Shown here piece after piece: positions 1 to 64,000 of a stretch of 64,000 bases of DNA (position 1 is the first letter of the stretch; every line of letters starts with the position of its first letter). Where the stretch lies: assembly GCA_000307935.1 (NCBI GenBank), contig AMWX01000008.1, forward strand, positions 1 through 64,000, written 5' to 3'. The position numbers and the translations under genes were made by a program. The notes beneath the pieces are model-generated. The model had not been told where the DNA came from, made no database searches, and saw only the letters and a program-made list of their open reading frames with translations. The stretch comes from SAR86 cluster bacterium SAR86E (GTDB lineage: Bacteria > Pseudomonadota > Gammaproteobacteria > Magnimaribacterales > D2472).

Positions 1-252
1 TCAGTTAAAGTGAAAAAGGCTTCAGTAACATCTGGAAAGGCCTTAAATATTATTGAAGAAGCTGAATTAAGTGAACCAGAAGAGGATTCACCAATCCAGC
101 CAGATGAAGTATCTGCAGATATAGAAGAGGAGAAGGCAGAGGAACAGATTGACCAAAAACATACTGCCAAGGATCCTGCAGAGGAAGATAAGGATGCTAA
201 TGTTACAGAGAATGTGGCAAAAGAATCTGAGGAGTCTGAGAAAGAGAAATGA
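1..252 (+). CDS. rpsB: 30S ribosomal protein S2, C-terminal acidic tail (truncated by window start)
   Basis: Frame is open to base 1; very acidic Glu/Asp-rich tail; lies directly upstream of tsf as rpsB normally does. The S2 core is outside the window, so identity rests on synteny. Confidence 0.65.
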   Translation, partial: SVKVKKASVTSGKALNIIEEAELSEPEEDSPIQPDEVSADIEEEKAEEQIDQKHTAKDPAEEDKDANVTENVAKESEESEKEK

Positions 253-1106
253 GTATTACTGCAAGCCAAGTTAAAGAATTGAGAGATATGTCTGGTGTCG
301 GCATGATGGAATGTAAGAAAGCATTGGTTGAAACTAATGGAGATATTGAAAAAGCTTTAGACCTTCTTAGAGCTAATAGCTCGCTAAAAGCTGAGAAAAA
401 AGCATCGCGCGTAGCTGCTGATGGAGAAGTAAAAGTAGCTCAAAATGATAAGTATAGTAGTTTGGTCGAGATTAATTCGGAAACAGACTTTGCAGCTAAA
501 GACTCAAAATTTAAAGAGTTCACAAATGATATCTCAGACTATCTTGCAAATAATTTTGTAAATGATATCTCTAAGCTTGCTGAGATATATGAAGAAAAAA
601 GGCAATCATTGATTCAATCTATTGGAGAAAACATTCAATTAAGAAGATTGCAAACTATTGAAGTTCCCTCAGGTGGAACTATTGGTGCATACATTCATTC
701 TGATGGGCGTTTAGCTGCGTTGGTATCTATTGACAAAGCGAATCAAGAGTTAGCAAAGGATCTTGCGATGCATGTTTCAGCAACCAATCCCAGCTGTTTA
801 AACGCTGAAGATATTGATCAAGAACTGCTTGAACGAGAGCGTTCAATATATCTAGCTCAAGCAGAAGAATCTGGTAAGGATGCAGCTATTATGGAAAAAA
901 TGGTAGAAGGCAAGGTAAAGAGATTTCTATCAGAGGTAACATTGGTCTCTCAGGGTTTTGTAAAAAATCCTGATCAAACAATCGAGCAGCTTCTTAAAGA
1001 AAATGATGCTTCAATTATTTCATTTGCACGTTTTAAGGTAGGTGAGGGAATTGAGGTTGAGGTAAAAGATTTTGCAGCAGAGGTAGCTGAACAACTTCAA
1101 CAATGA
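249..1106 (+). CDS. tsf: Elongation factor Ts
   Basis: [34 protein letters not shown] and ETDFAAKD motifs. Confidence 0.98.
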
Positions 1107-1816
1107 CATCTCTGACATATAAACGACTTCTCGTTAAATTTAGTGGAGAGGCTGTTGCTGGAGATGATGATCATGGTATAGATCCAAAAATACTTGATCA
1201 AATGGCACAATCTGTAAAAGATTGCAAAGATCTGGGCGCTCAAGTGGGCATAGTAATTGGTGGTGGTAACCTTTTTAGAGGTGAAAAGCTTAGTAAAGCT
1301 GGAATGGATAGAGTTGCTGGTGATCACATGGGAATGCTTGCAACTGTTATGAATGGTATTGCTTTGCGGGATGCTTTAGAAAGAGCAGGGGTGAAGACAA
1401 GAGTGATGTCAGCGATTTCAATGTCTGGTGTTGCTGAGCACTATGACCGAAGGTTAGCAATTCAACTTTTATCCAATGATTTTGTTGTCATATTTACAGC
1501 TGGTACAGGCAATCCATTTTTTACAACTGACAGTGCAGGATGTTTAAGGGCGATAGAAACTCAATCAGATATTATGCTAAAGGCTACAAGGGTTGATGGT
1601 GTTTACTCTGCTGATCCTGAAAAAGATTCAACGGCAACGTTCTATCCAACCCTTTCATTTGACGAAGCCATTCAAAAAAATCTTAAAGTGATGGACGCCA
1701 CTGCGCTTACATTAGCAAGAGATCACAACTTGCCTCTAAAAGTATTTAATTTAAATCAACCTAATGCATTGCAAAGAATTGCTTGCGGCGAAGAAATTGG
1801 AACATTAATATCTTAA
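1103..1816 (+). CDS. pyrH: UMP kinase
   Basis: [23 protein letters not shown] motifs; follows tsf with ATGA overlap. Confidence 0.98.
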
Positions 1817-1818
1817 GT

Positions 1819-2373
1819 ATGAATGAAGTAATTGAAAATATTAAACCAAAAATGCAAAAAGCGATTGAATCGCTGAGCCATGAATTTAACAAAATTAGAA
1901 CTGGTAGAGCAAACCCTAGTATCTTAGATTCTGTAAAATTTGATTATTATGGTAATCTCACTCCAATTAACCAGGCTGCAAATATTTCTGTAGAAGAGGG
2001 CAGAACACTTGTAATTTCCCCTTGGGACAAATCATTAATTGCCGAGATAGAAAAAGCAATTATGTCATCTGATTTAGGTCTAAATCCAAGCACAAGTGGA
2101 GACTTAATACGTTTAACCATGCCTGCCTTAACTGAGGAAACTAGACAAGAATATATTAAGCAGGCAAGAACAGAGGCTGAAAATTCAAGAATCTCAATAA
2201 GAAATACTCGTCGTGATGCAAATAATACAGCTAAAGACCAGCAAAAAGCTGGAGATTTCTCTGAAGATGACCTCAAGCGGATAGAGGAGCTTGTTCAAAA
2301 AGAAACTGATCATTTTATAGGTCTTGTTGATTCAGAGCTCAAGAAAAAAGAAGAAGATTTACTAGAGATCTAG
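1819..2373 (+). CDS. frr: Ribosome recycling factor
   Basis: FNKIRTGRANPSILD, RISIRNTRRDANN motifs; start moved from 1783 to the Met at 1819, after the pyrH stop. Confidence 0.97.
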   Translation: MNEVIENIKPKMQKAIESLSHEFNKIRTGRANPSILDSVKFDYYGNLTPINQAANISVEEGRTLVISPWDKSLIAEIEKAIMSSDLGLNPSTSGDLIRLTMPALTEETRQEYIKQARTEAENSRISIRNTRRDANNTAKDQQKAGDFSEDDLKRIEELVQKETDHFIGLVDSELKKKEEDLLEI

Positions 2374-2392
2374 AGATTTTATACCAGCCAGC

Positions 2393-3124
2393 ATGGCAAA
2401 TAATAATAACTCATCATTCACCCTGCCAGGGTTAAATGCAGCTATTATCATGGATGGAAATGGCAGATGGGCAAAAAAGAACACTATGAATGTGACATCC
2501 GGTCATGAGAAGGGAGTAGACGTTGTTAGACGAATTGTTGAAACCGCCGCAGAAGCAAAATTAGGTTCCCTTAGCTTGTATGCTTTTAGTACAGAAAATT
2601 GGTCTCGTCCCAAGAAAGAAATATTAGGAATTAAAAAGCTAATCATTAAAGCCATTGATTCCCAAGTTCCTGAACTAATCAAACAAAAAGTTAAGTTAGA
2701 TTTTTTTGGTGATTTTGAAGATTTTGGCAAACAAGTTACTGATGCGATTGACCAAGCTCAAAAAGATACTGATTTTCAACACCCTAGTCTCAAATTAAAT
2801 ATTGCTCTTGGCTATGGAGGCAGAGCAGATATTATTCAAGCAACTAAGCTTATGGCTAATGATATAAATTCAGATAAGTTATCTGTTGAGACCATTAACG
2901 ATGAAATTTTTTTTAAATATTTAAACGCCCCAATCCGTGAGCTTGATTTGCTCATTAGAACTGGCGGAGATCATCGAATAAGTAACTTCCTGTTATATCA
3001 TTTAGCTTATACAGAGATACAATTCTGCGATACTCTGTGGCCAGATTTTACTGAGCTTGAATTTATAAAATGTTTAAAAAAATTCTCAAAAACGGAGCGA
3101 CGCTTTGGCAAACGTTCTAATTAA
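2393..3124 (+). CDS. uppS: Undecaprenyl diphosphate synthase
   Basis: IIMDGNGRWA, AFSTENWSRP, DLLIRTGGDHRISNFLLY. Confidence 0.97.
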   Translation: MANNNNSSFTLPGLNAAIIMDGNGRWAKKNTMNVTSGHEKGVDVVRRIVETAAEAKLGSLSLYAFSTENWSRPKKEILGIKKLIIKAIDSQVPELIKQKVKLDFFGDFEDFGKQVTDAIDQAQKDTDFQHPSLKLNIALGYGGRADIIQATKLMANDINSDKLSVETINDEIFFKYLNAPIRELDLLIRTGGDHRISNFLLYHLAYTEIQFCDTLWPDFTELEFIKCLKKFSKTERRFGKRSN

Positions 3125-3917
3125 AAATATCTTAGAGCGATTGCCTGCTGCATTAGTTTTAATTTTAGCTGTAAGTGGAATTCTTTATTTTCAAAATACT
3201 TTACTAATTTACACTTTAATTGTTGTAGTAGTTTCTGTAATGATTTTTGAATGGCTTCAGCTTTCAGACTCAAGGGTTGATATTCTTCAGGTTCTTTTTT
3301 TTATATTTTTAACCACTCTTCTTTTTCAAACTAATATTTCCTTTCTAGCCTTATTTTTATTCATAAGTTCATTTTTTTGGCTCACCTATGCATTCGCATT
3401 ATTCGCTAATAAAAAACTTCCTTTTTTGAGTTTTGATAATAATTACTTAGGCTCTTTTCTAATTTTTGGCTTTCTGTTAGGTTTGGTATATTTATTAGAG
3501 TTCGCGGTTTTTTCTGGCTTCAATAGGTTCTTCATTATATTTATTGTTTTATTGAGTACAGTTTTGATAGATGTTGGTGCCTATCTTGTCGGAAGTAGTC
3601 TGGGTAAAACACCCTTATTTCCACTCATAAGTCCCAACAAAACCTTAGAGGGTTTATTAGGCGGCGCAATCCTTGTCTTAATTTTCAACCTATTACTTTA
3701 TTTTTTTGATTTAATTTCAATAGAGATATTCTTTATTTTAATAATTAGTATCCCATTTGGATTTATTGGAGACTATTTTGAAAGTTCGTTGAAAAGAACT
3801 AAATCTGTTAAGGATAGCGGGTCATTGATTCCTGGTCATGGAGGTATTTGGGATAGGCTAGATTCCCACATAGCGGTCATTCCAGTTTTTTCTTTATTAA
3901 CCATAATGTTGATATGA
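3105..3917 (+). CDS. cdsA: Phosphatidate cytidylyltransferase
   Basis: Multi-TM protein with C-terminal SLKRTKSVKDSGSLIPGHGGIWDRLDS signature; TTG start overlapping uppS. Confidence 0.95.
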   Translation: MANVLIKNILERLPAALVLILAVSGILYFQNTLLIYTLIVVVVSVMIFEWLQLSDSRVDILQVLFFIFLTTLLFQTNISFLALFLFISSFFWLTYAFALFANKKLPFLSFDNNYLGSFLIFGFLLGLVYLLEFAVFSGFNRFFIIFIVLLSTVLIDVGAYLVGSSLGKTPLFPLISPNKTLEGLLGGAILVLIFNLLLYFFDLISIEIFFILIISIPFGFIGDYFESSLKRTKSVKDSGSLIPGHGGIWDRLDSHIAVIPVFSLLTIMLI

Positions 3918-5065
3918 AAAATATAGTTTTATTAGGTGCAACCGGAAGTATCGGAGAGAGTTGCTTAAATGTTTTAAGGCAAAACATCAGTAACTTTAAT
4001 TTGTTTGGCATAGCTTTTGGAAGTAATATCAGTCAAGCAAAAAGAATTTCTCAGGAATTTCAGCCTGAACATATTTTTACTGGTAAGACTGTCAATCCTG
4101 ATGACTTAATTGAACTGCAATCTGTATCTAACGTTTTAACTTCAGAGGAAGATTTGAAACAACTTATACAAAATTCTCAGGTTGATATTGTGATCTCTGC
4201 AATTTCAGGATTTGAAGGGCTATTGGCAAGTTATTTTGCCATAGAGTCTGGCAAAACAATTCTCGTTGCAAATAAAGAGAGTATTGTGGCTGCTGGAGAT
4301 ATTTTAATGCCATTGGCTAAGAATAAAAATGCTCTAATAATTCCCATAGATAGCGAACATAATGCTATTCATCAATGTTTAGGAAATAAAAAAAACCTCA
4401 AAGAAGTTTCTAAAGTCGTGATTACAGCTTCGGGTGGACCCTTTAGAGAGACCCCATTTAATGAATTAAAAAACGTTAGCCTTCAAGATGCTTTAAATCA
4501 TCCCACATGGTCAATGGGATCAAAGATCACAATCGATTCAGCAACACTGGTAAATAAGTGTCTTGAATTGATTGAGGCAAACTATTTGTTTGACATCCCA
4601 GAATCTCAGATTGATATCGTTGTGCACCCTCAAAGCATCATTCATTCAATGGTTACTTACATTGATGGATCGACAATTGCTCAATTGAGCAATCCTAATA
4701 TGGAGGTTCCTATAGCTAACGCATTGGGCATAGAAGCAAGGCTGCCAATTCAATTTGAAGAGTTAAATTTTTCAGAATTAAACCTTTCTTTTGAGCCAAT
4801 TCCTGTTGGCAGGGAGAGAATTTTTGAAATAGCGCGTGAAGTTTGTAATCTTAAAGGTAACTCTGGTGTAATCATGAATGCTGCAAATGAGGTTGCAGTA
4901 AATGCATTCCTTAATAAGAAAATCTTATTTTCTGAAATTTATGATGTTATTGAAAGAACTTTTGCTCATTTCCAATGTTCTAAGTTGTCAACAATAGAAG
5001 ATGTTTTTGATTATGACAAACAGGCACGCATTCATGCCGAGAAGGTGATAAAATCCGTACACTAA
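3914..5065 (+). CDS. dxr: 1-deoxy-D-xylulose 5-phosphate reductoisomerase
   Basis: LLGATGSIGESCLNVL, ANKESIVAAG, PIDSEHNAI motifs. Confidence 0.98.
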   Translation: MKNIVLLGATGSIGESCLNVLRQNISNFNLFGIAFGSNISQAKRISQEFQPEHIFTGKTVNPDDLIELQSVSNVLTSEEDLKQLIQNSQVDIVISAISGFEGLLASYFAIESGKTILVANKESIVAAGDILMPLAKNKNALIIPIDSEHNAIHQCLGNKKNLKEVSKVVITASGGPFRETPFNELKNVSLQDALNHPTWSMGSKITIDSATLVNKCLELIEANYLFDIPESQIDIVVHPQSIIHSMVTYIDGSTIAQLSNPNMEVPIANALGIEARLPIQFEELNFSELNLSFEPIPVGRERIFEIAREVCNLKGNSGVIMNAANEVAVNAFLNKKILFSEIYDVIERTFAHFQCSKLSTIEDVFDYDKQARIHAEKVIKSVH

Positions 5066-5078
5066 ATTTTTCAAGAAT

Positions 5079-6428
5079 ATGATATATCTATTTTCAGCAT
5101 TGGTTCTTCTTGGTGTCCTCATCGCAATACATGAGTATGGCCATTTTATAGTTGGCAGGATATTTAATATCCATATTTATCGTTTTTCAATTGGCATGGG
5201 TCCAGTGGTGTACAAAAAAATAGACAAACATGGTACTGAATTTGCTTTATCTGCGCTCCCTCTGGGGGGATATGTTGCATTTCATACAGAAAAGTCAGTT
5301 GAAGATGAAGAAAATTCTGAGTTGCTACAAAGCATGACAGCGGAACAAAAACTCAATACTTTTGAGAGTAAGCCAAGGTGGCAGAGAGCATTAGTAATGC
5401 TTGCTGGACCTATTGCAAATTTTTTACTTGCAATAGGAATATTTTCTGTGATTTTTGCGAATTCCCTTGAGCGCCAATTTATTCCTGAGGTCGCTGAAAT
5501 TACTTCAGAGTACTTCATTCAAAATACTTCATTAACGGAAGGAGATATTTTAACTTTCGTTAACGGAAAGTCAGTGACAAATTTACAAGAGATAAGATTA
5601 GAACTTCTTTCTGCTTCTGGTTTAAGCGGTAACTTAGTCTTAGGTTTTCGATCTCAAGTTGATAGTGCCCCATATGATATTTTAGTTCCTGTAAATAATT
5701 TTCTATCAGACACTGAGCAGCAAAATGCACCAGAAAATTTTATGGGCTTTAATTTATTGATGAAATTGCAGCCCATAGTTGGCTTAATAGCAAAGGACTC
5801 TAAAGCTTTTGAAAGTGGCCTTCGTGTTAATGATCGAATTCTTGAGGTCGACAATCAACCAATTAATTCATTCGAAGATCTGCAAAGTTTTGTTTCTAGT
5901 TTTCAAGGGAGCTCTATTGAGGTCAAGATTGAAAGATCTGACGTAATTGATTACCTGACCATTCCAATGAGCTCTAGAGAGAATGATGCGGGTATGACCG
6001 AGAAGTATATAGGCATCGTTCCTGGTTTTAAAAGATCATGGGCGAGCTCGCTTGCAAAGGGCGCATATGAAACATATAACCTAAGCGCTAAAACTCTAAC
6101 ATTTGTAGGAAAAATGATTATTGGCGACCTAGGAACACAAAACCTCAGTGGACCGATTGGCATTGTTAAAATGGCTGGAGATACTGCAAATGCTGGTTTT
6201 CTTCCATTTTTATATCTAATGGCTTTATTGAGCATTAGCCTTGGAGTCTTAAATCTGTTACCTATTCCTGTTTTAGACGGTGGGCAATTAGTAATGCTAG
6301 GAGTTGAGGCTGTCCGAGGTTCACCAATGCCAGAAAGAATAGAAAATCTATTTTATCTATCTGGCTGGATTGCCGTTGGATGTTTAATGGTTTTCGCTGT
6401 ATTTAATGATATTTCAAAATTTTTATAA
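5079..6428 (+). CDS. rseP: RIP metalloprotease RseP
   Basis: HEYGH zinc motif, PDZ region, LLPIPVLDGGQL. Confidence 0.97.
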   Translation: MIYLFSALVLLGVLIAIHEYGHFIVGRIFNIHIYRFSIGMGPVVYKKIDKHGTEFALSALPLGGYVAFHTEKSVEDEENSELLQSMTAEQKLNTFESKPRWQRALVMLAGPIANFLLAIGIFSVIFANSLERQFIPEVAEITSEYFIQNTSLTEGDILTFVNGKSVTNLQEIRLELLSASGLSGNLVLGFRSQVDSAPYDILVPVNNFLSDTEQQNAPENFMGFNLLMKLQPIVGLIAKDSKAFESGLRVNDRILEVDNQPINSFEDLQSFVSSFQGSSIEVKIERSDVIDYLTIPMSSRENDAGMTEKYIGIVPGFKRSWASSLAKGAYETYNLSAKTLTFVGKMIIGDLGTQNLSGPIGIVKMAGDTANAGFLPFLYLMALLSISLGVLNLLPIPVLDGGQLVMLGVEAVRGSPMPERIENLFYLSGWIAVGCLMVFAVFNDISKFL

Positions 6429-6444
6429 AGTACAACCTCAGAAT

Positions 6445-8856
6445 ATGAAAAATTTTGTTATTACTCTTCTGGCACTCTTTTCAATCTCCTCAGTCGCTTT
6501 TGAAGAGTTTTTAATAACTGATATTAGAATTGTTGGACTGCAGAGAGTTTCAATTGGCAGCATATTTACAGCCATTCCTGTGAGTGTCGGTGATAAAATG
6601 GATCAAGGAAAAGTCTCTGAAATTACTAGAGCACTTTTTTCTACTGCCCAATTCAATGATATTCAAATTGCCAAAGATGGAAGCGCATTGATAATAAGCG
6701 TCTTAGAGAGGCCATCAATTTCAAAAATTGAGTTAGAGGGTAATAAAGCGCTCAAGTCTGAAGACCTTTTAAAAGGTTTAGAGGGTGCTGGAATTGCTGA
6801 AGGTCAGGTTTATAAAAGATCAACGCTTAATGGAATGAAAAGTGAGTTGGTGCGTCAATATGCCTCTCAAGGCCGTTATGGTGCAGGAGTTGAAATAGAA
6901 ACAACTGATATGCCAAGAAATACCTTAGATTTAAAAATCATTATTGATGAAGGTAAAAGTGCAAAAATTAAGAAAGTAAACATTATTGGTAATACACTTT
7001 TTTCAGATGAGGAGTTGATGACTGGTTTTGAATTAAAGGAAGGCAAGTGGTATTCATTTCTATCCAATAAAAATAAATACTCAAAAGAGAAGCTCGAAGG
7101 TGATATTGAGAACCTGGAATCATTTTATTTGAATCGAGGCTATCTTAAGTTCTCGATAGAGTCTTCTCAGGTTTCTGTTTCAAAAGATAAAAAAGATGTA
7201 TACATCACCCTAAGCGTCTCAGAAGGGATTCAATATAAAGTTTCTGATGTAAATGTTATTGGAGAAATGCCGATTGACGAAAAAATATATTCTCCAATTG
7301 TTAATAGTCAAAAGGGTTTAATCTACTCTCAAGCTCAAATAACTCAAATAGAGGAGTATTTTGTTAATCTCTTAGGGAACGAGGGTTATACATTTGCCGA
7401 GGTCACTGGCAACCCAGAAATTAATGAAGAAGATAATTCTGTTTCGCTTTTATTTTTAGTGCAGCCAGGCAATCGAACTTACGCAAGAAAAATATTATTT
7501 TCAGGTAACTACCTTACAAACGATGAAGTTCTCAGAAGGGAGATGCGTCAATTTGAGGGGGCTTGGGCCTCTGATAATTTAATTGAGGGCTCAAAGGTAA
7601 GGTTAGAGAGACTGGGATTCTTTAAAGAGGTAAATGTTGAAACAATCCCTGTTCCAGGTACAGAAGATCAAGTTGATATTGAATTTACAGTGGAGGAGGA
7701 AAGCACCTCTTCTGTTGGAGGCTCAATAGGATACAGTGACTTTGGAATGAATTTGGGTCTCAATTTATCAGATAATAATTATCTAGGGACGGGCAATAGA
7801 TTCATTTTTGGAATTAATAAAAGCATCTATCAAGAATCTTATAATATTTCATTCTTTGACCCTTACTTCACTATGGACGGTGTGAGTAGAGGTTACAGTA
7901 TATATTTTCGTGAGACTGATTATGGTGAATACAATGTCGCTAATTATCTAACAAACTCTCAAGGTTTAGGCGTCCAATTTGGTTATCCAATAAGTGATAC
8001 TCAAAGAATAGGGCTCAACCTCAATTTTGATAATACTGATATTGATCCAGGATCACTTCCCTCAAGGGAGATCGCAGATTTTTTAGAGTCTGAAGGAACT
8101 GTTTTTGATGTATTGAAAGCACAAGCAGTCTGGTCAAGAATAACTTTAAATAGAGGGATGTTTCCAACGTATGGGGCCTCAACAGATGTGATGTTGCAAG
8201 CAACTATTCCTGGCAGTGATTTAACATACTATAAAGCGAATATTAGACAAAAATTTTATCGACCAATAGGTTTCGCCAATCTTGTCTTTGGTTTTGATGG
8301 AGAACTTGGATACATTGGTGCTTATGGAGACACAAAAAAAACTCCTTTCTTTGAAAATTTTTATTCAGGTGGACCAAAATCAATTAGAGGCTTTGAATCA
8401 AATACTCTCGGGCCTAGAGTCACACCATCACCATGCTACAATTTTGATCCTGCAACAGAGGAATGTCCTCTAATAATTGATACTGATTTTGATGGAACTC
8501 CAGATTCTATTGCACAAAACCCATATCTTTATCAACAGCGCAGAAATCCTATCGGAGGGAATTTTTTAATAGAGGGAAGTCTCCAGCTAATTTTTAAACT
8601 TCCAATAATAGAAGACCAGAGATCAATGCGCTCAGCATTTTTTCTAGATTTTGGTAACGTCTTTTCAACTGACTGCCAAGACTATCAAATCAATTGTTAT
8701 GAGGCCTCTATTGATGAGCTAAGATATTCTGTTGGAGTGGGCGTAACTTGGATCACTGGCTTTGGGCCTATGAGTTTTAGTTTTTCTCAGCCCTTTAATG
8801 ATGGTATATATGATAAAACTGAGGAGTTCCAATTTACCATTGGCACTGTATTTTAA
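6445..8856 (+). CDS. bamA: Outer membrane protein assembly factor BamA
   Basis: POTRA repeats plus Omp85 barrel with FYSGGPKSIRGF motif; start moved from 6406 to the Met at 6445, which begins a signal peptide. Confidence 0.97.
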   Translation: MKNFVITLLALFSISSVAFEEFLITDIRIVGLQRVSIGSIFTAIPVSVGDKMDQGKVSEITRALFSTAQFNDIQIAKDGSALIISVLERPSISKIELEGNKALKSEDLLKGLEGAGIAEGQVYKRSTLNGMKSELVRQYASQGRYGAGVEIETTDMPRNTLDLKIIIDEGKSAKIKKVNIIGNTLFSDEELMTGFELKEGKWYSFLSNKNKYSKEKLEGDIENLESFYLNRGYLKFSIESSQVSVSKDKKDVYITLSVSEGIQYKVSDVNVIGEMPIDEKIYSPIVNSQKGLIYSQAQITQIEEYFVNLLGNEGYTFAEVTGNPEINEEDNSVSLLFLVQPGNRTYARKILFSGNYLTNDEVLRREMRQFEGAWASDNLIEGSKVRLERLGFFKEVNVETIPVPGTEDQVDIEFTVEEESTSSVGGSIGYSDFGMNLGLNLSDNNYLGTGNRFIFGINKSIYQESYNISFFDPYFTMDGVSRGYSIYFRETDYGEYNVANYLTNSQGLGVQFGYPISDTQRIGLNLNFDNTDIDPGSLPSREIADFLESEGTVFDVLKAQAVWSRITLNRGMFPTYGASTDVMLQATIPGSDLTYYKANIRQKFYRPIGFANLVFGFDGELGYIGAYGDTKKTPFFENFYSGGPKSIRGFESNTLGPRVTPSPCYNFDPATEECPLIIDTDFDGTPDSIAQNPYLYQQRRNPIGGNFLIEGSLQLIFKLPIIEDQRSMRSAFFLDFGNVFSTDCQDYQINCYEASIDELRYSVGVGVTWITGFGPMSFSFSQPFNDGIYDKTEEFQFTIGTVF

Positions 8857-8919
8857 TTAATACATAGTGTTTTTTATTTCAATTACTATAAAATATAACA
8901 ACCATTTAAGGGGTTAAAA

Positions 8920-9453
8920 ATGAAACATTTATTATTTATTCCACTATTAGTTGCATCTTTATTGGCAGCAATTCCTGCGTTAGCTATGGAGGGCGTTGCA
9001 GTTATAGATATGCGTAATGCAGTTCTTGCAACTCAAGTTGCTCAAGATGCTTTTAAAGCTCTTGAAGAAGAGGCCGACTATGCTGCAAATATAGAACGCG
9101 CAACTGTGCTTCAAACTGAGAGACAATCACTCGCTGAAACGTTGCAAAAAGATGCTGAAACTTTATCTCAAGAAGAGATTGCAGATATGCAGAGAGACAT
9201 TCAAGAAAAAGGTAAAGATATTGAATTTATAGTTGGAAAAATTCAAGCTAAACAAAGTGAAACCGCTGATAAGATTTTTAGAGACTTAAATCCATCCTTA
9301 CAAAAAATACTCTCAGAGCTCATCGCTGCAAAGGAAGTAAAAATGCTTCTTGGTAGAGAGAATGTTTTATTTGCAGATACTTCCCTAGATTTAACCGATG
9401 ATGTTACTTCAATGTTAGATGTTGCAGCAGCTGAAGGCAAAGACAACGAGTAA
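8920..9453 (+). CDS. skp: OmpH/Skp family periplasmic chaperone
   Basis: Signal peptide, VAVIDMRNAVLAT start of mature region, helical coiled arms; between bamA and lpxD. Confidence 0.9.
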   Translation: MKHLLFIPLLVASLLAAIPALAMEGVAVIDMRNAVLATQVAQDAFKALEEEADYAANIERATVLQTERQSLAETLQKDAETLSQEEIADMQRDIQEKGKDIEFIVGKIQAKQSETADKIFRDLNPSLQKILSELIAAKEVKMLLGRENVLFADTSLDLTDDVTSMLDVAAAEGKDNE

Positions 9454-9455
9454 AT

Positions 9456-10385
9456 TTGTCAGGGCAATCATATAGCCTCAAAGATTTAGCTTCAAAAGTT
9501 AATGGTGATATAGTTGGTGATCCAAACTTAATCATCCGCTCAATCGCCACTCTTCAAAATGCATCCCCTGGATGCATTTCGTTTTTATCAAACTCGAAAT
9601 ATAAAAAATTTCTATCTAATACTTCTGCATCGGCTGTAATTGTGAACAGAGAAAATGCAGTTGAACTCCAGGCTGCTGGTATTGTAGTGGATAACCCTTA
9701 TGCTGCATATGCAGTGATTTCAGCTTTGTTTAACACTTATCCAAATCCATATATTGGAAATGAGATTAATTACTTTGTGCATTCAACTTCTTCAGTTGAC
9801 GAGTCTGTAATAATTGGGCCGAATGTTTATGTTGGTCCAAATTGTAAGATTGAAAAAAATACGATCATACATGCAAATTCATCATTAGTTAAAAATGTTC
9901 ATATTGGCAGAAATTCTATTATCCATCCGAATGCAGTTTTGGGCTCGGACGGTTTTGGATATGCGCCTAATAAAAATGGCTATACTAAAATAGAACAACT
10001 AGGTCGATTAATTATTGGAAGTAATGTTGAGATTGGAGCAGGTTGCACAATCGATAGGGGTGCAATTGATGACACTGAAATTCATGATGGTGTGAAATTA
10101 GATAATCAAGTTCATGTTGCGCATAATGTAATTCTAGGACAAGATTCAGCAATAGCAGCTTCTTGCGCTATTGCTGGCTCAACCACCATTGGCAAAAATT
10201 TTCAAATGGGTGGCCTATCAGGAGTTTTAGGCCACCTTGATATTGTAGACAATGTAATGGTTGGAGCTCATACGCTTATTACTAAAAGTATATCTAAGTC
10301 CGGAAATTATGTAGGTATAATGCCTGCGCAAGATCATAAAGACTGGGCCAAATCATCAATTTTTATTAAAAGAAGGAAAATATAA
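9456..10385 (+). CDS. lpxD: UDP-3-O-(3-hydroxymyristoyl)glucosamine N-acyltransferase
   Basis: Left-handed beta-helix hexapeptides, VLGSDGFGYAP, IDRGAIDDT, HVAHNV; TTG start. Confidence 0.97.
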   Translation: MSGQSYSLKDLASKVNGDIVGDPNLIIRSIATLQNASPGCISFLSNSKYKKFLSNTSASAVIVNRENAVELQAAGIVVDNPYAAYAVISALFNTYPNPYIGNEINYFVHSTSSVDESVIIGPNVYVGPNCKIEKNTIIHANSSLVKNVHIGRNSIIHPNAVLGSDGFGYAPNKNGYTKIEQLGRLIIGSNVEIGAGCTIDRGAIDDTEIHDGVKLDNQVHVAHNVILGQDSAIAASCAIAGSTTIGKNFQMGGLSGVLGHLDIVDNVMVGAHTLITKSISKSGNYVGIMPAQDHKDWAKSSIFIKRRKI

Positions 10386-10825
10386 TGAGTTTTGAATTTT
10401 CAGATGTTTTAAAACATTTACCCCACAGATTTCCTTTTCTATTCATTGATAAAATTGTTGGTGTCGAGCTTGGTCAAAGTATTCATGCTCAAAAAAATGT
10501 TTCAATAAATGAAGATTTTTTTAATGGCCATTTTCCTAATAAACCTGTTATGCCAGGTGTTCTAATAATAGAGGCTTTAGCTCAGGCAGCTGGAATACTT
10601 GGTTTTATGACCATGGAAAAGACTCCTGAAGAGGGAAGCATTTACTATTTTGCAGGTGCGGATAAGGTGCGTTTCAAGAACCCAGTATCTCCAGGTGATA
10701 CGATTAATCTTTTTGCAAGCATTCGGTCTGAAAAAAGGGGTATTTGGAAGTTCGATTGCAAGGCAGAAGTTGATGGAAAGAGTGTATGTGAAGCAACCAT
10801 ATTATGTGCGGATCGACCTAAATAA
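10385..10825 (+). CDS. fabZ: 3-hydroxyacyl-ACP dehydratase FabZ
   Basis: LPHRFPFLFIDKI, GHFPNKPVMPGVLIIEALAQAAG. Confidence 0.98.
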   Translation: MSFEFSDVLKHLPHRFPFLFIDKIVGVELGQSIHAQKNVSINEDFFNGHFPNKPVMPGVLIIEALAQAAGILGFMTMEKTPEEGSIYYFAGADKVRFKNPVSPGDTINLFASIRSEKRGIWKFDCKAEVDGKSVCEATILCADRPK

Positions 10826-10828
10826 ATC

Positions 10829-11593
10829 ATGAATTCCGTTATTGATTCTTCAGCAAAGATAGATGATTCAGTAAAGATTGGACCCTTTTGTGTGATTGGT
10901 CCAGACGTAGAGATAGGTCCTAATTGCGTTCTTCACTCCCATGTTGTTATAAAAGGACCATCCAAAATTGGCGAAGGAAACATTTTTTATCAATTCTCAA
11001 CTATTGGAGAAGACACTCCCGATAAAAAATATAACAAAGAGAAAACAACTTTAGAAATTGGTAATAATAATATTTTTCGAGAAGGGGTTACTGTTCATCG
11101 AGGAACTGTCCAAGACAAATCTCATACGTTTATAGGCAGCAGTAATCTATTCATGGCATATTCTCATATTGCCCATGATTGCGTGGTTGGGAATAACAAT
11201 ATTTTTGCAAATACTGCCGGGCTTGCAGGCCATGTTGTAGTTGGAAATAATGTTACCCTTGGCGCAGTTACATTAGTGCATCAATTTTGTTCGTTGGGTG
11301 ATTACTCATTCACCGGTCTTAATACTCTTATCACAATGGATGTGCCTGCATTTGTAAAAGTTGCTGCAAATCCCGCTCGTCCAATTGGGCTCAATACTAT
11401 TGGAATGGAGCGCAATAATTTTGATTCCGATACTATAAACTTAATAAAAAAAGCCTATCGAATTATATATAGAAAAGGCTATTCTCTTGAAGACGCCATC
11501 AATCAATTATATTCACTAAATCAAGACAATAACCCAGCTTTAACATCCTTCATAACATCTATAGAGAGATCGGAAAGAGGCCTACTTCGATAG
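10829..11593 (+). CDS. lpxA: UDP-N-acetylglucosamine acyltransferase
   Basis: Hexapeptide repeats, SHIAHDCVVGNN, GLNTIGMERNNF. Confidence 0.97.
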   Translation: MNSVIDSSAKIDDSVKIGPFCVIGPDVEIGPNCVLHSHVVIKGPSKIGEGNIFYQFSTIGEDTPDKKYNKEKTTLEIGNNNIFREGVTVHRGTVQDKSHTFIGSSNLFMAYSHIAHDCVVGNNNIFANTAGLAGHVVVGNNVTLGAVTLVHQFCSLGDYSFTGLNTLITMDVPAFVKVAANPARPIGLNTIGMERNNFDSDTINLIKKAYRIIYRKGYSLEDAINQLYSLNQDNNPALTSFITSIERSERGLLR

Positions 11594-12718
11594 GTGTCAA
11601 AGGAAAATATAAAAATTGGAATTATCGCTGCTGAACATTCTGGTGATAGGCTGGGTGCAAAGCTTATTGATTCTATAAAAGATATATATGAAGTGGAGTT
11701 ATATGGCCTTGGAGGACCGGAAGTAGATTCCAAGAACATTAATTCTTTACCTGAGATAAATTATCAAGATTTACATGTGATGGGTTTAATAGACCCCTTA
11801 TTAAATCTTCCAAAGCTTCTTTCTATTAGAAAAAAACTGTTAAATTTTTTTATAAAAAAAAATATTGATGTTTTTATTGGCGTTGATTCACCTGACTTCA
11901 ATATGTTTTTTCACAAAAAACTTAAAAAACAAGGCATAAAAACTATTCAAGTTGTTAGTCCTTCTGTTTGGGGTTGGAGAGAAAGTCGGATAAAAGCTAT
12001 CAAAGCAAACATTGACTTAACAATGTGCTTATTTAAATTTGAATGTGATTTTTATAATAAAAAAAACATGCAGAGTTTTTTTTTAGGACATCCATTTGCA
12101 CAACTTAAACAAGGTGATCATGATGAATTAATCAATAAGTACAACTTAGAAAAATCTAAAAAATTTGTAAGTATCTTGCCTGGTAGCAGGGTTAGCGAGG
12201 TCTCTCAATTAATGCCTATATATATTGATTCAGCTAAACATCTTTTGCAGCATGATAAAAACCTCTTTTTTTTAATTCCTGCAGCTAACACTAAGTTAGC
12301 ATCAATGATTAAAGGTTTGGAGGGCATCAATCAAATACCTCATCAATTATCAATAGCCTCTGCGCAAGACTTTTTGTCAATATCATCTATTTCAATCGTT
12401 ACTTCTGGCACAGCATCACTTGAGTCTGCTGTTTTGAAATCCATTCCAATTATTTGCTACAAAACAAATAAATTAAATTATGCAATTTTAAGTAGATTGA
12501 TTAAAACCCCGTTTATTGGATTGCCAAATTTACTAATCCAAAAACATATTTTTCCTGAGTTAATTCAAAACAATCTCAGCATTGAAACAATAGCATCAAG
12601 CTTTAATAAAATTGATTTACATCCCGAGTTATATCAATCTCATATTTCTGAAATTAATAATTCTATGACCGGTGAAGGTTTCAAAGCAGCAGCAACTGCA
12701 ATTAAGAATAAATTGTGA
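11594..12718 (+). CDS. lpxB: Lipid-A-disaccharide synthase
   Basis: AAEHSGDRLGAKLI, GVDSPDFN, PSVWGWRESRI, LPGSRVSEV, SGTASLE; GTG start. Confidence 0.97.
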   Translation: MSKENIKIGIIAAEHSGDRLGAKLIDSIKDIYEVELYGLGGPEVDSKNINSLPEINYQDLHVMGLIDPLLNLPKLLSIRKKLLNFFIKKNIDVFIGVDSPDFNMFFHKKLKKQGIKTIQVVSPSVWGWRESRIKAIKANIDLTMCLFKFECDFYNKKNMQSFFLGHPFAQLKQGDHDELINKYNLEKSKKFVSILPGSRVSEVSQLMPIYIDSAKHLLQHDKNLFFLIPAANTKLASMIKGLEGINQIPHQLSIASAQDFLSISSISIVTSGTASLESAVLKSIPIICYKTNKLNYAILSRLIKTPFIGLPNLLIQKHIFPELIQNNLSIETIASSFNKIDLHPELYQSHISEINNSMTGEGFKAAATAIKNKL

Positions 12719-13257
12719 TCATAGCTGGAGTTGATGAGGTTGGAAGAGGATGTTTGGCTGGTCCAGTAACGGCTGCAGCTACCATAATCACTGCTCCAAT
12801 TCAGGGGTTAAAAGATTCAAAAAGAATTTCTGCAGAAAAAAGAAATATTCTTTCTGTAGAAATTAAAGATAAATCAATTTTCAGCTTTGCCAGTGTTTCA
12901 AATTCACAAATTGATGAATTAAATATTCATCAAGCTACGTTGCTGGCTATGGAAAAAGCTATAATGAAATTAACTATACAGCCTGACTTAGTGTATGTAG
13001 ACGGAAAGTTTACTCCCAATATAAGAGTAGACTGCAAAGCAATTATTGGTGGCGATAACTTAATCCCCGAAATTTCAGCCGCCTCAATCATTGCTAAGGT
13101 GTACAGAGATAAATTAATGACACAGCTTGATAAAAAATACCCCCTTTATAATTTTGCAAAAAATAAAGGCTATGGAACTGCGCAGCATTTGAATGCTCTT
13201 AAAGAATTTGGGTATACATCTATTCATAGAAAATCATTCAAGGGAGTTGTTGTTTAA
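12715..13257 (+). CDS. rnhB: Ribonuclease HII
   Basis: IAGVDEVGRGCLAGPV, LKDSKRISAEKR, GYGTAQHL; GTGA overlap with lpxB. Confidence 0.97.
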   Translation: MIIAGVDEVGRGCLAGPVTAAATIITAPIQGLKDSKRISAEKRNILSVEIKDKSIFSFASVSNSQIDELNIHQATLLAMEKAIMKLTIQPDLVYVDGKFTPNIRVDCKAIIGGDNLIPEISAASIIAKVYRDKLMTQLDKKYPLYNFAKNKGYGTAQHLNALKEFGYTSIHRKSFKGVVV

Positions 13258-13258
13258 A

Positions 13259-16200
13259 ATGTCATCTCCATTTATCCATCTTAGAGTTTCGTCTGAGTTT
13301 AGTATTTCAAGAGGGTTGCTAAGAGTTAATGAAATAGTTGAAAATGCCAAAAAATTGGGCATGCCAGCGGTAGCTTTAACAGACCTTAATAACATGTTTG
13401 GCATGGTTAAATTTTTTAAGAAAGCCGAAGCGGAAGGAATTAAGCCGATTGCAGGCACAGTATTCAATTTAAAATCACAGAATGGTGAATTGGGCGAAAT
13501 TCTTTGCCTCGCAAAAAATAATATTGGGTTCAAAGCTTTAATGGGAATTATTTCCAAATCTCAGCTTGAACAAGAGAATAATATTATTTCCGTAACATTT
13601 GATGATCTTAAATCCAGTGCCGGAGATATAGTGGTTTTAGCAGGTGGACCACTTTCTAACATTTTTAATCTTGCTAAAAATAATAAACTACAAGATTTGA
13701 AGACTGAACTTATTTCCTTTAAGAATGTCTTTAAAGAAGATTTTTGTATTGAGCTTCAAAGACTAGGAAAGAACTTTGAAGAAGAATTTATTCAATGTAT
13801 CTTACCTTTAGCTTCTGAGTTATTGATTCCAATTGTTTTATCGAATGATGCAATGTTTTCTCAAAAAGAAGATTTTGATATTCATGAAACAAAAGTTTGC
13901 ATCAATACTGGCAAGACTCTCAATGATTCAAGTCGAGAAAGATTTTACACCCCAGAACAATATTTCAAATCTTCAAAAGATATTTCAGAACTATTTGACG
14001 ACATAGATTCGTCTACATTGATAAGTAATTCACTTGCAATCGCCCAAAAATGTAATGTTTCGTTAACTACAGACCAATACTTTCTTCCAGAGTATCCAGT
14101 TCCAAAAGAGCATGATTTCAACTCTTTTCTCTCTGAACTCTCGAATACCAAACTTACAGCTATGATTGCGAGCTACTCGAGTGATCAGCAAGCAATTTAT
14201 AAAAAACGTCTAGATTATGAATTAACTCAAATTCATGCAACAGGTTTTTCAAGTTATTTTTTAATTGTTGCAGATTTTATTCAATGGTCCAAAGATAACG
14301 ATGTGCCTGTTGGGCCAGGTAGAGGTTCTGGTGCTGGCTCTCTTGTAGCATTTGCACTTGGGATTACTGCATTGGATCCCATTGAACACAATTTACTTTT
14401 TGAGAGATTCATCAATCCTGAGCGGATATCTATGCCAGATTTTGATATAGATTTTTGCATGGATAAAAGAGATATGGTTATAGATTATGTAGGTCAGAAG
14501 TATGGCCAATCTGCTGTATCACAGATTGCAACATTTGGGACTATGGCTGCTAGGGCAGTTGTTAGAGACGTAGCCAGAGCATTGGGAAAGCCTTATGCTT
14601 TGGGAGATCGTATCTCCAAGATGATTCCATTTATTCCTGGCATGACTCTAGAAAAAGCAATTAGCTCTCAGCCAATTTTTAAAAAAATGATTCAAGACGA
14701 GGATGAAGTTTCTGAGATCATTGATTTAGCATATAAACTTGAGGGCATAGCTAGGAATGTTGGCAAACATGCTGGCGGCATAGTTATTGCACCTGGCTCA
14801 ATCGCTGATTTTTGTCCGACCTATTTTGATCCACAGTCAGATTCATTGATGACTCAATTTGATAAAGATGATGTTGAAACAATTGGGCTTGTTAAGTTTG
14901 ATTTTCTTGGTCTCAGAACTCTTACAGTAATTGATAGAGCATTAAAGAGCATCAATGAATATCTTGCAGAAAGTAATAAAGAAAGTTTAGATCTAAGCAC
15001 GCTCTCACTAGATGATCCCAAGGTTTTTGAGTTACTCGGATCTGGAAGAACAACTGCTGTTTTTCAACTTGAATCAACAGGAATGCGAGAATTAATCAGA
15101 AGATTAAAACCCACAAAATTTGAGGAAATAGTTGCTTTGCTTGCACTCTATAGACCTGGCCCTTTGGAGTCAGGCATGCATGATGAATTTGTAGATCGTA
15201 AACATGGCAAAAGTACAGTGACCTTCCCACACGAATTACTTGCGCCCGTATTATCTGAAACATATGGAGTAATCTTATATCAAGAGCAAGTGATGCAAGC
15301 TGCTCAGGTATTGGCTGGCTATTCTTTAGGGCAAGCAGATATTCTGCGCCGAGCAATGGGTAAGAAAAAAATAGAGGAAATGGAACAGCAAAGGCAAATT
15401 TTTGTTGATGGGTGTTCTAAAAATGAAATCAAAAAAGCTACTGCTGAAAAAATATTTGATCTAATTGAAAAATTTGCTGGATATGGATTTAATAAATCGC
15501 ATTCCGCTGCCTATGCAATGCTTTCTTATCAAACAGCATACTTAAAAACATATTTTCCTGAACATTTTATGGCAGCAGTATTATCAACTGAACTGGGTAA
15601 TACAGATAAAATTAACACGCTAATAAATGAATGCAAAGAGATGAATATTAATGTTCTGATACCTGATATTAAAACCAGCAATAAGCATTTTAATGTAAAC
15701 GCTGAGCTAGATATTAAATATGGATTAGGCGCTATCAAAGGTGTGGCAGATTCATTTATAGATCATGTTATTGATGTAAGGAAAGAGCTTTCATTCAAAG
15801 ATTTATTTGATTTAACAAAGAAAGTTAATATCAGATTGGGGGGGAAAAAATCAATTGAGGCGTTAACTAAAGCCGGGGCTTTTGATGGGCTAGCACCTTC
15901 CAGGTCAGTAGCTTTAGCATGCATGGAAGATATGCTAAGAGAGGGTCAAAAAAACAGCGCAAAGATGGCAGGAACTTCTGATTTATTTGCATCAATGGAG
16001 GATACTTTTGATCCATATGAGAAATATATAAATGTAAAAGATTTATCAAAAGAGGATCTGCTTAACCACGAAAAAGATGCATTGGGTTATTATTTCTCTG
16101 GTCATCCAGTGATGGCAATCGAGGGCATGATAAATAATCTAAGATCTCATACAATTAGCGAGATTACAGATGAAATCAGTAGAGTCAAGGTTGTTGGTTT

Positions 16201-16711
16201 GCTTAATTCTTATCGACAAATAAGAGATCGATCCAATAAGCAAGTTGCATTTATTAGTTTTGATGATGGGACTGGTTCTATGGAGGGAATAGTTAGCACG
16301 GAAGTTCTTGAAAAATATCATTTATTATTAAAAACAAATGCAATACTGATTTTTGCTGGCCCTATAGAAATAGATGATTATCGATCCAAGGAGCTGAATC
16401 GAAGAATGTATAAGATGAAGGTTAGCTCTGTATTTTCACTTGAATCTCAAATGAGCCATGGAGATAAATCAATTATGATAGATGCCACTGAACTACCTAA
16501 TGATTCAATTCAATCTAATATGTCTAACTTAAAAAATTTAAATGGAGATTTTTGGAAGCATGGAAATTGTAAGATTCATCTAAAAGTTATGCATAATGAC
16601 TCTGAGGCTATAATAGAACTGGGAAATGAGTTTAAGTTAATGCCTTCAAATAAAAATATTAAATTATTAAAAGATATGTTTGGAGACGAAAAAATAAAAT
16701 TAATTAAATGA
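13259..16711 (+). CDS. dnaE: DNA polymerase III subunit alpha
   Basis: PHP domain start [80 protein letters not shown]; start moved to Met at 13259. Confidence 0.98.
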
Positions 16712-17652
16712 GTATTAGCATTCTAGATTTTGAAAAACCTATAGCTGAAATTGCAGAGAAGATAGAAGCTTTGCAATTAGCTGCCGTAGATAATCCTGAG
16801 TTATTGCCCCAAATAGATAAACTAAAAACGGAAAAATTAGCATTAACTAAAAAAGTTTACTCTAAATTGTCTACCTGGGAAAAAGTCCAAGTAGCCCGTC
16901 ATCCTAATAGACCCCACACTCTAGATTTTATAGAGAGAATTTTCGATGAGTTTGAAGAACTGCATGGAGATCGTCAGTTTGCAGATGATGCTTCTTTGGT
17001 TGGAGGGTTAGCAAAATTAGAGGGCGCTCCTGTCATGATTATTGGGCACGAAAAAGGTAGAGATACAGATGAAAAGGTTAAAAGAAATTTTGGTATGCCT
17101 CAGCCAGAAGGGTATAGAAAAGCAAAGAGGTTAATGTTGCTTGCTGAGCAATTTAATATGCCTGTAATTACATTTATCGATACTGCTGGAGCTTACCCAG
17201 GTGTTGAGGGAGAAGAGAGAGGTCAGAGTGAAGCGATTGCAAGGAATCTGGCTGTAATGTCTACTCTGAAAACCAAAATTCTAGTAGTTATAACTGGCGA
17301 AGGGGGGTCCGGAGGGGCTTTAGCTCTTGGCGTTGGTGACCATATCTCTATTTTAGAATATGGAACATATTCTGTTGCCTCTCCGGAGGCATGCGCATCG
17401 ATTGTCTGGCGAGAATCAGCCAAAGCGCCAGAAGCCGCAGAAGCGATGAAAGTTGGTGCTAGCGACTTAAAAAAAATAGGCATTGTGGATGAGATTATTA
17501 CAGAGCCAATTGGGGGTGCTCATCAAGATTACGATAGTATTTCATCTAATATTAAATCATCTCTGTTGACCAATATTGCAGAGTTATCAAAATTTTCTGA
17601 AGAGGATCTATTGAATAGGCGTTATCAGCGTCTGCTTAAAATTGGTTCCTAA
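16708..17652 (+). CDS. accA: Acetyl-CoA carboxylase carboxyltransferase subunit alpha
   Basis: [49 protein letters not shown]. Confidence 0.98.
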
Positions 17653-17654
17653 TT

Positions 17655-18620
17655 TTGTTTGATTTAAATTCTTTTTTTGATTTAGTTAATCCTAATCATA
17701 ATATCGTTATAGGGTTCAGCGGCGGAGGGGACTCCTCTGCACTTTTGCACTTTTGCCACGAACTTCATCAGCAGGGACTATTGCATGGCAGTCTTTCTGC
17801 AATCCACATAAATCACTCATTACACAAAGATTCAGAAAAATGGGAAGATCACTGTAAAATATTTTGTGAAGAAAGGAACATTGCTTTTCAAAGTTATGCT
17901 GTAGAGGTAGATTCAAAGAAATCAGGTCTTGAATCAGCTGCAAGAAATGCTAGATATGAAATTTTTAAAGAAGTTATTCAATTGAATGATCAATTGTTAA
18001 TGGCTCATCATTCAGATGATGTTGCTGAGACAATCTTATTTAGACTATTTAGAGGTACTGGATTAGACGGTTTGCAAGGACCAATGCAAAAACGTACTTT
18101 GGGAAAGGGCGTAATGTTAAGGCCTTGGCTTCGCTATACTAAGTTCGATCTCAGTGAATACTTGTCTATCAATAATATTAGTTTTATTTCCGATGATTCA
18201 AATTTTGAAGGTCATCAAGATCGTAATTTTATTCGTAATGAAGTTCTAAATATTGTTTCGAGTCGATGGCCTAATGCAAGCACGCAAATTCAAAAGACAA
18301 CTGACTTGGTTTCAAAGCACAAAAAAGCTCATGATTTTTTGCTTGAAAAGCAATTTGGAAAATATATTCATGGATTAAAGTTGCGAAGAGAGTGTTTACT
18401 TGATCTGAAAGAAGAGACCTGTACCGAGGTCATTAGATATTGGATAAAAATGAATAATGTAGCAATGCCAAATAAAAAAATAATTGGTGAAATTTTAAAA
18501 GCATTTATTTACTCTAATCCCAGCTCTAGAACTCAGGTTCAATGGTCAAGAGCAGACAATGATCAAAAGAATGCTTTTTTAACTTTTAGTGATGGTGATT
18601 TGATCTTAAATAAGAAATAA
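17655..18620 (+). CDS. tilS: tRNA(Ile)-lysidine synthetase
   Basis: GFSGGGDSSALLH PP-loop, HHSDDVAETILFRLFRGTGLDGL; downstream of accA. Confidence 0.95.
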   Translation: MFDLNSFFDLVNPNHNIVIGFSGGGDSSALLHFCHELHQQGLLHGSLSAIHINHSLHKDSEKWEDHCKIFCEERNIAFQSYAVEVDSKKSGLESAARNARYEIFKEVIQLNDQLLMAHHSDDVAETILFRLFRGTGLDGLQGPMQKRTLGKGVMLRPWLRYTKFDLSEYLSINNISFISDDSNFEGHQDRNFIRNEVLNIVSSRWPNASTQIQKTTDLVSKHKKAHDFLLEKQFGKYIHGLKLRRECLLDLKEETCTEVIRYWIKMNNVAMPNKKIIGEILKAFIYSNPSSRTQVQWSRADNDQKNAFLTFSDGDLILNKK

Positions 18621-18641
18621 TCAGTAAATTCGGAGACAAAT

Positions 18642-19415
18642 ATGACGTATGAAACGATCAGCCTTGATATTGAAGATAAGGTAGCAACTATAACAATTAC
18701 TCGTCCAAAAATGATGAATGCATTTAATGAGCAGCTTATTTGGGATATGGGAGATGCAACCGAAAAGGTAAGAAATGATTCGCAAATCAGAGTATTAGTT
18801 ATTACAGGTGAAGGAAGAGGTTTTTCTGCCGGAGCTGACTTAACTGAAAGAGATGCTTCTTGGTCAGATACTAAAGATGCATTGCTGCGCGGATATCACC
18901 CCTTTTTAAAGAATATTATTGAAATGCCAAAACCAGTTATAGGCTCGATTAATGGTGCCGCTGCTGGTATTGGAGCCGCATTAGCCATGGCCTGCGATCT
19001 AAGAATTATGGCTAAAGATGCTTATATTATGTCTGTATTCAGTAATATCGCTTTGGTGCCTGACGGCGGCCTTAGCTTCCTCTTAACCAGAGCTATTGGC
19101 TATGCGCGAGCATTAGAATATGCTATTGAAGCAAAGAAAATATCTTCAACTGATTGTTTGACTATGGGCATTGCTAATAAAGTTGTGGAATTAGATGAGT
19201 TAACATCCGAAACAAAAAAATGGGCAGAGCATTTATCTAAACGATCTCCTCAAGCTTTATCACTGACAAAAAAATTGATGAATGATGCGCTAACTAAAAC
19301 ATATGATGAAACCTTTAAAGCAGAGGCAGAGGCACAAAATAATATTTTTGGATCTCCAGAAAATATGGAAGGAGTTACAGCGTTTCTAGAAAAGCGTGAC
19401 CCTGATTTTAAGTAA
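18642..19415 (+). CDS. Enoyl-CoA hydratase/isomerase family protein
   Basis: Crotonase signature: GEGRGFSAGADL, INGAAAGIGAALAMACDLRI. Confidence 0.95.
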   Translation: MTYETISLDIEDKVATITITRPKMMNAFNEQLIWDMGDATEKVRNDSQIRVLVITGEGRGFSAGADLTERDASWSDTKDALLRGYHPFLKNIIEMPKPVIGSINGAAAGIGAALAMACDLRIMAKDAYIMSVFSNIALVPDGGLSFLLTRAIGYARALEYAIEAKKISSTDCLTMGIANKVVELDELTSETKKWAEHLSKRSPQALSLTKKLMNDALTKTYDETFKAEAEAQNNIFGSPENMEGVTAFLEKRDPDFK

Positions 19416-21078
19416 TTAGTTTATTTAGTCCTGCTACAATGGCTTGAAAAGAGGCTTTCACAGTATTGCCATCAATGCCAGCTCCCCACTCATTTTTACC
19501 TTCAAGAGTTAATTCAATAAATGCAGCAGCTTTTGCGTCAGCACCCGAGGTAACTGAATGTTGGTGGTAATCAGACACAGTAATTGAGGTTGCAAAATGA
19601 TTGTTGACCGCAGATACAAAAGCTTCAATAGGACCCCCACCAATACCTGAAAGATTAACTTCATCTTTCTTATCTTTTAATGTAATTTCCACTTTATCTG
19701 AAGTAATTCCAGAGGAATCCTCTGTTGAGGAAAGAGCATAATTAATTAATTCGAGTTTTCCTGTAAAACTAATATAGTTTTTTTCAAATACCTTCCATAT
19801 ATCTCTGGACATGACCTCTTTACCAGTTTCATCTGCAACCTTTTGAACTTTTTCACTCAGATTAATTTGCAGCCTTCGTGGAAGTGATACCCCATGATCT
19901 TTTTCAAGAATAAATGCTATTCCACCTTTGCCTGACTGTGAATTGATTCTTACAACTGCCTCATAGGATCTTCCAAGATCGGCTGGATCAATTGGTAAAT
20001 AAGGGACCTCCCATTCTGGCTTATTAGATTTTTCGAGGGCGTTTAAGCCTTTTTTGATTGCATCTTGATGAGATCCAGAAAAAGCTGTAAACACAAGATC
20101 TCCTGCATAAGGGTGCCTTGGGTGAACCGGAAGCTGATTACAATACTCAACCTCTCTTATGACCGCGTTAATATCTGAGAAATTAAGTTCTGGATCTATT
20201 CCTTGAGTGAGTAGATTGAGAGCAATTGTTACTATGTCAACGTTACCGGTTCTCTCACCATTCCCAAATAAAGTGCCTTCAACCCTATCAGCACCAGCCA
20301 TGAGACCAAACTCAGAGGCTGCAACTGCCGTTCCACGATCATTATGAGGATGCAATGAGAGACAAATATTCTCACGATTTTTTAAGTTTTCATTCATCCA
20401 CTCTATCTGATCACCGTAGATATTTGGCGTCGCCATCTCCACAGTTGCGGGAAGATTGATGATGATTTGTTCAGATGAAACATCTTTGAGGATATCTACC
20501 ACAGCATCACAAACCTCTGCAGCATAATCAAGTTCAGTGCCAGTAAAACTTTCCGGAGAGTATTCAAAAGACCATTTTGTTTCGGCATTAGCCAATGCTA
20601 GTTTTTTAACCAGCAACGCCCCATCTGTTGCTATTTTTTTTATACCTTCTTTGTCTTGATCAAAGACCACCTTTCTCTGCAGGGTAGAAGTTGAGTTATA
20701 AAAATGAACAATAGCTTGAGAGGCACCATTAAGAGACTCAAAAGTCCTTTCAATTATATGATCGCGAGACTGTGTAAGAACTTGTATTGTGACATCTGAA
20801 GGAATCTGTTTTTCCTCTATCAACCATCTCACAAATTCAAAATCTGTTTCAGAGGCTGCAGGAAATCCCACTTCGATTTCTTTAAACCCGAGATCACATA
20901 GAAGTTTAAACATTCGTTTTTTTCTTTCATGACCCATGGGTTCAATCAGGGCTTGATTTCCATCGCGCAGATCAACAGAGCACCACCTGGGCGCTGCTTG
21001 AATAACTTTGTTTGGCCAATTTCTTCCCTGCAAAGGAATCGGCTCAAAAGGTTTGTATTTTTTTATTAAATCTTTCAT
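19408..21078 (-). CDS. leuA: 2-isopropylmalate synthase (long LeuA type)
   Basis: APRWCSVDLRDGNQALIEPMG, SLHPHNDRGTAVAASE, GNGERTGNVD, C-terminal LeuA dimer domain. Confidence 0.96.
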   Translation of the reverse strand: MKDLIKKYKPFEPIPLQGRNWPNKVIQAAPRWCSVDLRDGNQALIEPMGHERKKRMFKLLCDLGFKEIEVGFPAASETDFEFVRWLIEEKQIPSDVTIQVLTQSRDHIIERTFESLNGASQAIVHFYNSTSTLQRKVVFDQDKEGIKKIATDGALLVKKLALANAETKWSFEYSPESFTGTELDYAAEVCDAVVDILKDVSSEQIIINLPATVEMATPNIYGDQIEWMNENLKNRENICLSLHPHNDRGTAVAASEFGLMAGADRVEGTLFGNGERTGNVDIVTIALNLLTQGIDPELNFSDINAVIREVEYCNQLPVHPRHPYAGDLVFTAFSGSHQDAIKKGLNALEKSNKPEWEVPYLPIDPADLGRSYEAVVRINSQSGKGGIAFILEKDHGVSLPRRLQINLSEKVQKVADETGKEVMSRDIWKVFEKNYISFTGKLELINYALSSTEDSSGITSDKVEITLKDKKDEVNLSGIGGGPIEAFVSAVNNHFATSITVSDYHQHSVTSGADAKAAAFIELTLEGKNEWGAGIDGNTVKASFQAIVAGLNKLIT

Positions 21079-21526
21079 GATTGCTCTTGTGACGCTATCA
21101 AATAAATCTCAGTATATTCTTTCTAAAATTGGTATCCCTCTATTTGAGGATGCAAAAAATCCTTCTATAAATGATGAAATTAACATCTACTTCTTTCAAA
21201 AGGACAATATTCTAACATTACATGCTAATTCTGTAGATGAATACCCTGAAAAAGAGATAAAGTTACTTGAAGCTATTATTGGAGCAATTCGTGGCCCTAG
21301 CAAGCCAGCCTCTCAAGGGGTTGTAACTGCTTCCTCACAAGAACCCTTTGATCAAAATGATTTTAAAGAATCTTCTGATCTTAAGGCTACATTAGCATTT
21401 TGTGAGTTAGAGAACTTGTTTGACGGGCTGGACTTAATTGTTTCACCGACCCTAAAGGAAATGCTATCAAATCCAGACCTAAAGAGGGAGCTTTGGAGCA
21501 AACTCAAGCCTTTGAAATCAACATAA
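21077..21526 (+). CDS. holD: DNA polymerase III psi subunit (HolD-like)
   Basis: Directly upstream of rimI as in other gammaproteobacteria; C-terminal SPTLKEMLSNPDLKRELW resembles my recollection of E. coli HolD SPALTDLRANPTARAALW. Start moved from 21008 to the Met at 21077. Confidence 0.6.
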   Translation: MIALVTLSNKSQYILSKIGIPLFEDAKNPSINDEINIYFFQKDNILTLHANSVDEYPEKEIKLLEAIIGAIRGPSKPASQGVVTASSQEPFDQNDFKESSDLKATLAFCELENLFDGLDLIVSPTLKEMLSNPDLKRELWSKLKPLKST

Positions 21527-21967
21527 ATGAGTGCTTTGATTAGGCCTGCCAGCATAGATGATGTTTCAGCTATTGTAGAAATAGAAAATAAGACGAATCA
21601 AATGCCGTGGTCAAAAGCACAATTTCTATCCTCAATGGAAGTTGGCCATTATTCAGCAGTTATGCATAAAGAGGATAATATTTTAGGATTCGCTATCTAT
21701 TCCCCAATAATTCCTGAATCACATTTATTAAACATTGCTATTGATCCAGCTCATCAAGGCAAAGGTCTTGGAGATAAACTGCTACAACAAATTATTCTTC
21801 AAAATAAAACAATTGGAGTGAAGATGATTTCCCTTGAGGTGAGAGTTTCTAATTTGCCAGCAATAAATTTATATGAAAAAAGAGGATTTCATAAAGATGC
21901 CATTCGACCAAATTATTATAGCGGCTCTCCAAAAGAGGATGCTCTGCTAATGAGTTTAAAGATTTAG
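21527..21967 (+). CDS. rimI: Ribosomal protein alanine acetyltransferase RimI-like GNAT
   Basis: IRPASIDDVSAIVEIE, LLNIAIDPAHQGKGLGDKLL, LEVRVSNLPAINLYEKRGF. Confidence 0.92.
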   Translation: MSALIRPASIDDVSAIVEIENKTNQMPWSKAQFLSSMEVGHYSAVMHKEDNILGFAIYSPIIPESHLLNIAIDPAHQGKGLGDKLLQQIILQNKTIGVKMISLEVRVSNLPAINLYEKRGFHKDAIRPNYYSGSPKEDALLMSLKI

Positions 21968-21968
21968 G

Positions 21969-22448
21969 TTAGAGAATTTTTTGTAACTCGGATTCAATTG
22001 CTGACTCCCCATCTTTGGGAGCAAATCTTTTAACAACTTTACCGTCTTTGTTAACAAGAAACTTAGTAAAATTCCATTTGACTGCCTCTGTGCCGAGAAT
22101 TCCAGGAGACTCATGCTTGAGATATTTAAATAAAGGGCTGGCATTTGAACCATTAACCTCAATTTTATCAAACATTTTGAATGAGACATTGAATGTAAGA
22201 TCGCAGAATGATTGAATCTCTTCATTGGTTCCAGCTTCTTGGGCACCAAATTGATTGCACGGAAAGCCCAGCACCTCCAATCCTTGATCTCTATATTTTT
22301 CATAGAGACTTTGCAGGTCTTTGTATTGAGGAGTAAACCCACATTTACTAGCTACATTCACAATTAATAGTGTTTTTCCTTGATAGTTACTTAAATCCAC
22401 TGAATTTAATTCAATGTCTTTAACGCTAATGTTGTATAACTCACTCAT
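21969..22448 (-). CDS. Glutathione peroxidase family protein
   Basis: GKTLLIVNVASKCGFTPQYKDLQ, LGFPCNQFGAQE, KWNFTKFLV; Cys in place of Sec. Confidence 0.95.
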   Translation of the reverse strand: MSELYNISVKDIELNSVDLSNYQGKTLLIVNVASKCGFTPQYKDLQSLYEKYRDQGLEVLGFPCNQFGAQEAGTNEEIQSFCDLTFNVSFKMFDKIEVNGSNASPLFKYLKHESPGILGTEAVKWNFTKFLVNKDGKVVKRFAPKDGESAIESELQKIL

Positions 22449-22505
22449 GCAGAACTCCTAATTTTGAATTTAGATTATACAGAATAAAACAAATATAATC
22501 ATCGG

Positions 22506-23807
22506 ATGGAAATTAAATGGAAATCGTACTCCGCGCTAACAAAAGATGAATTATATGCATTGCTCAATCTTCGTCAGCAAGTTTTTGTTGTTGAGCAGGA
22601 TTGCCCATTTATTGATGCTGATTTTAAAGATCAAGATTGTGATCATTTGCTCGCCTATCAAAACAATGAGCTGGTGGGTTACCTAAGAGTTGCAAAGCCT
22701 GGAAAACGTTACGAAGGGCCAGAAATTGGTAGAGTATTAACTGCTGAAAAGATTAGAAGAGAAGGCGCTGGAAAGATTTTAACTCAGGAGGCCATTGAGT
22801 TTTGTGCATCTAAATACTCAAACTATGAGATAGGTTTATCTGCGCAATACAGACTTCTAAATTTCTATCAGAGTTTTGGTTTTGTTCCTCAGGGAGAGGT
22901 ATATCTAGAGGATGATATAGAGCATATCAAGATGACCTTGACCCCAACATCAAATCACAAAAATTTTTTTCAATGGAGGCTTGGAATTCATCCATTGCTT
23001 ATTTTGGGTGGAGTCATCTCCATTGGAATTATAGGCTCAAGTTTTGTAAAAGAGATTGATGTCTCTCAGCTAAATTGGGTTGCTAAAATTGATGAGAGGG
23101 CAATTTCAAAAGAAAAGTATGAGATTTATTTAGAATCAATTGCTCAATCAAGGAAAACCGGATTAATAGACTCAGATCCAGATAACATCCTTGAAAGAAT
23201 GATCGATGAGGAGTTGTTGATTCAGCGAGGGATTGATCTTGGAATGATTGAGAATGATACCGAGATTAGAAGCACAATTATTCAAAAAATGATTGGCTCA
23301 ATTATTGCTGAGACAAATGATTTACGCATTTCGAGGCAAGATCTTGAAGACTTCTATTCAGTGAATAAAGATTTGTTTACACCGAGCCCTAAGCTGCAAC
23401 TTTTAAAGCTAAGTTTTAAGAGCAATCAAACGATTGCTGGTAATCAAGCTAGAGACTTGCTTATTGAAGGTGATCTTGCTGCTGCAAAACAGCTTGCTGA
23501 AAATGAAGTTATTAGCCTCCCTAATGTTTTGCTGCCGGCAATGAAAATTAGGGAATACATTGGGCCATCTCTCACTCAGATTGCATTGAGCCTGGAGGAA
23601 GGCGAGGTGAGTGAGCTTATAGAGCTTGATGGAAATTTTCATTTATTAGTACCGCTGCAAAAAATTATATCCAGCGCGCCTGAATTTAATGATGTCTATC
23701 AACAAGTGGAGTCTGAATTTATTCGATCCAAAGGGGAGGAGCTGTTAGACGAATATTTAGAGGACTTAAGAAATTGGTATGACGTTGTTAAGGCAAATGA
23801 CCTCTAA
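22506..23807 (+). CDS. Fusion: N-terminal ElaA-like GNAT acetyltransferase, TM segment, C-terminal PpiC/SurA-like peptidyl-prolyl isomerase domain
   Basis: N-term LLNLRQQVFVVEQDCPFIDADFKDQDCDHLLAY (ElaA); hydrophobic LGIHPLLILGGVISIGIIGSSFV; C-term helical region with NILERMIDEELLIQRGIDLG and PpiC-like tail; one uninterrupted ORF. Confidence 0.85.
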   Translation: MEIKWKSYSALTKDELYALLNLRQQVFVVEQDCPFIDADFKDQDCDHLLAYQNNELVGYLRVAKPGKRYEGPEIGRVLTAEKIRREGAGKILTQEAIEFCASKYSNYEIGLSAQYRLLNFYQSFGFVPQGEVYLEDDIEHIKMTLTPTSNHKNFFQWRLGIHPLLILGGVISIGIIGSSFVKEIDVSQLNWVAKIDERAISKEKYEIYLESIAQSRKTGLIDSDPDNILERMIDEELLIQRGIDLGMIENDTEIRSTIIQKMIGSIIAETNDLRISRQDLEDFYSVNKDLFTPSPKLQLLKLSFKSNQTIAGNQARDLLIEGDLAAAKQLAENEVISLPNVLLPAMKIREYIGPSLTQIALSLEEGEVSELIELDGNFHLLVPLQKIISSAPEFNDVYQQVESEFIRSKGEELLDEYLEDLRNWYDVVKANDL

Positions 23808-24984
23808 AAAACTTTTACTTTTATTTATCTTTCAGCTTTTGTTGCCGCTGGAAGCCCATAATCGTAGCGAATCTTACTCAAAGTTTCAGTTTCTCAATCT
23901 TGAAAGTGGAGTTGAGGTAAGGATCACGGGAACCATTAAGAGGGGTATTTTTGAAGCTTTAAATCCAGGCAAAAAATTTCAATCATATGAAGATTTTACA
24001 AACTATTTAGACGATGCAATTATTCTTGGAGATAAATGTAAGCTAAATCAATCAGTAGAGTTCAATGAAAATAATGCAGCTGGCGTTTTAAAATTCTATT
24101 GGGATTTTAAGTGCTCAACATTACCATCCAATGTCTCAATTTCTTTGTTTCAAGACCTAGGCGTTACTCATACCCATATTGCTAGGGGAGTCATTGATGG
24201 CGAAACCATTCCTGAATTTATGTTCGCAAGTCAAACCGATGTTTGGCAGATTAATGCTTTATCTCAACCTAACACAAATCAAAGCTCCTATTGGGGCTAT
24301 TTAATTTCAGGAATCGAGCATATTCTAAGTGGCTTGGATCATCTAGCATTTTTGCTAGGCCTCATTCTGCTATATCAAGGTAGAAACCTCGTTATTGCCA
24401 TTACTGGGTTTACTATCGGACATAGCTTAACCCTTGGTCTTGGTGCTATGAATGTTTTAAGAGTGCATTCAGAGATGGTTGAGATTTTAATAGGATTTTC
24501 AATCTTACTTTTAGCTGTTGAAAAGTTTTTCAAGCATCATTATGAATTTGACAAGGGAATGAAACATTTGATCTTTGCATCTATTGCATTATTTCCATTA
24601 GCGTTATTTGGAGTTCTAGAACCTCTACTAGTATTAGGCTTAGCATTATTTTTAACCATTTATTTAAGTCTGACGTATCATTATTCTTCGCCATGGATCC
24701 CCTTGATGATTACTGTATTTTTTGGATTAATTCATGGACTGGGATTTGCCTCATCAATTGCAGAAGTAGGCATTCCTCAGGATCGATTGTGGCAGATAAT
24801 CTTAAGCTTCAATCTTGGAGTTGAATTGGGTCAGTTAGCAGTAGCTTTTGGAATACTCGGTTTATTTGCATTAGCAAAACGTTATTTTTCTCAGTCTTAT
24901 TTCAGTTCTATTCATAACATTACGGGTGCTGTAGTATTCTCTATGGGAACTTTTTGGTTTGTTACCAGGGCGATGGGAATATGA
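23797..24984 (+). CDS. HupE/UreJ family membrane protein (copy 1)
   Basis: GIEHILSGLDHLAFLLGL, TIGHSLTLGLG, FFGLIHGLGFA, FNLGVELGQLA; start moved to Met at 23797, which begins a signal peptide. Confidence 0.88.
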   Translation: MTSKKLLLLFIFQLLLPLEAHNRSESYSKFQFLNLESGVEVRITGTIKRGIFEALNPGKKFQSYEDFTNYLDDAIILGDKCKLNQSVEFNENNAAGVLKFYWDFKCSTLPSNVSISLFQDLGVTHTHIARGVIDGETIPEFMFASQTDVWQINALSQPNTNQSSYWGYLISGIEHILSGLDHLAFLLGLILLYQGRNLVIAITGFTIGHSLTLGLGAMNVLRVHSEMVEILIGFSILLLAVEKFFKHHYEFDKGMKHLIFASIALFPLALFGVLEPLLVLGLALFLTIYLSLTYHYSSPWIPLMITVFFGLIHGLGFASSIAEVGIPQDRLWQIILSFNLGVELGQLAVAFGILGLFALAKRYFSQSYFSSIHNITGAVVFSMGTFWFVTRAMGI

Positions 24985-25850
24985 AATTTGCAATACCTCT
25001 ATCAATGCTACCAATGGACGAAATAAAACCATTGGGTATAGCCGCTGATGAGATTGGGTACGATTTCCTTGCTATCTCAGATCATTTAATTCATCCAGAA
25101 AATTTTTCAGTTCCTTATCCATACACTGATGATGGAAGTGTGAGGTGGGAACAGGGCACCGATTGGCCAGACCCTATCAATTCATTATCTTTTCTTGCTG
25201 GGGCTACAAAAAATATTAGATTCTATACTAGTGTCTATGTTCTTCCGGCTAGAAATCCACTAAGAGCAGCCAAAGAAGTGTCTACTCTCGATGCAGTTTC
25301 CAATGGAAGGTTTGACTTGGGAATAGGCATGGGATGGATGCCAGAAGAATTTGAAGCAGGCGGTCAAGAGTTTCGACGCAGAGGAGCCCGAGCTGATGAA
25401 ATGCTTGAAATTATGAAATTGCTTTGGTCTGGAGAGATGGTTGAGTTCAAAGGCCAATTTTTTAATTTCAAAAAATTAGAGATGCTGCCTGCGCCAAAAA
25501 AAGATATTCCTATCTATGTTGGCGGCTTTTCAGAGCCAGCTCTCAATAGGGCGGCAAGGCATGATGGCTGGATTTCAGATATGCATAGTTTGAGTGAGCT
25601 CGAAGCCTTGATAACAAAATTAAAAGAGAAAAAACAAGGATTACCCCATAAAGAAAATTATGAATATATTTGCTTTAGTTGCTGGGATGCTTTTAGTCTT
25701 GAGGGTTTTGGGCAAATGAAAAATTTAGGTGTCACAACCATGACCACATACCCCTGGATGCTATATGGGGCTATGAATGATGCGCCTCTAGAGCAAAAGA
25801 TCGAGGGCATGGAAAAATTTTATAATGAAATTATTTGTAAATTGAAATAG
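24981..25850 (+). CDS. LLM class (luciferase-like) flavin- or F420-dependent oxidoreductase
   Basis: FLAISDHLIHPE, YTSVYVLPARNPLRAAKEVSTLDAVSNGRFDLGIGMGW; start moved to 24981. Confidence 0.92.
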   Translation: MKFAIPLSMLPMDEIKPLGIAADEIGYDFLAISDHLIHPENFSVPYPYTDDGSVRWEQGTDWPDPINSLSFLAGATKNIRFYTSVYVLPARNPLRAAKEVSTLDAVSNGRFDLGIGMGWMPEEFEAGGQEFRRRGARADEMLEIMKLLWSGEMVEFKGQFFNFKKLEMLPAPKKDIPIYVGGFSEPALNRAARHDGWISDMHSLSELEALITKLKEKKQGLPHKENYEYICFSCWDAFSLEGFGQMKNLGVTTMTTYPWMLYGAMNDAPLEQKIEGMEKFYNEIICKLK

Positions 25851-25907
25851 CAATTGATCCGATACTAATCACCACTCCCATTAGCCTATAGTTGTTATAA
25901 TGACTTT

Positions 25908-26912
25908 ATGAAAGTTGCAAGGCTTGTAAAAAATTCAGACTTTAAAAGTGTTGAGCATTTGGTCAAGCACTCTGGCAAGGGCATGACGACCATGCCAAAA
26001 ACATCTAATGAGATTCAAGAAAGGATTTTGTGGTCAGAAAAATCTCGAAATAAAAAAACCAAGAAACCAAATCAAGATAGTTATTTATTTGTGCTTGAAG
26101 ACAATGGCCGCATAGTTGGGTTATCAGCTATTTATACCTCTGTTTCACTGAAGAAGCCTTCAGTTTTTTTTAAGAAGTCTATCTCACAGCTTGAATCTAA
26201 ATCTCTCAATTTCACCAAGGACTTAGATGTGCTTTCTCTTCATCTTTGCAAGCAGCCATATTCCGAGCTAGGAACTTTATTTCTCAAGCCAGCTTTCAGG
26301 GGGAAGGGCCGAGGTTCACTTCTTTCTTTTTCTAGATTCATATTTATGTCTGCGCATCAACAACGATTTGATCCAAAGCTGTTTGTTGAAATTAGAGGAT
26401 TTAAAAATGCTAAAGACGAGTCTTATTTTTGGAATTCATTTAGTAAAACTTTCTTTAATCTTGATTTTTTTAAAGCCGATGAAATTAGTTACATAGATAA
26501 TCATTTTATTATGGAATCTATTCCCAAATATCCATTTATCATCGAACATATGCCAAAAAAAGTACAAAGAGTTATTGGCAAACCTCATCCTAATGCCATG
26601 CCGGCATATTCACTGTTGAGAAAACAAAACTTTAGACCTAATGGTTTGATCGACGTTTTAGATGGAGGGCCATGCTTGGAGGCAAAAATTAAAGACATTC
26701 CCTTGGTTAAATCTGCACAGTTATTTCCTATTGTGATCAAAAGAAATATTAACTTTGATCGTTTTGGCTTTATTGCAAATCCATCCATTGATGATTTTGC
26801 TGTGGTCAAAGAAAATTATGCTTTTGATAAAGATAAAAAGGAGCTTTTCATCTCAGCCAAAGTAGCAAAAGCTTTGAATTTAAAGCCAGGCTCTCTAGCA
26901 CAGGTCAACTAA
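25908..26912 (+). CDS. astA: Arginine N-succinyltransferase
   Basis: LGTLFLKPAFRGKGRGSLLSFSRFIFM, AEMRG-like VEIRG; adjacent to astD and astB. Confidence 0.92.
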   Translation: MKVARLVKNSDFKSVEHLVKHSGKGMTTMPKTSNEIQERILWSEKSRNKKTKKPNQDSYLFVLEDNGRIVGLSAIYTSVSLKKPSVFFKKSISQLESKSLNFTKDLDVLSLHLCKQPYSELGTLFLKPAFRGKGRGSLLSFSRFIFMSAHQQRFDPKLFVEIRGFKNAKDESYFWNSFSKTFFNLDFFKADEISYIDNHFIMESIPKYPFIIEHMPKKVQRVIGKPHPNAMPAYSLLRKQNFRPNGLIDVLDGGPCLEAKIKDIPLVKSAQLFPIVIKRNINFDRFGFIANPSIDDFAVVKENYAFDKDKKELFISAKVAKALNLKPGSLAQVN

Positions 26913-28321
26913 TGCTTTACATACAAAATCAATGGACTTCTGGGAGAGGTAAGCTATTTAAGTCAATGAACCCTTTAACCGGTGAAATAGTTTGGGAGGG
27001 CAATTTTGCCAATGCTTCTCAATTAAATGCAGCAATGCATGCTGCCCATAAGAGCCATGATGGATGGTCGACTGAATCCAATCAAGCAAGAATAAAAATT
27101 ATTAGAAAATTTTATGCTTTGCTTGCAAAGAATAAGTTGCCAATGACTAAGCTTATTTCAACAGAAACCGGCAAAACTCATGCTGATGCTGCTTCAGAGG
27201 TTACTGCCACTCTGGCCAAGCTTAATAATTCAATTCTTGCATATAAAAAACGCACAGGCTCTGAAAGAAATAATCTGGGCGTCATGCAGACAAGTCTTCA
27301 ACATGCATCTCACGGTGTTATGTCGGTTGTTGGACCATTTAATTTCCCATTGCACTTACCCAATGGGCATATTACTCCAGCACTTATTGCCGGAAATACG
27401 ATTGTTTATAAGCCAAGTGAATCGACTCCTATGGTTGCAGAGTACATGATGATGCTATGGGATAAAGCGGGATTGCCTGCTGGTGTGATTAATATGATTC
27501 ATGGAGGCAAAGATATAGTCCAAGGTCTTTGCAAACATCCTCTAAATAAGGGATTGCTTTTTACTGGTAGTTACAAAGTTGGCAAACAAATTAATAAAAT
27601 TATGGCTGACTATCCAGAGAAGATCCTGGCATTGGAATTAGGAGGCAATAATCCACTGGTGGTTTGGTCGACTCAAAAAATTAATGCCGCAGTAGATCTT
27701 ATTTTTGAATCTGCCTTTATTTCATCAGGCCAACGTTGTACTTGTGCTCGTCGCCTGATTCTTCCCAATACTAATAATGGCAAAAAAATCTTAGCTAAAT
27801 TGAAGCAGAGAATTCAATCGCTTTCCTATGCAGATGAATCAAATCTTTACTACGGCCCATTAATCTCACCCAAAGCCACTGATGGATTTTTAGCTTTTCA
27901 AGATAAGCTAATCAAGCTCGGCGCTAAATCAATTCTTAAGGCTCGTAAAGTTAGAGGTTCATTTAACTTGGTTACACCCAGCTTGATCAATACTACCGGC
28001 ATGAAAAAATCTTATGATGAAGAAAACTTTGGTCCAATGTTGCAGGTATATTTTGCTAATACCTTTGATGATGCTGTGGCAGAAGCAAATAATACAAAAT
28101 ATGGTTTGGCAGCAGGCCTCATTTCAGAGAATGAGAAATTATTCGAGGGATTTACACAAAGAATTAATGCAGGCGTGATAAATTTTAATTCAACCACAAC
28201 GGGTGCATCTGGAGCCTTTCCATTTGGCGGAATAGGGAGAAGTGGCAATCTAAGGCCTGCAGGTTTTTATGCTGCAGATTATTGTGCATGGCCAAAGGCA
28301 TCAATTCTAAAAAAACTATAG
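26912..28321 (+). CDS. astD: Succinylglutamic semialdehyde dehydrogenase
   Basis: Aldehyde dehydrogenase: VVGPFNFPLHLPNGHITPALIAGNT, LELGGNNPLVV, SSGQRCTCARRL. Confidence 0.95.
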   Translation: MLYIQNQWTSGRGKLFKSMNPLTGEIVWEGNFANASQLNAAMHAAHKSHDGWSTESNQARIKIIRKFYALLAKNKLPMTKLISTETGKTHADAASEVTATLAKLNNSILAYKKRTGSERNNLGVMQTSLQHASHGVMSVVGPFNFPLHLPNGHITPALIAGNTIVYKPSESTPMVAEYMMMLWDKAGLPAGVINMIHGGKDIVQGLCKHPLNKGLLFTGSYKVGKQINKIMADYPEKILALELGGNNPLVVWSTQKINAAVDLIFESAFISSGQRCTCARRLILPNTNNGKKILAKLKQRIQSLSYADESNLYYGPLISPKATDGFLAFQDKLIKLGAKSILKARKVRGSFNLVTPSLINTTGMKKSYDEENFGPMLQVYFANTFDDAVAEANNTKYGLAAGLISENEKLFEGFTQRINAGVINFNSTTTGASGAFPFGGIGRSGNLRPAGFYAADYCAWPKASILKKL

Positions 28322-29647
28322 ATGACTTATTTGGGGGAGATTAATTTTGACGGTTTAATTGGACCGACTCATAACTATGCTGGTTTATCCCAAGGTAATT
28401 TAGCCTCACAAAAACATCTCAACGAAACTTCAAATCCTCAAGCAGCTGCATTGCAGGGCCTTGATAAAATGAGGTTCATTATGGATCAAGGGATTCCACA
28501 GGGGTTTTTCTTGCCTCATGAGCGCCCACACTTAAGGACTCTTAGAGCTTTAGGATTTGGTGGTACAGATGAAGAAGTCATCAATCAAGCAGCTAAACAA
28601 AACCCAGCTTTATTAAAAAATGTTTATTCGGCATCATCAATGTGGGCAGCCAATGCAGCAACTTTCTCTCCTAGTATTGATAGCTATGATCAAAACATCC
28701 ATATCACTCCAGCCAATTTAAATTCTATGTTTCATCGTTCCATTGAGCATGAATTTACAAAGACTCAATTAGAGCTTATGTTTGGAGGAGTTGCTCAGGT
28801 GCACGAACCAATTAAAAATATTTCAGGTTATGGTGACGAGGGCGCTGCAAATCACCTAAGAGTAAGTGCGCAGCATCTCATGCCAGGCTTTCAAATTTTT
28901 GTCTATGGAAGCCCTGCATTTGAATCGCATCAAGGCATCATTGCTCGCCAAGCAGAAGAAATTTCTCATGCAGTTTCAACCCAACATCAACTTGATCCAG
29001 AACGAGTACTATTTTTAAAACAAAACGAACAAGCCATTCATTCAGGGAGTTTTCATAATGACATTGTGAGCCTGGCTAATGAAGAGGTTTTTATCTTTCA
29101 TCAAGAAGCATTTGCAGACAGGGTGGAATTAGAAAGAGTATTACACCATCTTAAAGAACATGTGAAAGGCTTTCACCCCGTTGAGATTCTCTCTGAAGAT
29201 ATTTCTCTTGATGACCTTGTATCAAGTTATTTGCTTAACTCGCAATTAATTACTGTTAAGAATAATGAGATGATGATGTTGCTGCCAGAAGAAGTCCAAA
29301 ATCATCCTAATTGCATGCGATGGCTCGATGAAATTAAATCTTCCTCACCCATCAAGCACATTGAGTTTGTTGATATTCGCCAAAGCATGATGAATGGGGG
29401 AGGACCGGCCTGTTTAAGATTTAAAGCTGTAGTAAATAATGATGAGTTTGATAAGCTCAATGAAAAATTTTTGCTCAGCCCAAAAAAACTTATAGATTTG
29501 AGAGCCTTGGTTGGCAAACATTACAGGGATCAAGTCAACCCAATGGATTTATTAGATATCAAATTAATGCAAGAGTCTTATACATTTTTAGATGAATTGA
29601 CCCAATTGTTAGATATAGGTTCTATCTACAATTTCCAAAAAAATTAA
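28322..29647 (+). CDS. astB: N-succinylarginine dihydrolase
   Basis: NFDGLIGPTHNYAGLSQGNLAS, GAANHLRV, SMMNGGGPACLRF. Confidence 0.96.
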   Translation: MTYLGEINFDGLIGPTHNYAGLSQGNLASQKHLNETSNPQAAALQGLDKMRFIMDQGIPQGFFLPHERPHLRTLRALGFGGTDEEVINQAAKQNPALLKNVYSASSMWAANAATFSPSIDSYDQNIHITPANLNSMFHRSIEHEFTKTQLELMFGGVAQVHEPIKNISGYGDEGAANHLRVSAQHLMPGFQIFVYGSPAFESHQGIIARQAEEISHAVSTQHQLDPERVLFLKQNEQAIHSGSFHNDIVSLANEEVFIFHQEAFADRVELERVLHHLKEHVKGFHPVEILSEDISLDDLVSSYLLNSQLITVKNNEMMMLLPEEVQNHPNCMRWLDEIKSSSPIKHIEFVDIRQSMMNGGGPACLRFKAVVNNDEFDKLNEKFLLSPKKLIDLRALVGKHYRDQVNPMDLLDIKLMQESYTFLDELTQLLDIGSIYNFQKN

Positions 29648-29667
29648 ATTTAGATTAAGGTATTGCC

Positions 29668-30528
29668 ATGCTATGGAGTCACCTTGAATTTTTTCTTGCA
29701 ACCGCCCGTCATGGCACGCTTAGTGCTGCTGCAAAAGAATTAGATGTAAATCACACAACTGTTTCTAGAAGAATTGCTACTTTAGAGAAAGAATTTCAGA
29801 TCAAGTTGTTTAAAAGAAAAAATACAGGCTATATCCTCACCGAGCATGGAGAAAACCTGCTTGCAGAAGTCCGGAATATAGAGAAGATGATTAATCAAAC
29901 CAAATCTAAATTTATTTCCACTCCCGAAAATATTGTTGGGAAACTCTCTATTGCCAGAACCACAGATTCAAATAGATTGAACTCATTGCTAAAAAGATTT
30001 CAAGATTCATATCCAAATGTTGAGATTTCAAGTTATGTGGGCACATCTGAATCTCAAATTAAAAGTTATGAGGCAGATGTAAGTATAATACCTGCCAGGT
30101 ATCCGCCCCAAGATATGGTGGCTAAAAAAATTGGTACAACTGTAATGCATATATATGGATCGAAGGATTACCTAAAGGGCAAAAATATAAAAGATCTTGC
30201 ATCTCTTGACTGGCTATCTTTTCGAAGTGGTTCAGTAAGACCAAATACTATGGATCTAATAAGAAGATCTGTTAACAATCCAAATATTAAATTTGCTTCA
30301 GATTCATATAGCGAAATTCTAGAATTAACGCTAGCAGGCTCTGGAGTGGCTTTTTTAGCTGATCTAGATGTTGAAAGTAATAAAGATATGCAAATAATTG
30401 CACCTCAAAAACATTATCAAAACCTTCATATTTGGTTAGTGTTCCATCCAGATCTTGTAAGCAACCCCAGAGTACAAGCATTTAAAAAATTTCTTATAGA
30501 AAATGTTAATGCCGTAGGCATTAATTAA
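29668..30528 (+). CDS. LysR family transcriptional regulator
   Basis: N-terminal HTH FLATARHGTLSAAAKELDVNHTTVSRRIATLEKEFQIKLFKR; substrate-binding domain. Confidence 0.94.
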   Translation: MLWSHLEFFLATARHGTLSAAAKELDVNHTTVSRRIATLEKEFQIKLFKRKNTGYILTEHGENLLAEVRNIEKMINQTKSKFISTPENIVGKLSIARTTDSNRLNSLLKRFQDSYPNVEISSYVGTSESQIKSYEADVSIIPARYPPQDMVAKKIGTTVMHIYGSKDYLKGKNIKDLASLDWLSFRSGSVRPNTMDLIRRSVNNPNIKFASDSYSEILELTLAGSGVAFLADLDVESNKDMQIIAPQKHYQNLHIWLVFHPDLVSNPRVQAFKKFLIENVNAVGIN

Positions 30529-30546
30529 TTTTAATTAGAGGCGAGT

Positions 30547-30562
30547 TGTGCAAATTTGCACA
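30547..30562. promoter_or_regulatory. 16-bp perfect palindrome TGTGCAAATTTGCACA upstream of TonB receptor, candidate operator
   Basis: Direct reading; TTTGTGCA half-sites also at 30584-30591 and 30600-30607. Confidence 0.6.
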
Positions 30563-30618
30563 CCTATATTATTTAAATGCATCTTTGTGCAGAATGTTTT
30601 TTGTGCAATTATCAACTG

Positions 30619-30641
30619 TATTGACATAAATTATGCCAATA
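30619..30641. promoter_or_regulatory. Candidate TetR operator overlapping a TTGACA -35 upstream of the TonB receptor
   Basis: TATTGACATAAATTATGCCAATA: 11-bp arms with one mismatched pair; matches the 38064-38096 palindrome at all but two central positions. Confidence 0.65.
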
Positions 30642-30690
30642 AATTTACTTTAAATAAAAAAAAATGTGATTTTCATATGGGGGAAATATT

Positions 30691-33024
30691 ATGAAACTTA
30701 ATATATCTAAATTACTATTAGCTTCAGCATTTGCTTTGCCTTTTTCAATTGTGGCTCAAGATAGTCAGATTGAAGAGGTTGTTGTGACTTCTACAAAACA
30801 AGAAAAAAGCATTCAAGATGTTCCGGCAATGATTACTGCATTAACTGCAGTTGATATTGAGCAGTCTAGCATTGAAAATATGTATGATGTTGCTGCCAAT
30901 TTACCTACATTAAGGGTTGATACAAATATTAGCCCAATGGCAACCAGTATTAGAATAAGAGGCATTGGTTCAGCAGGAAATGATCCAGCCATGGAGCCCA
31001 GTGTTGCTATTTTTGTAGATGGTGTATATCTCCCAAAATCAGGCTTAGGTCTTTCGGACATCCATGACATTGAAAGAATAGAGCTTTTACAAGGACCCCA
31101 GGGAACTCTATATGGAAAGAATGCAACTGCTGGAGTCATAAATGTTATTACAAAAGCGCCAGATTTTGAGGAGTCCTCTGGTTATTTTGAAATAGAGGAG
31201 ACTGATTTTAATGGTCAAAGATTGCAGGGCGCTGCAAACATGCCTGTGGGTGATAATTCAGCAATTCGTGCATCCTTTGCTACATATGAAAGTGATGGCT
31301 TTATGAAAAATACAAGACTTGGAAATACAGCTCAAGGAGCAGATGATACTAACCTTACGCTTCGTTACTTATGGCAAGCATCAGATAACTTAAAAGCAGA
31401 TTTTAAGTTTTCTTCACTAGAAAGAAATACATCTACTGCGGTTGACTCCAGGCAAAATAATCCTGTAATTAACACCGGTTATATGCTTTTTGGTATTACC
31501 CCTCTTCCAGACAATGATCGAGATGGAGTTTTTCATGCCGACTATGATCCTATATTTGAGCTTAAGCAAGACTTGTTGAGTATGAAATTAGAGTACGAAT
31601 TGGATAATGGAATATTTACGTCAATTACTTCACTTAACGATTATGATACTTCTGGTGGCATAGACCTAGATTACACAGGGATAGATTTATTAAGAGCCTA
31701 TCAAGTATGGACAGGAGAAGATTTCTCGCAGGAATTTAGATTTAATTCCGACTTAATTGATGGAAGAGAATCAATGCTAGGTTTTTTCTATCAGGATAAT
31801 GATTTCCATTATGATTCTCCTGGATTAGTTTCAGTCGGAAGCCAATTTAGCCCTCTTTTTGGTGCGCTAGCTCAAGGAGCTGCAGCAACTGTGGCAGAGT
31901 TAGGCGCGGCTTTACAGGCAGCTATGGCTGCTGGCCAACCTTTACCTGTTATTGGTCAATTAAAGCAAGGCTTGGATGCGGCTGCGGCTCAAGCTCAATC
32001 TTTAGGTGGTTTAAATGCGACAATAAAGACAGGAGACTCTATTGATGCTGATCATCAATTAAGTACTCAGTCATGGGCATTTTTTGGTCAAAGAACTTGG
32101 CATCTTAGTGATTCCCTAAGAACAACTCTTGGCTTGAGATATGGCACTGAAGAAAAAACTGCGAACTTAAATGCAGTGCATAAACCTCAGTCTCCACTTG
32201 TAAAAGCTGGGCTAGCGCCTTGGGCACTTGCAGGATTTCATGGAGCCATTGATGCAGACTATGATAGAGAGGATACAGCCTTTACTTGGAGTGCAAGTAT
32301 TCAAAAAGATATTTCGGATCAAGTTTCTGTTTATGCAAGTGCAGGAACAGCTTTTAAATCCGGTGGTTTCAATACCTCAGGAGGCATAAATAAAGCTGAA
32401 AGAGAGTTCAAAGAGGAAGAAGCATTTAGTTATGAAATGGGAACAAGGATGTCTTTTGCTGAAAATAGACTAATTGTTAATATGTCCTACTTCAATAGTG
32501 AGCTTGTAAATCGCCAGTTTACAAGACAGCTTGAGAATGGAGTAGGCACGATTGTCGGAAATGCTCTTGAAGATGCTGAGCGGACTGGTTTTGAAATTAA
32601 TGTTAGAGCTAGACCTCATGAAACAATTACCATTAACCTAGGTCTTATGAGGTTGGATGATGGCGGGAGTCAAATTGAAGGCGCTGGGCTTCGAAGAACT
32701 AGTGATGAAGGAGAAAATGCATCTATTATTCATGCTCTCCCTATTGGCAATGGCCGATATTACTCTAGGTTAGATTACGCCTATGAAGGTCTCCATGAAA
32801 ATACTACCGGTCGAAACGCAGAGCTACCTGTTACTAGAAAAAATATAAATGCAAGGATTGGCTGGAGAACCGATGACTGGGACTTTGCTTACTTTGTAAA
32901 AAATCTAACTGATGAAAATACTCCATTTCTTATCCAAACTCCCAGTTCATTATTCGGTGGGACACAAGGAATTCATCCTGCGTTTCCCAAAACAGCAGGT
33001 ATCAGTGTGAGATATAACTTTTAA
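30691..33024 (+). CDS. TonB-dependent outer membrane receptor
   Basis: Signal peptide, IEEVVVTSTKQEKSIQDVPAMITAL plug, IRIRGIGSAG, ERIELLQGPQGTLYGKNATAGVINVIT, C-terminal ISVRYNF. Confidence 0.97.
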   Translation: MKLNISKLLLASAFALPFSIVAQDSQIEEVVVTSTKQEKSIQDVPAMITALTAVDIEQSSIENMYDVAANLPTLRVDTNISPMATSIRIRGIGSAGNDPAMEPSVAIFVDGVYLPKSGLGLSDIHDIERIELLQGPQGTLYGKNATAGVINVITKAPDFEESSGYFEIEETDFNGQRLQGAANMPVGDNSAIRASFATYESDGFMKNTRLGNTAQGADDTNLTLRYLWQASDNLKADFKFSSLERNTSTAVDSRQNNPVINTGYMLFGITPLPDNDRDGVFHADYDPIFELKQDLLSMKLEYELDNGIFTSITSLNDYDTSGGIDLDYTGIDLLRAYQVWTGEDFSQEFRFNSDLIDGRESMLGFFYQDNDFHYDSPGLVSVGSQFSPLFGALAQGAAATVAELGAALQAAMAAGQPLPVIGQLKQGLDAAAAQAQSLGGLNATIKTGDSIDADHQLSTQSWAFFGQRTWHLSDSLRTTLGLRYGTEEKTANLNAVHKPQSPLVKAGLAPWALAGFHGAIDADYDREDTAFTWSASIQKDISDQVSVYASAGTAFKSGGFNTSGGINKAEREFKEEEAFSYEMGTRMSFAENRLIVNMSYFNSELVNRQFTRQLENGVGTIVGNALEDAERTGFEINVRARPHETITINLGLMRLDDGGSQIEGAGLRRTSDEGENASIIHALPIGNGRYYSRLDYAYEGLHENTTGRNAELPVTRKNINARIGWRTDDWDFAYFVKNLTDENTPFLIQTPSSLFGGTQGIHPAFPKTAGISVRYNF

Positions 33025-33094
33025 GAAAGTCCCTAGGGTTTTAGATGAGAGATTCTTCCCCTCAAAAAGTTTCTTACATTCATCAAAGATCCTT

Positions 33095-33126
33095 AAATGG
33101 CCTCTAAGTTTAGAGGCCATTTTTTT
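33095..33126 (+). terminator. Rho-independent terminator after TonB receptor
   Basis: AAATGGCCTCTA-AGTT-TAGAGGCCATTTTTTT stem-loop with T tract. Confidence 0.9.
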
Positions 33127-33250
33127 AAACCTAAGTCTAAAGATGATTTCATAAAAAACAAATCTTAATTTTTACTAATGATAAAGTTATTTGATAGAAT
33201 CCATGAACTACTTTTGATCTAAAAGTAAATTTTTTATTTAGGGGAACATT

Positions 33251-35059
33251 TTGTTTAAAAAAGTTATAGAGTTGTTTAGAGTCTTAGGTGAACTGAGATA
33301 CCTGATTCCAGTTATGCGTTATAAGTTCCCAGATCCTGAAGATCCAGGTTCATTAGCTCATATGTTTCAGACTGCAACTGAGAAATTCTCTGAAAGGCCT
33401 TTTTTGTATTTTGAAGATGAAATGTGGACATACGATCATACAAATAAAGCAGCTAATAGCTTGGCAAGGTACCTAGTTTCAACTGGTGTAAAACATGGAG
33501 ATAGAGTTGTTTTATTCATGGAGAATCGCCCAAGTTTTCTTATTTCGTTGTTGGCTTTGAATAAAATTGGTGCAATAGCTGTTCTAATTAATACTAGCTT
33601 AACGGGCGACCCATTGATCCATTGCATTAATTCTTCTGATGCAGTGAAATGCATAGTGGGTGCTGAACGAGCTGAACCTCTAGAGGATGTTCTAAATCAA
33701 ATTAACATCACAAAACAAGAAGACTTTTTATGGGCTGAGGATACTGATCAATACTCTTTACCGGATTGGGCAATCGATCTAAAAGCTCAATTAGATCTTT
33801 CTGACGATGAGAATTTAGAGGAAACAAATGAAGTAAGGATAAAAGATGTCGCCTGCTATATATTTACCTCAGGAACCACAGGTGTTCCAAAGGCAGCGAT
33901 TTGCCCTAATCAAAAACTGATGGCAGCTTCGGTGAACATTAAAATAGCTGGTTATAGAATAAATGAAACAGACTGCATGCATAATAGCTTACCTCTATAT
34001 CATTCAACTGGCTTGATGTTAGGTATATGCGCTGTTATTCAAGCAGGGGCATCAACATTTATCAAAAGAAAATTTTCTGCTTCCTCTTTTTGGGATGAAG
34101 TACAAAAATATAATACAACTGCACTCGTATACATTGGCGAGCTTTGCAGATATCTAGCTAACACAGACCCCACCCCAGCTGAGCAAAATAACCCTCTCAA
34201 AGTCATGGTTGGAAACGGACTTAGACCAGATGTTTGGGATATTTTTAAGAATAGATTCGGAGTTAATAGAATTGTTGAAATTTATGGAGCTAGCGAAGGC
34301 AACGCTTTATTTATGAACTTATTAAATAAGGATAAAACCATTGGAATGACAAACGCAGATGTTTCTCTTATTGAGTATGATGTTGCAGAAGATGAGATAT
34401 TAAAAGGTGATGATGGCTTTTGTAAGAAAATCTTAACTCATGATCCAGGCTTATTGATTGTTAGGATCGGTCCAGATTCTGTTTTTAATGGATATACCGA
34501 TGCACAAGCAACAGAAAAGAAAATTCTAAGAGATGTTTTTGAAGAGGGGGACGCTTGGTTCAATACTGGAGATTTAATTAAGACAGTTGATGTAGGTTAT
34601 GCGCTGGGTAAAACGCATTATCAATTTGTTGACAGAGTGGGTGACACTTTTAGGTGGAAATCAGAGAATGTCTCAACCAATGAGGTCGGTGAAATATTAA
34701 ATGGTTACAGGGACGTTAATATGTCTAATGTCTATGGAGTGCAAATTCCTGGTTGCGAGGGTAGAGCTGGTATGGCTGCATTTAGTCTTGAAGATGCAAG
34801 CAGCTTCGACTGGCATGGTTTTTCAGAATATGTTGATAGCAGCCTTCCTAAATATGCTCGCCCTCTTTTTATAAGAATTATTCAAGAGATGGATACAACA
34901 GGAACCTTTAAGTTAAAGAAAAATGATCTAAGAAATGAAGCTTTTGATATTAGTAAAGTTACAGACCCTATATATTGCCTTAAACCTAATTCAAGTCATT
35001 ATGAGGTTTTAGATAATGAATGGTTACAAACCATTAATTCTGAGCAAGCTGGTTACTAA
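33251..35059 (+). CDS. Long-chain/very-long-chain acyl-CoA synthetase (AMP-binding)
   Basis: YIFTSGTTGVPKAAI, IVEIYGASEGN, WFNTGDLI, VDRVGDTFRWKSENVSTNEV. Confidence 0.95.
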   Translation: MFKKVIELFRVLGELRYLIPVMRYKFPDPEDPGSLAHMFQTATEKFSERPFLYFEDEMWTYDHTNKAANSLARYLVSTGVKHGDRVVLFMENRPSFLISLLALNKIGAIAVLINTSLTGDPLIHCINSSDAVKCIVGAERAEPLEDVLNQINITKQEDFLWAEDTDQYSLPDWAIDLKAQLDLSDDENLEETNEVRIKDVACYIFTSGTTGVPKAAICPNQKLMAASVNIKIAGYRINETDCMHNSLPLYHSTGLMLGICAVIQAGASTFIKRKFSASSFWDEVQKYNTTALVYIGELCRYLANTDPTPAEQNNPLKVMVGNGLRPDVWDIFKNRFGVNRIVEIYGASEGNALFMNLLNKDKTIGMTNADVSLIEYDVAEDEILKGDDGFCKKILTHDPGLLIVRIGPDSVFNGYTDAQATEKKILRDVFEEGDAWFNTGDLIKTVDVGYALGKTHYQFVDRVGDTFRWKSENVSTNEVGEILNGYRDVNMSNVYGVQIPGCEGRAGMAAFSLEDASSFDWHGFSEYVDSSLPKYARPLFIRIIQEMDTTGTFKLKKNDLRNEAFDISKVTDPIYCLKPNSSHYEVLDNEWLQTINSEQAGY

Positions 35060-35084
35060 ATAAATTATTCACAAGGAGCATCTT

Positions 35085-36254
35085 ATGATTGATAAGAATT
35101 TTGACGTTGTTGTATATGGAGCTACAGGCTTTACTGGAAAGTTAGTTGTTGAATACATGCAAAAGATGTATGGCAATGATGCAGAGATTTCATGGGCCAT
35201 CGCAGGCAGAAGCTCAGAAAAGTTAACCTCAGTTAGTGGAGAGCTTGGAGTGGGGTCAGATGTCCCTCATCTTATAGTTGATAGCAACGACTCAGATAGT
35301 ATTACCAAAATGGTTCAACAAACAAAATGCGTGTTGACAACTGTTGGCCCATATCAATTATATGGAGAAAATATTCTTCAACAATGTGTCACTCATGGAA
35401 CTGATTACGTTGATTTGTGTGGTGAGCCTGGTTGGATGCATGAGATGATCAATGCATATTCAGATCAAGCAAAAGAAACAGGTGCAAGAATAGTATTTTC
35501 ATGTGGTTTCGATAGCATACCTTTTGATTTGGGTGTGTACTTTTTACAAAAAGAAGTTATAGCACAGCATGGTCAACCAGCATCTAATGTTAGGGGTAGG
35601 GTTCGAGCCATGAACGGTGAATTTTCTGGAGGAACTGCGGCCTCATTGGGAGCAACGATGGCCTCACTCAAGGAAAAACCAGAATTATTTGAGGTTTTAA
35701 TTAATCCATTTGCATTGTCTGATGGGTTTACTGGACCAGAGCAAGCGCAAGATTCAAAACCTATTTACGATGAAAAACTAGAAACTTGGGTGGCTCCATT
35801 TTTTATGGCTCCAATCAATACTAAGAATGTACATCGATCAAATGCGTTAATGGATCATCTCTACGGGGAGAATTTTTCTTATAACGAAATGTGGATCCAA
35901 GGACCGGGTGAAGAGGGTAAGGCTGCAGCAGAATTTGTTGGCAGCATGAATCCTTTGGCTGATGCGCCAGCCCCAGGAGAAGGCCCTTCGAGGGAATCTA
36001 GAGAGAATGGAAATTATGATGTCCTTTTTTGTGCGGACTTATCCGATGGATCGAGTGTGCATGCCTCTGTCTCAGGCGACATGGATCCTGGATATGGCTC
36101 AACATCTAAGATGATAGCTGAAAGCGCCCTTTGCTTAGTTAACGACTGTGCAGACTTGGGAGGAGGAATCTATACTCCCGCCCCAGCAATGGGTGAAAAG
36201 TTGATCACAAGACTGCAAGCAAATGCTGGACTAACTTTTAAAATAGAAAATTAA
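35085..36254 (+). CDS. Saccharopine dehydrogenase-like / trans-acting enoyl reductase family NAD(P) protein
   Basis: FDVVVYGATGFTGKLVVEYM Rossmann start, VGPYQLYGE, YVDLCGEPGWM. Confidence 0.85.
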   Translation: MIDKNFDVVVYGATGFTGKLVVEYMQKMYGNDAEISWAIAGRSSEKLTSVSGELGVGSDVPHLIVDSNDSDSITKMVQQTKCVLTTVGPYQLYGENILQQCVTHGTDYVDLCGEPGWMHEMINAYSDQAKETGARIVFSCGFDSIPFDLGVYFLQKEVIAQHGQPASNVRGRVRAMNGEFSGGTAASLGATMASLKEKPELFEVLINPFALSDGFTGPEQAQDSKPIYDEKLETWVAPFFMAPINTKNVHRSNALMDHLYGENFSYNEMWIQGPGEEGKAAAEFVGSMNPLADAPAPGEGPSRESRENGNYDVLFCADLSDGSSVHASVSGDMDPGYGSTSKMIAESALCLVNDCADLGGGIYTPAPAMGEKLITRLQANAGLTFKIEN

Positions 36255-37471
36255 TCCTTTGCAGATAATGATCTCATGGTGAGTTTTGCTAGTTGAGACA
36301 TATGAACCTCATCTGGGCCGTCAGCAATCCTGCAAAATCTACTTGTTGTAAAAATATGAGCCAATGGAGTGTCTTGGCACACACCCATGCCTCCAAAAAT
36401 TTGCATGGCTCGACTTGAAACATCTTCACACATTTTTGGGGCAACAATTTTTAACATAGAAATATAATCTCTTGCTGAATCAATGCCATGATTATCCATT
36501 TTTTCAGCAGCAGCCATAACCAAGAGTCGGCACTGCTCAATGTCACATCTACTCCTTGCGATTTCATGCTGCACGCTTGTTTTTTGACTCAAGGCCTCAC
36601 CAAAAGCTACACGATTTTGTGCACGATCACACATCAGCTCAAGGCTGCGTTGAGCCATTCCTACAAACATCATCGCATATTGAAAACGCCCAGGGCCTAA
36701 TCGACCTTGCGCAATTTCAAATCCTCTACCTTCGCCAAGAATCAAATTTGTAACTGGAACTCTAACATTTTTGAATACCACATCACCTTCGCCACCAGGA
36801 GAGTGATTTTCGCCAAACACTCTTAATGATCTAACTATCTCTACACCTGGAGTATCAGTAGGTACTAAAATAGTTGAGTGTTGCGTATGACGAGAGTTTC
36901 CTGGGTTTGATTTACCCATTACCAACATTAATTTACAGCGTGGATTAATTACACCTGTGGTCCACCATTTGTGTCCATTTAGAATATATTCATCGCCATC
37001 GCGTTTAATTTCTAACTCCATGTTGGTTGCATCAGAAGATGCCACATCTGGCTCAGTCATTGCATAGGCAGAACGAATTTTTCCATCTAACAGAGGATCA
37101 AGCCATTCTTTCTGCTGCTCCGGAGTACCATATTTTGCCAATACTTCCATATTACCTCTATCTGGCGCATTGCAGTTAAACACTTGTTGCGCCCATGCAG
37201 AACGGGACATGGTCTCAAACAAAACCGCAATTTCAACGTTGGTTAAGCCTGGGCTCCAAGGAGCATATTCTTTGGGTAAGAATAGGTTCCAAAGCTCCTG
37301 TTTCTTTGCTTCTTTTTTAAGGTCTTCGTACCAGTCTGGATATTGCCACAGGTTCTCATAATTGCTGGTAAATTCATCGTAATCTTTTTCACGAGGGTAA
37401 ATATGCTGCTCCATAAAAATTTCAAGTCTTTCATGAATTGCTTTAGCCTTTTCACCAATTTGGTATGCCAT
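36251..37471 (-). CDS. Acyl-CoA dehydrogenase family protein
   Basis: YAMTEPDVASSDATNMELEIKRDGDEYILNGHKWWTTG, QIFGGMGV, ADGPDEVH. Confidence 0.96.
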   Translation of the reverse strand: MAYQIGEKAKAIHERLEIFMEQHIYPREKDYDEFTSNYENLWQYPDWYEDLKKEAKKQELWNLFLPKEYAPWSPGLTNVEIAVLFETMSRSAWAQQVFNCNAPDRGNMEVLAKYGTPEQQKEWLDPLLDGKIRSAYAMTEPDVASSDATNMELEIKRDGDEYILNGHKWWTTGVINPRCKLMLVMGKSNPGNSRHTQHSTILVPTDTPGVEIVRSLRVFGENHSPGGEGDVVFKNVRVPVTNLILGEGRGFEIAQGRLGPGRFQYAMMFVGMAQRSLELMCDRAQNRVAFGEALSQKTSVQHEIARSRCDIEQCRLLVMAAAEKMDNHGIDSARDYISMLKIVAPKMCEDVSSRAMQIFGGMGVCQDTPLAHIFTTSRFCRIADGPDEVHMSQLAKLTMRSLSAKD

Positions 37472-37480
37472 TTTTTTCCT

Positions 37481-38050
37481 TTATTTATTATCGTTTGCAA
37501 TTAAGAGGCATTGCCTGAGCATAGCCTTTGAAATCTGATCATTATTTAATTTTTGACCCTGAAGCCTCGTCCACATTGCAAAGGCTAGACTGGCATGGAA
37601 TAAATGCCTAGATTCGGTATCAAAATTTAAAACCTCTGGAAGAATCTCTTCGGTTTTATTTTTAATAATATCTTGATACATCAAATAATTTTCTTTTAAA
37701 AATTTGTATTTCCACATATTAGAAACAGTCATAAACATAATTAACTTATGTTTTTCATAGCCTGCATTCATGTGCTTGATTATGGATTGGAGTCGAGTCT
37801 CAAATGATGATGAGGTATCGTACTTGACCTCAAAATCATATTCCTTGCTTAAGACGGCATCAACTGATTTGAAGAGATTTTCCATTTCATCAAATTGTCT
37901 GAAAACAGTCCTTATTCCAACACCTGATTCATCAGCAACTTGTTGAGCGGTTGGCTCTAAATTTCCTGCTTTGAATAATTTAATGCAAGCATCCACGATA
38001 AGTTTTTGGCTATTGATACTTCGTAGATTTCTTCCGTCTTGTTTTGTCAT
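37481..38050 (-). CDS. TetR family transcriptional regulator
   Basis: Short HTH-containing regulator: SQKLIVDACIKLFKAGNLEPTAQQVADESGVGIRTVFRQFDEMENLF; start proposed at internal Met (38050) because the track start at 38077 lies inside the palindrome. Confidence 0.88.
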   Translation of the reverse strand: MTKQDGRNLRSINSQKLIVDACIKLFKAGNLEPTAQQVADESGVGIRTVFRQFDEMENLFKSVDAVLSKEYDFEVKYDTSSSFETRLQSIIKHMNAGYEKHKLIMFMTVSNMWKYKFLKENYLMYQDIIKNKTEEILPEVLNFDTESRHLFHASLAFAMWTRLQGQKLNNDQISKAMLRQCLLIANDNK

Positions 38051-38063
38051 AATTATTTGAAAT

Positions 38064-38096
38064 ATATCTATTGACATAATTTATGTCAATAGATAT
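38064..38096. promoter_or_regulatory. 33-bp perfect palindrome, candidate TetR operator with back-to-back -35 elements
   Basis: ATATCTATTGACATAATTTATGTCAATAGATAT; 16-bp arms around a single central base, between TetR(-) and NMO(+). Confidence 0.85.
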
Positions 38097-38105
38097 TGTT
38101 AATCT

Positions 38106-39029
38106 ATGAATAGAGTAACTGAAATCTTAGGGGTTAAATACCCAATTATTCAAGCGCCCATGGGATGGATTGCTAGAAGTCAGCTAGCTTCTGCTGTTTC
38201 AAATGCAGGAGGATTTGGCATCATCGAAACTTCTTCTGGAGAGACTGAAAATTGCAAAGCTGAGATTTTAGCTATGTCAGAACTCACAGATAAACCCTTT
38301 GGTGTGAACCTGCCTTTAATGTTTTTGAGAGATGAGAGCATGATTGAATTGGTATTAGAGCAAGGTATAAAATTTGTTACTACTTCTGCCGGTGATCCAG
38401 GCAAATACATTCATATTCTCAAAGATGCTGGTATCAAGGTTTTTCATGCAGTACCAAGCGTAGCCGGTGCAATTAAGGCAGCTGATGCTGGGGTGGATGG
38501 CCTTGTGATTGAAGGCACAGAGGGAGGAGGCTTTAAAAGCCCAGAAGAAGTAGGTTTAATTGTGCTTATACAGGCAATTAGAAAACACACAGACTTGCCT
38601 ATTATTGCAGCGGGCGGAATTGTTGATGGAATAGGTATGGCTGCAGCTTTTGCGGCTGGAGCAGAAGGCATCCAGATGGGGACTAGGTTTGTATCTTCCA
38701 AAGAAAGTCCAGTGCATGACAACTTTAAAAATTCAATTATTGACTCAGATGAGCAGGGAACATGGATTCTCAATAAAAAATCAAAACCTTGCATTAGAGC
38801 GCTAAAAACAGAATTTACCGAAAAAATACATGAAGCTGGTGTCATGGAGATGACTGACATGATGAAAATTCAAGATCTCTACTTTGGGGGAGATATGAAT
38901 GCAGCGCCTGCTCTAACTGGCCAGTCAGCAGGATTGATTGATGTAGTCAAACCAGTTGCTCAAATCATCGACGAAACCATCAGCGAATTTAATCAGGCAT
39001 GCAAAAGGATGTCTGCTCAGAAATTTTAA
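38106..39029 (+). CDS. Nitronate monooxygenase (2-nitropropane dioxygenase) family protein, copy 1
   Basis: YPIIQAPMGWIARSQLASAVSNAGGFGIIE, IIAAGGIVDGIGMAAAFAAGAEGIQMGTRF. Confidence 0.93.
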   Translation: MNRVTEILGVKYPIIQAPMGWIARSQLASAVSNAGGFGIIETSSGETENCKAEILAMSELTDKPFGVNLPLMFLRDESMIELVLEQGIKFVTTSAGDPGKYIHILKDAGIKVFHAVPSVAGAIKAADAGVDGLVIEGTEGGGFKSPEEVGLIVLIQAIRKHTDLPIIAAGGIVDGIGMAAAFAAGAEGIQMGTRFVSSKESPVHDNFKNSIIDSDEQGTWILNKKSKPCIRALKTEFTEKIHEAGVMEMTDMMKIQDLYFGGDMNAAPALTGQSAGLIDVVKPVAQIIDETISEFNQACKRMSAQKF

Positions 39030-39031
39030 GA

Positions 39032-40072
39032 ATGAAAAGCTTGAACCCTATCCCAGTTATTGGAGTGCCCGCTTCACCGTATACAAGAAAGATGGTTGCC
39101 TTGCTTCGTTACAGAAGGATTCCATACACAGTAGAGTGGGGCAATGCCAGGGAATTGATTGAAAAACATAAACTTGAGGCGCCAAAACCCGTTTTACTTC
39201 CAGTGATGATTTTTGAGATTGATGGTGCGCATAAAGCAATCACTGATTCCACTCCAATCATTCACCATTTAGAAAATGAATTTCCTGATAGAGGAGTGAT
39301 TCCTCACGATCCAAAACTAGCTTTTTTGAACTATGTTTTAGAAGATTTTGGAGATGAGTGGGTCACAAAATATATGTTTCATTACAGATGGCACTTCAAA
39401 GAAGATATAGATAAAGCAGGCACCATTTTGCCATTGTTGCATGATGTAAGTCTTGATGATGAATCACATAAAGCTTTCAAACAGGGATTTGCTGAATTAC
39501 AGATAAGCCGACTTTGGGTTGTAGGTTCAAATGAAATAACTGCTCCAATCATTGAGTCAAGTTACAAGAGATTTCTGCAACAGCTTGAAGATTGCTTGTC
39601 AAAGAATGCATTTTTATTTGGCAGTCGCCCATCATCAGCTGATTATGCAATATTTGGTCAATTGTCAGCATTAATAGGCTTTGACCCAACATCTCGCACA
39701 ATTGCTCATGAGATATCACCGCGAGTTATTGCATGGCAGGATCGTATGGAGGACATGAGCGGCATAGATCCCGCGGAAGACGATTGGTTGACTTATGAGG
39801 TTGCCCAAGAGGACTTAGCTGACATCTTTCAAGAGGTCGGCAAAGTTTATTTGCCCGCACTCTTGGCAAATGCAAAAGCTATCGCTGCTGAGGAGAAGAC
39901 TTGGACCACTCAAATAGACGGTGCTCAATGGAAGCAGCGCAGCTTCCCATATCAAGCAAAATGTCTTCAATGGATTAATGATGAATTTAATGCTTTAAAT
40001 AGTGATGACCAAAATCAAATCATGGTCTTTTTAAAGAAAACTGGTTGTCAGGATTTAATTGTAAAGGAATAG
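39032..40072 (+). CDS. Glutathione S-transferase-like protein
   Basis: N-terminal IPVIGVPASPYTRKMVALLRYRRIPYTVEWG, ITDSTPIIHHLENEF; start moved to Met at 39032 after the NMO stop. Confidence 0.85.
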   Translation: MKSLNPIPVIGVPASPYTRKMVALLRYRRIPYTVEWGNARELIEKHKLEAPKPVLLPVMIFEIDGAHKAITDSTPIIHHLENEFPDRGVIPHDPKLAFLNYVLEDFGDEWVTKYMFHYRWHFKEDIDKAGTILPLLHDVSLDDESHKAFKQGFAELQISRLWVVGSNEITAPIIESSYKRFLQQLEDCLSKNAFLFGSRPSSADYAIFGQLSALIGFDPTSRTIAHEISPRVIAWQDRMEDMSGIDPAEDDWLTYEVAQEDLADIFQEVGKVYLPALLANAKAIAAEEKTWTTQIDGAQWKQRSFPYQAKCLQWINDEFNALNSDDQNQIMVFLKKTGCQDLIVKE

Positions 40073-40074
40073 AG

Positions 40075-41166
40075 ATGGAAGTATTAAGAACGCCTGATGA
40101 GAGGTTTAATAATTTAAAGGAATATCCCTTTGAACCTCATTACACAAACATTAAAACTCATGATGGAACAACATTAAGAATTCATCATATCGATGAAGGG
40201 CCAAAGGATGGCCCAATACTTTTAGCTATGCATGGGCAACCAGTTTGGAGCTATTTATATGCAAGAATGATTCCGTTTTTAGTGAAGGTTGGCATTAGAG
40301 TAATTGCTCCAGACTTACCAGGTTATGGTAAATCAGATAAACCAGCTGCCAGAGAAGATTACAGCTATCAAAATCAAGTAGATTGGATGGGTGAATGGTT
40401 GAAAGAAAATAATTTTTTAAATTTAACTTTTTTTGGTCAGGACTGGGGAGGTTTAATTGGGCTTAGAATGGTTGCACAAGATCCCGATAGATTTATTAAG
40501 GTATCTATGGGAAATACTGGATTACCATATAACCCAGATGTTCCGCAAGAAGTAATTGAAAAGGTCAAAGAGTTTAGAGCAAGTAATTTAAAGCTTACTC
40601 CAATGAGCATGCAAAAAGAGGTTATGCAGATGGATGGAAAAAACCTTTCAAAAGAGTCATCACCTACATTTCATCCATCATTAAAATTTATGTATTGGCA
40701 AAAATTTTGCTGGGATACAGAAAACCTACCTGTAGGATTTATTAACTCAACCATGATGGAAAAAAGATCAAAAATTTCTATGATAGGACAGTATCTTTTT
40801 GAAAATTTAGGCTTAGCAAAGATCTCACCATTTACCTCTGACCTGATGAAGGCTTATGAAGCGCCTTTTCCAGATCCATCTTTTAAAATGGGTCCTCGCG
40901 CAATGCCCAGTCATGTTCCAACTCTTCCAGATCAATCTTTAGAAGCTCAGAAAAAGGCAAGAGAATTCTTTAAAACCTCAACCAAACCTTTCTTAGCAGT
41001 ATTTGCGGGTGACGATCCAGTCACCAATGGTATTGAAAAAGATGTCCTCAAAATGGCGCCAAATGCAAAAAGTGCACCTCATATTGGAGGAGGGCATTTT
41101 TATCAGTGGACAAGACCAGAGCAGCTATCTGATATTCTTATATCTTTTATAAAGGAGCAAACATGA
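40075..41166 (+). CDS. Haloalkane dehalogenase-like alpha/beta hydrolase
   Basis: [79 protein letters not shown]; DhlA-like layout. Confidence 0.85.
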
Positions 41167-41846
41167 TTGATTTTTATACTGCACCAACACCTAATGGGCA
41201 TAAAGTATCATGCACCTTAGAGGCCATGGAGCTCGAGTATGAGACTCATGTAGTTAATTTGATGGAAAATGAGCAAAAAAAACCTGAGTTTCTCGCAATT
41301 AGTCCAAATGGCAGAATCCCTGCCATTGTTGATAGAGACGCCGATAATCTTCCAATTTTTGAGTCAGGCGCCATTATGATCTATCTAGCTGAGAAGACTG
41401 GCAAGCTTATGCCAACAGATCTGCATGAAAAAGCTAAGGTGCTCGAGTGGGTCATGTTTCAGATCGGTGGCGTAGGTCCGATGATGGGGCAGGCTAATGT
41501 GTTTTTTAGATATTTTCCAGAAAAAATTCAGCCAGCTATAGATCGTTATCAAAATGAAGGCAGAAGACTGTTTGAGGTTTTGGATGATCATTTAGCAAAG
41601 CAAGAATGGTTAGCAAAAGATTATTCAATTGCAGATATTGCTAACTGGTGTTGGGTGAGAACTTATAAATGGTCAGGAATTTCAATTGAGGGCCTTAATC
41701 ACTTAGAGCGATGGATGAAGGCTATGTATGGCCAACCAGGAATGAGTGCAGGTCTTGAAGTCCCTATAAAAATGGAAAGTTTGTTAGATGATGATAAAAA
41801 AGCCAAAGAATTTGCAAAAAATGCAGAGAAGATGGTTAAAAAATAA
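41163..41846 (+). CDS. Glutathione S-transferase (YfcG-like)
   Basis: [52 protein letters not shown]. Confidence 0.93.
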
Positions 41847-41858
41847 AGAGGATAAATT

Positions 41859-42473
41859 ATGTTAAAAGTTCATTTTGTGGCTGGTACTAGGGCAGGTCGG
41901 GTTGTATGGCTGTTAGAAGAGTTAGGATTAGAGTATGAAGTAAATATTATGCCCTTTACTAAAGAGGGGCTTAAATCTTCAGAGCACAGATCAAGGCATG
42001 CATTAGGTAGAGTGCCAGTATTAGAAGATGGAGATATTTCAATTTTTGAGTCAGGCGCCATCATTGATTATGTTCTTGAGAGACATAAGAATGGAGGATT
42101 AAAACCGAGTTCAGATTCTTCTGAATTTCCGTTTTATCTCCAGTGGTACCACTATTGCGAGGGCATGGTTATGCCCCCAATGAATCAAATAGTTGTTCAG
42201 ACTATTTTATTGCCACCAGACCGAAGAGATGAAACTGTTTTAAATCAAGCAAAAAACCTACTCACAAAATCTTTAGCTCCAGTGAATGAAAATCTTGCTG
42301 ATAAAGATTACCTAATTGGAGATTTTTCAGCTGCAGATCTCATGCTTGGACACTCATGCTTCATGGCTAACAGAATGGGATGTGTGAGCGAGGAAATGCA
42401 AAATATTAAGGACTATGTTGCAAGAATTAATGCAAGACCTGCCTTTCAAAAAGCCATTACGATGGGAGAATAA
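41859..42473 (+). CDS. Glutathione S-transferase
   Basis: VWLLEELGLEYEVNIM, HALGRVPVLEDGDISIFESGAIIDYVLE. Confidence 0.92.
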   Translation: MLKVHFVAGTRAGRVVWLLEELGLEYEVNIMPFTKEGLKSSEHRSRHALGRVPVLEDGDISIFESGAIIDYVLERHKNGGLKPSSDSSEFPFYLQWYHYCEGMVMPPMNQIVVQTILLPPDRRDETVLNQAKNLLTKSLAPVNENLADKDYLIGDFSAADLMLGHSCFMANRMGCVSEEMQNIKDYVARINARPAFQKAITMGE

Positions 42474-42475
42474 TT

Positions 42476-42892
42476 ATGGAGGTAAAAAACCATTTAAAAC
42501 CTCATAAAACTCAGATTGAGGGATTTCTTGAGGGTGATACTGACACGCCTATAACAATGCTAAATCTTTTAAAGTTTAAAGAAAAGGCTGAATATGAGGA
42601 TGGAAGAGAGACAGATCTTACCGGAAAAGAGGCCTATTCTATATATGCTAAAGAGGTTGTAGAGCATCTTAAAAAAGTAGGAGCAAATTGGGTTTTGTCT
42701 GGAAAAGTAAGTCGCCTCATGATTGGAGAGGCTGAAGATTTATGGGATAGCGTAGGAATTGCTAGGTACCCAAGCCGAAAAGCCATGTTTGAAATGATCA
42801 TGGACCCCGATTACTTAGAGAGCGAAAAACATAGATCGGCTGGTCTAGAAGGACAGTTAAATATCGAGTTTAAAGAAGACGAATTATTATGA
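42476..42892 (+). CDS. DUF1330-like small protein, cytoplasmic copy
   Basis: MLNLLKFKEKAEYEDGRETDLTGKEAYSIYAKEV, RYPSRKAMFEMIMDPDYLESEKHRSAGLEGQ. Confidence 0.75.
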   Translation: MEVKNHLKPHKTQIEGFLEGDTDTPITMLNLLKFKEKAEYEDGRETDLTGKEAYSIYAKEVVEHLKKVGANWVLSGKVSRLMIGEAEDLWDSVGIARYPSRKAMFEMIMDPDYLESEKHRSAGLEGQLNIEFKEDELL

Positions 42893-43395
42893 AGAAATAT
42901 TTTTTCTTTATCGCAATATTACTAATTGGAATTTTTTTCTTTTTCTTTGATCGAAATTCTAACAATAACGAAGAAAAGATTTTTAAGAATGCGGTGACCC
43001 CATCTCCAGTTCAGGTTGCAGGATTTGCATTAGGAGAAGATGCTCCATTTTTGGCAGTCAATCTCATTAAGTTTAAAGAAAAAGCAGAATATGCCGATGG
43101 AAGAGAAACTGATCTTACTGGAAGAGAGGCATATGCTCTTTATGCTGATGAGGTTTTAGGGCATTTAGCCAAAGTTGGCGCTGAACCAATATTTGGTGGA
43201 GATGTTAGTCGACTCATTCTTGGTGAGGTTGAAGAGCTCTGGGATGTTGTTGCAGTTGTAAGATATCCCAGCAGAAAAGCTATGTTTAAAATGGCTACAA
43301 GTGACGAGTACAGAGAAAGTGAAAAACACAGGACAGCAGGCTTAGCTGGACAACTAAATATTGAAGTCACCGAGGATGGATTTAATTTTGAATAA
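42889..43395 (+). CDS. DUF1330-like protein with N-terminal membrane anchor/signal
   Basis: Same domain as 42476-42892, preceded by MKKYFFFIAILLIGIFFFFF. Confidence 0.75.
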   Translation: MKKYFFFIAILLIGIFFFFFDRNSNNNEEKIFKNAVTPSPVQVAGFALGEDAPFLAVNLIKFKEKAEYADGRETDLTGREAYALYADEVLGHLAKVGAEPIFGGDVSRLILGEVEELWDVVAVVRYPSRKAMFKMATSDEYRESEKHRTAGLAGQLNIEVTEDGFNFE

Positions 43396-43852
43396 ACTCT
43401 TCCCTGAAAGTGCTAACAATGATTTTCGAGGTTACAAGATTGCGCTTTGGGGGTTTATAGCTTTCACGCTTTTGATGACATGGCGATCAATAATTCACAT
43501 GTTATTTGAGCAGTATGGGTTTCATGAAATAGCTAACTTTACAATTATTGCGGGCGACCCAGACCCCATGATTGTAATTTATAGATTTTTTTCATTATGG
43601 GGTTTTGCGCAACTAATTTTTTGCTTAGTTTGCTGGGTTGTTATATTTCGATACAGAGCACTCATTCCATTAATGTATTTGCTGTGGTTATTTGAGTGGA
43701 GCTTCAGAACTTTTGGTTATCCATTGATAAGAGAAGACATAGCTGTGCAAGGCATTTATACCGTTGGAGCAACTCCAGGGGCGGTTGGGGCTCCTTATAT
43801 TACTTTTCTTTTAATAATACTTTTCAGTCTTTCACTAATACAAAAAAAATAA
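43376..43852 (+). CDS. Small polytopic membrane protein of unknown function
   Basis: About 4 hydrophobic segments; in-operon position; start moved from TTG 43361 to ATG 43376. Confidence 0.7.
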   Translation: MDLILNKLFPESANNDFRGYKIALWGFIAFTLLMTWRSIIHMLFEQYGFHEIANFTIIAGDPDPMIVIYRFFSLWGFAQLIFCLVCWVVIFRYRALIPLMYLLWLFEWSFRTFGYPLIREDIAVQGIYTVGATPGAVGAPYITFLLIILFSLSLIQKK

Positions 43853-43868
43853 TCCAAAGGAAAAAATT

Positions 43869-44966
43869 ATGAGTCAATTTCAAACTTTTAAATCTGATTT
43901 AACTCATTCAAGAATTGTAGACACTGATTCAGTTTCTATTCATGATGGTGAGATTGCAGTTAAGATTGAAAGCTTTGCTTTTACAGCTAATAACGTAACT
44001 TACGGTGTCGCGGGAGATACGATTGGTTATTGGAAATTTTTTCCAGCAACACAAGATAAAAAGAATGAATGGGGTTGCATACCTATGTGGGGGTTTGCTG
44101 AAATCACCCATTCAAACATTGAAGATTTAAATGTTGGCGAGCGACTTTTTGGTTATTTTCCCGGCTCAGATTCATTAATTTTAAGCCCAATCAAAGTTAA
44201 TGATCAAAGCTTTAGCGATGGTAAAGAGCATCGTAAAGAACTCCCACCAGTTTATAATAATTACGTAAGGCTTAATGGAGATCAAAATTATGATTCCTCC
44301 ATGGATGCTGTAAGAGCTCTTTTATTCCCACTTCATATTACGGCATTTTGTCTATGCGACTCTTTGGCTGAAGATTTATACCTTGGAGCATCTCAAGTAA
44401 TTGTAGTGAGTGCTTCGAGTAAAACTGCCATTGGTCTGGCTCAAGGTTTAGCTGATACTGAAAATGCACCAAAAATAGTTGGGCTTACATCTCCATCAAA
44501 TTCACAGTTTGTGGAAAACCTTGGCTGTTATGATGAGGTGATTTCTTACGATGAGCTCAGTAATGTAGATTATTCATTGGGTTCTGTGATGGTTGATATG
44601 GCTGGTAATCGAGAAATTCTTGGAACTCTTCATGGGGAGTTGGGTGATAACATGCTCAAGTGCCTTACGGTAGGCATGACTCATTGGGATAATGAGACCA
44701 CTGCAGAAGATGCTTTAGGTCAAGCAATGCTCAGAGACAGAACTGAATTCTTTTTTGCTCCAGCTCACATCCAAAAACGCATTGGAGACTGGGGGCATGA
44801 TGGCTATGCTGAAAAAACAAATTCGTTCATGACTGCCAGAGCAATACAAAGTAAAAATTGGATGCAAGTTAAAGAAATTCATGGTTTAGAAAATTTTACT
44901 AGCATCTATGAAGAAATGGTTGCAGGAAAGATCAATCCAAATGAAGGAATTATCGTTAATCTATAA
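43869..44966 (+). CDS. DUF2855-like protein
   Basis: MDR-like fold: FTANNVTYGVAGDTIGYWKFFPA, WGCIPMWGFAEI, GASQVIVVSASSKTAIGLAQGLA. Confidence 0.8.
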   Translation: MSQFQTFKSDLTHSRIVDTDSVSIHDGEIAVKIESFAFTANNVTYGVAGDTIGYWKFFPATQDKKNEWGCIPMWGFAEITHSNIEDLNVGERLFGYFPGSDSLILSPIKVNDQSFSDGKEHRKELPPVYNNYVRLNGDQNYDSSMDAVRALLFPLHITAFCLCDSLAEDLYLGASQVIVVSASSKTAIGLAQGLADTENAPKIVGLTSPSNSQFVENLGCYDEVISYDELSNVDYSLGSVMVDMAGNREILGTLHGELGDNMLKCLTVGMTHWDNETTAEDALGQAMLRDRTEFFFAPAHIQKRIGDWGHDGYAEKTNSFMTARAIQSKNWMQVKEIHGLENFTSIYEEMVAGKINPNEGIIVNL

Positions 44967-44967
44967 G

Positions 44968-46614
44968 ATGCTTAAAAAGTTATTTTATTTTTTACCAATA
45001 TTTTTAATTTCTGTATTTTTAATTTGGGAATATAAAGTCAATATTCTTATTTGGTCTATTCCAAAGATAGCAAGTATCACCATGCCTGTTCAAGAAAACA
45101 TTCCCACCTCTTGGTCTAAAGGACCGGAAGTTCCTAGCGAGGATGATAGACCAAACATAATTCTAATTCTTGCTGATGATATGGGTTATAACGATATATC
45201 TATGCATAACGGCGGGGCTGCAGATGGAACACTGCAAACCCAAAACATAGATGCCTTAGCCAAAAGTGGAATGTTGTTCACCAGAGGCTATGCTGCCAAT
45301 GCAACTTGCGCTCCATCTAGAGCTTCAATTATGACTGGTAAATACCCAACTAGATTTGGATATGAATTTACTCCTGTTCCTGCGACAGGGAGATTGATAA
45401 TGAATTGGCTTGCTAATGAGAGTGATGAAGAGCTAAAAGCAAGAATCGATCGAGAAGTAGCTTCAAAAATCCCCCCCTTTATGCAGCAAGGGATGCCCAC
45501 CGAAGAAATCACTATTGCTGAGGTATTAAGGGATGCAGGTTATTACACAGCTCATATCGGGAAATGGCATCTTGGTCATGCATATGGCATGGATCCTCTT
45601 AGCCAAGGGTTTCAAGACTCTTTGTCTATGGTTGGCCCACTCTATTTGCCTGAAGATCATCCTGATGTTGTGAATGCCAAATTTGATACAAGAATCGATC
45701 AGATGATTTGGGGCATTGGTCAATATTCAGCTACATTTAATGAAGGTGAATTATTTGCACCTGATAAATACCTTACAGATTACTACACCGATGAGGCTCT
45801 GAAGGTCATTGAAAATAATAAAAATAGACCTTTCTTTTTATATTTAAGCCATTGGGCAATCCACAACCCACTGCAGGCTTTAAGAAGTGATGTTGAGCAA
45901 ATGAGTCACATGGAAGGCCATAATCTTCAGGTCTATTCAGGAATGATTGCAGCTCTTGATAGGAGCGTTGGAAAAGTTATTCAGAAATTAAAAGATCTGG
46001 ATATACATGGCAAAACGTTGATCATCTTTACCAGTGATAACGGTGGGGCAAACTACATTGAGCTTGATGATATTAATAAACCTTATAGAGGTTGGAAAAT
46101 TAGCTTTTTTGAGGGGGGAATTAGAGTTCCATATATAGTTAGCTGGCCAGATGAAATTAACCCGGCACAAAAATCAAATAGTGCTGTTCATCATTTTGAT
46201 ATTTTCTCTACCATTGCGTCAGCAGCTGGAATTCAATCCTCACATGAGGATGAGTTAGATGGCGTTAATTTATTGCCTTACATAGCAAATGAAACAACCA
46301 GTCAGCCTCACCAAACTCTTTTTTGGCGCTCAGGTAATCATCAGTCAGTTCTGCATGGAAAATGGAAATACATTATCAGTATAAAAGAGAACTTGCGCTG
46401 GTTATTTGATACCTCAGTAGATCCAGTAGAACAAAACAATATTATCGAAAATCACCCTGAAGAAGTTAGGTTGATTGAGGAACTGTTAGTTCAATTCAAC
46501 TCTGAACAACAAGATCCTTTATTTCCATCTTCATACGAAGTCCCAATCATGATTGATAAATATGACGGGCAGGAATATGAAGGGGAAGATGAATATATTT
46601 ATTGGTCAAATTAA
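44968..46614 (+). CDS. Type I (formylglycine) sulfatase, membrane/secretion signal
   Basis: NIILILADDMGYNDIS, TCAPSRASIMTGKYP (Cys codon at 45307), HIGKWHLG, TSDNGG; start moved to Met at 44968. Confidence 0.95.
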   Translation: MLKKLFYFLPIFLISVFLIWEYKVNILIWSIPKIASITMPVQENIPTSWSKGPEVPSEDDRPNIILILADDMGYNDISMHNGGAADGTLQTQNIDALAKSGMLFTRGYAANATCAPSRASIMTGKYPTRFGYEFTPVPATGRLIMNWLANESDEELKARIDREVASKIPPFMQQGMPTEEITIAEVLRDAGYYTAHIGKWHLGHAYGMDPLSQGFQDSLSMVGPLYLPEDHPDVVNAKFDTRIDQMIWGIGQYSATFNEGELFAPDKYLTDYYTDEALKVIENNKNRPFFLYLSHWAIHNPLQALRSDVEQMSHMEGHNLQVYSGMIAALDRSVGKVIQKLKDLDIHGKTLIIFTSDNGGANYIELDDINKPYRGWKISFFEGGIRVPYIVSWPDEINPAQKSNSAVHHFDIFSTIASAAGIQSSHEDELDGVNLLPYIANETTSQPHQTLFWRSGNHQSVLHGKWKYIISIKENLRWLFDTSVDPVEQNNIIENHPEEVRLIEELLVQFNSEQQDPLFPSSYEVPIMIDKYDGQEYEGEDEYIYWSN

Positions 46615-46626
46615 ACGGAGAAAAAA

Positions 46627-47004
46627 ATGAAAAATGTTTTAAGAATAGTCGCCGGCCTTTTAGGAGTTTTGTTTCTAATAAATGGACTGCAGTGGATTAT
46701 TGCTCCTGCAAGTATTGCAGAGCAACTTGGCATGCCCTTGTTGGAAGGTGTTGGCTTGAGTGCTCAAATTGGTGATATGGGAAGTTTCTTTATAACCGTG
46801 GGTGCCATGACATTAATTGGAGCCCTCACGCAAACTCGTCATTGGTTTTACGCGCCTTCAATGTTATTGCTGGTGGCAGCTTTATACAGAACTCTTTCAG
46901 CTGTCCTATACGGCGCACCATTTGTTATGCCAGCAATTATTGTTGAGGTGGTTGTAGGTTTATTTTTAATTTTTGCTGGCCCAAGAATTGCAACTGAGGA
47001 TTGA
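46627..47004 (+). CDS. DUF4345-like small membrane protein
   Basis: Four hydrophobic segments, LLFLINGLQWIIAPASIAEQLGMPLLEG. Confidence 0.6.
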   Translation: MKNVLRIVAGLLGVLFLINGLQWIIAPASIAEQLGMPLLEGVGLSAQIGDMGSFFITVGAMTLIGALTQTRHWFYAPSMLLLVAALYRTLSAVLYGAPFVMPAIIVEVVVGLFLIFAGPRIATED

Positions 47005-47008
47005 AATA

Positions 47009-48061
47009 ATGAAGCTGCTTAAATATATCTTTATTATTGGTCTTGTTGGCTTTATTTTAGTATCAGTTTTAACAAGAGTTCCTGCTGTTCAAGATCGGCT
47101 TATGTTTAGATTTGTTCAAAGCTTAGGCAGCGCAACCGCTGATCTAAATGACAATTCATTATCAGCTGTTGTATGTGGATCTAGATCTCCACTTCCATCT
47201 CCTGGAAGGGCGCAAACATGTGTTCTAATTAATGCAGGTGGCAATTATTATGTTGTAGATATTGGTGATGGCAGTGCAAATAATCTCAATAATTGGAGGA
47301 TAGATGCAAATAAGATTCGCGGTACTCTTCTAACACATCTTCACTCAGATCACATATCAGATCTTGCGGATCTTCACTTAATGACTTGGGTTAATTCTTC
47401 CCATACAAAGCCTATGGATGTTTATGGTCCTCAAGGAGTTGAGCTCGTAACTCAAGGTTTTGAGGATGCATATCAGTTGGACTACCAATTTAGACATGAG
47501 CATCATGGTGATGAAGTGGCGCCAAGGGATATCGCTGGGTTTAACGCCTTTCCAGTAGATTTATCAAACCCAGTTATAATTGATCAAGATGGTTTGAAGG
47601 TCACAGCGTTTAGGGTGCCTCATGATCCTGTTAAACCAGCTCTAGGCTATAGATTTGACTATAAGGGTAGGTCAATTGTTATTAGTGGTGATACTTCTTA
47701 TAGTGAAAATCTTATCAAGCATTCTCAAGATGCTGACGTGCTATTTCATGAAGCTCAAGCCAATCATCAGCTAGCTATTATGAAAAAAGCTCTAGCTGAT
47801 AATCAAGGGTTAGTAAAAATCTTAGATGATATTGAGACATATCATGCAACGCCCATTGAAGCAGCTAAAGCAGCTAACTTAGCAAATGTCGATCATTTAA
47901 TGTTTTATCATCTAACTCCTGCGCCTAGAAATAATTTAACGGAAAGAATGTTTTTTCGAGGTGTTGATGAAATCAGAAAAGATTGGAGCTCATCAAAGGA
48001 TGGCACTATGGTTGTTTTACCATTAGACTCAGATGAAATAATAATTACCGAGATAAATTAA
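47009..48061 (+). CDS. MBL-fold metallo-hydrolase (arylsulfatase/RNase Z-like)
   Basis: LLTHLHSDHISDL, ISGDTSYSENLIK, HATPIEAAKAAN; N-terminal TM; start moved to Met at 47009. Confidence 0.9.
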   Translation: MKLLKYIFIIGLVGFILVSVLTRVPAVQDRLMFRFVQSLGSATADLNDNSLSAVVCGSRSPLPSPGRAQTCVLINAGGNYYVVDIGDGSANNLNNWRIDANKIRGTLLTHLHSDHISDLADLHLMTWVNSSHTKPMDVYGPQGVELVTQGFEDAYQLDYQFRHEHHGDEVAPRDIAGFNAFPVDLSNPVIIDQDGLKVTAFRVPHDPVKPALGYRFDYKGRSIVISGDTSYSENLIKHSQDADVLFHEAQANHQLAIMKKALADNQGLVKILDDIETYHATPIEAAKAANLANVDHLMFYHLTPAPRNNLTERMFFRGVDEIRKDWSSSKDGTMVVLPLDSDEIIITEIN

Positions 48062-48849
48062 TGGATGTAAAAAATAAAAGGGTTGTTGTAACTGGTGCTG
48101 CCAGTGGAATTGGAAAAGCTCTTTGTGAAGCTTTTCATGAGGCTGATGCTCAATCCATTGTAGCTGTAGATATGAATCTAGACGGAGCACAAGAAACAGC
48201 CGATTCAGTTAATGGCATTGCTGTTCAAGCAAATGTTGGCAATGAAAAAGACATCATTAATGTTATCCAAAAAGCAGATGAACATGCTGGCGGCACAGAT
48301 ATTTTCTGTTCCAATGCAGGAATTGGGGGCGTGCCAGGATTTTTTGAAGTTGAAGCCTCTGATTGGCAGAATATTTGGGATGTGAACGTTCAATCTCATA
48401 TTTTTGCAGCCAAACATGTTTTACCTCAAATGATTGAAAGAGGAGAAGGCTATTTAGTCAACACTTCATCAGCAGCTGGGCTTTTAACTCAGTTAGGAGC
48501 AGCAGGTTACTCAGTGACCAAAGCAGCAGCGGTAAGTTTTGCTGAATGGGTCAAGATTACTTATGGAGAAAAGGGTATTGGTGTTTCTTGTCTTTGCCCT
48601 CAAGCAGTTAGAACAGCTATGACCGCTCAAGGTCCTGGTGTTGCAGGTGTAGATGGAATGATGGAGCCCGATGTGGTTGCACAAGAAGTTTTGAAATGCA
48701 TTGCTGAAGAAAAATTTTTAGTATTACCTCATACAGAAGTGGCTGAGTATGTTTCCAGAAAGGGAAATGATAGAGACAGATGGATATCAGGAATGCAGAG
48801 ACTGCAAAAGCAATATGAAGATTTTTTAACCCCAGTTGATATGAAGTGA
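48061..48849 (+). CDS. SDR family oxidoreductase
   Basis: VVVTGAASGIGKAL, FCSNAGIGG, YSVTKAA. Confidence 0.95.
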   Translation: MDVKNKRVVVTGAASGIGKALCEAFHEADAQSIVAVDMNLDGAQETADSVNGIAVQANVGNEKDIINVIQKADEHAGGTDIFCSNAGIGGVPGFFEVEASDWQNIWDVNVQSHIFAAKHVLPQMIERGEGYLVNTSSAAGLLTQLGAAGYSVTKAAAVSFAEWVKITYGEKGIGVSCLCPQAVRTAMTAQGPGVAGVDGMMEPDVVAQEVLKCIAEEKFLVLPHTEVAEYVSRKGNDRDRWISGMQRLQKQYEDFLTPVDMK

Positions 48850-48864
48850 AAAAAAGGAGAAAAC

Positions 48865-49833
48865 ATGAAAACTAAAATTACAGAACTATTCGGAATTGAG
48901 CATCCTATTATTCAAGGTGGCATGCATCATGTTGGTTTTGCAGAATTAGCTGCTGCAGTATCAAATGCTGGCGGGCTTGGAACAATTACTGGTTTAACTC
49001 AAGGAACCCCTGAAAAGCTTGCTGATGAGATAGCTCGATGCAAGGAAATGACCGATAAGCCTTTTGCTGTGAATCTAACTTTCTTGCCTTCCTTAACTCC
49101 TCCAGATTATCCAGGATTGGTAGATGTAATTATTGGCGGCGGCGTTCCAATTGTTGAGACAGCAGGCAGAAATCCTGCTGAGTATTTGCCAGCTCTCAAA
49201 GAAGCCGGTATTAAGGTGATTCACAAATGCACCTCAGTAAGACATTCTTTAAAAGCCCAATCCATCGGGTGTGACGCAGTTTCCGTGGATGGTTTTGAGT
49301 GTGGCGGACACCCTGGTGAAGATGACATACCTAATTTTATTCTTTTGCCAAGAGCTGCTGATGAACTTGAAATTCCATTTGTTGCCTCAGGCGGTATGGC
49401 TGATGCGAGAAGTTTAGTTGCGGCAATGGCTCTTGGAGCAGAAGGCATGAATATGGGTACAAGGTTTATAGCTACCCAAGAAGCTCCTGTTCATCAAAAT
49501 GTTAAAGATTCAATTGTGAATGCGTCGGAATTAGATACCAGATTAATTATGCGTTCTCTCAGAAATACTGAAAGAGTATTAAACAATGAAGCTGTAGAGC
49601 GTCTTATGGAAAAAGAAGCTGCTTTAGGTGACCAGCTCACCTTTCAAGATATAGCCGATGAAGTTGCCGGCGTTTATCCAAAAATTATGCATGAGGGCAC
49701 AATGGAAGTTGGAGCTTGGTCTTGTGGCATGGTTGCTGGATTAGTCAATGATATTCCAACAGTAAAAGAGTTAATCGATGGGATTATGGGCGAAGCAGAT
49801 GCAATTATTGGCAAGAGATTAGGAAATTTCTAA
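48865..49833 (+). CDS. Nitronate monooxygenase family protein, copy 2
   Basis: HPIIQGGMHHVGFAELAAAVSNAGGLGTITG, FVASGGMADARSLVAAMALGAEGMNMGTRF. Confidence 0.93.
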   Translation: MKTKITELFGIEHPIIQGGMHHVGFAELAAAVSNAGGLGTITGLTQGTPEKLADEIARCKEMTDKPFAVNLTFLPSLTPPDYPGLVDVIIGGGVPIVETAGRNPAEYLPALKEAGIKVIHKCTSVRHSLKAQSIGCDAVSVDGFECGGHPGEDDIPNFILLPRAADELEIPFVASGGMADARSLVAAMALGAEGMNMGTRFIATQEAPVHQNVKDSIVNASELDTRLIMRSLRNTERVLNNEAVERLMEKEAALGDQLTFQDIADEVAGVYPKIMHEGTMEVGAWSCGMVAGLVNDIPTVKELIDGIMGEADAIIGKRLGNF

Positions 49834-49849
49834 TTCTAAAATTTGGGAT

Positions 49850-50803
49850 TTATCCTAAGATTCCAGTCACTCTGTCGATGAGCCAGAAAAAACCCATGCC
49901 ACCCAAAATCAATGAGGTGAGGGTGGCAGATTGCTTATATAAATTAAATTTATGAGCAAGCCATATAACTGATCCAAATATTGGGACTAACATAAGCTGA
50001 CCTGCTTCAATCCCCAGGTTAAAGAACAGCAAAGAAAGTAGCAGCTGCTCATTTCCAATACCAATTCCCGTCAGGGCATTAGCAAAACCTAGCCCATGCA
50101 GCAATCCAAAGCCAAATGCAATGAGCCAGGGTGTAGATTTATATTTTTTGCTTTCACTAACCTCTAATGCAAGATAAATGATAGTGAGCGCAATTATGGC
50201 TTCTACAGTTGCTTGAGGCAGTGACACCAACTCAAATACTGATAAGCCTAAGGTAATGCTGTGAGCAAAAGTGAAAGCTGTAATTGTTTTAACTGCATTT
50301 AAAAATCCAGAAATTAAAAAAAGTAATCCTAGTATGAAGAGGATATGATCATTTCCACTTAATAAATGATCAATACCCAGAGTGAAATATCCAACTGGAT
50401 AAACCTGCTCATTCAATGGGATCTCTATTGATGATCTCTTGAGGTTCATTAGCCCTTCAAACACCTCTCCATTAGAGTGAGTGATTGTTACCAATGCATC
50501 TGTGAGTACGCTCAGGTTATTGACTGAAATTATTTGGCCTTTAAGAGAGTTTGCACAATTTAGCGATATTTTTTCAACTAGATACTTTCCCTTTTGACTA
50601 GGTAATTGGTTCTTTCTCTCGCAACTTTCAGGAAAAAAAACTTCTGCTCTAGCACCTATATTTTTAATAGGGTACATCCAGCTAACCTCGTATTCATTTT
50701 CAACTAGCTCATTTATAACCAGGTGGGCTGGATTAAACTCATGAGAGAATAGTGCCGTTGAGCAAAAAAGTATGGCTAATGTTTTAACGAGCTTACAAGC
50801 CAT
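49850..50803 (-). CDS. HupE/UreJ family membrane protein (copy 2)
   Basis: GIDHLLSGNDHILFILGL, FAHSITLGLS, GFGLLHGLGFA, FNLGIEAGQLM; signal peptide. Confidence 0.88.
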   Translation of the reverse strand: MACKLVKTLAILFCSTALFSHEFNPAHLVINELVENEYEVSWMYPIKNIGARAEVFFPESCERKNQLPSQKGKYLVEKISLNCANSLKGQIISVNNLSVLTDALVTITHSNGEVFEGLMNLKRSSIEIPLNEQVYPVGYFTLGIDHLLSGNDHILFILGLLFLISGFLNAVKTITAFTFAHSITLGLSVFELVSLPQATVEAIIALTIIYLALEVSESKKYKSTPWLIAFGFGLLHGLGFANALTGIGIGNEQLLLSLLFFNLGIEAGQLMLVPIFGSVIWLAHKFNLYKQSATLTSLILGGMGFFWLIDRVTGILG

Positions 50804-51603
50804 TAGAACTTATAATCTGGATTGATGATGACTCTGTATTGAGACCTTATTTCATTAATATATTCATCAATCGCTTTATCTTGGGCTTGCGATAGATAGT
50901 CTTGTTGAACCTTTATTAGTACTTTTTCTAGGGGAGGAGAGAATCCATTTTGAACCTCCTTTAAGAGAATAATATGTTGACCAAAAACAGATTCATGAGG
51001 CCCGGACCACTCATTCAAAGAAAGATTCTCGATAGTTGAAAAGAATAACTCGCCAAAATTTTTTTTAATTTCATTTGCGCTGTTTTGATAAAAGTTTTTT
51101 CCTAGAAAAAAGGGATCACCTATTATTTCAGTCCCATTTGTTTTATAGCCATTGAAAGCTTTGGCTGCTCTTTCTTTGGCATTAGACTCCTTTGAAAAAT
51201 AGTGATGTGAGAAAGAGTAGGTTGCTGGAACAAAGTAATTATCTTTATTTAGATCAAAAAAATTTTCTAATTCTTCTTGCGATGGATCATCTGGAATCGT
51301 TTCTTGTTTTAAAAAAGTAATTTTCTGAGCCAATCTTCTCTTGATAATTCGATCTTCTTGATCTAACTCTAAAAGCAATGCTTCTCTGTATAGAATCTCT
51401 TCTTGAACAAAGTTATTGATAATACTAACGATCTCTTCATCACTTGGAGGTCTTCCAACTTGTGACTTCCATGCCGAAAGAAGACTGGTTAATTCTTGAT
51501 CTGAAATATAAATATCTTTTGAGCTTTGCTCGGAATTGAACCCAATATCAAGGAAAAAAATTAATAGTCCAATTGCAAAAAATACAAGTATTCTAAGATT
51601 CAC
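50803..51603 (-). CDS. PpiC/SurA-like peptidyl-prolyl isomerase, membrane anchored
   Basis: N-terminal TM, QEEILYREALLLELDQEDRIIKRRLAQKI, GPHESVFGQHIILLKEV. Confidence 0.82.
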   Translation of the reverse strand: MNLRILVFFAIGLLIFFLDIGFNSEQSSKDIYISDQELTSLLSAWKSQVGRPPSDEEIVSIINNFVQEEILYREALLLELDQEDRIIKRRLAQKITFLKQETIPDDPSQEELENFFDLNKDNYFVPATYSFSHHYFSKESNAKERAAKAFNGYKTNGTEIIGDPFFLGKNFYQNSANEIKKNFGELFFSTIENLSLNEWSGPHESVFGQHIILLKEVQNGFSPPLEKVLIKVQQDYLSQAQDKAIDEYINEIRSQYRVIINPDYKF

Positions 51604-51619
51604 TTCAGTTTCCTAAAAT

Positions 51620-53695
51620 TTATAAGGGAATAATATTTAGCTCACTTGACTTAGGTATATACCAAATAGGAGAAGACCATGCGCGTTCTTGAATCGTTTC
51701 ATCTAGATCAGGTCTTGGCTTGACTCCTGCTTTTAATGCATCCCATGTAGACCATCTACATGTCGGATTTTCTAAAACTCGAACATAATAAAAAGCTTTA
51801 ATAGTTGGATCAAAATCGGGATCCACCCAAGTAGTTTTTAACTCGACCGCTCCGACATCACTTGAGATGGAGCAATTATTGATGTTTACCTTAGCGCCAT
51901 TATCAGGACAGCGATTAGTCATGGGATCTACTGTTAGTCCATCTGAGCATGCAACATCATAAACTTTCTCCTTCGGGGTTCCAGAGGCATTTTCAATCCA
52001 TCCTTTGATGATTTGTACTCTTTGAAGCGGAGCTCCTAATTTATCACGCTGAGCCCAAACTAAGAATTGTGGCGTTTGATTATCTTGGCTAAATAGATCT
52101 GCACCCATGGTGACACCTTTTGCATAGGCATTTTTAACCATATCCTCAGAATCTAAATCAATTGACTGCATGTCAAATCCAGCAAAGAATCTGACTGCCA
52201 TTCTTGTACCTGTTGTAGCGAATGTCTCTTTTCTTTTGAAGGCCTGAAAAATAGAATCTCGAGTATTTTCTTCTGCCCATGCAACTGCCAGGCCTGATGC
52301 ACTCCATTGATCAAATCCAACATCTGCATAGGTTCTACCCTCAATATCCTGAATGCTTATAGGCTGATCATAAAGCTCAGCATATTCTTCCAGTTGTTCA
52401 ATTCTATCTGGAGTTAAAGGTACACTTCCTCTGCCCATATCAGTTCCATCCAATACTCCAGCCTTCGACCAATAATTATCTTCATCAAATCCTCCAGCAC
52501 CAGTATGAGTATCACTTGATCCTATTAGACCAAATTTATAAGGATTACCACGACCTTCCCAGTCTAAGGTTAGGCCTCTTAAATATGCATCTCTAACATA
52601 GCCTCCTTGGGGCATGCTGTATGTTGGAGGCCTGCTTCCAACTCTTTTATCCATGATTTCAAAATCTGCCCATTCGTCATCTGGAGAAAGAAGTGGGTGA
52701 GTATCAGAGGTTCCTTTAACCTGGGTCATTTCAACAACAGGCTCATTTCGCATTCGCTTTTCAGCATATTCTATGCTGATTGGATTTCCTCTAAATGTTT
52801 CAACCTCAAACATTTGGCCATTAGAGCCATTACTATTGTGAGGCATGGCCAAAGAATCGACGCCCTTATCTCTTAAACCATCCATCCATGTCCAAAGATC
52901 TTCTGGATTTATGGAATCAATTCTTGTCCAAGGTCTAATGGGAGCATTTGAAGAATTAAAAATAACATTTCTGTGCAAGTTGCCACCCTCAACATCTGTT
53001 GAAGTTGTAAATTCATAGCCAATGAACGTAGTAAATTCTCCTGGTTTATTGAATTCTTCTGCTGCATTTGCAACATCTGCCCATGCAGATTTATGCACAT
53101 CATAATCAAATGATTGAAGGGCTACTTGAATGTTGTTAGTGAACCAAGCTTTCCAAACTTTTGGATGCCAATATGGGTAAGGCTTGACGATTGCTTGAGT
53201 TAAGACAGAACTGAACAGGTCGGCTCTTGCGCCCAGTGAATCAACCGTAACATTTTCGGGTCTATTCAGATTATGCATTGGCTTGGTCCATTCATTTTTT
53301 GACATCTCTGAGGATGTATCAGCATAATTTTCTATCATCCCCATGTAAAAACCATGATCAGTAACTGCATAAAAATCCAAAGGCTCTCTTAATTTCATAT
53401 CAAAACCTAAAGGATGCTTGATGGCCTCACCTTTTGCATATCTGTAAGCATCATAAGGAGTAGCTGTCACACCAAAAATATATGCATCAAATGAATACTT
53501 CGTATGAACATGCAAGTCACCATAAAGAGGAATTCGGTCTGGATTAGAGGGTGCAGCATTTTCCGTTTCCGGCTGATCTATTGAAAAGTCAACAATCTCC
53601 AAAGCTGAATCAGTTTGAAAGTTTGTATAAAACCCTGTCGCATATATCAAAAAAATTGTTGAAACAACCACTAGACCTATAAAAGATTTATTCAT
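51620..53695 (-). CDS. DUF3604 protein, predicted PHP-like hydrolase, N-terminal membrane anchor/signal
   Basis: YGDLHVHTKYSFDAYIFG, DFYAVTDHGFYMG, AMPHNSNGS, GLIGSSDTHTGAG. Confidence 0.9.
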   Translation of the reverse strand: MNKSFIGLVVVSTIFLIYATGFYTNFQTDSALEIVDFSIDQPETENAAPSNPDRIPLYGDLHVHTKYSFDAYIFGVTATPYDAYRYAKGEAIKHPLGFDMKLREPLDFYAVTDHGFYMGMIENYADTSSEMSKNEWTKPMHNLNRPENVTVDSLGARADLFSSVLTQAIVKPYPYWHPKVWKAWFTNNIQVALQSFDYDVHKSAWADVANAAEEFNKPGEFTTFIGYEFTTSTDVEGGNLHRNVIFNSSNAPIRPWTRIDSINPEDLWTWMDGLRDKGVDSLAMPHNSNGSNGQMFEVETFRGNPISIEYAEKRMRNEPVVEMTQVKGTSDTHPLLSPDDEWADFEIMDKRVGSRPPTYSMPQGGYVRDAYLRGLTLDWEGRGNPYKFGLIGSSDTHTGAGGFDEDNYWSKAGVLDGTDMGRGSVPLTPDRIEQLEEYAELYDQPISIQDIEGRTYADVGFDQWSASGLAVAWAEENTRDSIFQAFKRKETFATTGTRMAVRFFAGFDMQSIDLDSEDMVKNAYAKGVTMGADLFSQDNQTPQFLVWAQRDKLGAPLQRVQIIKGWIENASGTPKEKVYDVACSDGLTVDPMTNRCPDNGAKVNINNCSISSDVGAVELKTTWVDPDFDPTIKAFYYVRVLENPTCRWSTWDALKAGVKPRPDLDETIQERAWSSPIWYIPKSSELNIIPL

Positions 53696-53760
53696 TTTTA
53701 TTTTATTCCCCCATATTTATCACAACTATTTTAACTTATTTTTTTCAGTCATAGCGATAA

Positions 53761-53782
53761 ATTGACACAATATATGACAATA
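53761..53782. promoter_or_regulatory. Degenerate candidate TetR operator / promoter (TTGACA ... TATATA) in DUF3604/GST divergent intergenic region
   Basis: ATTGACACAATATATGACAATA versus ATTGACATAATTTATGTCAATA: 19 of 22 identical; TTGACA at 53762, TATATA at 53784. Confidence 0.5.
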
Positions 53783-53829
53783 CTATATAAAGACATTAGC
53801 GCTTAATCATATTTAATTTAAGGAGTGGC

Positions 53830-54672
53830 ATGAGCGATTCATCAACATACGTTCCCCCAAAAGTCTGGAAGTGGGAAAATCAAAGTGGCGGCAAGTTCAC
53901 CAATATTAATAGACCTATTTCAGGCTCTACACATGAAAAAGAGTTACCAATAGGCAAGCATCCTCTTCAGCTTTATTCTTTGGGCACGCCAAACGGAATT
54001 AAAATTACAGTTTTGCTAGAGGAGCTTCTAGCACTTGGTCATGAGGGAGCAGAATATGATGCATTTCTCATTAATATTGGTGAAGGAGCGCAGTTTGGAA
54101 GCGGCTTTGTTGAAATTAATCCAAATTCTAAAATCCCTGCATTATTAGATATGAGCACTAAACCTTCTACCCGTGTTTTTGAGTCCGGCGCAATTATGCT
54201 TTATTTAGCTGAAAAGTTTGGAGAGCTCATTCCAACTGATCAGTCTAAAAAAGCTGAATGTATGTCATGGTTTTTTTGGGGCATGGGCAGTTCTCCATAC
54301 CTAGGTGGTGGCTTTGGACATTTTTATGCTTACGCGCCTGAAAAATTTGAATATCCGATTAATCGTTTCGCTATGGAAGTAAAACGTCAGTTAGATGTTC
54401 TAGATAAGAACTTATCAAAAAGACAATATTTATCAGGAGATGAATTTAATATTGCAGATATAGCAGTGCATTCATGGTATGGAACTTTGATTTTACGTAA
54501 TGCATATAACTCAGCAGAGTTTTTGGATTTAGCATCTTATAAAAATGTTGTTCGTTGGGCAGAAGAAATTGCAGAGCGACCTTCATACAAAAGAGGCTCA
54601 AGAGTAAACAGGGCGCCTAGTCCTGAAGACAATGCGATTGTTGAACGTCATGATGCAAGTGATCTAGACTAG
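53830..54672 (+). CDS. Glutathione S-transferase (YghU-like)
   Basis: LYSLGTPNGIKITVLLEELLALG, INPNSKIPALLDMS, ESGAIMLYLAEKFGELIP. Confidence 0.93.
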   Translation: MSDSSTYVPPKVWKWENQSGGKFTNINRPISGSTHEKELPIGKHPLQLYSLGTPNGIKITVLLEELLALGHEGAEYDAFLINIGEGAQFGSGFVEINPNSKIPALLDMSTKPSTRVFESGAIMLYLAEKFGELIPTDQSKKAECMSWFFWGMGSSPYLGGGFGHFYAYAPEKFEYPINRFAMEVKRQLDVLDKNLSKRQYLSGDEFNIADIAVHSWYGTLILRNAYNSAEFLDLASYKNVVRWAEEIAERPSYKRGSRVNRAPSPEDNAIVERHDASDLD

Positions 54673-54689
54673 CAAATGAGAATATTAAA

Positions 54690-56036
54690 ATGATAAAAGC
54701 TTTTAGAAATTTCATGTCCAGGCGGACCATAAGTGCAAAAGCTAGAAATCATATAATGAATACTTTCTCCAGTTATGAATTATTTCAAAAGATCAGAAGC
54801 GAAACAGAATCTGCAAGACAAGCAGCGAACAGACCGCATGAAGTTTTGTATTTTCATAAAGTAGATGACCCATACTCTCATTTAACCATTCAATGTTTAG
54901 AACAGTTAAAGTCTTCTTATGAAATAACTCTCAAGTTCATTTTGGTCGGAGAAGAAAATCTTGATGCAGTTCATGAACCTTCTTTGTACAACATATATTG
55001 TTTACAAGATGTAAAACGAATTGCACCTTTTTACAACATTAATTTTCAAGCCAATGAATATCCTGCAAAAGAGTTAGTAGATCTGGCAAACTCAATATTA
55101 ACTGCTGTCCAACCAGAAGATCTTATCGAAATATCAACTAAAATTAGCTCTGCTTTATGGCAAGGCGATGCTGCTGCTTTGGATGCATTATCCTCTTCTT
55201 ATTTTGCTACCAAGGCTGAGGTCAAAGAACACTTAATTCAAGGCAATAAAATTAGAGACGATAAGGGTTATTATTTTGGCTCTGCATTTTATTATGAAAA
55301 AGAACTTTATTGGGGCGTTGATCGTTTGCCACATTTAGAGGAAAGGCTTGCTGATTTAGGCGCAAAGAAACCTCATGAAAATCAAAATATTTGCTCGCTA
55401 GAATTAAATGCTCCCAAGGGCTTTAAATCAGATCAAAAATTAAATTTATATTACTATCCATCTTTAAATAGCCCATACACTTTTGTAAGCACCAAAAGAG
55501 TTCAACAAATGCGAGAAGATTACCCAGTCAATCTTATTACAAAACCTGTATTACCCATGCTGATGCGCATGATGACCATTCCAGGCTTCAAAGCAAAATA
55601 TATTATTTCAGATGCTGCAAGAGAGGGCAGAAGGCATAATCATGAAATGAAATCTATCTATTCGCCCATCGGGAAACCAGCTCGAAAATCTTACTCATTG
55701 TTTCCAGTTATTGATGAGGCAGGCAAAGGTTTTGAGTATATTGAAGCATTATTAAAAGCATCATTTCAGGATGGAATTAATATAGGTGATGAAAGTTTTT
55801 TACAAAATGTAGTAACTGATCTTGGTCTTGATTGGCAGGTAATAAAAAAAGATTTAAACACCAAGCGATGGAAAAAAATTCTCAATGATAATCTTGAAGA
55901 CATGTATGCAGGAAATTGTTGGGGGGTTCCAAGTTTTAAGATTACTGACCAAGATGGAGGCAATCCATTTTATGTCTGGGGACAGGATAGAATGTGGCTT
56001 TTAAAAGAAGAAATATTTAAACGTTTGGGAGAATAG
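54690..56036 (+). CDS. Protein with two tandem DsbA/2-hydroxychromene-2-carboxylate isomerase-like thioredoxin domains
   Basis: VLYFHKVDDPYSHL (N half) and LNLYYYPSLNSPYTF (C half); C-terminal NCWGVPSFKI. Confidence 0.75.
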   Translation: MIKAFRNFMSRRTISAKARNHIMNTFSSYELFQKIRSETESARQAANRPHEVLYFHKVDDPYSHLTIQCLEQLKSSYEITLKFILVGEENLDAVHEPSLYNIYCLQDVKRIAPFYNINFQANEYPAKELVDLANSILTAVQPEDLIEISTKISSALWQGDAAALDALSSSYFATKAEVKEHLIQGNKIRDDKGYYFGSAFYYEKELYWGVDRLPHLEERLADLGAKKPHENQNICSLELNAPKGFKSDQKLNLYYYPSLNSPYTFVSTKRVQQMREDYPVNLITKPVLPMLMRMMTIPGFKAKYIISDAAREGRRHNHEMKSIYSPIGKPARKSYSLFPVIDEAGKGFEYIEALLKASFQDGINIGDESFLQNVVTDLGLDWQVIKKDLNTKRWKKILNDNLEDMYAGNCWGVPSFKITDQDGGNPFYVWGQDRMWLLKEEIFKRLGE

Positions 56037-56038
56037 GT

Positions 56039-58015
56039 ATGAAAATTAAAAATAATTTGTTAGTCGTGCTTGTTTTGATTGTCGCATCATGCTCAGATTC
56101 AAATAAATCAACAAATTTAGAAGTATCTTTGCATGATAAACCATTACTGCAAGTTGAAATTCAACCTAGGCCATTGCCTAACCCAAATAAAAATGCATAT
56201 TTTGGTGACCTACATGTTCATACAGCAAATTCATTTGATGCTTATACTTTTGGCACAATTAGTACACCTGCAGACGCATATAAGTATGCGCAAGGTTATC
56301 CAATACTGCATCCAAGCGGATTCCTAATCCAACTTAGCAGACCATTGGATTTTTACGCAGTTACTGACCATGGTGTCTTTATGGGATTGATGAAGGAGGC
56401 TGCTGATACAACCTCTGAATTCTCAAAGTATGAGCTTGCTAAGCCCCTTCACAATTTAAATGAATCAGTAAATGATGGACTCTTTTCTCTTATTAAAAGG
56501 GCTGGTCTCTTTAGACCTTTTGGTCAAGCAGTCAGGAAAGGTCTTGATGATGGAACCATAGATAGCTCTATCATAGAGGAGGTAAGTAAATCAGTATGGC
56601 AACAAACTATTAAAGCTGCTGATGAGGCTTATGCTCCAGGCACTTTCACTACCTTTGCTGCCTACGAATATACTTCCAGTTTTGATCTTTATGATAAATA
56701 TTTACATCGAAATGTCATATTTAAAGATACAAAAGATCTCCCAGCTAAAATTTTTACCAGGGCTGATAGTCAAGATCCTGAGGAGCTCTGGGATTGGATG
56801 AATTTAATGAGATCCAAAGGAGTTGAGAGTCTTGCTATTCCTCATAATTCAAATATCTCTGGAGGAGCTACTTTTGCTCTCATTGATTATAATGGCGGCC
56901 CCATTGATGAAGAGTACACAAAGAAACGAGCTTTCAATGAGCCTTTGGTTGAAATAACTCAAGTCAAAGGCACTTCAGAAACTCATCCATTGCTGTCTAA
57001 AAATGATGAGTGGGCAGCTTTCGAGGTAAAAACGGGAATGGAGGAAGAAAAACTTATCAGTAACTTAAAAGGGAGCTATGTTCGAGATGCATACTTAAGA
57101 GGTTTAAGTCTTGCAGAAAAAGGTTTAAGCAATCCATATAAATTTGGATTAATAGGCTCAAGCGACACGCATGTTTCTGGACCATCAGACAGTGAAGAAG
57201 TTTTTTTCTCAAAAGTAGGCATTCTTGATGCGACAGCTGAGTTGAGAGGCTCTATTCCATTCAAAAGATTCTATGGAACATTTTTAAAGGCGTTGCGACC
57301 CAATATTCTTAAAGAAGTTGATGGTAAAAACTATTTTGCTGCAAACGATCGCGTGATTAATTTTTCAGCTTCCGGTCTTGCTGGTGTTTGGGCTGAAGAA
57401 AATACACGAGAAGCCATTTATGATGCTTTTCGCCGCAAAGAAACATTTGCTACAAGTGGACCACGAATGAAAGTAAGATTTTTTGCAGGCTATGATTTAG
57501 AGAACTCTCAACTTGATGATTTAACTCTTATTCAAGATGCATATGCCAACAGTATTCCGATGGGGGGAACGCTCAATACTGAATCAAATAAAAATCCAAC
57601 GTTTTTAGTTTGGGCGATCGCAGATCCGATGGGAGCTCCATTGCAGAGAACTCAAATTATTAAAGGATGGTTAGAAGATGGAGAGCATAAAGAAAAAGTT
57701 TACGATGTAGCATGTTCTAATGGATTAAGCGTTGATCCTTCGACCAATCGTTGTCCTGATAATGAGGCTTGGGTTGATTTAAGTGATTGTTCTATTAGCG
57801 CAGACTCTGGATCAAGAGAAATGAAAGTTTTTTGGCAAGATCCTGAATTTCAAAATGGCCAGAATACTTTTTATTATTCTAGAGTACTTGAAAATCCAGT
57901 CTGCAGATGGTCAACATGGGATGCAGTTAGAGTTGGTGAAAAGCCTAGATCAGATTTACCTGCCACAATTCAAGAGAGAGCTTGGTCTTCACCTATTTGG
58001 TTAAAGTCAAGTTAA
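56039..58015 (+). CDS. DUF3604 protein, predicted PHP-like hydrolase, lipoprotein
   Basis: Lipobox-like LIVASC; FGDLHVHTANSFDAYTFG, DFYAVTDHGVFMG, IPHNSN, GLIGSSDTHVSG. Confidence 0.9.
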   Translation: MKIKNNLLVVLVLIVASCSDSNKSTNLEVSLHDKPLLQVEIQPRPLPNPNKNAYFGDLHVHTANSFDAYTFGTISTPADAYKYAQGYPILHPSGFLIQLSRPLDFYAVTDHGVFMGLMKEAADTTSEFSKYELAKPLHNLNESVNDGLFSLIKRAGLFRPFGQAVRKGLDDGTIDSSIIEEVSKSVWQQTIKAADEAYAPGTFTTFAAYEYTSSFDLYDKYLHRNVIFKDTKDLPAKIFTRADSQDPEELWDWMNLMRSKGVESLAIPHNSNISGGATFALIDYNGGPIDEEYTKKRAFNEPLVEITQVKGTSETHPLLSKNDEWAAFEVKTGMEEEKLISNLKGSYVRDAYLRGLSLAEKGLSNPYKFGLIGSSDTHVSGPSDSEEVFFSKVGILDATAELRGSIPFKRFYGTFLKALRPNILKEVDGKNYFAANDRVINFSASGLAGVWAEENTREAIYDAFRRKETFATSGPRMKVRFFAGYDLENSQLDDLTLIQDAYANSIPMGGTLNTESNKNPTFLVWAIADPMGAPLQRTQIIKGWLEDGEHKEKVYDVACSNGLSVDPSTNRCPDNEAWVDLSDCSISADSGSREMKVFWQDPEFQNGQNTFYYSRVLENPVCRWSTWDAVRVGEKPRSDLPATIQERAWSSPIWLKSS

Positions 58016-58027
58016 AATAAGTGCTCA

Positions 58028-58831
58028 ATGAGTACTTCTACAAATAAGGTCGCTTTAGTTACCGGTGCTTCCGATGGAATAGGGGCTGAATTTGTTCAGA
58101 TTCTTGCAGGACGAGGCTATGATTTGATTCTTGTCGCTCGTCGTAAAGAAAAGCTTGATCAGTTGGCAGTTAAATTGAGTGATGAGTTTGGAGTTAATTG
58201 CACTGTTATGGCAGCTGATTTATCAGAACCCAAAGCAGCTCAAAATTTATTTCAACGCGTTGAAGATAGTGGATTGAAAGTAAATTTTTTAATCAATAAT
58301 GCTGGGCTTCTTCACAATGGATTTTTTACCAAACTCAGCCTTGAAGCCCAAGAAAAAATGATTCAAGTTAATGTAATGGCCCTTACAGCTTTGACTCACT
58401 TATATGCAGATAATATGTCAGCTAATGGAGGCGGGCATATCTTGAATGTGGCCTCACTAGCTGGTTGGATGGCTATTCCAAATCAGAATGTTTACGCTGC
58501 ATCAAAAGCTTATGTTGTGTCTTTCTCTCAAGCGTTATCTAATGAAATGATTGCTGCAAATAGCGGGGTTAAGGTAACTGCATTATGCCCTGGTTATACT
58601 GCTACAAAAATGATGGATAACCCTGATCAAGGTGCAACTCTTCGCATTCCATCTGGCATGATGATGTCAGCTAAAGATGTAGCTGAAATCGGTATAAAAG
58701 CATGTTTTGCTGGTAAGGATATTGTAGTTCCTGGCCTTGCTAATAAGTTCACTACAATCATTACGCGTCTCTTTTCAAAGTCATTAATAACAAAGATTTT
58801 CGGTTCTTTTTATAGAAAGAATATGGACTGA
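58028..58831 (+). CDS. SDR family oxidoreductase
   Basis: ALVTGASDGIGAEFVQILAGRG, INNAGLLHNG, YAASKAYVVSFSQAL. Confidence 0.95.
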   Translation: MSTSTNKVALVTGASDGIGAEFVQILAGRGYDLILVARRKEKLDQLAVKLSDEFGVNCTVMAADLSEPKAAQNLFQRVEDSGLKVNFLINNAGLLHNGFFTKLSLEAQEKMIQVNVMALTALTHLYADNMSANGGGHILNVASLAGWMAIPNQNVYAASKAYVVSFSQALSNEMIAANSGVKVTALCPGYTATKMMDNPDQGATLRIPSGMMMSAKDVAEIGIKACFAGKDIVVPGLANKFTTIITRLFSKSLITKIFGSFYRKNMD

Positions 58832-58862
58832 AAAGTTAGCATTATTTTGTTAAGGTTTTCAT

Positions 58863-59843
58863 ATGAGCGAACAAGCTATTAAAAAGGTACTTATAACTGG
58901 TGCGAATGGATTCATTGGCGGGTCATTAATGCGTTATTACCAAAATCAGGATCAAGATGTTGTAGGGGTTGATCTTGTTGGTAATGGTGATGATATTGTT
59001 GAAGGTGATATATCTCAACCAGATACAATCAGTCAGCAACTACAAGAATGCGATGTGATTATTCACACAGCTGCACTGGTCTCTAATGCGATGCAAGATT
59101 CTGATATGTGGCGTGTTAACGTCTTAGCAACTCGCAATTTAATTCAAGCAGCAAAAGAGCACAAAGTTCGACGTTTCGTGCAAATTTCATCAATCGTGGC
59201 TTATGGAAATACAGCAGAGGGTGAGATAAATGAAACTCATCCTGTGCATGCCGATGGAGGTAGCTATGTTCTGACAAAACTAGCCTCAGAGCATGTTGTC
59301 TTAAGCGAGCAGACCAATGACGAAATAGAAGTGGTGATAATCCGTCCAGGAGATGCATATGGTCCGGGTAGCCGCCCTTGGATTATTGCTCCATTAGAAG
59401 CAATTGCTAAAAATCAGTTTATGCTTCCAGAAAAAGGAGAGGGTTTCTTTAGACCCATATATATTGATGATTTAGTTCGAGGTATAGCAATGGCCTCAGG
59501 GCATTCAGATGCAGCTGGCGAAATTTTTAATTTATCTTGCAAGGGCTATATGTCTACCAAAGAGTATTTCACTCCTCATTATAATTGGCTCGGTAAAAAA
59601 GGACCTATGCTCGTTTCCACAAAACTGGCTTTGAGGATATCTGCAATTGCATCAAAATTGGCTGATCTTATGGGTAACCTAAATGAAGCCTCGCCATCGA
59701 CTGTAAAACAGCTTTCAACCAAGAGTTGGTTTTCAATTAAAAAAGCTGAGCGGATTCTTGGGTGGAAGCCTGAAGTTTCATTCGAAGAGGGGATGAAAGT
59801 AACTCATCAATGGGCCAAGAGGCAAGGGTTGCTTGAAAAGTGA
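58863..59843 (+). CDS. NAD-dependent epimerase/dehydratase (extended SDR, 3-beta-HSD-like)
   Basis: VLITGANGFIGGSLMRYY, VVIIRPGDAYGPGSRPW, RPIYIDDLVRGI. Confidence 0.93.
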   Translation: MSEQAIKKVLITGANGFIGGSLMRYYQNQDQDVVGVDLVGNGDDIVEGDISQPDTISQQLQECDVIIHTAALVSNAMQDSDMWRVNVLATRNLIQAAKEHKVRRFVQISSIVAYGNTAEGEINETHPVHADGGSYVLTKLASEHVVLSEQTNDEIEVVIIRPGDAYGPGSRPWIIAPLEAIAKNQFMLPEKGEGFFRPIYIDDLVRGIAMASGHSDAAGEIFNLSCKGYMSTKEYFTPHYNWLGKKGPMLVSTKLALRISAIASKLADLMGNLNEASPSTVKQLSTKSWFSIKKAERILGWKPEVSFEEGMKVTHQWAKRQGLLEK

Positions 59844-59870
59844 TTAAGGCAATCTAATTAGGAGAAATCA

Positions 59871-61487
59871 ATGCGTTTATGGAATGGTTGGGGAAACGAA
59901 GATAGTGATCTGACTATGGAACTTAGTGATGGTCTTCGCGCTTTATTGGAGGCCCTTGTTGGACCAGGCACAGCGCTTAGTCAGGCAACCCTTAATGAGG
60001 TGATTGCTAAAGTTCCCAATACTCGTCTTGATGATCACCCGCAAATAAACACTGATCCAGAAACAAGAGTTCGTCATGCGCGTGGCCAAAGTTTGCCTGA
60101 TTGGTTAGAAATGCATAGTGGTAATGTTGATACCTTTCCAGATGGCGTTGCATTCCCAGAATCATCAGAGCAGGTTCGAGAACTTCTAGCTCACGCTAAA
60201 GAAAATAATTTGATAGTTATCCCATATGGTGGAGGAACATCGGTGGTGGGTCATATTAATCCCGAGACAAGCGATAAGCCGGTATTGACGATAGATATGG
60301 CAAAAATGAATTCCATGTTGAGTATTGATACTGAAAGTCAGTTAGCCACCTTTGGAGCGGGAGCTCCAGGTCCTGTTGTGGAGGAAGAGCTAAAAAAACA
60401 TGGCTACACACTAGGCCACTTTCCCCAATCTTGGGAGCTATCTACTTTGGGCGGATGGGTGGCTAGTCGATCAAGCGGCCAACAATCTCTGCATTATGGG
60501 CGCATAGAAAATATGTTTGCAGGAGGTACTATCGAAACCCTCAATGGCACCATGAAAATTCCAACCATTCCAGCATCTTCAGCCGGCCCCGATGTTCGTG
60601 AGATGATTCTTGGCTCAGAGGGTCGCATGGGAATTATTACTGAAGTTACTGTGCGCATTACACCCTTGCCAGAGAAAGAAAAATTCCAAGTGATCTTTTT
60701 TCCTTCTTGGGAAATTGGGATTAGTGCTGCGAGGGAATTGATTCAGCAGCGAGTAGCTTTGTCTATGGTGCGATTAAGCAACCCACTTGAGACAACCAGT
60801 CTTCTATACATGGGCGCGGGCAGCGACAGCAGTGGGGTAGTTGCCTTAGAGGAATCACTATCTAAAAAAGGCATTGGAGAAGGTAAAGTCATGATGACAT
60901 TTGGGGTCACTGGCTCCGCTCGTCATTGTGATGCTGCCTATCAATTAGCGCTTGATCACTGCAATGGTCTTGGTGGTGTTGCAGATGAATCTGGTCTTGG
61001 TGAGAATTGGGCTCATGGTCGATTCCGCGCTCCATATCTTCGAGATCCGCTAGGAGCAGAAGGCTATGTTGTAGATACCATGGAGACAGCCGTTGATTGG
61101 TCAAAAGTTTCTGAAGCTGCAGAAAATATTGAGCAAGCAATTCGAACAGCTTTGGATGATGAGGGTGAGCAAGTGCATGCTTATACTCATTTATCTCACG
61201 TCTATGGTCAGGGATCGAGCATTTACACCACTTATTTGTTTCGCATAGGTAAAAGTTATGAGCAGGGAATGAATCGATGGATGAAGTTAAAAAAAGCTGG
61301 AGCCGATCAGATTGTTGCTCATGGCGGCACTATCAGTCATCAGCATGGTGTAGGCAGTGACCATAAGAATTATTTAACAGCTGAGAAAGGCAAGCTTGGC
61401 ATCGCAGCAATTAATAGTTTATGTGAACAATTTGATCCCAAAGGTCAAATGAATCCAGGAAAGTTACTTCCTGATGATAAGCACTAA
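59871..61487 (+). CDS. FAD-binding oxidase, alkyldihydroxyacetonephosphate synthase-like
   Basis: RVRHARGQSLPDWLEMHSG, FPDGVAFPESSEQVRELLAHAKENNLIVIPYGGGTSVVGH, ILGSEGRMGIITEVTVRI. Confidence 0.88.
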   Translation: MRLWNGWGNEDSDLTMELSDGLRALLEALVGPGTALSQATLNEVIAKVPNTRLDDHPQINTDPETRVRHARGQSLPDWLEMHSGNVDTFPDGVAFPESSEQVRELLAHAKENNLIVIPYGGGTSVVGHINPETSDKPVLTIDMAKMNSMLSIDTESQLATFGAGAPGPVVEEELKKHGYTLGHFPQSWELSTLGGWVASRSSGQQSLHYGRIENMFAGGTIETLNGTMKIPTIPASSAGPDVREMILGSEGRMGIITEVTVRITPLPEKEKFQVIFFPSWEIGISAARELIQQRVALSMVRLSNPLETTSLLYMGAGSDSSGVVALEESLSKKGIGEGKVMMTFGVTGSARHCDAAYQLALDHCNGLGGVADESGLGENWAHGRFRAPYLRDPLGAEGYVVDTMETAVDWSKVSEAAENIEQAIRTALDDEGEQVHAYTHLSHVYGQGSSIYTTYLFRIGKSYEQGMNRWMKLKKAGADQIVAHGGTISHQHGVGSDHKNYLTAEKGKLGIAAINSLCEQFDPKGQMNPGKLLPDDKH

Positions 61488-61493
61488 TCAACC

Positions 61494-63086
61494 ATGACTG
61501 GATTTACTAATCGCGAACAACTTTTATCTAAAATGCGTAATGGTGAGCATTTGGATTGGGATATTATCGTTATTGGTGGAGGTATTACTGGCGCCGGCGT
61601 TCTTCGTGAAGCACGACGTCAAGGTTACAGAGCATTATTGCTTGAGCAACAAGATTTTTCATGGGGTACCTCAAGCCGATCATCGAAAATGGTTCATGGA
61701 GGCTTGCGCTATCTTGCTGCTGGCGATATAAAACTTACCAAAGAATCAGTTCAAGAAAGACAGCGGCTTTTAAAAGAAGCTCCAGGATTGGTTGACCCAA
61801 TTTCTTTTTACTTCACTTTTAGAAAAGGTAAATTTCCTGGCCGCATAGCTATGAAGATCATTTTAACCATCTATGACTTTTTTGCTGGTGCTCAAGATAA
61901 TAGATACTGCAATAACAAGGAATTATTGGAGCGTTTTAAGGGTCTAGATGAGAATAAACTTCAGGGGGCAAGTTGTTATACAGATGCGATGGTGGATGAT
62001 TCTCGATTAGTGCTTCGCGTCTTACAAGACAGTATTGATGATGGCGGCTATGCCTTAAATTACACAAAAGTTGAGGATCTCTTATTAACAGACGGCCAGG
62101 TTTCTGGCGTGAGCATTCAAGACAGTGATCATTCTGGATTGATTCACTTAAATGCCCCGGTCGTTATTAATGCTACAGGTGCCTGGGCAGACAGACTTAG
62201 AAATGTTGTTAACAGCGAGACTCGCATTAGGCCATTGCGTGGCAGTCACATTATTATTGCTAAATCCTTATTTCCCATTTCTGATGTCATGACTTTCCTG
62301 CATGTGGATGATAAGCGAGGTGTTTTTGTATACCCGTGGGAGGGAACAACGGTTATCGGCACAACAGATATTGATCATGATGGAGATATAGATATTGAGG
62401 CCGGCATTTCTGATCAAGAGATAGATTATTTATTAAAAGCTTTCAATAGCCAATTTCCAAACAAGGCACTCAATCGCAGTGATGTTTTATCAACCTGGGC
62501 TGGCGTTCGCCCCGTGATTGGTGCAGAAAAAAGTAAAGACCCTTCAAAAGAACGTCGAGATCATGCTGTTTGGTCTGATAATGGATTGATCACTGTTAGC
62601 GGCGGTAAGCTTACTACCTTCCGATTGATCGCATTAGACGCTCTAGCAGCAGCTAAAAATAATCTTCCACAAGCTAAAGAGATATCCGACGATAGAGTGT
62701 TCTTAACTCCAACAATTACTCCCCAGTCTCTGTCACCTCAAAATACTAGCTGGGCTCAACGTTTGCTTGGTAGATATGGTGAAAAAGCGATTGAGCTTGT
62801 AAATGAAAGCTCGCCAGATGAACATCGTAATCTTAATGAAACAGAATTCTCTCTAGCTGAATGCCGTTGGGCTATAAAATATGAAGCCGTTGTGCATCTT
62901 GATGATCTTCTGCTTAGAAGAACCCGTTTAGGTATGTGTCTACCCAATGGAGGTACTAATCTCTATCCAGCTCTAAAAGAACTATTTTTATCTAACCAAA
63001 ATTGGGATGATGAGCGATGGCAACAAGAAGTCACTCGCTATGAAACAATTTGGAAAAAGTATTACAGTCTTCCTAGCAATGCCTAA
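61494..63086 (+). CDS. glpD: Glycerol-3-phosphate dehydrogenase/oxidase family
   Basis: DIIVIGGGITGAGVLREARRQGYRALLLEQQDFSWGTSSRSSKMVHGGLRYL. Confidence 0.93.
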   Translation: MTGFTNREQLLSKMRNGEHLDWDIIVIGGGITGAGVLREARRQGYRALLLEQQDFSWGTSSRSSKMVHGGLRYLAAGDIKLTKESVQERQRLLKEAPGLVDPISFYFTFRKGKFPGRIAMKIILTIYDFFAGAQDNRYCNNKELLERFKGLDENKLQGASCYTDAMVDDSRLVLRVLQDSIDDGGYALNYTKVEDLLLTDGQVSGVSIQDSDHSGLIHLNAPVVINATGAWADRLRNVVNSETRIRPLRGSHIIIAKSLFPISDVMTFLHVDDKRGVFVYPWEGTTVIGTTDIDHDGDIDIEAGISDQEIDYLLKAFNSQFPNKALNRSDVLSTWAGVRPVIGAEKSKDPSKERRDHAVWSDNGLITVSGGKLTTFRLIALDALAAAKNNLPQAKEISDDRVFLTPTITPQSLSPQNTSWAQRLLGRYGEKAIELVNESSPDEHRNLNETEFSLAECRWAIKYEAVVHLDDLLLRRTRLGMCLPNGGTNLYPALKELFLSNQNWDDERWQQEVTRYETIWKKYYSLPSNA

Positions 63087-63098
63087 GAAGAGGTTCTT

Positions 63099-64000
63099 AT
63101 GAAAAATGAAAAGTATTTTCTGAGTATTGATAATGGAACTCAGAGTGTCCGAGCTATGGTTTTTGATGGGGAAGGCCAGCTTATTGCAAAAAGCAAAGTT
63201 GAAATTGAGCCTTATTTTTCTTCTCAGAAAGGATGGGCAGAGCAGCATGCAGATTATTTTTGGGATTCCTTGTGTCAAGCATGCCAAGAACTGTGGCCAA
63301 AGCTATCCATACCCAAGGAAGCTATTGCAGCTGTTTCAGTAACCACTCAGCGTGCAACAGTTATTCCAATGGGGGAAGATAATCAACCCTTGCGACCTGC
63401 CATTAGCTGGTTAGATCAGAGACAAGTAAAAACTAAGCCCAAATTAGGAAAAGTAGAATCAGCTCTAATGAGCCTAATTAGAGCCAAGCCATTGGTAGAT
63501 TTAATGCATGCAGAGGCTGAAGCCAATTGGATTGAGCAAAATGAGCCTGAGATCTGGAAGCAGATTCATAAATTCTTACTCCTATCTGGCTATCATAATT
63601 ATAAACTCACTGGTCAATACAATGATGCCATCGCTAGCACTGTTGGGTTCGTGCCATTTGAATATAAGACTCAACAATGGGCAGAGCAAAAAGATTGGAA
63701 GTGGCGAGCTATGCCCATTCGTCCAGAAATGTTACCAGAAGTTTTACCAGCAGGATCAGTGCTTGGAGAAATTACTGAAGCTGCAGCTGAAGAAACTGGG
63801 ATTCCTCAAGGACTCCCATTGATTGCCAGTGGTTCAGATAAGGCCTGTGAAGTATTAGGAACTGGCTGCATCAATAATGAAACAGGTAGCTTGAGCTATG
63901 GGAGTCTAGCTACTCTAAATATCACTTCTGATAAATACCTTGAAGCTATTCCTTTTTATCCAGCATATCCTGGCGTCATACCCAACACTTTCAATATTGA
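63099..64000 (+). CDS. FGGY-family carbohydrate kinase, truncated by window end (absent from ORF track)
   Basis: ATG at 63099 after RBS-like AAGAAGAGG; MKNEKYFLSIDNGTQSVRAMVFDGEGQLIAKSKVEIEPYFSSQKGWAEQHADYFWDSLCQACQ, SVTTQRATVIPM; open to the window edge. Confidence 0.92.
   Translation, partial: MKNEKYFLSIDNGTQSVRAMVFDGEGQLIAKSKVEIEPYFSSQKGWAEQHADYFWDSLCQACQELWPKLSIPKEAIAAVSVTTQRATVIPMGEDNQPLRPAISWLDQRQVKTKPKLGKVESALMSLIRAKPLVDLMHAEAEANWIEQNEPEIWKQIHKFLLLSGYHNYKLTGQYNDAIASTVGFVPFEYKTQQWAEQKDWKWRAMPIRPEMLPEVLPAGSVLGEITEAAAEETGIPQGLPLIASGSDKACEVLGTGCINNETGSLSYGSLATLNITSDKYLEAIPFYPAYPGVIPNTFNI

Follow-up and report, generated by a model that had tools for sequence, protein, structure and literature searches.

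A conserved palindrome between tetR and an NMO operon as the predicted operator of a TetR-type repressor in SAR86 bacteria

SAR86 bacteria are among the most abundant bacteria of the surface ocean. Our literature search found no paper on SAR86 regulators, and in the 2024 description of the first SAR86 isolate, which infers lipid, steroid and aromatic catabolism as well as many GSTs, the word 'regulator' is absent from the main text (PMC11582366). The window analysed here, a stretch of 64,000 nucleotides from SAR86 cluster bacterium SAR86E, contains a tetR gene and a divergent NMO operon, and the start codons at 38050 (tetR) and 38106 (NMO) are 55 bp apart, a divergent gap below 200 bp. Most of this gap is taken up by a palindrome, which raises the question of what the palindrome does and which protein reads it. 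We established the anatomy of the sequence, its conservation, its co-occurrence with tetR, its recurrence in promoters and the fold of the TetR protein.

The sequence ATATCTATTGACATAATTTATGTCAATAGATAT occupies positions 38064-38096 and is a perfect palindrome of 33 bp, with arms of 16 nt that are 100% complementary around a centre of 1 nt, exactly where the original prediction had placed it; the core, TGACA-N7-TGTCA, covers 38072-38088. Arms of at least 16 nt have a chance expectation of 7e-5 in 64 kb, and the longest arms across 60 Markov shuffles of the window reached 11 nt, which excludes a chance origin; the runner-up palindrome within the window has arms of 9 nt. A reading as a terminator was rejected after a search for a terminator-like site found none. 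The -35-like and -10-like elements proposed earlier were likewise found as described. On the + strand, the NMO promoter has TTGACA at 38071-38076 and TATTGT at 38094-38099, while on the - strand the tetR promoter has TTGACA at 38084-38089 and TATATT at 38061-38066. Both spacers measure 17 bp, both -10 elements are invariant in nine relatives, and the two hexamers together match the consensus at 10/12 positions for NMO and at 11/12 for tetR. By anatomy and conservation, the inverted repeat overlaps both predicted promoters.

The tetR gene (37481-38050, - strand) encodes 189 amino acids from the start at 38050. An alternative in-frame ATG at 38077, inside the palindrome, was rejected because a 1-nt indel breaks the frame in relatives and conservation begins at 38050. 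The acyl-CoA dehydrogenase gene (36251-37471, - strand) follows tetR after 9 bp, is likely cotranscribed with it, and stands between tetR and a saccharopine-dehydrogenase-like gene. A close ortholog beside tetR occurs in only one other of the genomes searched (G009); in most tetR-carrying relatives tetR faces the upstream operon genes directly. On the other side, the NMO/FabK-like flavin oxidoreductase gene (38106-39029, + strand) is the first of the divergent operon; FabK was discarded as its name, as the score lies under the curated cut-off. The remainder of the presumed operon (39032-42892, + strand) is co-directional and closely spaced, in the order GST-like, alpha/beta hydrolase (approximately 40075-41166), two GST-like and NIPSNAP-like; Pfam checks covered the hydrolase and the gene at 41163-41846, and the other names come from sequence appearance.

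The adjoining regulator is the candidate reader of the palindrome. The window TetR matches the N-terminal helix-turn-helix family PF00440 with an E value of 4e-05 and 23.8 bits, just below the gathering score of 24, and 21/31 members of its subfamily match at E <=0.001 (best 5e-09). The structure model (pLDDT 91.5, 11 helices) has the all-helical TetR fold with a larger C-terminal domain; the PDB matches listed for it are TetR-family regulators with TM scores of approximately 0.4-0.65, two of them with E <0.001. As modelled, both fold and subfamily are confirmed. Members of the subfamily have an invariant DGRxxRS arm preceding the helix-turn-helix and a recognition helix RTxxR, and SAR86 cluster records carry a TetR that is 64-97% identical to that of the window. 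The symmetry of the site, as read from the DNA, fits a TetR dimer.

From these observations we infer binding, repression, a ligand and transcription starts. We hold it highly probable, judging by sequence comparison, that TetR is an autorepressor whose operator, the palindrome, lies over -35 and spacer and silences both divergent promoters and several unlinked ones. The palindrome would then be the high-affinity autoregulatory operator of the adjoining TetR-family repressor, a dimer of which (perhaps two, given the 33 bp) would sit on TGACA-N7-TGTCA and cover the -35 elements and spacers of both promoters, so that RNA polymerase would be kept off both together. Shut in this way would be tetR (joined, in the window genome, by the acyl-CoA dehydrogenase gene) and the NMO-GST-hydrolase-GST operon, until TetR is released by a ligand, which is probably hydrophobic or of acyl-CoA type and handled by the pathway. 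The set of enzymes, taken with the published inferences on SAR86 catabolism, suggests a hydrophobic substrate and nothing more specific (PMC11582366). The same repressor is predicted to act also on unlinked, looser copies of the site in a similar register, at a TonB receptor gene, a thiolase gene, an amidohydrolase-SDR operon and DUF3604/GST.

Autorepression by a TetR placed over two promoters is a known, ordinary device, as in SmeT and in TtgR of Pseudomonas putida, which is similar to SmeT. In Stenotrophomonas maltophilia, a single 28-bp pseudopalindrome in the smeT and smeDEF promoter regions is the binding site of SmeT, a repressor of the TetR family, which blocks RNA polymerase and thereby represses both smeT and the pump genes smeDEF (PMC3128119). 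The SAR86 locus shares with it a single inverted-repeat site for tetR and a divergent target, here predicted from sequence, but it differs in having a perfect palindrome, enzymes instead of an efflux pump as products of the divergent genes, and further copies of the motif at unlinked promoters, and the sequence relation to SmeT is limited to the TetR helix-turn-helix. In Tn10, too, tetR and its target tetA are divergent, little DNA separates them and both promoters are repressed (PMC3511530), although Tn10 has two 15-bp operators where SAR86E has one 33-bp palindrome of a different motif. In Pseudomonas aeruginosa, the TetR-type PA3973 has palindromes over its own promoter and many unlinked sites (PMC9736018); it resembles the SAR86 regulator in adjoining an acyl-CoA dehydrogenase gene, in the palindrome over its promoter and in having unlinked sites, which are predicted for SAR86, but differs in gene arrangement and in its motif, which includes TGAATCC-GGATTCA as opposed to TGRCA-N7-TGYCA. 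Our literature search returned nothing relevant on a TetR with TGACA/TGTCA half sites, nor, among the titles and abstracts found, on a described TetR-NMO divergent pair. What is new is the predicted order-wide operator and regulon in SAR86.

The TetR family also includes activators, such as AtrA, and regulators that apparently control only themselves (PMC3511530), so that TetR might be bound at the palindrome as an activator, or might regulate itself alone and not NMO. We consider this very improbable: those examples have intergenic gaps above 200 bp, compared with 55 bp here, divergent TetR regulators with less than 200 bp between the genes repress their neighbour, and 5/5 such neighbours tested were repressed (PMC3511530), and the site lies over the -35 elements and spacers of the two promoters, a position from which a dimer, once bound, should keep polymerase away.

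The reading of the palindrome as an operator is backed by comparison with other genomes. When the site is aligned with those of nine relatives, 31/33 palindrome columns are invariant, as are 37/39 columns of the palindrome plus both -10 elements, compared with 2/8 columns from the + strand -10 to the NMO start and 1/11 in the tetR leader. The neighbouring coding stretches have 38/55 and 38/50 invariant columns, and the palindrome is therefore more conserved than the adjoining coding DNA; both of its varying columns are due to a single genome (L005). Conservation in related genomes, which had been put forward as a check, is therefore near-complete for the palindrome while the untranslated flanks have diverged. 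One genome, G010 (L097), keeps the perfect palindrome although its tetR is disrupted, either through a frame change plus a stop or through a sequencing error, and we count it against the operator reading.

Six members of the genus have an NMO ortholog (91-95% identical) and no tetR, and the palindrome is absent in all six. In these loci NMO directly follows the saccharopine-dehydrogenase-like gene (gene order shown for three). By gene order, NMO continues the upstream operon in the six genomes and the flanking genes are joined as one predicted operon; tetR and the palindrome are, on the same comparison, inserted in an otherwise continuous operon. In a tree built from five cluster proteins, several nodes of which are weakly supported, these six genomes fall at three positions among tetR carriers, which suggests that tetR was lost, gained or replaced repeatedly. 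A further core copy (<=1 mismatch) elsewhere in the genome is present in 10/10 tetR-carrying genomes of the genus versus 3/17 without tetR, a contrast with a hypergeometric chance of approximately 3e-5, calculated by hand and for genomes that are related. In the three exceptions (G002, G006 and G017) the amidohydrolase gene retains a core site; two of these genomes have no NMO locus at all and may be incomplete, whereas G006 has an NMO locus without tetR. They, too, count against the operator reading.

Across the order, tetR homologs are present in 48/204 genomes. The motif TGRCA-N7-TGYCA lies within 100 bp upstream of 34/48 tetR loci, whose homologs are 26-100% identical, compared with 0.00026 per 100 bp in shuffles; the order and genus relatives are related genomes, so these counts do not come from independent samples. 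Most tetR loci without the exact core have one mismatch, typically TGTCA-N7-TGTCA, and the core accompanies homologs down to approximately 28% identity, across four families of the order and differing neighbours. A motif-bearing tetR almost always stands back to back with a member of the same cluster, and, when loci are compared with the window genes, this member varies by lineage among NMO, the first GST-like gene, the hydrolase, the second GST and the NIPSNAP-like gene. In genus g9, tetR has no upstream motif and precedes an acyl-CoA synthetase gene in the same direction, which we count against the operator reading. Conservation, co-absence with tetR and the company of homologs nevertheless support the original reading of a TetR operator within two -35 elements.

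In one SAR86 family, seven loci (L026, L027, L155-L157, L159 and L162) have a tetR with two tandem operator copies, 25 bp apart, with the half-site variant TGACAGT. In G034 (L089, 2978-3028) a thiolase-like gene is followed by a motif copy and, in tandem with it, a partial one; its genus has tetR without an upstream operator.

Another regulator might read a real operator while this TetR acts elsewhere. The motif copy in three genomes without a detected tetR would agree with that, but the motif tracks tetR homologs through four families and changing neighbours and is absent from most tetR-less genomes, and we give this alternative very little credence.

Recurrence of the motif bears on how far the control by TetR may extend. 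A weight matrix was built from the NMO and amidohydrolase sites, and a scan of the 64-kb window gave three matches. The match at 38066, a training site, scores 43.5 bits; in 30 shuffles of the window the maximum averaged 3.8 bits, and one reached 14.9. The second copy (30616-30644, + strand, 32.2 bits) precedes the TonB receptor gene (30691-33024) by 46 bp, and the third and weaker one (53757-53785, 17.7 bits) lies between DUF3604 (51620-53695, - strand) and GST (53830-54672, + strand), with a core that is identical in six relatives. Two DUF3604-like genes (51620-53695 and 56039-58015) flank the GST-like genes under this third copy. Sites beyond the fetched loci rest on core mismatch patterns. 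Outside the window, the same genome has a copy 34 bp upstream of the thiolase gene and another 47 bp upstream of the amidohydrolase (Amidohydro_3) gene, which is followed by an SDR-like gene. The amidohydrolase copy is found in 12 genomes including that of the window, though the gene upstream of the copy varies; it is missing from G016, which has tetR, and this counts against the regulon reading. Other genomes have copies before a hydrolase paralog and before an RND-type efflux pair, both named from sequence appearance. A two-mismatch core match, ATCGACCTTCGCAATGTCAAT, was set aside as a presumed conserved coding stretch, as it recurs near-unchanged in many genomes with and without tetR.

At most one-directional targets both arms are kept and a -10-like hexamer lies 17-18 bp from the gene-side TTGACA; in nearly all of the predicted regulon promoters the gene-side TTGACA stands as the -35, with the other arm filling the spacer. 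A poor fit to this register is seen at the RND promoter, the DUF3604 promoter and that of one hydrolase paralog. That the palindrome is merely two overlapping, opposed consensus promoters, its symmetry a by-product and no regulator bound, would agree with the perfect TTGACA on each strand and the correctly spaced -10s, but is highly unlikely, given that two -35s account for 12/33 bp where 31/33 are invariant, that the second arm, which is not a -35, is kept at the one-directional amidohydrolase, TonB receptor and thiolase copies, and that homologs keep the spaced repeat with non--35 sequences such as TGGCACTATGAGTGCCA.

With TetR as the repressor that reads the palindrome, we lean slightly towards a wider proposal based on these comparisons: an order-wide SAR86 regulon in which a TetR subfamily (DGRxxRS arm, RT[VI][FY]R recognition helix) and its operator TGRCA-N7-TGYCA would control hydrophobic-substrate uptake, conjugation and breakdown, and in which the tetR-operator unit would have been repeatedly gained, lost or moved to different points within the cluster, which would place its genes now in one long operon, now in a half under separate control. 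The motif can be scanned for in any genome and yields a list of co-regulated genes; it also poses a testable ligand question, and the tetR-minus genomes offer a natural comparison.

The original prediction also placed both transcription starts very near the ATGs, and the spacing of the -10 elements agrees. The start codon follows the end of the -10 at a distance of 6 nt for NMO (ATG 38106) and 10 nt for tetR (ATG 38050), which puts the predicted NMO start on the A of its ATG (38106) and the predicted tetR start at approximately 38054, corresponding to leaders of 0 nt and approximately 4 nt. Neither NMO nor tetR has a Shine-Dalgarno match of four bases, while such a match is found at 25/44 window genes (random rate 24%). 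In relatives the NMO -10 remains 6-8 nt from the ATG despite sequence changes, so that the predicted start falls at the ATG or within approximately 2 nt of it. It is therefore plausible that the NMO mRNA is leaderless and the tetR mRNA nearly so (approximately 4 nt). The NMO arrangement is not isolated: at two further window genes (22506 and 25908) a perfect TATAAT stands exactly 6 nt ahead of the ATG and a Shine-Dalgarno is lacking, so this genome may have many leaderless transcripts.

Follow-up and report, generated by a model that had tools for sequence, protein, structure and literature searches.

DUF3604 proteins have no assigned function and are mentioned in a single paper of the literature that we searched. 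In SAR86 cluster bacterium SAR86E, a DUF3604 gene stands at the head of a compact group of three, ahead of the genes for a PpiC-like protein and a HupE/UreJ-type permease, which raises the question of whether these two proteins serve the DUF3604 enzyme or only keep it company. The window that we analyzed comprises 64,000 nucleotides (GCA_000307935.1, AMWX01000008.1:1-64000) of an assembly of 1.4 Mb in 13 contigs that is 88% complete. On its minus strand, DUF3604 protein 1 (691 aa; 51620..53695; PF12228, 747.6 bits; N-terminal membrane anchor or signal) is separated by a 16-bp gap from a membrane-anchored PpiC/SurA-like protein of what we term the short type (266 aa; 50803..51603; PF13145, Rotamase_2, 42.1 bits at a cut-off of 27 bits), the gene for which overlaps by 1 bp that of a short-type HupE/UreJ-2 permease (317 aa; 49850..50803; PF13795, HupE_UreJ_2, 144.9 bits at a curated cut-off of 24.5 bits). 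An earlier, sequence-only reading had described these three ORFs and both junctions with coordinates that we reproduced exactly, and its second PpiC–HupE pair at 22506-24984 is confirmed by ORFs and by Pfam matches above cut-off. The two permease genes of the window are the only HupE_UreJ_2 genes in the whole assembly; the N-terminal extracytoplasmic domain and all four motifs ascribed to both copies are indeed present in both. Near DUF3604 protein 1 lies the gene for DUF3604 protein 2 (658 aa, lipoprotein-like; 56039..58015, plus strand; 51% identity to copy 1), and in a sister genus (L141) a DUF3604 gene for ~660 aa lies immediately 3' of HupE; protein 2 is likely served by the same short PpiC–HupE pair.

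A search with short-type HupE provided 80 loci for examination, the titles of which name Pseudomonadota, Verrucomicrobiota, Planctomycetota, Bacteroidota, Cyanobacteriota, Acidobacteriota, Nitrospirota, Campylobacterota, and other phyla. Immediately 5' of HupE, 75 of the 77 readable loci have a PpiC from the same subfamily (71 detected by profile and four by tblastn; two lack PpiC, and three further loci are cut at a contig end), in a sample that is biased toward this subtype because PpiC-linked sequences made up the query. An upstream PpiC is missing at L133, whose genus has the gene elsewhere, at L164, where bases are masked, and at L222, which is a true exception. In 69 of 112 pairs, the stop codon of one gene overlaps the start codon of the next by 4 or 1 bp. 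The class-sample, order-presence, and divergence tests are free of the query bias; among 369 class genomes, 25 strong PpiC matches score at least 77 bits against an ordinary PpiD/SurA-like background of at most 70 bits, and HupE adjoins 23 of these 25. The two exceptions are G317:C124 and G230, in which PpiC comes after DUF3604 and a different contig carries HupE. The PpiC–HupE pairing is far beyond chance, and the counts from both samples support the proposal that the fixed pair acts as one unit. Our literature search returned nothing relevant on this pairing. At L130/L271 and L134/L139, an amidase or a biotin carboxylase/carboxyltransferase fusion is found directly 5' of PpiC, replacing DUF3604. 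Separately, short HupE is broken into two ORFs in two relatives, at L143 (G010:C1, about 66.1-67.1 kb) and L157/L272 (G070:C1), suggesting frameshift decay or assembly error.

DUF3604 is found within 7 kb of short-type HupE in 54 of the 80 loci; none lies within that distance in the other 26, some of which are on short contigs. That PpiC is linked to HupE more tightly than is DUF3604 (75/77 versus 54/80) would be expected if PpiC–HupE were a metal uptake system in its own right, with PpiC folding the extracytoplasmic domain of HupE itself and with DUF3604, not directly matured by the pair, often a neighbor as a user of the imported metal or via shared regulation. Three loci in which the pair persists and the locus has no DUF3604 (L194, L228, and L236) point in the same direction. 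Against such autonomy stands the all-or-none presence of the pair with DUF3604 over the whole order and class. In class genomes outside the window's order, DUF3604 and strong PpiC occur together in 15, PpiC alone in three, DUF3604 alone in four, and neither in 343 (Fisher 2e-20); the 15 double-positive genomes represent 15 different families, and HupE is cut off at contig ends in three of the four genomes with DUF3604 only. Among 100 genomes of the order, all 13 without DUF3604 are also without HupE and strong PpiC, and DUF3604 without HupE is confined to two poorly complete genomes (59% and 68%). The losses are spread over five genera; within one genus, five genomes have all three genes and eight have none.

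As the genes are adjacent, a single deletion can remove them all, and co-loss is accordingly the weaker evidence. Stronger cases of retention are furnished by G230 and by genus g8 (L133, L264-L266, and L275), as the genes are unlinked and yet all kept; in genus g8, DUF3604 and both members of the short pair are encoded apart from one another. The short HupE of this genus follows a YeiH-like membrane protein (PF03601). One PpiC–HupE pair may accompany two or three DUF3604 genes, as expected of an accessory set that serves a family. The surroundings also hold GST, DsbA-like, dehydrogenase, and sulfatase genes, as they would if the three genes were passengers of a catabolic or metal-resistance island with no functional interaction; given their recurrence in unrelated contexts and phyla, their retention when unlinked, and a co-divergence that exceeds taxonomy, we judge this explanation to be extremely improbable. 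DUF3604–PpiC–HupE is thus well supported as a conserved module that recurs in many phyla and whose members come and go together. The tie to DUF3604, advanced as a conjecture in the sequence-only reading, is real rather than incidental on the evidence of adjacency, all-or-none presence, and correlated divergence, and the pairing, far from being restricted to this lineage and devoid of co-evolution, spans many phyla with correlated divergence.

The co-divergence was quantified by Mantel correlation. Between HupE and PpiC distances, the correlation is 0.65, and a partial r of 0.60 is left once taxonomy is controlled for, with a correlation of at most 0.25 between either protein and taxonomy; the correlations of HupE and PpiC with DUF3604 are 0.39-0.42, a difference that again favors a pair operating by itself. 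The PpiC and HupE trees fall into matching short and long sets (SH-aLRT 96 for the short HupE clade, 94 for the long HupE clade, and 100 for the PpiC split). The long set takes in members from outside the order (G122, G204, and G449), and short pairs are present as well in two of these. The matching splits and these members indicate two ancient lineages, each still paired, and not a local duplication. A recent co-duplication of the window's two pairs, which had been a possibility at the outset, is ruled out by the occurrence of both lineages outside the order, in other families of the class.

The long-type pair of the window is encoded on the plus strand. The sequence-only reading had a second PpiC gene here; a PpiC domain is present, not as a protein of its own, but as the C-terminal half of a GNAT–TM–PpiC fusion (433 aa; 22506-23807; GNAT and Rotamase_2 matches, the latter at 31.9 bits), in which the GNAT domain occupies residues 1-~148 (about 22506-22949). 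This gene overlaps by 29 bp that of the long-type HupE/UreJ-2 permease (401 aa; 23779-24984; PF13795, 128.8 bits), whose predicted mature N-terminal residue is His27 (codon 23857-23859). GNAT is fused in-frame in the window's family f1 and is a separate gene just upstream, by the long pair, in the order's sister families f2 and f3, so the fusion (or split) arose within the order. A divergent DUF3604-like gene of ~750-780 aa adjoins the long pair in L163 (2461-4731), L244 (9565-11901), and L249, and its family (~730-780 aa), which PF12228 covers only in part, tracks the long pair even when unlinked (for example, G000:C12:210113-212260 and 120019-121992). In the window's order, the DUF3604-like enzyme of ~750 aa is encoded elsewhere in the genome, away from the long pair; the enzyme and long HupE are both present in 50 genomes, with long HupE only in two, the enzyme only in nine, and neither in 39 (Fisher 0.0007 by genus). 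In genera g12 and g19, the enzyme occurs although the long pair is missing; the dependence is therefore not strict. The long pair is an ancient parallel set with this separately encoded enzyme as its likely client. That the repeated partner of both pair types is the DUF3604 family, and not other metalloenzymes, further argues against uptake by the pair on its own account.

What the client might be is suggested by its conserved residues. Across 46 homologues, the invariant columns of DUF3604 (H62, H64, D107, H114, H241, H286, D395, and H397) form, by motif comparison, the HxH…DH…H…DxH pattern of a PHP-like metal signature, and on these motifs we predict that DUF3604 is a PHP-like metalloenzyme. 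Matches to CehA/McbA metallohydrolase profiles are weak, being found for 21 of the 46 proteins, at best 1.5e-4, and below family cut-offs; an alignment with YciV-like proteins covers PHP motifs I and II, at a probability of only 9%. Foldseek found no PHP fold match for the AF2 model of DUF3604 protein 1 (pLDDT 85), its matches being only to the β-sandwich part, and a PDB sequence search with DUF3604 gave spurious matches only. Among 90 DUF3604 N-termini, 54 are signal-like, 19 lipoprotein, one Tat-like, and 16 unclear, and export is predicted to be mainly by Sec. With such N-termini, most DUF3604 proteins should fold in the periplasm, where the chaperone region of PpiC and the N-domain of HupE are also predicted to reside.

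For the PpiC-like protein, the profile of the short type matches PEB4/Cj0596-type, SurA, and PrsA structures (E 3.8e-13 to 3rfw). Both catalytic histidines are kept in the short type of the window's order; in most short types elsewhere, Gln replaces the first parvulin His, and most of the site is gone from the long type. PPIase activity is therefore doubtful, and a chaperone function is the safer prediction.

In the permease, HxxxGxDH is invariant (H146, G150, D152, and H153), with Ile/Leu in place of the Pro of the family signature HPxxGxDH in the first transmembrane helix. An AF2 model of short HupE (pLDDT 90.6) places a β-sandwich at residues 26-127 and, after it, seven to eight helices. 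Codons 21-135 (50399..50743, minus strand) encode the predicted mature N-terminal His21 and the extracytoplasmic β-sandwich domain, with cleavage predicted between STALFS and HEFNPAHL. Of 54 short-type relatives, 40 have H and 14 have D directly after the predicted cleavage, and none has any other residue; these residues were read off the alignment, as a simple rule for signal peptides overlooked many genuine sites. In the long type, H27, C87, and C112 are invariant in 9/9 homologues. A Foldseek search with the N-domain returned ZrgA as the best solved match (E 3.2e-4), with 9GCE at rank 4. HupE/UreJ-2 proteins of other subtypes that likewise begin with His or Asp are without PpiC, a further point against a self-contained uptake system in which PpiC folds the HupE domain. 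We found no earlier description of the PpiC-linked HupE subtypes. Two other subtypes were observed in passing: one with a mature start of HKPSDSY or similar (L087, L094, L099, L107, L115, L116, and L122), which mostly follows a repeat-rich exported protein of ~390-430 aa, probably TPR, and one starting HGMSEAEK/HGMSEEEK (L083, L084, L086, L091, and L095), which has no large N-domain, apparently keeps the N-terminal His, and in several cases follows a conserved protein of ~102 aa.

The family name and the H-x3-G-x-DH signature fit HupE/UreJ, and characterized HupE proteins move Ni or Co; both would accord with nickel import for cytoplasmic nickel enzymes, the classic HupE/UreJ role, with the operon neighbors incidental. 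No [NiFe] hydrogenase was found in 60 relatives and urease-like matches are fragmentary and score 26 bits at best, which makes this classic reading unlikely, and the presence of the pair tracks DUF3604, not nickel enzymes. The association with nickel carried over from the sequence-only reading is thus disfavored for classic nickel enzymes, and we regard such a role as very unlikely. By analogy, the metal could be Cu or Ni (from the anglerases, below), Zn (from the ZrgA fold and PHP enzymes), or Ni or Co (from characterized HupE proteins).

Taken together, we propose that PpiC and HupE constitute an accessory set for folding and metal-loading exported metalloenzymes of the DUF3604 family, a proposal to which we give an even chance. 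DUF3604 would be exported by Sec in an unfolded state; the N-anchored PpiC/SurA-like chaperone may contact it physically and aid its folding in the periplasm; the N-terminal-His β-sandwich and permease of HupE/UreJ-2 may capture a transition metal at the folding site, and a hand-off of this metal would keep the PHP-like, presumably catalytic, site supplied. The fuller form of this proposal, in which a dedicated periplasmic maturation system has two ancient forms, one joining the short pair to classic DUF3604 and the other the long pair to the ~750-aa DUF3604-like enzyme, that fold and metallate exported PHP-like hydrolases, is held more tentatively, at somewhat less than even confidence. Against maturation count the incomplete parvulin site, the motif-based PHP assignment, the 26 loci with no DUF3604 within 7 kb, the four genomes with DUF3604 and no detected PpiC, and the possibility that a single deletion explains co-loss; moreover, the HupE–PpiC bond is tighter than that of either protein with DUF3604, and a HupE that imported metal only to the cytoplasm would be of no direct help to a Sec-exported enzyme. 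Transport may be inward, uptake being proposed for anglerases (PMC12537917), and this would also suit a pair that takes up metal by itself; weighing the evidence on both sides, we consider that account possible, if rather improbable. That DUF3604 is tied in many phyla to both a chaperone and a permease that binds metal opens its cofactor and maturation to experiment. Should maturation be correct, the newly described anglerase permeases would be extended from general metal fishing to possible client-specific metal delivery, a poorly understood step for Sec-exported metalloenzymes.

Each component of the proposed module resembles a known system in part. DUF3604 bears a weak profile likeness to CehA/McbA and PHP-type metallohydrolases and possesses an extra β-sandwich domain. 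The PpiC-like component shares profile similarity with the PEB4/Cj0596, SurA, and PrsA foldases over the chaperone and parvulin regions, and differs in its N-terminal TM anchor, degenerate parvulin site, and fixed HupE partner. The HupE N-domain is similar in fold to zinc-binding ZrgA of Vibrio cholerae (8EZW/8F1B; PMC9820375; TM 0.61 over target), whereas ZrgA serves an ABC importer, has a His-rich loop, and shares only 8% identity. A parallel for the permease is provided by the anglerases Ang-1 and Ang-2 (PMC12537917; PDB 9GCE), HupE/UreJ-2 permeases with an N-terminal His, for which binding of Cu (Kd 74 nM) and Ni (220 nM) is described; like the window HupEs, they combine a signal peptide, a predicted mature N-terminal His, and an extracytoplasmic β-sandwich fused to a HupE/UreJ-2 permease. 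The Ang-1 neighbors reported are DUF4198, indigoidine synthase, and PfkB, with PpiC and DUF3604 absent from the neighbor survey and main text of that paper. By sequence, the window HupEs fall outside Ang-1, with no match to the RbAng-1a N-domain, although L114 matches 9GCE, the copper-binding RbAng-1a domain (1.5e-17). As 9GCE belongs to another HupE/UreJ-2 subtype and PpiC-linked types do not match it by sequence (queries A3, A4, and L206), the window HupEs are anglerase-like but distinct.
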